From Arthrobacter sp. (lineage in GTDB: Bacteria; Actinomycetota; Actinomycetes; Actinomycetales; Micrococcaceae): a stretch of DNA of 22,684 nucleotides. The notes under the pieces were generated by a model. It had not been told where the DNA came from, ran no database searches, and was given only the letters and a program-made list of their open reading frames with translations. The position numbers and the translations under genes are program-made. Location: NCBI GenBank assembly GCA_018260285.1, contig JAGLBH010000008.1:1-22684 (forward strand). Reading direction: 5' to 3'. Positions 1 through 22,684 of the stretch are shown here, one piece after another. Each line of letters starts with the position of its first letter. Within the stretch, counting starts at the first letter, position 1.

Positions 1-361
1 CGGGGGCCTCGATGTAGCCGAAGCGGATGTTGAAGCCGTGGGCGAAGAAGAGAGCGTTGCCCGGCTTGAGGTTGTCCTTGATGGACTCTGCGTAGACCGT
101 GCGCTGGACCTGGTCCGGCGTGAGGATCATGACGAGGTCGGCCTCGGCCACCGCGTCAGCGACCGAGAGGACCGTGAGGCCCTCTGCCTCGGCCTTGGCC
201 TTGGACTTCGAGCCCTCTGCGAGGCCGATGCGAACGTCAACGCCCGAGTCGCGGAGGTTGAGCGCGTGGGCGTGGCCCTGGGAGCCGTAGCCGATGATGG
301 CCACCTTCTTGCCCTGGATCAGGCTGAGGTCGGCGTCGTCGTCGTAAAACATCTCGGTCAT
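1..361 (-). CDS. ilvC: Ketol-acid reductoisomerase, N-terminal part (runs off left edge)
   Basis: Second common step of isoleucine/valine synthesis: NADPH-dependent isomerisation and reduction of acetolactate or acetohydroxybutyrate in the cytoplasm. The first 120 codons are present. The protein begins [19 protein letters not shown], followed by a Rossmann nucleotide-binding motif [17 protein letters not shown] (about residues 20-36), then LTPDQVQ and FAHGFNI, all typical of class I IlvC. The C-terminal knotted catalytic domain lies outside the window. The ATG at 361 is preceded on the minus strand by GGAGA at a suitable distance. It lies 33 nt downstream of ilvN in the same direction, so it is the third gene of an ilvBNC operon under the attenuator in front of ilvB. 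Identity is certain; only completeness is unknown. Confidence 0.96.
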
Positions 362-394
362 TGCATTCTCCGATAGATAGAGGGAAAAGGTGGT

Positions 395-910
395 TCAGTT
401 CTTGTCCGCGCGCGATTTCTCGGGCACGGCTTTGGATCCGCGGGCGATGGCGAGCATGCCGGACTGCACATACTCGCGGATGCCGAAGGGCTCCAGGATG
501 CCGACGAGGGCTTCCAGCTTCTCGGGGGTGCCCGTCGCCTCAATCGTGAGCGAGTCGGGCGCCACGTCCACAATATGCCCGCGGAAGAGCTCTGCGGCCT
601 GCGTGACCTGGGGGCGCGTCGAGGCGTCCGCCTTGACCTTGATCATCATGTGGTCTCGCTGCACCGAGTTCTCGGGCTGCAGCTCGATGATCTTGAGGAC
701 GTTGATGAGCTTGTTCAGCTGCTTGGTCACCTGCTCGAGGGCCTTCTCGTCGGCGTCCACCACCACGGTGATGCGCGACTGCCCCGGAGCCTGGGTGGGC
801 CCCACGGCGAGCGAGTGAATGTTGAACGCGCGGCGGGCGAAGAGGGAGGAGACGCGGGTCAGAACGCCCGGGACGTCCTGGACCACCACTGAGAGCGTGT
901 GCTTGCTCAC
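395..910 (-). CDS. ilvN: Acetolactate synthase small (regulatory) subunit
   Basis: Regulatory subunit of acetohydroxyacid synthase; it stimulates the IlvB catalytic subunit and carries valine feedback inhibition. The 171-aa length is normal for the family. The N-terminal ACT domain covers about residues 4-78 (VVVQDVPGVLTRVSSLFARR, then FNIHSLAVGPT) and is followed by the C-terminal ACT-like domain (about 85-160; ELFRGHIVDVAPDSLTIEATG). The start is a GTG, with AGGAGA about 9 nt upstream inside the end of ilvB. Only 3 nt separate it from the ilvB stop codon, so translational coupling is likely. The ACT glycine and asparagine positions look intact, so normal valine sensitivity is expected, which is an inference. 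Confidence 0.96.
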   Translation of the reverse strand: MSKHTLSVVVQDVPGVLTRVSSLFARRAFNIHSLAVGPTQAPGQSRITVVVDADEKALEQVTKQLNKLINVLKIIELQPENSVQRDHMMIKVKADASTRPQVTQAAELFRGHIVDVAPDSLTIEATGTPEKLEALVGILEPFGIREYVQSGMLAIARGSKAVPEKSRADKN

Positions 911-913
911 TGT

Positions 914-2755
914 TTACATCTCCTCTTCTTTGTCCCACACCGGAGTGTGGTCCCGTGCAATCTGGATCTGGTCGTTGGAGACGCCGGCGGGGACCATGGG
1001 CCACACCATCGAGTCTGGGCTGACGACGAAGTCGATGACCACAGGGCGGTCATTGATCTCGAGGGCCTGCTGGATGACTGAGTCGATGTCCTCCTCGCGC
1101 TCACAGCGCAGGCCTGCACACCCGTAGGCGTCCGCGAGCTTGACGAAGTCCGGGATGCGGAGCGTGCCGTGGCCCGTGTTGAGGTCCGTGTTGGAGAAGC
1201 GGCTGTCGTAGAACAGTCGCTGCCACTGGCGGACCATGCCGAGCGAGGAGTTGTTGATGATCGCGACCTTGATCGGGATCCCGTTGATGGCGCAGGTGGC
1301 CAGCTCCTGGTTGGTCATCTGGAAGCAGCCGTCGCCGTCGATCGCCCAGACCACGCGGTCCGGGTTGCCGACCTTGGCTCCCATGGCCGCCGGAACCGAG
1401 TACCCCATGGTCCCGAGTCCCGCCGAGTTGAGCCACTGGTGGGGGCGCTCGTACTGGATGAACTGGGCGGCCCACATCTGGTGCTGGCCGACTCCGGCCA
1501 CATAGACCGCCTCCGGCCCGGAGAGGGCGCCGATGCGCTCGATGACCTTCTGTGGCTCCAGGAGACCGTCGGTCGAGTCCGTGTAGCCGAGGGGGAACTG
1601 CGCCTTGAGACCCTGCACCGAGGCCACCCACGGGGCGTAGGAGGGCTTCTCCTCGAGCTTCTCGATCTCTCGGGAGAGCGCGGAGAGAGCCGAGCGGGCA
1701 TCCGCCACGATCGGCACGTCCGCCTTGCGGTTCTTGGAGATCTCGGCCGGGTCGACGTCGATGTGGATGACCTTGGCCTTGGGGGCGAAGGTCGGCAGAG
1801 AGCCCGTGACGCGGTCGTCGAAGCGCGCGCCGACGGTCAGGAGGACGTCCGCCTCCTGGAGGGCCAGGACCGCCGCCACAGCGCCGTGCATGCCGGGCAT
1901 GCCGAGGTGCAGGGGGTCCGAGTCGGGGAAGGCTCCGCGCGCGGTGAGCGTCGTGACGACGGGGATGCCGAGGGAGCGCACGACGTCGGCCAGCTCGGCG
2001 GAGGCGTGCGACTTGATGACGCCGCCGCCCACATAGGCCACCGGCTTCTTCGAGGCGGCCAGGAGGGCCAGGGCCTCTTTGATCTGCTTGTGGTGGGCGT
2101 TGACCACGGGCTTGTAGCCCTTGAGGTCGACGACCGGCGGCCAGCTGAAGTCCATCATGGACTGCTGGGCGTCCTTCGTGATGTCCACGAGCACGGGGCC
2201 GGGGCGGCCCGTGGAGGCCACGTGGTAGGCCTCGGCGAGCACGCGGGGAATGTCCTGCGCGTCGCTGACGATATAGGAGTGCTTGGTCACCGGCATCGTG
2301 ATGCCGACGATGTCCGCCTCCTGGAACGCGTCCGTCCCGATGAAGCCGGAGAACACCTGGCCCGTGATGGCGAGCAGCGGCACGGAGTCCATGTTCGCGT
2401 CCGCGAGCGCCGTGACGAGGTTCGTGGCGCCCGGGCCGGACGTGGCGAGGCAGACGCCCACGCGGCCCGTGACCATGGCATACCCCTGGGCCGCGTGGCC
2501 TGCGCCCTGTTCGTGACGAACGAGGACGTGGTTGAGAATCTCAGAGCCCATGAGCGGGTCGTAGGTCGGAAGAATGGCTCCGCCGGGAAGGCCGAAGATG
2601 TCCGTGACGCCCAGCTTCTCAAGAGACCGGACGATAGCCTGGGATCCCGTCATCCGCTCGGGGGCGCCGGTGGTGGGCTCGCCCGCCACGGCCTCTCCCG
2701 TGCTCGGCGCGCCGGGAGCCCTCTTGTGCTCACGCTTGGGATCGTGCTCACGCAT
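914..2755 (-). CDS. ilvB: Acetolactate synthase large (catalytic) subunit
   Basis: ThDP- and FAD-dependent acetohydroxyacid synthase that condenses pyruvate with pyruvate or 2-oxobutyrate, the first committed step to Val, Leu and Ile. 613 aa from the chosen ATG. Visible: the ThDP pyrimidine domain with catalytic Glu82 in [14 protein letters not shown], the central FAD-binding domain, and the ThDP pyrophosphate motif from GDG (474-476) to NN (501-502). Residues 1-35 are a charged, low-complexity extension ([15 protein letters not shown]) of the kind seen in other actinobacteria. The frame stays open to 2944, but upstream codons cross the attenuator hairpin and leader peptide, so they are not coding. 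The ATG at 2755 has GAGGAAAG about 10 nt upstream. First gene of ilvBNC. Confidence 0.95.
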
Positions 2756-2809
2756 GTGATCGTCGCTTTCCTCTGGGCAGCCCTCGCGGGCCGCCTGGTT
2801 CTCGCTAAT

Positions 2810-2850
2810 AAAAAAAGCCCTCACACCGGAAGTTGGCGCAGCGGGCTTTT
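2810..2850 (-). terminator. ilvBNC transcription attenuator (intrinsic terminator in leader)
   Basis: In the minus-strand transcript AAAAGCCC (2850-2843) can pair with GGGCTTTT (2820-2813), followed by an unbroken run of Ts ending at 2810. It lies between the leader peptide and ilvB, where a terminator makes sense only as an attenuator. Just upstream a separate hairpin starts at the leader stop codon: GGGCGGTC (2902-2895) pairs with GACCCGCCC (2859-2851, one bulge), enclosing a smaller stem GGCAGGGC/GCCCTCTGCC. Attenuation of ilvBNC by a BCAA-rich leader peptide is known in Corynebacterium glutamicum. The exact antiterminator pairing here is not resolved. Confidence 0.85.
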
Positions 2851-2901
2851 GGGCGGGTCTCCCGTGGCAGAGGGCTTGTGGCCCTGCCGACGATGACCGC
2901 C

Positions 2902-2937
2902 CTATGCAATAGAGACGAGAAGTTCTTTCTGGCTCAT
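2902..2937 (-). CDS. ilvBNC leader peptide [11 protein letters not shown]
   Basis: A complete 11-codon ORF just upstream of the ilvB attenuator. It encodes [11 protein letters not shown] and stops at TAG. Two Leu, one Val and one Ile fall in its last six residues, as expected of a BCAA-sensing leader peptide: ribosomes stalling there would hold the following stem open. There is no convincing Shine-Dalgarno, but a promoter places transcription start at the A of this ATG, so it would be translated from a leaderless mRNA. Another tiny ORF (MIDL) overlaps upstream at 2948 but would lie outside the predicted transcript. Confidence 0.8.
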
Positions 2938-2943
2938 AGGTCA

Positions 2944-2973
2944 ATCATGGCCGACAGGGCGCCCCGGTGACAA
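2944..2973 (-). promoter_or_regulatory. ilvBNC promoter
   Basis: On the minus strand TTGTCA (2973-2968) is followed after 18 nt by CATGAT (2949-2944). Six nt later comes the ATG of the leader peptide at 2937, the expected +1. The -35 box overlaps the T-tract of the terminator of the upstream DUF979 gene. Confidence 0.6.
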
Positions 2974-3023
2974 AAAGGGCGATCCTGCTATCTCACAGAA
3001 TGAGACAGCAAGACCGCCCTTTG
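2971..3023 (-). terminator. Long intrinsic terminator after the DUF969/DUF979 genes
   Basis: Two 22-nt arms (2974-2995 and 3001-3022) with a 5-nt loop, followed on the minus strand by a short T run. In the minus-strand RNA all 22 positions pair, including three G-U wobbles; in the plus-strand RNA the same three positions would be A-C mismatches. The hairpin is therefore tuned to transcripts coming from DUF979, whose stop codon is about 35 nt upstream. Confidence 0.9.
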
Positions 3024-3057
3024 AGATGGTGTCGCGTCCGCTAAGAAGCGGGATCCC

Positions 3058-4059
3058 CTATTTCCCGAGCCACGGGAAGACGCACATGAAGACGATGTTG
3101 ATCGCCAGCATGATGAGCGCTGTGGGGATCTGGGCCTTGATGGGCCCGTACTGGTTCTTCATCTCCAGGAGTGCCGCGGGAACGATGTTGAAGTTCGCCG
3201 CCATGGGCGTCACGAGCGTGCCGCTGAAGCCGGCGAGCATGGCGATCGCGAACATCGGAGCCGGGGCTGCGCCGTAGTGCTCCACGAGGACGGGCCATCC
3301 GATCGCTGCCGTCATGATCGGGAAGGCCGCGAAGGCGTTGCCCATGATGGCGGTGAAGACGAACATGCCGAGCGCGTAGATGACGACTGCCATGATCCGG
3401 TTGCCGTCCGGCGTGATGGACTGGGTCGCGTTACCGACGATCTTGCCCACGCCGGCGTTCGTGAAGAGGGTGCCGAGCGTGGAGAGCATCTGCGGCAGGA
3501 GAACCGCCCAGCCGATCGACTCGAGCAGACGGCGGCCTTCCTGCAGGGGCTCCCCGGGGCTCTTGACACGGAACATGGTGACAGCCACGATGAGGGCCAC
3601 GATGCAGCCGATGGCCAGGCCCTGGATGGTCTCCGTTCCTGCCGGGAAGAGCGTCTTGCCGCCCACGGAGATCTTCGACAGGCCCACGGCCACGATGACC
3701 GTGACGAGCGGGACCGTCAGGGCCGGGATGAAGAGCTTGTTGCCGAACGTGAGGGAGAACTTCTCACGGGTTGCCTCCGTCGTCGTCGCCACCTCGCCGC
3801 GGCTCGTCAGGCCGAAGCCTGCGATGAGGGCGAGCGCGATGACCATCGCGCCGAGAGGGGCCGCCGGAAGCACGGGGCCGAGCGCCGAGGCGCCGGTCTT
3901 GCCCGGGATGAAGCCTCCGTAGATGAAGCAGATGCCGAGGAGAATCCAGAAGGCGGCGTTCGTGCCGCGCTTGCTGTGCGAGGGGTCCCGTGCGATCTGA
4001 ATGCCGACGACCGCGAAGAACGCGCCCGCCAGCCAGAAGATCCATTCGCTGTTGATCAT
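3058..4059 (-). CDS. DUF979 family membrane protein (probable 5-oxoproline transporter subunit)
   Basis: A 333-aa polytopic membrane protein with about nine hydrophobic segments, starting MINSEWIFWLAGAFFAVVGIQ. The sequence matches what I know of DUF979 proteins (for example FGNKLFIPAL, GNAFAAFPIMTAAIGWPVL, GFSGTLVTPMAANFNIVPAAL). DUF979 is nearly always paired with DUF969, and the pair is annotated as a 5-oxoproline transporter; that assignment comes from the family, not from anything readable here. Its ATG overlaps the stop of the DUF969 gene by 4 nt (ATGA), so the two are translationally coupled and probably form one complex. No pxpABC 5-oxoprolinase genes lie in this window. A strong terminator follows. 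Confidence 0.85.
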   Translation of the reverse strand: MINSEWIFWLAGAFFAVVGIQIARDPSHSKRGTNAAFWILLGICFIYGGFIPGKTGASALGPVLPAAPLGAMVIALALIAGFGLTSRGEVATTTEATREKFSLTFGNKLFIPALTVPLVTVIVAVGLSKISVGGKTLFPAGTETIQGLAIGCIVALIVAVTMFRVKSPGEPLQEGRRLLESIGWAVLLPQMLSTLGTLFTNAGVGKIVGNATQSITPDGNRIMAVVIYALGMFVFTAIMGNAFAAFPIMTAAIGWPVLVEHYGAAPAPMFAIAMLAGFSGTLVTPMAANFNIVPAALLEMKNQYGPIKAQIPTALIMLAINIVFMCVFPWLGK

Positions 4060-4883
4060 GCGCGTGCTCCGTTCGTGGCGGCGGTCTGAGCCGGGTCCTG
4101 CGCGGCGGCGGCGAGGGCGGCCTGCTCGGCGGCCTTCTGCTCTGCCTCTTCCTGCTCGGGGGTCCAGCCCTCAGCGCGAGCGGCCTCCATGTCCTTGTCA
4201 ATCGTCTTGTCCAGGCGGAGGAGACGGAAGCCGTGGACCAGGAATGCCGCGATCGCGGTGGGGATGGCCCAGACGGCGATGTTGATCGCGTCGAGCTTGA
4301 GGTTGTACGTCGAGTCCACGAAGGCGGTGATGAGCAGCACGGAGCCGATCGCCACGAAGCAGTCCTCGCCGAAGAAGAGGCCCACGGTGTCCGCGCCGGC
4401 CGAGTGGCCCTTGACGCGCTCGCGCACCCGCTCAGGCAGGTACTTGCCGTGCTTGCGGGAGACGGCGCCCTCTGCCATCGGGTAGACGACGGGGCGGACC
4501 ATCTGCGCCGGGCCGCCGAGGCTGACGAGGCCCATCGATGCGGTGAGCTGGCGGATGAGGAGGTAGATCGCCAGAAGGCGGCCTGCGGTGAGCTTCGCGA
4601 GCCTGCTCACGAGGCGCTTCGCCTGCTGCTGGAGTCCGTAGCGCTCCACGAGGCCGATGATCGGAAGGACGATGAACGCCACCGAGATGAGACGGCTGTT
4701 GGTGAATCCGGTGCCGAAGGTCTCGAGGATCTTGACGGGGTTGATGCCCGCCAGAAGCGCTGCCGCGATGCCCGAGAAGGTCACGACAAGCAGCGGGTTG
4801 AGCCTCAGGGCGAACCCGATGACCACCAGCAGCACGCCCAGAATGGGCGACCACGACTGGATCGAGGTAAGGAAGTCTTGCAT
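4056..4883 (-). CDS. DUF969 family membrane protein (probable 5-oxoproline transporter subunit)
   Basis: 275 aa from the ATG at 4883 (MQDFLTSIQSWSPILGVLLVV). The frame is open to 5018, but the upstream part is not hydrophobic or conserved-looking and crosses a promoter-like region, so the internal ATG is preferred. Six or so transmembrane segments; typical DUF969 stretches are GINPVKILETFGTGFTNSR, FIVLPIIGLVERYGLQ, SLGGPAQMVRPVVYPMAEGA and GLFFGEDCFVAIGSVLLI. The C-terminus is a charged, Ala/Glu/Gln-rich cytosolic tail (about 235-275). First gene of a two-gene operon, overlapping DUF979 by 4 nt. The ribosome site (AAGCAGG) is weak, so the start is less certain than the identity. Confidence 0.85.
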   Translation of the reverse strand: MQDFLTSIQSWSPILGVLLVVIGFALRLNPLLVVTFSGIAAALLAGINPVKILETFGTGFTNSRLISVAFIVLPIIGLVERYGLQQQAKRLVSRLAKLTAGRLLAIYLLIRQLTASMGLVSLGGPAQMVRPVVYPMAEGAVSRKHGKYLPERVRERVKGHSAGADTVGLFFGEDCFVAIGSVLLITAFVDSTYNLKLDAINIAVWAIPTAIAAFLVHGFRLLRLDKTIDKDMEAARAEGWTPEQEEAEQKAAEQAALAAAAQDPAQTAATNGARA

Positions 4884-5023
4884 GATGCCTGCTTCGTTGG
4901 AAGGGTCAGGAAGAAAGTGAGGGGAAGATCCCGGCCTGCTGACGCCGAGAGCCGCCAGCCAAGTATCTTCCCTCCCCCGCTGCAGGAGCAACCCGGCTCC
5001 ATGGAGGGAGACGCTCACACAGA

Positions 5024-5052
5024 AGAAGGGGCCCCTGTATGGGGCCCCTTCT
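5024..5052 (-). terminator. Terminator-like hairpin after ilvD
   Basis: Perfect 12-bp inverted repeat (5024-5035 / 5041-5052; AGAAGGGGCCCC and its complement) with a 5-nt loop, starting 27 nt past the ilvD stop codon. The tail on the minus strand is pyrimidine-rich (TTCTTCTGTG) but not a pure T run. It separates ilvD from the DUF969/DUF979 pair. Confidence 0.7.
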
Positions 5053-5078
5053 CGGGTCAGCGCTTCGCTCGAGCGGGA

Positions 5079-6818
5079 CTAGCCGCAGTAGGCTCCGTCG
5101 CTCGCCGAGTGGACGAGCTTGGCGTACTTCGCGAGCACGCCCGTGCGGTAGCGGGCGGGCAGCGGCTCGAAGTCGGCCCGGCGCCTCTCCAGCTCTTCCT
5201 CGTCCACGAGCAGGTCGAGGGTGCGGCCCGCGATGTCCACGCGGATCCGGTCGCCGTCCCTGACGAGGCCGATCGGCCCGCCGTCCACGGCCTCCGGGGC
5301 GATGTGCCCGATGCACAGGCCCGTCGTCCCGCCGGAGAAGCGGCCGTCCGTCAGGAGCAGGACGTCCTTGCCGAGGCCGGCGCCCTTGATCGCTCCGGTG
5401 ATGGCGAGCATCTCGCGCATGCCCGGGCCGCCCTTGGGGCCCTCGTAGCGGATGACGACGACGTCGCCCGCCTGGATGCCGCCCGTGCCGATTGCGTCGA
5501 GCGCCCCCTGCTCGCGCTCGAAAACGCGGGCCGTGCCCTCGAAGGTGTCCGCGTCGAACCCGGCGGACTTGACGACGGCGCCCTGAGGAGCGAGCGACCC
5601 GTGGAGCACGGTGATGCCGCCCGTGGCGTGGATGGGGTTGTCCATGGCCCGGAGGATCTTGCCGTCCACGTCCGGCGGGTTGATCGCCGCGAGGTTCTCC
5701 GCGACGGTCTTGCCCGTCACCGTGAGGGCGTCGCCGTGGATGAGGCCTGCGTCCAGCAGCGCGCGCATGACGACGGGCACGCCGCCCACGCGGTCGACGT
5801 CGGTCATGACGTAGCGCCCGAAGGGCTTGAGGTCGCCGAGGTGGGGAACCTTGTCCCCGATCCGGTTGAAGTCCTCCAGGGTCAGGTCCACCTGGGCCTC
5901 GCGTGCGATGGCGAGGAGGTGCAGCACGGCGTTGGTGGAGCCGCCGAAGGCCATCGTCACGGCGATGGCGTTCTCGAAGGCCTTCTTGGTGAGGATGTCC
6001 CGGGCGCGGATGCCCTCGCGAAGGAGGTTGACCACGGCCTCGCCGGACTTGTGGGCGAAGACGTCGCGGCGGCGGTCTGCCGAGGGCGGAGCAGCCGAGC
6101 CCGGGAGGGACATGCCGAGGGCCTCGCCGATGCAGGCCATGGTGTTGGCGGTGTACATGCCGCCGCAGGCGCCCTCACCAGGGCAGATGGCCCGCTCGAT
6201 GCGGTCCAGGTCGCCCTCGCTCATGCGGCCGGTCTTGCACGCGCCGACGGCTTCGAAGGCGTCGATGAGGGTGACTTCCTTCTCCTGGCCGTCCTCGAGC
6301 TTGACCCATCCGGGCATGATCGAGCCGGCGTAGAGGAACACGGAGGCGAGGTTGAGGCGCGCGGCCGCCATGAGCATGCCGGGCAGGGACTTGTCACAGC
6401 CGGCGAGGAGCACGGAGCCGTCCAGGCGCTCGGCCTCCATGACGGTCTCGACGGAGTCGGCGATGACCTCGCGGGAGACGAGAGAGAAGTGCATGCCCTC
6501 GTGGCCCATCGAGATGCCGTCGGACACGGAGATCGTGCCGAACTGGAGGGGGTAGCCGCCTGCTGCGTGGACGCCTTCCTTCGCGCCCTGGGCCAGGCGG
6601 TTGAGGGAGAGGTTGCAGGGCGTGATCTCGTTCCAGGAGCTGGCGATGCCGATCTGCGGCTTCACCCAGTCGTCGTCGCCCATTCCCACCGCACGGAGCA
6701 TGCCGCGCGAGGGGGCGGATTCGATGCCGTCCGTGACCGCCCGCGAGCGGGGCTTGATGTCGGTGGGAGAGCCGGCGGCTGCGCTCTCGCTGTCGTGTGG
6801 TGTTGTCGAGTCACTCAT
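5079..6818 (-). CDS. ilvD: Dihydroxy-acid dehydratase
   Basis: Third common step of Ile/Val synthesis: dehydrates 2,3-dihydroxy-3-methylbutanoate or -pentanoate to the 2-oxoacid. 579 aa, normal length. Signature motifs are CDKSLPGM (141-148) and [15 protein letters not shown] (about 213-227), plus [14 protein letters not shown] and GRFSGGTTG. Three cysteines sit where an iron-sulfur cluster is bound: Cys68 (TPCN), Cys141 (CDKS) and Cys218 (ACGG). This three-Cys pattern fits the [2Fe-2S] type described for mycobacterial IlvD. It is not in the ilvBNC transcription unit but has its own promoter, with a -10 box so close to the ATG that the mRNA is probably leaderless. The N-terminal 20 residues are a variable extension. 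Confidence 0.97.
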
Positions 6819-6824
6819 GGCGCT

Positions 6825-6830
6825 AGTTTA
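6825..6830 (-). promoter_or_regulatory. ilvD -10 box, leaderless start
   Basis: TAAACT on the minus strand lies 6 nt before the ilvD ATG (6818), which puts +1 at the start codon. No Shine-Dalgarno and no strong -35 box are visible. An attenuator like that of ilvB is not possible with this geometry. Confidence 0.5.
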
Positions 6831-6998
6831 GGCCCGCCCCCGCCTGTGGGGTGGAACCTCCCGGCGCGGCAGTTCGGCAGGTGAGACATGCGGCGGAGAG
6901 GGAAGGCCTGGAAGCTACTGAGGGGTACGACAAAACTGGGGCAATACTCAGGTTCCCCCGTTAGCGTGAGGAGTATCTCATACCCGAGCGAGGCACCC

Positions 6999-7433
6999 AT
7001 GACTGCACACTTCCCCCTGACGGACGACCAGGCTGCGAAAGCGCACTACCGCTCCCTGTTCGACTCTCTCGTCTTCAATTTCGGGGACTACAACATCCTC
7101 GTGGCAGACGGAGTGGGATCTCGTGACGGGGAGACGTTCATCATCGGATACCGGCCCGCGCCGCGTGAGATCCTGATCTGCGAGGGGTTCGGCCAGGGAG
7201 GATCCGGGCGCGGGAGAGTCACTCAGATCTCCGACATGGACGTGAGTCAGGCGATCGTGGACAGCGAGGCCCATTCTGTGGGGATGATCACAACACGGGG
7301 GGAGACGTTCGAGTTCCGAGCATCCCCTTCAGCGTCGGCACTCGCCGACGGGCGAATCCTCCAGCTCGACCAGACGCTCGATGTGGCCGACTTCCTTGAT
7401 TTCATGCGGGTTTTCGAGGGTGAGATGGCCTGA
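6999..7433 (+). CDS. Hypothetical protein, 144 aa, unknown function
   Basis: I do not recognise this protein. From the ATG at 6999 (MTAHFPLTDDQAAKAHYRSL) it is 144 aa, acidic, soluble, with no signal peptide or membrane segment. It alternates short strand-like stretches (YNILVADGV, FIIGYRPAPREILICEGF, RGETFEFRASP) with a C-terminal helix (DVADFLDFMRVFEGEMA), suggesting a small alpha/beta fold. The frame is open to 6888, but the upstream part is Arg/Gly-rich and unlike protein; an imperfect CGAGG precedes the chosen ATG. Codon use resembles its neighbours. It stands alone, divergent from ilvD and upstream of tRNA-Lys. A small dyad ATGGCC/GGCCAT overlaps its stop codon. Confidence 0.7.
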   Translation: MTAHFPLTDDQAAKAHYRSLFDSLVFNFGDYNILVADGVGSRDGETFIIGYRPAPREILICEGFGQGGSGRGRVTQISDMDVSQAIVDSEAHSVGMITTRGETFEFRASPSASALADGRILQLDQTLDVADFLDFMRVFEGEMA

Positions 7434-7502
7434 TCGGCCATGCCGACAAGCGCTCGCGGGGAAGCCTCCGAGCCCGCTTCCGGAAGGTCACTCCCCCTCG
7501 AT

Positions 7503-7531
7503 TTGGACTTTCGACAAACCTGGGGTAGAGT
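7503..7531 (+). promoter_or_regulatory. tRNA-Lys promoter
   Basis: TTGGAC (7503-7508), a 17-nt spacer and TAGAGT (7526-7531), about 65 nt before the mature tRNA 5' end. A T-rich stretch (TTTTTCTTCG) follows the -10 box. Confidence 0.6.
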
Positions 7532-7595
7532 TTTTCTTCGTTGCAGGACAACGAACTGGTTGAGACAAAGGCCGGTTTGAAGAACTGAAACAGAT

Positions 7596-7671
7596 GCACC
7601 TCTAGCTCAACTGGCAGAGCAATTGACTCTTAATCAATGGGTTCCGGGTTCGAGTCCCGGGGGGTGCACCA
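7596..7671 (+). tRNA. tRNA-Lys (anticodon CTT)
   Basis: 76 nt with an encoded CCA. The acceptor stem GCACCTC pairs with GGGGTGC (one G-U) and the discriminator is A. The anticodon stem ATTGA/TCAAT encloses loop CTCTTAA, giving anticodon CTT (Lys, AAG codons). The T arm is CCGGG-TTCGAGT-CCCGG. Confidence 0.97.
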
Positions 7672-7674
7672 CAA

Positions 7675-7710
7675 AGAAAGGCTCGCTTCCTCTGGGAAGC
7701 GAGCCTTTCT
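7675..7710 (+). terminator. Terminator after tRNA-Lys
   Basis: Perfect 16-bp inverted repeat (7675-7690 / 7695-7710) with a TCTG tetraloop, beginning 4 nt after the tRNA CCA end. The 3' arm ends in CCTTTCT. The arms are nearly symmetrical, so it could also stop transcription from the other side. Confidence 0.85.
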
Positions 7711-7813
7711 GCATGTCCGGGTTCGCCCAGAGCGGCCGCCCTTCCGCCGCCCGCCCGTTTCGCCCGGCCCTCCACAGCTGCGTCTGACGCCCAAGCCCCC
7801 CAGATCTTCCATA

Positions 7814-7920
7814 CACCCCTGGAAAATCAAGGGGTTTACAGAGGATCCGGGGGTGCAGACTCCAGCACCCCCGAGAAGCCGGGGGTACACGGCTGGCCAC
7901 CCCCGAGAAACCGGGAGCGC
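7814..7920. repeat. Tandem 32-bp hairpin repeat in a gene-free stretch
   Basis: The 303-bp stretch 7711-8013 holds no credible gene. Within it are two adjacent 32-bp units (7847-7878 and 7879-7910). Each opens with CCGGGGGT and closes with CACCCCCGAGAA plus one base, and each can fold into a GGGGGT/ACCCCC hairpin. A third, decayed copy begins at 7911 (CCGGGAGCGC). A related hairpin ACCCCT/AGGGGT lies just upstream (7815-7835). There is no leader or unrelated spacer, so it is not a CRISPR. It may be a local copy of a dispersed palindromic element. Confidence 0.7.
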
Positions 7921-8013
7921 AGGCGGGGAGCATCCCTCCTCGGCTGCTCCGCCCGCCCTCTCCTGACTCTCCCGCTGCCCTCGCTCCGGGGAGCATAGGG
8001 CAGACTGGATGAC

Positions 8014-8505
8014 ATGACTTCTGCCACTGTTCTCTCTCCGGGGGATGAAGCCCCCGACTTCGTTGCCGTCGACCATCTGGACCAGACGGTGAAGCTCTCC
8101 GACTACCGGGGAAAGCGTGTGGTTCTCTTCTTCTACCCGCAGGCGTCCACGCCCGGGTGCACGAAAGAGGCCTGCGACTTCCGCGACAGCCTGGATGACT
8201 TCGCCGCCGCCGGGTTCCAGGTTGTCGGCATCTCCCCCGATGCTCCCGCCAAGAATGCCCGCTTCGCCGAGGCGCAGAGCCTGCCCTACCCGCTTCTCTC
8301 CGACCCGGAGCACAGCATCGCAGAGCGCTACGGCGCCTGGGGAGAGAAGAAGAACTACGGGAAGACCTACGAGGGCCTCATCCGCTCGACCGTGGTCATC
8401 GGTGCCGACGGACGCATCGAGCAGGCCTTCTACAATGTGAAAGCCACCGGTCATGTGGGGCGGCTCCGGCGTGACCTGGGCCTCGGGGAGACCCCTGTCA
8501 GCTGA
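8014..8505 (+). CDS. bcp: Thioredoxin-dependent peroxiredoxin, Bcp/PrxQ type
   Basis: Cytosolic thiol peroxidase that reduces hydrogen peroxide and organic hydroperoxides with electrons from thioredoxin. 163 aa, normal length for the family. AhpC/TSA fold beginning at GDEAPDFVAVD. The peroxidatic Cys49 lies in TPGCTKEACDF and the resolving Cys54 is five residues on, the classic PrxQ spacing for an intramolecular disulfide. The preceding residues are YPQAS rather than the common YPKD(N/D). VVGISPDAPAKNARFAE and the C-terminal strand STVVIGADGRIEQAFYNVKATGH fit the family. It stands alone on the plus strand between the repeat stretch and tRNA-Leu. The ATG is the first in frame with the conserved N-terminus; the ribosome site is weak. 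Confidence 0.95.
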   Translation: MTSATVLSPGDEAPDFVAVDHLDQTVKLSDYRGKRVVLFFYPQASTPGCTKEACDFRDSLDDFAAAGFQVVGISPDAPAKNARFAEAQSLPYPLLSDPEHSIAERYGAWGEKKNYGKTYEGLIRSTVVIGADGRIEQAFYNVKATGHVGRLRRDLGLGETPVS

Positions 8506-8575
8506 GCACGCTGCCCAGCTCAGATCCGCCCGGCCTCTGACGGACGCACTCCAGCACGCCCTGAGCGCCGTGGGG

Positions 8576-8581
8576 TATTCT
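8576..8581 (+). promoter_or_regulatory. tRNA-Leu -10 box
   Basis: TATTCT, 12 nt before the tRNA-Leu 5' end, the position expected for a short 5' leader. No clear -35 hexamer at 16-19 nt. Confidence 0.4.
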
Positions 8582-8593
8582 GGGACTTCACGC

Positions 8594-8675
8594 GCGCGAG
8601 TGGCGAAATTGGCAGACGCGCTGGATTTAGGTTCCAGTGCCTTCGGGCGTGGGGGTTCAAGTCCCCCCTCGCGCA
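8594..8675 (+). tRNA. tRNA-Leu (anticodon TAG)
   Basis: 82 nt to the discriminator A; the CCA is not encoded (genomic sequence reads CCC). Acceptor GCGCGAG pairs with CTCGCGC. The anticodon stem CTGGA/TCCAG encloses loop TTTAGGT, giving TAG (Leu, CUA codons). A long variable arm (TGCCTTCGGGCGT) marks a class II tRNA, and the T arm is GGGGG-TTCAAGT-CCCCC. Confidence 0.96.
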
Positions 8676-8745
8676 CCCAGTCCGGCCAGAGGCATGACGG
8701 CCCGGACGAGGCAGTTCCCGTTTCATCATCCAAGGAGTGTGCGGC

Positions 8746-10389
8746 ATGAGCGATTCGCTGCTGTCACGCCGCACACTCCTCGGCCTGTCCGCGACTGCCG
8801 CCGTGGCTCTTCCCCTCTCGGGCTGCGCCCCGAAGGTTGTCCCGCCCTCGCAGGGCCAGCATGCAATCGAGCGGCGCCTGCGCTTCGGACTTCCTGCCCA
8901 GATCTCCACGCTGGACCCGGCCCTGGCTGTGGACATCGAATCCCGGCGCGTCCTCCGGCAGTGCCTGCAGACTCTCATCGGCACAGACCCCTCGACAGGA
9001 GCTCCGTCGCCCCGGCTTGCCTCCTCCTACCGCGTCTTGAGCGGCGGGCGGTCCGTGGAGTTCCGCCTGGCCAAGAACGTCGTCTTCCACGACGGCACTC
9101 CCCTGGACGCTGTCGCCGTGAAAGACACGTTCGAGCGCCTGTACAACATGCCCCCCGCCCTGGTCCAGAAATACCCGTCCAATGACTTCCGCGGACTCTT
9201 CCGCGCGCACGCCGGAGAGAAGACGCCCTCGATCTATCGCGGGTGCGAGATCGTCGAGGACGGCGTAGTGGTTCTCAGCCTCTCTCAGCCGGTCACTGGT
9301 CTGATCCCAGCCCTCTCCCAAATCGGCTTCGCCATTCTCAGCTCCAAGCAGACGGCTGAGCGCCGCGCCCAGGGAGACAGCCTGAGCATGAGTGCGGAGT
9401 CCTTTCTGCCCGTCGGCACAGGCCCGTTCCGGATCACCGCCGCCACAGCCAAAGGCGCCTCCCTCGAGAGGTTCACCCAGAACACGGAGGGGGCCATCGC
9501 CGTCACGGGACTTGACTTCTCCGTTCATCCCGAGGAGGCAGACCGACTCAGCGCGCTCCTCAGCGATCGGATCGATGCTTTCGACCTCGTCACTCCCCGC
9601 ATGGCCACTCCGCTGGCCCGCAATGCGATGAAGCTCCAGACCCGCGACCCCTACTCCCTCCTCTACCTCGGGATGAACCAGGCCCATCCCGTGCTCAAGA
9701 ACGCGGAGATCCGCAAGATCATCAACCGGCTCGTCTCGCGCCAGCCCCTCATTCAGGGACAGTTCCTCAACGGGACGAAGTCGAGCAGCTCCTTCTTTCC
9801 TCCGCGCCTGGGGGTCACTCTCAAAGACACCTCGCCCGAGCCAGGGCCTCTGACGCCGGACGACGCCGCCGGCGCCCTCAAAAAAGCCGGATACAAGGGC
9901 CAGACGATCGATTTCGTCTACCCGCTCGGAGCGCCGCGCATCTACGTGCCCTACCCCGAGAAGACCTACGCGATTCTCGCCCGACAGCTTCAGTCCGCCG
10001 GGCTCAACATCAAGCCCGTGCCCATCGAGTGGGGCGAGGACTACATGGGCCGCATGCTCAGCCACTCGGGCCGCGGGTTCCACCTGCTGGGGCTGAACGG
10101 CGGCTACCAGGATCCGGGCTTTTTCGTGAACGCGCTCTTCATGGACTCGAAGAAGGAATTCGGCTTCGAGGACAAGGAACTCACGGCGGCGCTCCAGGCG
10201 GCTGCGAAAATGCCCGACGGCGACGCGCGCCTGGACGCCTACTCCAAGATCGGCGGCATGATCAAGGACATCATGCCTGCGCTGCCCCTGGTCGTGCCGG
10301 TCTCCGCCCTGGCGTCGTCGGCCTCTGTCAACGGTCTGCCGGCCTCCCCCGTCCTGGACGAGATCTTCAGCTCCGTCACCTTCTCCTGA
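8746..10389 (+). CDS. Family 5 extracellular solute-binding lipoprotein (peptide/nickel-type ABC transporter)
   Basis: 547 aa. The N-terminus MSDSLLSRRTLLGLSATAAV continues into lipobox LPLSGC with Cys27, so it is a lipoprotein; SRRTLL looks like a twin-arginine motif, suggesting Tat export. The mature part is the SBP_bac_5 fold of oligopeptide/dipeptide binding proteins (ISTLDPALAVDIESRRV, then EFRLAKNVVFHDGTPLDAVAVKDTFERLY). The protein binds a ligand outside the membrane and hands it to an ABC permease. No permease or ATPase genes are adjacent, so it is an orphan receptor, and the ligand cannot be read from sequence. AAGGAG lies at the right distance before the ATG at 8746; a GTG nine bases upstream overlaps that site and is rejected. 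Confidence 0.92.
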   Translation: MSDSLLSRRTLLGLSATAAVALPLSGCAPKVVPPSQGQHAIERRLRFGLPAQISTLDPALAVDIESRRVLRQCLQTLIGTDPSTGAPSPRLASSYRVLSGGRSVEFRLAKNVVFHDGTPLDAVAVKDTFERLYNMPPALVQKYPSNDFRGLFRAHAGEKTPSIYRGCEIVEDGVVVLSLSQPVTGLIPALSQIGFAILSSKQTAERRAQGDSLSMSAESFLPVGTGPFRITAATAKGASLERFTQNTEGAIAVTGLDFSVHPEEADRLSALLSDRIDAFDLVTPRMATPLARNAMKLQTRDPYSLLYLGMNQAHPVLKNAEIRKIINRLVSRQPLIQGQFLNGTKSSSSFFPPRLGVTLKDTSPEPGPLTPDDAAGALKKAGYKGQTIDFVYPLGAPRIYVPYPEKTYAILARQLQSAGLNIKPVPIEWGEDYMGRMLSHSGRGFHLLGLNGGYQDPGFFVNALFMDSKKEFGFEDKELTAALQAAAKMPDGDARLDAYSKIGGMIKDIMPALPLVVPVSALASSASVNGLPASPVLDEIFSSVTFS

Positions 10390-10395
10390 GCACAG

Positions 10396-10420
10396 GACAG
10401 CTGCCCGGGGGGCGCCTGTC
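10396..10420 (+). terminator. Weak hairpin after the solute-binding protein gene
   Basis: GACAG/CTGTC outer stem and GCCC/GGGC inner stem, separated by a 2x2 internal loop, 6 nt past the stop codon. No T run follows, so termination is only possible. Confidence 0.35.
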
Positions 10421-10422
10421 AA

Positions 10423-10452
10423 TTCGTGCAGCTCTCATGAGCCGAGTAGTCT
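10423..10452 (+). promoter_or_regulatory. Possible mqo promoter
   Basis: TTCGTG (10423-10428), an 18-nt spacer and TAGTCT (10447-10452). Start would be near 10459, giving a 5' UTR of about 37 nt that includes the AAAGGAA ribosome site. The -35 is a poor match. Confidence 0.3.
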
Positions 10453-10495
10453 GGAGACAGGATTTTGGCACACCCCATCTGGCAAAGGAACTGCG

Positions 10496-11983
10496 TTGAG
10501 CGCTGAGAACTCATCCGAAAAGACCGTCGACGTCTTACTCATCGGAGCAGGCATTATGAGTGCGACCCTGGGCGTCATGCTCCAGGAAGTGGACCCCTCA
10601 CTCACGGTCGCTCTTCTCGAGGCTGAAGGGGCTGCGGGGCTCGAATCCTCGGACCCCTGGAACAACGCCGGCACCGGCCACGCCGCGCTCTGCGAGCTCA
10701 ACTACGCGCCGCTCAACGCAGACGGCACCGTGTCCGCGCAGAAGGCGCTGACGATCAACGAGCAGTTCCACGTCTCCCGCCAGTTCTGGGCGCACCTCGT
10801 GGAGACGGGCCGCCTGAAGGACCCGAACACCTTCATCAACTCTCTCCCCCACATGAGCTTCGTCTGGGGCGACGCGCACGCGGACTACCTGCGCGCCCGC
10901 TACGAGTCGTTCTCCCGCGAGAACCTCTTCCACGAGATGGAGCACACGGAGGACCCCGAGGTCATCCGCGAGTGGGCTCCCCTGCTCATGGAGGGCCGCA
11001 CGGGCGGCCAGCGCCTCGCGGCCTCCCGCTTCAAGCACGGCACGGACGTGGACTTCGGCGCGCTGACCCGCAAGCTCGTGGAGAGCCTGGAGGAGAAGGG
11101 CGCTCGCGTCGAGTTCAACACGCGCGTCAAGAACCTCACGAAGAACGCGGACGGCACGTGGTCCGTTGCGGTCAAGGACCGCAACACCGGTGTGGAGCGC
11201 GTCGAACGAGCCCGCTTCGTGTTCGTCGGTGCCGGCGGCGGCGCCCTGCACCTGCTCCAGAAGTCCGGCGTTCCCGAGGGCAAGGGCTTCGCGGGCTTCC
11301 CGATCTCCGGTCAGTTCCTGCGCTGCACCAACCCTGAGGTCATCGAGAAGCACCACGCCAAGGTCTACGGCCAGGCCCAGGTGGGCGCTCCCCCCATGTC
11401 GGTGCCGCACCTGGACACGCGCTTCGTCAACGGCAAGCGCGCCCTCATGTTCGGCCCGTACGCCGGCTTCTCCACGAAGTTCCTCAAGCGCGGCACGTAC
11501 TTCGACCTGCCGCTGTCCCTCCGGACGAGCAACATCGTCCCCATGCTCGCCGTGGCGAAGGACAACATGGACCTGACCAAGTACCTCGTCACCGAGGTGC
11601 TCAAGTCCCGCGAGTCCAAGGACGGCTCCCTGCGCGACTTCGCACCGGCCGCCGAGGGCAAGGACTGGGAGCTCATCACCGCCGGCCAGCGCGTCCAGGT
11701 CATCAAGAAGGACAAGCTCAAGCACGGCATCCTGCAGTTCGGCACCGAGCTCATCACCACCCAGGACGGCTCGCTCGGCGCGCTCCTGGGCGCCTCCCCC
11801 GGTGCGTCGACGGCCGCGCCGATCATGGTGGAGCTCATCCGCCGGGCCTTCGGGGACAAGTTCTCAGAGTACGAGCCGAAGTTCCGCGAGATGATCCCCA
11901 GCTTCGGCCAGAAGCTCAACGACAATCCTGAGCTCCTGGCCGAGGTCGAGGAGCACACCTCTCAGGTGCTCAATCTGGCGTGA
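10496..11983 (+). CDS. mqo: Malate:quinone oxidoreductase
   Basis: Peripheral membrane, FAD-dependent enzyme oxidising L-malate to oxaloacetate and passing electrons to the quinone pool; it links the citric acid cycle to respiration. 495 aa, normal length. FAD-binding GAGIMSATLGVML begins at residue 17. Family signatures SSDPWNNAGTGHAALCELNY, SLPHMSFVWG, GAGGGALHLLQKSGVPEGKG, GFPISGQFLRC and LGASPGASTA are all visible. The start is TTG at 10496, with AAAGGAA 5 nt upstream; no in-frame ATG precedes the FAD motif nearby. Codon use is strongly biased to C-ending codons, consistent with high expression. Its last 14 nt overlap the end of the convergent transglutaminase-like gene. Confidence 0.97.
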   Translation: MSAENSSEKTVDVLLIGAGIMSATLGVMLQEVDPSLTVALLEAEGAAGLESSDPWNNAGTGHAALCELNYAPLNADGTVSAQKALTINEQFHVSRQFWAHLVETGRLKDPNTFINSLPHMSFVWGDAHADYLRARYESFSRENLFHEMEHTEDPEVIREWAPLLMEGRTGGQRLAASRFKHGTDVDFGALTRKLVESLEEKGARVEFNTRVKNLTKNADGTWSVAVKDRNTGVERVERARFVFVGAGGGALHLLQKSGVPEGKGFAGFPISGQFLRCTNPEVIEKHHAKVYGQAQVGAPPMSVPHLDTRFVNGKRALMFGPYAGFSTKFLKRGTYFDLPLSLRTSNIVPMLAVAKDNMDLTKYLVTEVLKSRESKDGSLRDFAPAAEGKDWELITAGQRVQVIKKDKLKHGILQFGTELITTQDGSLGALLGASPGASTAAPIMVELIRRAFGDKFSEYEPKFREMIPSFGQKLNDNPELLAEVEEHTSQVLNLA

Positions 11984-12812
11984 CCTCTGAGGGCTCGCCC
12001 TCGTCCAGATCAGCCGACACCGTCAGCTTCTTCAGGCTCAGGGAACCCCTGAGCGTGGAGAGGAAGGCGGTGTCTGCTGCATCTCGGCCCGTGGCGATCC
12101 GCAGCAGGGTGTCCGTGGGTGCCAGCCGCGTGGAGTCGAAGACGTTCCACCGGCCGTTGAAGTACCCTTCCGCCACCAGGTGGAAGTCCATGGGCACGAG
12201 GCCCGGCGCGTAGACGCTCGTCACGCGAGCGGGGATGCTCCGCGAGCGCAGGAACGCCACCGTGAGGTGAGCGAAGTCCCGGCAGACGCCGCGCCGGCCG
12301 AGGTAGGTGTCCCGCGCGTCGTCGGTGAAGCGCGAGCTTCCCCGAACGTAGGCCAGCTCAGAGTTGACCCACTCCTCGACGGCCTGGGCCAGTACGGCGG
12401 GGTCGTCTGCGGGGAAGTCAGCGAGGGGGAAATGCGCGTAGGCGCTGGGCAAAAGCACATCCGAGGGGATGTACCGGCTCTGGCGGGTGTAGCGAATCTG
12501 CTCCTCCCGCCCGGAGCCCTCGGACCCGGCGGCGAAGAGGAACCCGTGGTCTGCACGGGCTGCGTAGTCGATGACGAGCGATCCCCCCTGCTCCGTGGTG
12601 ATCTCGTGCAGCCGGGTGCCGTTCTCGGAGAGGATCTCCGTGGGCTGGATCGGCTCCCCGTCGAGCGTGATGTCAAGGCGCTCGTCGAGGATGCGGGCAT
12701 GTCCTTGAGCCAGGGCGAGGGAGGCGACCGTCGTCGTCGGCCCCTCGATGAGGCATTCAAGGCGGGCCGAGACGCGTGCGAGGCCCAGGGTTTCGGTGTT
12801 CTGATCGTTCAC
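11970..12812 (-). CDS. Transglutaminase-like cysteine protease-fold protein
   Basis: 280 aa, no signal peptide, so probably cytoplasmic. The N-terminal half is a beta-rich domain like that preceding bacterial transglutaminase cores. The core has a full Cys-His-Asp triad: Cys177 in LGRRGVCRDFAHL, His211 in PMDFHLVAEGYF and Asp226 in WNVFDSTR. The family includes amidases and peptidases; the substrate cannot be told. The GTG start overlaps the stop of the upstream Lrp/AsnC gene by 4 nt (GTGA), so the two are co-transcribed and translationally coupled. This places it beside a 2-oxoacid dehydrogenase regulator, with no obvious reason. Its 3' end overlaps convergent mqo by 14 nt. Confidence 0.9.
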   Translation of the reverse strand: MNDQNTETLGLARVSARLECLIEGPTTTVASLALAQGHARILDERLDITLDGEPIQPTEILSENGTRLHEITTEQGGSLVIDYAARADHGFLFAAGSEGSGREEQIRYTRQSRYIPSDVLLPSAYAHFPLADFPADDPAVLAQAVEEWVNSELAYVRGSSRFTDDARDTYLGRRGVCRDFAHLTVAFLRSRSIPARVTSVYAPGLVPMDFHLVAEGYFNGRWNVFDSTRLAPTDTLLRIATGRDAADTAFLSTLRGSLSLKKLTVSADLDEGEPSEVTPD

Positions 12813-13315
12813 GTCTCAACGTTCTCACGTTTGCCGCCAGGATGGGAGCCTGTCTTGGCGACGAGGTCCGCTGTGCGGTGGGTGAAGAGGCTCTCGAGGA
12901 CGATGACGCTCGAGGATCGCTGGACGTCCCCGCTCGCGCTCATCTCGTCGAGCACGCGCTGAAGGTCCTGGTTGCTCCGGGCGACGACGATGGCCACGAG
13001 ATCCGAATCACCCGAAACAGTGTGCAGCTCGAGGATCTCCGGGATGGCCCGCATCGCCTCGGCGAAGTCCCGGTGGCTGCGGCGCTGGTTGACGGTGAGG
13101 GAGACGATGGCCCGCACCCCGTACCCGAGGGCCTCCGGACTGATCTGCGGCCCCCACCCCGAGATGACTCCTTCGCGGGCCAGGCGCTCGAGGCGGGCCT
13201 GAACCGTGCCCCGGGCGACGCCCAGGATCCTGGACGCGTCGAGAATGCTGTGGCGGGGTGATGCGGTGAAGAGCTCGATGATGCGCACATCGAGGGAATC
13301 GATGGGAGGGTTCAT
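12809..13315 (-). CDS. Lrp/AsnC family transcriptional regulator, divergent from the E1 operon
   Basis: 168 aa. N-terminal helix-turn-helix (about residues 6-55: LDVRIIELFTASPRHSILDA, then RILGVARGTVQARLERLAREG) and C-terminal RAM/AsnC ligand-binding domain (about 65-145: VRAIVSLTVNQ, ILELHTVSGDSDLVAIVVARS). Members usually form octamers or dimers that sense amino acids. It is transcribed away from a branched-chain 2-oxoacid dehydrogenase operon, the same arrangement as BkdR of Pseudomonas, an Lrp homologue that activates bkd genes. Control of that operon by Leu, Val, Ile or their keto acids is therefore a reasonable inference. A CACAAT -10 box 6 nt before the ATG suggests a leaderless mRNA. 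It overlaps the downstream transglutaminase-like gene by 4 nt. Confidence 0.92.
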   Translation of the reverse strand: MNPPIDSLDVRIIELFTASPRHSILDASRILGVARGTVQARLERLAREGVISGWGPQISPEALGYGVRAIVSLTVNQRRSHRDFAEAMRAIPEILELHTVSGDSDLVAIVVARSNQDLQRVLDEMSASGDVQRSSSVIVLESLFTHRTADLVAKTGSHPGGKRENVET

Positions 13316-13418
13316 AGCCCGATTGTGGCACGATCCCCATTCTGCTGGTCAGATTGACTATTCATCTGGCGTTTCATGCTGTCATTGTGGTCAGAGTGCT
13401 GGCCCTGGATGTCGCATA
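13316..13418. promoter_or_regulatory. Divergent lrp/bkd control region
   Basis: The intergenic region is visibly more AT-rich than the genes. It carries two direct copies of TGGTCAGA (13346-13353 and 13388-13395), 42 bp or four helical turns apart, each preceded by a related CATT...TG stretch. ATTGTG at 13322-13327 is the reverse of the lrp -10 box. Repeated sites on one helical face fit cooperative Lrp-type binding; this is inference. Confidence 0.5.
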
Positions 13419-13447
13419 TTGCTCTCTCCCGTTCCCTCTCTTAGGGT
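13419..13447 (+). promoter_or_regulatory. Promoter of the 2-oxoacid dehydrogenase operon (leaderless)
   Basis: TTGCTC (13419-13424), a 17-nt spacer and TAGGGT (13442-13447), then 6 nt to the ATG at 13454. +1 would be the A of that ATG. This geometry decides the start codon over the ATG at 13448. Confidence 0.6.
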
Positions 13448-13453
13448 ATGGCC

Positions 13454-14470
13454 ATGACAGTTGTGACACCAGACACAGTCTCCCTGAGCGCGCAGGAGGC
13501 GGAGGAGGCCCTGGGCCTCATCCTCAAGGCGCGCGCCCTGGAGACCGGGGCCATCCGCTGGCAGCGCCAGGGCCTCATTCCCGGGTACGCCCCCGCGCTT
13601 GGCCAGGAGGCCGCCCAGGTGGGCATCGCCCTGGCCATGGGCCCTCATGACCGAGCCTTCCCCACGTACCGCGAGGCGGGGGTGGCACTGGCGCTGGGCG
13701 TGGACATGGCCGCCTACATGGCCACCCATCAGGGCATCTGGCACGGCGGTCTCTACAACCCGGCTCAGACCCGGCTGGCCCCGTTTCAGGCAGTCGTCGG
13801 CGGCTCGGTGCTCCACGCCGTCGGGTGGGCTCTGGGCCAGAGCATGTCTGGTGCGGACTCGGTCGCTGTGGCCTTCCTCGGCGACGGCGCCAGCAGCCAG
13901 GGCGACGTCCACGAGGCCATGAACTTCGCCGGCGTCATGAACGCCCCGGTGGTCTTCTACGTGCAGAACAACGGGTGGGCCATCTCCACCCCCACAGCCA
14001 AGCAGGTGGCCGGCGGCAGCGTCGCCGAGCGCGCCCAGGGCTACGGATTCTCCGCCTATCGGGCAGACGGCAACGACATCGAGGCCGTCCTCACCGCATC
14101 GCGCCTGGCCCTCGAGGAGGCTCGGGGCACGCGGCGCCCCGTCGTCGTCGAGGTGATGACGTACCGGCGCGGACCGCACTCCACCTCTGACGACCCCGGC
14201 CGCTACCGCAGCCTCCAGCAGGAGTACGAGCAGGGCGCGGTGGACCCGGTGGACGTCGCGACGGAGCGCGCGCGGGCCGCAGGCGTGAGCGCCGAACAGA
14301 TCGAGAAGCTCACGTCCGATGCGGAGGCCTGGATCGAGGACCTGCGCGTCCGGACGACGAGCGCGGGACACCGCCCCGGGGACGAGCTCTTCGACTTCGT
14401 CTTCCAGACCCCCACCGAATCCCTCAAGGCCCAGCAGGCCTCCTGGCGAGAAGAGACCGAGCGTGACTGA
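13454..14470 (+). CDS. bkdA: 2-oxoacid dehydrogenase E1 component, alpha subunit (branched-chain type)
   Basis: ThDP-dependent decarboxylase subunit; with the beta subunit it transfers the acyl group of a 2-oxoacid to a lipoyl domain. 338 aa. ThDP motif from GDGASSQGDVHEA (143-155) to QNNGWAIS (171-178). YAPALGQEAAQVG, FPTYREAGVAL and YRRGPHSTSDDPGRYR resemble branched-chain and Gram-positive PDH E1-alpha more than acetoin dehydrogenase. The neighbouring Lrp-type regulator favours branched-chain 2-oxoacids; PDH-like or acetoin activity cannot be excluded. The ATG at 13454 is chosen over 13448 because a -10 box lies 6 nt before it. The beta-subunit GTG overlaps its 3' end by 8 nt, indicating tight coupling and equal stoichiometry. 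Confidence 0.92.
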   Translation: MTVVTPDTVSLSAQEAEEALGLILKARALETGAIRWQRQGLIPGYAPALGQEAAQVGIALAMGPHDRAFPTYREAGVALALGVDMAAYMATHQGIWHGGLYNPAQTRLAPFQAVVGGSVLHAVGWALGQSMSGADSVAVAFLGDGASSQGDVHEAMNFAGVMNAPVVFYVQNNGWAISTPTAKQVAGGSVAERAQGYGFSAYRADGNDIEAVLTASRLALEEARGTRRPVVVEVMTYRRGPHSTSDDPGRYRSLQQEYEQGAVDPVDVATERARAAGVSAEQIEKLTSDAEAWIEDLRVRTTSAGHRPGDELFDFVFQTPTESLKAQQASWREETERD

Positions 14471-15473
14471 GACGACGACGGCAGGCACCCTCACCCTGTC
14501 CATGCAGCAGGCCATCAACCGGGCGCTCGGGGAGGCCCTGGGGTCCGATCCCCGCTCGCTCATCCTCGGCGAGGACGTGGGCACGCTCGGCGGGGTGTTC
14601 CGCGTGACTGACGGGCTGCAGCAGCGGTTCGGGGCAGAGCGCGTCCGGGACACCCCCCTCGCGGAGTCCGGCATCGTGGGCCTCTCCGTGGGACTGGCCA
14701 TGGCCGGGTGGCGCCCGATCCCGGAGATCCAGTTCGACGGCTTCAGCTACCCCGCCATGAACCAGATCATCACCCAGCTGGCCCGCATGAACTACCGCAG
14801 CCGGGGGGCCGTGCCCATGCCGGTGACGATCCGCATTCCGAGCTTCGGCGGCATCAACGCGCCCGAGATGCACTCCGAGTCCCTCGAGGCGATCTTCGCC
14901 CACACGCCGGGCCTCAAGGTCGTCTCCCCCTCCAGCCCGCACGAGGCCTACCACCTGCTGCGCTCCGTGACGGGAGAGAACAGCACGGACCCCGTGATCT
15001 TCATGGAGCCCAAGGCCCGCTACTGGAACAAGGGCGACGTGGACCTCGAGCACCCGGGGAGCCTCACCGGCGCGCGGATCGCCCGCCGCGGCAGGCACGT
15101 CACGCTCATCTCCTGGGGCGCTCAGGTCTCCACGTGCCTTCAGGTCGCAGAGCTCGCCGAGGAGGACGGCATCGAAGTCGAGGTGCTGGACCTGCGCTGG
15201 CTCAAGCCCGTCGACGCGGAGGCCATTGCAGAGTCGGTGGGCCGCACGGGCCGCGCCGTCGTCGTCCACGAGGCCCCGCTCACCGCGGGTCTCGGGGCGG
15301 AGGTGGCCGCCATCGCCTCGGCCCGCTGCTTCGGGAGCCTCAAGGCCCCCGTCGAGCGCGTCACGGGATTCGACGTGCCCTATCCCTCAGGTGACCTCGA
15401 AGAGGAGTACCTGCCGAACATTGACCGGATTTTCTTCGGAATCCAGAGAACATTGGAGTATCGCCGTGGCTGA
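14463..15473 (+). CDS. bkdB: 2-oxoacid dehydrogenase E1 component, beta subunit (branched-chain type)
   Basis: Second half of the E1 heterotetramer. 336 aa, standard length. The N-terminal pyrimidine-binding domain includes LILGEDVG (about 33-40) and Glu68 in RDTPLAESGIVGLSVGLAMAG, the expected ThDP-activating glutamate. EIQFDGFSYPAMNQI and GGINAPEMHSESLEAIFAH follow, the latter in the usual P-x-x-HSxxxEA position. The C-terminal transketolase-type domain holds LISWGAQVSTCLQVAELA and VEVLDLRWLKPVDAEAI. The start is a GTG inside the end of E1-alpha (8-nt overlap). Its own last 8 nt overlap the GTG of the lipoyl-domain gene, so alpha, beta and lipoyl carrier are made in one coupled series. Confidence 0.94.
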   Translation: MTETTTAGTLTLSMQQAINRALGEALGSDPRSLILGEDVGTLGGVFRVTDGLQQRFGAERVRDTPLAESGIVGLSVGLAMAGWRPIPEIQFDGFSYPAMNQIITQLARMNYRSRGAVPMPVTIRIPSFGGINAPEMHSESLEAIFAHTPGLKVVSPSSPHEAYHLLRSVTGENSTDPVIFMEPKARYWNKGDVDLEHPGSLTGARIARRGRHVTLISWGAQVSTCLQVAELAEEDGIEVEVLDLRWLKPVDAEAIAESVGRTGRAVVVHEAPLTAGLGAEVAAIASARCFGSLKAPVERVTGFDVPYPSGDLEEEYLPNIDRIFFGIQRTLEYRRG

Positions 15474-15792
15474 ACTGTCCTTTCCCCTGCCGGATCTCGG
15501 TGAAGGCCTCATTGAGGCGACCGTCCTCGAGTGGCTCGTCGCCGTGGGCGACCACGTGGAGCGCAACCAGCCGATCGTCGAGGTCGAGACGACCAAGTCG
15601 GCGCTCGAGCTGCCCTCCCCTCAGACCGGTGTGGTCCTCCGGCTCGGCGCGGACGAGGGCGCGGTCGTGAACGTCGGCGAGGAGCTCATCGCCTTCGCCG
15701 TGCCGGACGAGCAGGCCGGGATCATCGGCGTCGTGCCGGAGGAGAAGAAGGCCAAGCGCCGCGTTCGCCTCTCCGCCCCCGTGGAGGACTGA
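15466..15792 (+). CDS. Stand-alone lipoyl domain, minimal E2-like protein (108 aa)
   Basis: Starts at GTG 15466 with TTGGAGT upstream. Residues 1-79 are a typical E2 lipoyl domain: SFPLPDLGEGLIEATVLEWL, then VETTKSALELPSP with lipoyl-acceptor Lys44. The remaining 29 residues are a charged tail (VPEEKKAKRRVRLSAPVED), then a clean stop. A normal E2 of about 400-500 aa would continue with an E3-binding domain and an acyltransferase core carrying HxxxDG; neither is found in any frame downstream. The next gene starts 2 nt later and is an alpha/beta hydrolase. It may swing acyl groups for the E1 encoded just upstream, using a core from another E2. Either an ancient truncation or a distinct minimal carrier. 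Confidence 0.88.
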   Translation: MAELSFPLPDLGEGLIEATVLEWLVAVGDHVERNQPIVEVETTKSALELPSPQTGVVLRLGADEGAVVNVGEELIAFAVPDEQAGIIGVVPEEKKAKRRVRLSAPVED

Positions 15793-15794
15793 CC

Positions 15795-16511
15795 GTGGCG
15801 GAGCAGATCACCGCAGCTGCCCGTCTCGTGGCCGGCGGCCCCTCCGCCGTCCGGGACGTCTGGCTCTTCCACGGGCTCGGATCCTCCGGGCAGGGCACGT
15901 TCGAGGGGACGGGCTGGCTTCGCGCCCTTCAGCCTCTGGCAGACGACGCCGACCGGCCCGCCCGCCTCTGGCTGCTTGAGCTGCCGGGTCACCGGGATCA
16001 CGCGGAGGCCCTGGCGGACCCTGCGTCCGTCACCGCCTCCGCTCCCTGGCTGGGCGACGCCGTGCGCCAGCTCATCGCAGAGCACTCTGCCCCGCTGGCC
16101 GCTGCGGACGAGCCGTGGACTCGCGCTGCCATCGGGTACTCCTTCGGCGGCCGCCTGGTCTGGGAGGCCGCAGACCTGCTCAACCGGGTGGTCATCGGCG
16201 GCCTTCCCCGCACGGAGCCGGACGCCGAGACCCGCTCGGCCGTTCTCGCCGCGGCGGGCCAGGACCCTGCAGACAGCCCCGCCCTGGAGCAGTTCCTCCA
16301 GTCGGTGACAGATCACCCCTTCAGCGGGGACGTCCCGCCGAGCGCTCCCTGTCTCATGGCCTACGGGGAGAAGGACGAGATCGCCGCAGACGCCCCCGAG
16401 CTCGCTGCGAGCGTGCCCGGGGCGCAGGTTCTCACACTCCCGGGCCGCACTCACATGAACGCCGTCTCGGCACGGGCCTTCAAAGAGGCCGCCCTCGCCC
16501 TGCTGGCCTAG
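15795..16511 (+). CDS. Alpha/beta hydrolase next to the lipoyl-domain gene
   Basis: 238 aa from GTG 15795, only 2 nt after the lipoyl-domain gene, so part of the same operon. Alpha/beta hydrolase fold: oxyanion HGLGSSG, ELPGH after strand 4, nucleophile elbow GYSFGG with Ser116, Asp194 in GEKDE and His220 in PGRTHMNA. The triad is complete, so it should be an active hydrolase, perhaps a thioesterase or an acyl-handling enzyme. From memory, some acetoin dehydrogenase E2 proteins (AcoC type) are one chain of lipoyl domain plus alpha/beta hydrolase domain; the two genes here look like that protein split in two. It is paralogous to the gene at 17893 (same length, shared TGWLR and GYS-G motifs). 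Substrate unknown. Confidence 0.88.
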   Translation: MAEQITAAARLVAGGPSAVRDVWLFHGLGSSGQGTFEGTGWLRALQPLADDADRPARLWLLELPGHRDHAEALADPASVTASAPWLGDAVRQLIAEHSAPLAAADEPWTRAAIGYSFGGRLVWEAADLLNRVVIGGLPRTEPDAETRSAVLAAAGQDPADSPALEQFLQSVTDHPFSGDVPPSAPCLMAYGEKDEIAADAPELAASVPGAQVLTLPGRTHMNAVSARAFKEAALALLA

Positions 16512-16527
16512 CGCCCCAGGGCGAGGG
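16492..16527. terminator. Hairpin between convergent genes
   Basis: CCCTCGCCCTG (16492-16502) and its complement (16517-16527) form an 11-bp stem with a 14-nt loop. It overlaps the end of the hydrolase gene and the gap before the convergent transporter. No T run on either side, so bidirectional termination is only suggested. Confidence 0.4.
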
Positions 16528-16533
16528 TTATCC

Positions 16534-17727
16534 TCAGGCCTTCGTGTAGGTGCCCTCCACGGCGTCGACGGAGAGGTCTCGACCCCGCGTCTCGCCGGCC
16601 CAGAGGGTTGCGAGCGCCGAGATCACGCAGAGCGCGATGATGTAGACGCCGATGAGCGCCGAGCTGCGGGTCGCCACGAAGATCCACTCGGCGATCATGG
16701 CCGCGAACGCGCCGCCCAGGATGGCTCCGATGGCATAGCCGATCGAGATGCCGGAATACCGGATGTGCGCGGGGAACATCTCCGCGTACATCGCCGACTG
16801 CGGCCCGTAGGAGAGGCCGAGGCCTGCGCAGAGCACCGCGAGGGCCAGGAAGTACAGGCCCAGGCTCTTCGTCTCCACGAGCATGAAGCACGGAATGACC
16901 CAGAGGGCGATCAGGGCGTAGCCGATGAGGAAGGTGTTGCGGCGCCCGAGGCGGTCGGAGATCGCCCCGCCCACGAGGGTGAAGACCAGCCACGAGATGG
17001 AGGCCAGGGCGGTCATGCCGATGACCGGAACCGCGTCCATTCTGAGGTACTTCGTGGCGTATCCGATGAAGTAGGCGATGACGAGGTATCCCGCGGCGTT
17101 GTTGCCCACGAAAATGAGGGCCGACTGGATGACGGGGCGTGAGTGGTCCAAGTAAAGCTCGCTGAGCGGCGCCCGAGAGCGGGCCTTCCGCTCGCTCAGC
17201 TCGAGGAAGACCGGGGAGTCCTCCACGGTCTTGCGGATGACGTATCCCACGATGATGAGCACGATCGAGAGCAGGAACGGCACCCGCCACCCCCACGCCA
17301 TGAAGTCCGCAGGACTCATCGCCGTCCGGAGGACGTACAGGAGGCTCGTGGCGAGGATCATGCCCAGAGGCACCCCGATCTGGGGGAAGGCGCCGAAGAG
17401 GCCGCGCTTGCCGAGCGGGGCGTGCTCCACCGCCATGAGTGCTGCGCCGCCCCACTCGCCGCCGGCGGAGAAGCCCTGCAGCACGCGGAGGAGGCTGATG
17501 CCGAGGGTGGCGAAGGCGACGACGCCCGCCATCGCCGGGTTGGCCTTCTGGGCGTCCGCCAGGAAGAGGGGCGTCAGCAGGGTTGCCGAGAGCTGGGCGT
17601 AGATGAAGAAGTCATACCACTCGATGGTGGTTCCCACGAGGGTTCCGGCGAGGACCTTCTTCTCCTCGGACCCGACGGACGGTGAGGCGGAGGCGGCCGA
17701 CGGGCCGGCCTGGAATGAATGGGCCAT
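16534..17727 (-). CDS. MFS transporter, metabolite:H+ symporter (MHS) family, apparently lacking TM2-TM3
   Basis: 397 aa, short for a family of about 430-460. It begins in MHS style (LAGTLVGTTIEWYDFFIYAQ). The later part is also typical: LQGFSAGGEWGGAALMAVEHAP, WGWRVPFLLSI, ISDRLGRRNTF and YAEMFPAHIRYSGIS. However AFATLG (71-76) passes straight into ISLLRVLQGF (77-86). Normally about 50 residues with two membrane helices and loop motif GxxxDRxGRK lie between; the loss is in frame. Ten rather than twelve helices would remain. AGGAGA precedes the ATG at 17727. Substrates of the family are organic acids, osmolytes or shikimate; its position beside a 2-oxoacid dehydrogenase suggests an organic acid. 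It may be non-functional. Confidence 0.9.
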   Translation of the reverse strand: MAHSFQAGPSAASASPSVGSEEKKVLAGTLVGTTIEWYDFFIYAQLSATLLTPLFLADAQKANPAMAGVVAFATLGISLLRVLQGFSAGGEWGGAALMAVEHAPLGKRGLFGAFPQIGVPLGMILATSLLYVLRTAMSPADFMAWGWRVPFLLSIVLIIVGYVIRKTVEDSPVFLELSERKARSRAPLSELYLDHSRPVIQSALIFVGNNAAGYLVIAYFIGYATKYLRMDAVPVIGMTALASISWLVFTLVGGAISDRLGRRNTFLIGYALIALWVIPCFMLVETKSLGLYFLALAVLCAGLGLSYGPQSAMYAEMFPAHIRYSGISIGYAIGAILGGAFAAMIAEWIFVATRSSALIGVYIIALCVISALATLWAGETRGRDLSVDAVEGTYTKA

Positions 17728-17759
17728 TATTTCTCCTGGCAGCAGAGGGCGCACATGAG

Positions 17760-17776
17760 TGATGTGCAACACATCA
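17760..17776. promoter_or_regulatory. Palindromic operator at the transporter promoter
   Basis: TGATGTGCAACACATCA, a perfect 7-bp dyad with a 3-nt centre, 32 nt upstream of the transporter ATG. It overlaps a minus-strand -10 candidate TATGAT (17778-17773), so a repressor bound here would block transcription. The shape (TGTG-n3-CACA) is common for GntR-type regulators; which protein binds is unknown. Confidence 0.5.
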
Positions 17777-17892
17777 TATACAGTCTGTGAGAAAGGTGGA
17801 AGAGTCCAATTTCTCGCTTCCCCGCCCGAATGTGAGAGATTCGTTAAGGCCTTCGCACGACCGCTGAGGCCGCGGCCCACAGAGAGAACACC

Positions 17893-18609
17893 ATGAACGC
17901 CGACTCCCCCCAGCCCGTCCTCCTCCTCCACGGCTTCGCCTCCACCGCCGAAGAGACATTCGGCCGGACCGGCTGGCTCAGGGTCCTCGCGCGCGCCGGA
18001 ATGGAGCCGATCGCCCCGGACCTGCCCGGCCATGGGAGCAGCAGCCTCCCTGCCCCCTCCTCCCGGGAGGAGCTCGAGGCGTGGGCAGTTCAGGAGCTGG
18101 AGAAGGCGGCCTCGCGCTACGGAAGTCCTGTCCGCTGCATCGGCTATTCTCTGGGCTCCGCCCTTGTCTGGACTGCGGCGCTGAAGCGCCCCGAGCTCAC
18201 AGGCGGCCTCGCCCTGGCGGGGGTTCCGGAGCACGACCACCTCGCGGATCTGGGCCGCGGCGTCGTCTCCCCCTCGACGGAGTTCCTCACGGGTCTCATC
18301 GCCCAGTCCGGGTCAGCCGAGCGCCTCGCTCCCCTCATCGCCGCGAGCGCCCGGGATCCGTTCTCAGCCCACCAGCTCATGGCGTCCGGGCAGATCCCGG
18401 CGGGGCTGGCGCTCGTCGCGGCGGGCAGCGAGGACGGACTCGCCCTGGCTCCGCAGGCGCTCGCGGACGCCGCCGAGGAGGCAGGCCGAAGCAGGCCCCG
18501 CGAGCTGGTCATCGAGGGGCGGGATCACATCACTGCTCTGACGAGCGGCCTTCTGCGGTCGGCAGCTGCAGCCGCCCTCGGCTCAGAAGGGCCTGAATCA
18601 GCCCGGTGA
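17893..18609 (+). CDS. Alpha/beta hydrolase, paralogue of the one at 15795
   Basis: 238 aa, starting MNADSPQPVLLLHGFASTAE with AGAGAG upstream. Oxyanion HGFAS, DLPGHGSS, nucleophile elbow GYSLGS with Ser86, Asp181 in GSEDG and His212 in EGRDHI form a full triad. It shares with the hydrolase at 15795 the same length, ETFxxTGWLR(V/A)L after the oxyanion loop, IGYS(L/F)G, and DPFS/DHPFS before the Asp strand; these mark a duplication. It is divergent from the MHS transporter and may share the operator between them. Function could be esterase, lactonase or thioesterase; sequence does not decide. Its last 80 nt overlap the convergent MFS gene, and its C-terminal tail (GSEGPESAR) is probably variable. 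Confidence 0.85.
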   Translation: MNADSPQPVLLLHGFASTAEETFGRTGWLRVLARAGMEPIAPDLPGHGSSSLPAPSSREELEAWAVQELEKAASRYGSPVRCIGYSLGSALVWTAALKRPELTGGLALAGVPEHDHLADLGRGVVSPSTEFLTGLIAQSGSAERLAPLIAASARDPFSAHQLMASGQIPAGLALVAAGSEDGLALAPQALADAAEEAGRSRPRELVIEGRDHITALTSGLLRSAAAAALGSEGPESAR

Positions 18610-19810
18610 CGAGCACTCCGACTCCGCCGGCCACCGCGACGAAGAAGGCGGCATGGCCTCCGTGCGCGTCCGCCAGCCTGCCCGCGGCCGCTGAAGAGAG
18701 GGCCGTTCCCGTGACGATGCCCGACCCCATGACGGTCATGACGGTCGCCAGGACTCCGCTCGGGCTCACCCGCCCGGCCGTCTCGAAGATCGTGACCATG
18801 CTCGGCCCCACAGGGACCCCGAGCAGCAGCAGGCAGGCCACCATGGCGGGAACGGTGTCGGCGGCCTGGAGCAGAAGCGCCGCGCCGGTCAGGGCAGCGC
18901 CGACGAGCCCCCAGCGCACGAGCGGGCCGACCCTGTGCGCCCACAGCGGCATGGTCAGCGCGAAGACCGCCGAAGTCAGGGACATGGCCCCGTAGAGCAG
19001 GCCCGTGGCGCCCGGAATGCCGCGCGCTGTGGCGAAGGGCAGCAGCGCGGTGAGGGTCCCGCCGAAGATCGTTCCCATGGAGACCATGCCCAGGGCGCAG
19101 ACCGCGATCATGGCCGCCGCGCGGGAGGTGAGCGGGGTGTGCTCCGGGCGGACGTCGTCGGCATGAACCGGCGGAAGGGATCGGATGAAGAGCCCGACGG
19201 CGACGACGACAGCCGCTGCGGAGAAGACGAGCGGCGCGGCCGGGGCCAGCGTGCTCGCAAGGACCCCCACGAGGACAGGGCCGATGACGAAGGACAGCTC
19301 GTCCACCGTGCTCTCGAAGGACATGGCCGTGGTCATGCGGGCGTCCGTTCCGAACTTGCGACGCCAGACCACCCTCGCCACCGCGCCGACCTGGGGGCAG
19401 CTGGCCCCGATGAGGGCGGCCAGGCCGAGCAGCAGGGCATCCGCCCCGGGGAGAGACCCTGCTCCTTCGGAGCTGGCCACCAGGGACGGCGCGAAGAGGA
19501 CGAAGGCCGCGAATGCCGCACCCTGAACGAGCGCGAACACGCCGAGGAGCATGCGCGGGCCGTAGCGGTCCACGAGCCGGCCGAAGACGGGCGCGCCCAG
19601 AGCCGAGCCGATGCCCACGGCACCCGAGGCGAGTCCCGCGCGGGAGAAGTCCGCCCCGACCGCCGGGAGGTAGGTGAGCACCGCCACCGCCATCATCGCC
19701 TGGGGGACTCTGCCCACTGCGGCGCTGGCCAGAAAGCCGGTCGAGACGGCCTGGGTCAAGGCCTTCCACCCCGTCTGCTCGTGGGGGGACGGGGTCTGGC
19801 TCTGGGGCAC
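18530..19810 (-). CDS. Major facilitator superfamily transporter, exporter-like
   Basis: 426 aa from the GTG at 19810, with GGAAAGG about 7 nt upstream. An in-frame ATG at 19906 exists but would add a basic, non-conserved segment and run into the divergent gene. Twelve predicted membrane segments. Motif A is intact in loop 2-3 (GRLVDRYGPRMLLG), unlike the MHS protein nearby. VWRRKFGTDARMTTAMSFES, then TVDELSFVIGPVLVG, match an actinobacterial group of MFS_1 proteins of unknown substrate. A central loop (about 210-220, LPPVHADDVRPEHTPL) joins the two halves. Its 3' end overlaps the hydrolase gene by 80 nt in convergent orientation; that overlap encodes its last helix end and a hydrophilic tail. 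Confidence 0.88.
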   Translation of the reverse strand: MPQSQTPSPHEQTGWKALTQAVSTGFLASAAVGRVPQAMMAVAVLTYLPAVGADFSRAGLASGAVGIGSALGAPVFGRLVDRYGPRMLLGVFALVQGAAFAAFVLFAPSLVASSEGAGSLPGADALLLGLAALIGASCPQVGAVARVVWRRKFGTDARMTTAMSFESTVDELSFVIGPVLVGVLASTLAPAAPLVFSAAAVVVAVGLFIRSLPPVHADDVRPEHTPLTSRAAAMIAVCALGMVSMGTIFGGTLTALLPFATARGIPGATGLLYGAMSLTSAVFALTMPLWAHRVGPLVRWGLVGAALTGAALLLQAADTVPAMVACLLLLGVPVGPSMVTIFETAGRVSPSGVLATVMTVMGSGIVTGTALSSAAAGRLADAHGGHAAFFVAVAGGVGVLVTGLIQALLSRGRLQLPTAEGRSSEQ

Positions 19811-19891
19811 GCAGGCGCCTTTCCATGGGTCGGGAGTGGCTGATCGCCAGCATCCCATCATGTCACGGAGCCGTCGAGGCCGCAGAAACGA

Positions 19892-19897
19892 TAGCCT
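19892..19897 (+). promoter_or_regulatory. -10 box of the 274-aa gene, leaderless start
   Basis: TAGCCT, 7 nt before the ATG at 19905; no Shine-Dalgarno and no clear -35. This also argues against any start further upstream. Confidence 0.4.
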
Positions 19898-19904
19898 GTC
19901 AAGC

Positions 19905-20729
19905 ATGAACCCCTCACTGTTCGCGCCCTGTCCGCTGACCGCTCCAGCCGCCCTCATTCACGCCGCCGGTGCAGATGCTGTCGCGGAGGTTCTCGAGTGG
20001 GCCAACGGCGGCGTCGGGGCCGACCAGGCCGCTTGCGCGTGGCTCGCACAGCTCCGGCTGGGGGCGGCCCTGGGCATGCCCGTGACCTCCAGCGCTCCCC
20101 CGCAGCTGCCTCGGCCTTTTGACGACGACGTCGCTCGCGCTCTCCGCGAGGCGCAGCCCGCCGAGCGGGAGCAGGTCTCCCCCGGCGCCGTGGCTGAGCT
20201 GTTCCCCCGCTGGGCGGAGTCCCTCCGAGCGGACCGCATGGGAACCCGCTCTCACCCCCTCACAGCCGTCGAGCTGGATCCGGAGCTGACCGATGACGCC
20301 GCCCTCCTCCGGGCGCTGCCCCTGGCCTTCATCGAGCATCTTGACCCCGAGACGATCTATGCCATGGCGCTCGAGAACGCGGCCGTCTCCGTCAGCCGGG
20401 TCGACGAGCAGCACCTCACGGCCGCCCGCGTGGCGACCCTCGCCTCGGCCCTGTCCGCCGGTCATCCGGGGCAGATCGTCACCAGCGCGCCGCGCGGTGC
20501 CTCCCTCTCCACACCCCTGGCCCGCGACGAGGCGACGAAGCACCTTCCCTCAGGCCGCCTGCTCGAGGTCTGCGGACCTGATGCAGCCCCGGCGGCGTTC
20601 GACGCGTGGCTCTCCCGCCACCGGGCTCCGGAGGGCGACTCCGCCAGCCGGGCAGTCCTTGAGGGAGTGCTGCGGCCGGCCCTCCAGCGGCTTGAGAGCG
20701 CGGTCAACCCGGGAACAGCACCGCGCTGA
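19905..20729 (+). CDS. Hypothetical protein, 274 aa, Ala/Leu-rich
   Basis: I do not recognise this protein. From the ATG at 19905 (MNPSLFAPCPLTAPAALIHA) it is 274 aa, soluble, mostly helical, with no signal peptide or clear transmembrane segment. Parts that look structured are AADVLEWANGG-like helices near the N-terminus, an acidic middle (ELDPELTDDAALLRALPLAFIEHLDPETIYAM) and a C-terminal FDAWLSRHR. No catalytic motif is apparent. Codon use matches neighbours, so it is a real gene. The frame is open further upstream (to 19674), but that part lies antisense to the MFS gene. It is divergent from the MFS gene (94 bp apart) and convergent with the exonuclease gene, 20 bp away. Confidence 0.75.
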   Translation: MNPSLFAPCPLTAPAALIHAAGADAVAEVLEWANGGVGADQAACAWLAQLRLGAALGMPVTSSAPPQLPRPFDDDVARALREAQPAEREQVSPGAVAELFPRWAESLRADRMGTRSHPLTAVELDPELTDDAALLRALPLAFIEHLDPETIYAMALENAAVSVSRVDEQHLTAARVATLASALSAGHPGQIVTSAPRGASLSTPLARDEATKHLPSGRLLEVCGPDAAPAAFDAWLSRHRAPEGDSASRAVLEGVLRPALQRLESAVNPGTAPR

Positions 20730-20749
20730 GTGGAGCGTGCGCGCCGGGC

Positions 20750-21781
20750 CTATGCCCCATGCGGAGGCCAGCTGCCCCCGACGCACTGCATGAACTCGCC
20801 CTCCGTGACGATCTCGATCTCCATGCCGCGCGACTGGAGCCGCCGCACCTTCTCGAGGGTTGACGATCGAAAGCCGCCCGGCTGACGGACATCGTCTGCC
20901 TCGAATCCCCCGCCGACCACGAGCACGTTCGTGCTCGCCGTGAGCACTGCCGCCGGCTGAGCCCCGCACTGTGCCGCCCGACGCCAGGCCTCGGCGCGCG
21001 TGAGACCGAGCGGCCCGGTGAAGAGCACGCGCTTGCCCCAGAGGGGGTTGCCCCGATCCGCCTCGGGGTTGGGGCGCACCTCGTCGAGCGGCGGCAGCGC
21101 CGGGCGGGGGTCGACGTCCTCGGACACAGGACGGTCCACCCAGCCTCCGCGGGCATCCCTCATCCGCTCGATCGCCTCCCGGGTCTGCTCGGAGACCCCT
21201 TCTGAGGGGTCGTAGGGATGGAATGCGGAGAGCGGAACGCCCAAAGCCGCGACGGCAGACGGAAAATCCCGTCCCCCCGCGTCGCTGAGCGAGGCGAGGA
21301 CGACGGCGGCGCACGCGCGAGCGTCGTGGAGCGCATCGTGATGGTGGCTCATGGGTGCGCCCGCTGCCTCCGCGGCGAAGGGCAGCGCATGGGAGAGCAG
21401 ACTGAAGGTCTTCCGCGACATCTGGACCGAGCAGGCATACGCGTGGCCCCGCAGCGGCACCTCAGCGGCCTCGGCGGCGGCGCGGAGCACGCCCATGTCG
21501 AAGGCCGCGTTGTGCGCTGCGAGCGGCAGATCTCCGGCGAACTCCTCGATGAGGGCCGCCGCCTCCGAGAATTCGGGGGCGTTCGTCACATCAGACGGCC
21601 GGATGCCGTGGATCCGGACGTTGCGATAGTCAAAGGCGCGAACGGGAGCAGGCGGCCTGATGAGCGTCTGAAACTCCTCGACCACCCGGCCGGCCTGCAC
21701 TTTGACGAGGCCGACGGCGCAGGGGGATCCCCGAAATCCGTTGGCCGTCTCAAAGTCGATCGCCACAAAATCCAGGCTCAT
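20750..21781 (-). CDS. DEDDh 3'-5' exonuclease with C-terminal BRCT domain
   Basis: 343 aa from the ATG at 21781. The N-terminal exonuclease domain (about 1-165) resembles the DNA polymerase III epsilon subunit: DFETAN with Asp9/Glu11 (ExoI), HNAAFD with Asp95 (ExoII) and HDALHDA with His148/Asp153 (ExoIII). A linker rich in Pro and charged residues (about 190-245) leads to a BRCT domain (about 247-335: GKRVLFTGPLGLTRAEAWRR, TNVLVVGG). Exonuclease plus BRCT proteins are seen in many actinobacteria and are thought to act in DNA repair or proofreading. The open frame continues far upstream but antisense to the dedA gene. A TAGGAT box 7 nt before the ATG suggests a leaderless mRNA. Confidence 0.93.
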   Translation of the reverse strand: MSLDFVAIDFETANGFRGSPCAVGLVKVQAGRVVEEFQTLIRPPAPVRAFDYRNVRIHGIRPSDVTNAPEFSEAAALIEEFAGDLPLAAHNAAFDMGVLRAAAEAAEVPLRGHAYACSVQMSRKTFSLLSHALPFAAEAAGAPMSHHHDALHDARACAAVVLASLSDAGGRDFPSAVAALGVPLSAFHPYDPSEGVSEQTREAIERMRDARGGWVDRPVSEDVDPRPALPPLDEVRPNPEADRGNPLWGKRVLFTGPLGLTRAEAWRRAAQCGAQPAAVLTASTNVLVVGGGFEADDVRQPGGFRSSTLEKVRRLQSRGMEIEIVTEGEFMQCVGGSWPPHGA

Positions 21782-21788
21782 TGGCCCT

Positions 21789-21838
21789 ATCCTACAAGCG
21801 GTTCCCAGGATCGCCTCAGAGGAACCGCGTATCCTGGG
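21789..21838. promoter_or_regulatory. Divergent exonuclease/dedA promoter region with inverted repeat
   Basis: A minus-strand TAGGAT (21794-21789) lies 7 nt before the exonuclease ATG, and a plus-strand TATCCT (21830-21835) lies 6 nt before the dedA GTG. CCCAGGAT (21804-21811) and ATCCTGGG (21831-21838) form an 8-bp inverted repeat, 19 nt apart, overlapping the dedA -10 box. It could be an operator or a chance dyad. Confidence 0.4.
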
Positions 21839-21841
21839 CAG

Positions 21842-22513
21842 GTGCATCTGACTTCTCTCTCCATCCCCCTTGCCTCTTTCCTCCCCTCCTGGCTGGACCC
21901 CCAGGTCTTCCTCGCAGACCCCGCGCTCGGCCCCTGGGTGGTGCTCGTGATTCTGGGCATCGTCTTCGCAGAGACCGGCCTCCTGGTCGGGTTCTTCCTT
22001 CCCGGAGACTCGATGCTCTTCACGGCAGGCCTCCTCGTGGCCACGGGCACGATCCAGGTGAATATCTTCCTTCTGGCGTTCCTCGTCTTCCTGGCCGCCT
22101 TCGCCGGCGACCAGGTCGGCTACACGATCGGCAAGAAGGCCGGTCCTGCGATCTTCACCAAGGAAGACTCCCTTTTCTTCCGCCGCGAGCACGTCGAGAA
22201 GGCGCATGACTTCTTCGAGAAGCACGGCGGCAAGTCCGTCATCCTCGCGCGCTTCGTGCCGATCGTTCGGACCTTCACCCCGGTCATCGCCGGTGTGGCC
22301 CATATGGAGCGCTCCACCTTCGTCAAGTTCAACATCGTGGGCGCCGCTCTCTGGGGCGTGGGCGTGACGATGCTCGGCTGGATCCTCGGGGACCGTTTCC
22401 CGTTCGTCCGGAACAACCTGGACATGATCTTCCTCATCATCGTCTTCGTCTCCGTGCTGCCCATCGTCTTCGAGGTCGTCAAGGCGCGCCGGTCGGGCCA
22501 CAAGAACCGCTAG
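21842..22513 (+). CDS. DedA family membrane protein
   Basis: 223 aa from GTG 21842; a leaderless start is likely because TATCCT lies 6 nt upstream. DedA (SNARE-associated/VTT) family inner membrane protein; members are linked to membrane potential and polyprenyl-phosphate lipid flipping. Key motifs are FAETGLLVGFFLPGDSML (about 40-57), GDQVGYTIGKKAGPAIF and ARFVPIVRTFTPVIAGVAHME, the last with the conserved Arg pair and Gly. About five or six hydrophobic segments, ending in a long C-terminal helix (DMIFLIIVFVSVLPIVFEVV) and a basic tail. It is divergent from the exonuclease gene. Downstream lies an IS30-type element. Confidence 0.93.
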   Translation: MHLTSLSIPLASFLPSWLDPQVFLADPALGPWVVLVILGIVFAETGLLVGFFLPGDSMLFTAGLLVATGTIQVNIFLLAFLVFLAAFAGDQVGYTIGKKAGPAIFTKEDSLFFRREHVEKAHDFFEKHGGKSVILARFVPIVRTFTPVIAGVAHMERSTFVKFNIVGAALWGVGVTMLGWILGDRFPFVRNNLDMIFLIIVFVSVLPIVFEVVKARRSGHKNR

Positions 22514-22592
22514 GCCACGGCAGGCGTCACCAACCCGCTGAGCTTCACCTGCCGACTCAACCGAGAGAACGCGGCGTTCTGATTGGGCGGTG
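22514..22592. mobile_element. Probable IS30-type element end between dedA and the transposase stop
   Basis: This stretch lies between the dedA stop codon and the transposase stop codon and must contain one end of the element. A perfect dyad AGAACGC-G-GCGTTCT occurs at 22566-22580. I cannot define the terminal inverted repeat because the other end is outside the window. Confidence 0.4.
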
Positions 22593-22684
22593 TCAGAGGG
22601 TCGGCGCAACAACCCCCGTAAGAATCTCGTTGAGCTTATCAGCAGGATTCGCCCACTGAAGCGTCGCCCGCGGACGCCTGTTCA
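22593..22684 (-). CDS. IS30-family transposase, C-terminal fragment (runs off right edge)
   Basis: The last 30 codons read NRRPRATLQWANPADKLNEI followed by LTGVVAPTL and a TGA. The NRRPR-TL-W-(T/N)PA--LNE pattern is the hallmark C-terminus of IS30-type DDE transposases. The DDE core and N-terminal HTH would lie beyond the window. Whether the element is complete cannot be told here. The gene is convergent with dedA. Confidence 0.85.
   Translation of the reverse strand, partial: NRRPRATLQWANPADKLNEILTGVVAPTL

Follow-up and report, generated by a model that had tools for sequence, protein, structure and literature searches.

2-Oxoacid dehydrogenases are textbook machines built around an E2 core. 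The operon described here, from Arthrobacter sp. (contig JAGLBH010000008.1), is a 2-oxoacid dehydrogenase gene set without such a core, and it raises the question of how the acyl group leaves a stable and widespread 2-oxoacid dehydrogenase with only E1 and a free lipoyl carrier. All coordinates refer to the analyzed stretch of 22,684 nt (the window), in which the genes are arranged as follows:

12809..13315, minus strand: Lrp/AsnC-family regulator, divergent (NCBIfam Lrp/AsnC models, best E 8e-19, all below cut-off)
13448..14470, plus strand: E1-alpha, the alpha subunit of a ThDP-dependent 2-oxoacid decarboxylase (Pfam E1_dh, E 2e-66)
14463..15473, plus strand: E1-beta (Pfam Transket_pyr and Transketolase_C)
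15466..15792, plus strand: lone lipoyl protein, 108 aa (Pfam Biotin_lipoyl, E 9e-19, 67.5 bits)
15795..16511, plus strand: alpha/beta hydrolase with Ser116-Asp194-His220, proposed thioesterase (triad alignment and structure model)
16534..17727, minus strand: MHS-family (metabolite:H+ symporter) transporter (TIGR00883, E 4e-79, below cut-off)

The original prediction had described this anatomy from E1-alpha to the hydrolase with its triad, and it proved exact to the base: the genes for E1-alpha and E1-beta overlap by 8 nt, as do those for E1-beta and the lipoyl protein, and a gap of 2 nt separates the lipoyl gene from the hydrolase gene. It also held that an E3-binding domain and an acyltransferase core are missing and, indeed, no such Pfam domain is found in the 108-aa protein, while both E1 subunits of a 2-oxoacid dehydrogenase complex are present by their Pfam domains. 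Complexes of the branched-chain (BCKDH) and pyruvate dehydrogenase (PDH) type have homologous E1-alpha, E1-beta and lipoyl domains and share the usual order E1-alpha, E1-beta, E2; here, however, all there is of the E2 is its lipoyl domain with a short, basic tail, and neither a subunit-binding domain nor an acyltransferase core follows.

The lipoyl domain extends to about residue 80 and carries the lipoyl lysine Lys44, which is invariant in 14 of 14 aligned lipoyl proteins (mean column identity 85%). In the predicted structure (mean pLDDT 73.8) the values fall below 50 for residues 84–108, and this tail is thus predicted to be disordered. Small single-domain lipoyl carriers are known in GcvH and LbpA (PMC6067878 for the latter), but the lipoyl sequence considered here is of the E2 type and its partner is E1-alpha/beta; its GCV_H score of 15 bits lies below the cut-off, as against 67.5 bits with Biotin_lipoyl. 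A biotin carrier is an unlikely alternative, the top NCBIfam models for the protein being E2s. In databases the 109-aa protein bears labels like "biotin/lipoyl-containing" or "biotin attachment protein."

Since the lipoyl protein looks like the beginning of a full E2, the gene could be a decayed stump of one, and a remnant or a sequencing error at the lipoyl stop codon had been considered beforehand. The length of the protein is, however, 108–110 aa in all 80 named loci, the columns are conserved as given above, and the gene is under purifying selection (pN/pS 0.29 and 0.09 in two pairs). Constant length and conservation in effect refute such a stump, which we regard as hardly credible, and a sequencing error is likewise rejected.

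Of 149 Micrococcaceae genomes, 50 contain the lone lipoyl protein, and in every one of these 50 the hydrolase gene lies within 1.5 kb of the lipoyl gene. In a scan of named genomes, in which 80 of 273 loci were examined, the order E1-alpha, E1-beta, lipoyl protein, hydrolase and the 8-nt overlap were identical in 80/80. An order-wide sample of 297 genomes contained 13 lone lipoyl forms, 12 of them within the family. In the one outside it (Cryobacterium) the Lrp, E1-alpha, E1-beta, lipoyl and hydrolase genes stand together in otherwise different surroundings, and the hydrolase therefore seems to have traveled with the module. The core-less arrangement is conserved rather than decayed, and the operon is kept by many soil bacteria related to Arthrobacter. 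The lipoyl protein has 679 relatives, and the 120 of them that were listed include a record named Intrasporangium; a separate search gave one named Acidobacteria bacterium. Either these names are wrong or the lone form may extend outside the Micrococcaceae. A plasmid search with the lipoyl protein gave no match at E 1e-20. In the open-licence literature, searched by title and start of abstract, no description of a core-less E1-lipoyl-hydrolase operon was found.

The E1 subunits are 79% (alpha) and 84% (beta) identical to the copies in another genome of the same genus (G013), and E1-beta is 63–77% identical to those of the other operon loci compared, some of which are partial. The branched-chain type that the original prediction saw in this E1 is a candidate rather than an established assignment: the best NCBIfam model of E1-alpha is TIGR03181 (PDH E1-alpha) with 328 of 411 bits, which is below the cut-off, and among solved structures the closest bear the name PDH E1. 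When E1-beta is compared between loci without a core (17) and loci with a linked E2 (22), many fixed differences emerge, from which E2 docking is not readable. The conserved Arg-Gly at the end of E1-beta is explained by the start of the lipoyl gene, which overlaps there.

One way out for the acyl group would be the E2 core of another complex, which the lone lipoyl protein would serve in trans, the original prediction having suggested docking on AceF or SucB; the acyl group would then leave as acyl-CoA, and the hydrolase would be an accessory or would cleave the CoA thioester later. Cores are at hand, with E2-core matches in 149/149 genomes of the family and four of them in the genome of the window, and the lipoyl tail resembles by eye a VGYG...RRRR segment that full-length E2s of the order have ahead of their subunit-binding domain. 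There is also a precedent in actinobacteria: OdhA relies in trans on lipoyl groups that belong to AceF (PMC10415282), so that in this mixed complex, too, lipoyl groups and acyltransferase core are on different polypeptides. There, however, the E1 carries the core and borrows the lipoyl domain, whereas here E1 comes with a lipoyl protein of its own but without a linked core: none was found in the 80 fetched loci by a search that was positive in 17/17 controls. Moreover, with the subunit-binding domain absent and the tail predicted to be disordered, there is no evident docking site. Catalysis by a core in trans is thus a serious but doubtful possibility.

The other way out is via the hydrolase. 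Its Ser-Asp-His residues are invariant in 18 of 18 aligned hydrolases, and the structure model is a confident alpha/beta-hydrolase fold, although Pfam recognizes it only with E 0.09; against NCBIfam there was no match at E 0.1. The fold search was unspecific and pointed to the alpha/beta-hydrolase family in general, the matches including the thioesterases RifR, RedJ, YbtT and DcsB as well as feruloyl esterases and C-C hydrolases, and the substrate is not named by it.

A hydrolase next to a lipoyl domain brings to mind AcoC (model NF011457) of the acetoin dehydrogenase AcoABC, in which a lipoyl domain is joined to an alpha/beta hydrolase. The serine of the hydrolase could, by analogy, perform the E2 step and pass the acyl group held by the lipoyl arm on to CoA. 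In AcoABC, too, a single operon encodes an E1 pair, a lipoyl domain and an alpha/beta hydrolase, the triad is intact here, and the AcoC model matches the lipoyl protein with 50 of 307 bits through its lipoyl part. But lipoyl protein and hydrolase are two separate proteins here, and the AcoC model does not recognize the operon hydrolase (another alpha/beta hydrolase in the window matches its hydrolase part weakly, with 43 of 307 bits). The original prediction of a split AcoC is not supported: in 246 genomes of the class, with about seven candidates per genome scored, none passed the AcoC cut-off (best 170 of 307 bits), and no lipoyl Pfam domain and hence no fusion was seen among the 120 listed of 148 relatives of the hydrolase. 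As the hydrolase is also found without E1 and lipoyl genes (see below), an AcoC-like transfer is in our opinion quite improbable.

The hydrolase could also be a separate gene of an aromatic or 4-hydroxyphenylacetate locus (an esterase, a lactonase or an arylacetyl-CoA thioesterase), which merely shares a transcript with an E1-lipoyl unit whose substrates are branched-chain or other 2-oxoacids. Hydrolase matches, some of them weak and possibly to other hydrolases, occur in 107 of 149 Micrococcaceae genomes as against 50 for the lipoyl gene (100 of the 107 were used in the neighborhood counts). In 11 loci examined the hydrolase stands without E1 and lipoyl genes, and 10 of these loci have NrtR as a neighbor just like the operon loci. 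A tree of 37 hydrolases, with 14 orphans (three of them being copies of a second hydrolase that the window's genus has), needs eight changes between operon and orphan, of which well-supported branches force only two. Between operon and orphan copies of one genus pN/pS is 0.15–0.17, and therefore the orphan is under selection, too. In addition, HpaD lies within 20 kb of the hydrolase in 14 of 50 hydrolase-only genomes. A separate role is nevertheless unlikely, since the hydrolase accompanies the lipoyl gene in all 50 genomes and all 80 loci noted above and is together with it even in Cryobacterium.

What surrounds the operon suggests aromatic substrates. Of the 80 loci, 47 have genes of the homoprotocatechuate (4-hydroxyphenylacetate) pathway no more than 6 kb away: 17 have a set of HpaG-type, GntR, HpaE and HpaD genes (17, 17, 14 and 12, respectively), 30 have HpaB (some matches being partial, one of 53 aa), and the two sets share no locus. 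In 12 of 12 loci showing both, hydrolase and Hpa genes are co-directional. HpaD, HpaE and HpaH passed their cut-offs, the HpaB-1 cut-off was passed by three of four proteins tested (551–583 bits vs. 480), and the HpaG-type gene passes a fumarylacetoacetate-hydrolase-family model but stays below the HpaG models. Matches to Lrp were found in 78, to NrtR in 66 and to an amino-acid permease in 56 of the 80 loci, the best permease model being GABA permease, below cut-off. It should be noted that the same locus also adjoins an NrtR/nad region, and conserved adjacency here is therefore no proof of shared function. The MHS transporter, which lacks 56 internal aa relative to two relatives (by alignment, with a probable start), has relatives that adjoin HpaB in other Micrococcaceae (L200, L244, L245, L247, L249, L252).

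HpaB within 25 kb or HpaD within 20 kb of the module was found in 30 of 50 lipoyl-positive vs. 14 of 50 hydrolase-only genomes (Fisher p 0.002, kinship uncorrected), or vs. 7 of 25 when only the stronger hydrolase-only matches are taken (p 0.014, kinship uncorrected). HpaB itself occurs in 22/50 lipoyl-positive and 18/99 other genomes (p 0.0015, kinship uncorrected). HpaD co-occurrence was discarded as evidence; HpaD is nearly universal in the family (135/149 genomes; 48/50 lipoyl-positive vs. 87/99 others, p 0.14).

We therefore propose, with a probability of roughly 0.4, that E1 decarboxylates an aromatic 2-oxoacid, that the lone lipoyl protein serves as arylacetyl carrier and that the hydrolase frees the arylacetate. 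E1-alpha/beta would decarboxylate a 2-oxoacid from transamination, most likely an aromatic one, 4-hydroxyphenylpyruvate from tyrosine being the first candidate. The lipoyl arm would then take up the acyl group, the free-standing lipoyl protein acting as a mobile carrier much like GcvH, and the hydrolase would cleave the arylacetyl thioester to the free acid (4-hydroxyphenylacetate), which would enter the homoprotocatechuate pathway. The dihydrolipoyl arm would be reoxidized by the housekeeping E3, which is encoded above cut-off in the genome of the window (TIGR01350, at G000:C355) and in 8 of 8 genomes tested. The net reaction would be 2-oxoacid + NAD+ + H2O → acid + CO2 + NADH, without CoA. 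In this scheme we infer which substrate is used, that the carrier is lipoylated, that the hydrolase acts as a thioesterase and that CoA takes no part. The neighboring Hpa genes back the release of free arylacetate because the enzymes of this pathway need it. The original prediction that the hydrolase gives a free acid instead of acyl-CoA is thus favored by the adjoining 4-hydroxyphenylacetate genes and somewhat weakened by the hydrolases at this locus that lack E1 and lipoyl genes.

The same net step, in the same bacterial group with homoprotocatechuate genes, is that of the 4-hydroxyphenylpyruvate oxidase of Arthrobacter, which is presumably EC 1.2.3.13 and whose activity was reportedly described by Blakley in 1977. 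The acceptor there is O2, whereas NAD+ is proposed here; the classical name "oxidase" implies O2 and counts against the aromatic reading, and any identity of the two would be a hypothesis from genomic context. Also counting against it are the hydrolases without E1 and lipoyl genes and the window's genus, which lacks HpaB (no HpaB-family match in its three genomes) and has its Hpa genes on another contig: in the genome of the window HpaD, above cut-off, is accompanied there by an HpaG-type gene, by GntR-, HpaE- and HpaH-like genes and by an HpaI-like gene below cut-off. Arthrobacter arilaitensis uses tyrosine and has homoprotocatechuate genes, but its 4-hydroxyphenylpyruvate oxidase gene was "not located" (PMC2991359). 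The module could fill this gap. We put forward only tentatively that it is both a CoA-independent oxidative 2-oxoacid decarboxylase, in which a thioesterase replaces the E2 core, and the unassigned enzyme that converts 4-hydroxyphenylpyruvate to 4-hydroxyphenylacetate in Arthrobacter and its relatives. If the aromatic reading is true, an activity known since 1977, whose gene a later genome study could not locate, would gain its genes. It would also complete a step of tyrosine degradation in many bacteria of soil and cheese, and 2-oxoacids could be converted to carboxylic acids by a route that does without CoA.

The four genes of the operon are confirmed as originally predicted, with overlaps of 8 nt at the E1-alpha/E1-beta and E1-beta/lipoyl junctions and a gap of 2 nt between the lipoyl gene and the hydrolase gene. 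In the window they lie as follows:

12809-13315, minus strand, Lrp/AsnC regulator, divergent, upstream of E1-alpha (matches under the models' cut-offs)
13448-14470, plus strand, E1-alpha (Pfam E1_dh)
14463-15473, plus strand, E1-beta (Pfam Transket_pyr, Transketolase_C)
15466-15792, plus strand, lipoyl protein, 108 aa (Pfam Biotin_lipoyl)
15795-16511, plus strand, alpha/beta hydrolase, 238 aa (Pfam match weak; confident alpha/beta hydrolase fold in the model)
16534-17727, minus strand, MHS-family transporter, downstream of the hydrolase (match under the model's cut-off)

Aligned with two relatives, the transporter (16534-17727, minus strand) lacks an internal 56 aa, which may be a genuine deletion or an error of assembly.

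The operon is a conserved, core-less variant of a 2-oxoacid dehydrogenase. The gene order E1-alpha, E1-beta, lipoyl protein, hydrolase and the 8-nt E1-beta/lipoyl overlap are found in all 80 named loci (the best 80 of 273), in all of which the lipoyl protein is 108–110 aa long. Queries that were positive in 17 of 17 control loci detected no E2 core in the stretches fetched around these 80 loci (up to 6 kb per side, reached in full for 70 of them). Fourteen aligned lipoyl proteins have a mean column identity of 85% with Lys44 invariant, and two pairs give pN/pS values of 0.29 and 0.09 for the gene. The operon is thus conserved rather than a decayed remnant, the alternative named in the original prediction. 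At E 1e-56 or better, 50 of 149 Micrococcaceae genomes, spread over 14 of 32 genera, encode the lone lipoyl protein. In a sample of the order, 31 of 297 genomes have a lipoyl match (E 1e-25 or better), 13 of them in the lone form (12 inside the family, one outside); the remaining matches are lipoyl domains that belong to longer open frames, of about 460 codons upward. A genome of the same genus (G043) lacks the operon and has two E1-alpha–E1-beta–lipoyl loci with long E2 frames. A number of database records call the lone protein "biotin attachment protein" or "biotin/lipoyl-containing protein", despite its best family models being E2 lipoyl domains. Lone lipoyl relatives in records named Intrasporangium sp. 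(P0191) and "Acidobacteria bacterium" (L207, a metagenome bin) reflect either transfer beyond the family or misnaming.

The main rival to the free-acid reading is that the lipoyl protein works with the E2 core of a different complex. Such cores are present in 149 of 149 family genomes; the window's own genome, an 82%-complete assembly in 395 contigs, has four E2-core matches and an E3 above the family cut-off. For a core served in trans there is precedent in actinobacterial OdhA/AceF, as described in PMC10415282. In full E2s of the order (14, by eye) a linker separates the lipoyl domain from the subunit-binding domain and, in many of them, includes a VGYG...RRRR-like stretch; the lone protein terminates directly after a short basic stretch resembling this motif (by eye), and residues from 84 onward are disordered in its model.

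All 18 aligned relatives of the hydrolase keep Ser116, Asp194 and His220, and in each of the 50 lipoyl-positive genomes its gene is no more than 1.5 kb from the lipoyl gene. A hydrolase match is present in 107 of the 149 family genomes; up to 57 of these therefore lack the lipoyl gene, some of them having weak matches only. NrtR adjoins the hydrolase in 10 of 11 orphan loci read, likewise in operon loci. A tree of 37 hydrolases (14 orphans, three of them second hydrolases from the window's genus) requires 8 operon/orphan changes (7–9 in bootstraps), of which only 2 are forced by well-supported branches. Together with the NrtR-flanked orphans, these changes suggest that the E1-alpha–E1-beta–lipoyl block was probably lost or gained (the tree is blind to which) more than once, with the hydrolase retained. 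The hydrolase must then also serve a purpose outside the complex, or its substrate must also be made by other enzymes. A Cryobacterium genome groups Lrp, both E1 genes, lipoyl protein and hydrolase amid different surroundings, which speaks for joint function. The split version of AcoC first envisaged is not supported. The second alpha/beta hydrolase of the window (17893-18609, plus strand) has 27% identity to that of the operon and matches the hydrolase part of the AcoC model weakly (E 3e-11, 43 of 307 bits); it is retained in two genomes of the genus, G013 and the operon-free G043.

In other Micrococcaceae, genes of the homoprotocatechuate (4-hydroxyphenylacetate; Hpa) pathway often adjoin the operon. 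Within 6 kb, 17 of the 80 loci have an HpaG-type gene (17), GntR (17), HpaE (14) and HpaD (12), co-directional with the hydrolase in 12 of 12 loci showing both. HpaD and HpaE exceed their family cut-offs; the HpaG-type protein exceeds that of a fumarylacetoacetate-hydrolase-family model and falls under the HpaG models. Farther along, HpaH is found at one locus and an amine oxidase at another. Another 30 of the 80 loci have an HpaB match no farther than 6 kb away, partial in some and in one of 53 aa only. Three of four HpaB proteins tested exceed the HpaB-1 cut-off and the fourth, under it, is HpaB-2-like; one is adjoined by a flavin reductase and a PcaR/PobR-type regulator, both under model cut-offs. 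The two sets do not overlap, and thus 47 of 80 loci adjoin some part of the pathway; at L251 genes of both sets come after the operon, within a span of some 20 kb. A primary-amine oxidase near Hpa genes (L223, 16630-18540, minus strand; NF008559 over cut-off), with similar genes by clustering in L224, L230 and L231, suggests use of tyramine or phenethylamine at the same locus.

Across the family, 25 of the 50 lipoyl-positive genomes (8 genera) have HpaD no more than 20 kb from the lipoyl gene, and among the 22 of them that bear HpaB, 10 (7 genera) have it within 25 kb. Either is near in 30/50 lipoyl-positive versus 14/50 hydrolase-only genomes (p 0.002), or 7/25 when the hydrolase match is required to reach E 1e-9 (p 0.014), both uncorrected for kinship. 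HpaB is present in 22/50 lipoyl-positive versus 18/99 lipoyl-negative genomes (p 0.0015), HpaD in 48/50 versus 87/99 (p 0.14).

This adjacency may be inherited without shared function, since NrtR persistently adjoins the locus (66 of 80), accompanied by nad genes where the regions were read (named by eye). HpaD is near-universal (135 of 149 genomes), and in the window's genus it lies on another contig with Hpa-like neighbours. The organism's own homoprotocatechuate cluster (G000:C243, locus L233, 1698-8310) comprises HpaG-type, GntR, HpaE, HpaD, HpaH-like and HpaI-like genes. No HpaB-family gene was found in the three genomes of the genus. With the HpaB family in only 40 of 149 genomes versus 135 for HpaD, 4-hydroxyphenylacetate may be hydroxylated by a different enzyme in most Micrococcaceae, or the pathway may be fed in another way.

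Conversion of 4-hydroxyphenylpyruvate to 4-hydroxyphenylacetate reportedly goes back to Blakley in 1977, and 4-hydroxyphenylpyruvate oxidase is EC 1.2.3.13. PMC2991359 and PMC9338888 cite Blakley (1977) for this activity. In Arthrobacter arilaitensis, a user of tyrosine in which homoprotocatechuate genes were found, the 4-hydroxyphenylpyruvate oxidase gene is reported as not located (PMC2991359). An amino-acid permease (best model GABA permease, under cut-off) flanks the operon in 56 of 80 loci, and an Lrp match is found at it in 78 of 80. Together with the adjoining pathway for free 4-hydroxyphenylacetate, both fit a module with an aromatic substrate; this substrate, lipoylation and thioesterase activity are inferred. 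The proposed release of a free acid, though unproven, thereby gains support from its context: tyrosine (or phenylalanine) would be converted via its 2-oxoacid to free arylacetate by E1, lipoyl carrier and hydrolase.
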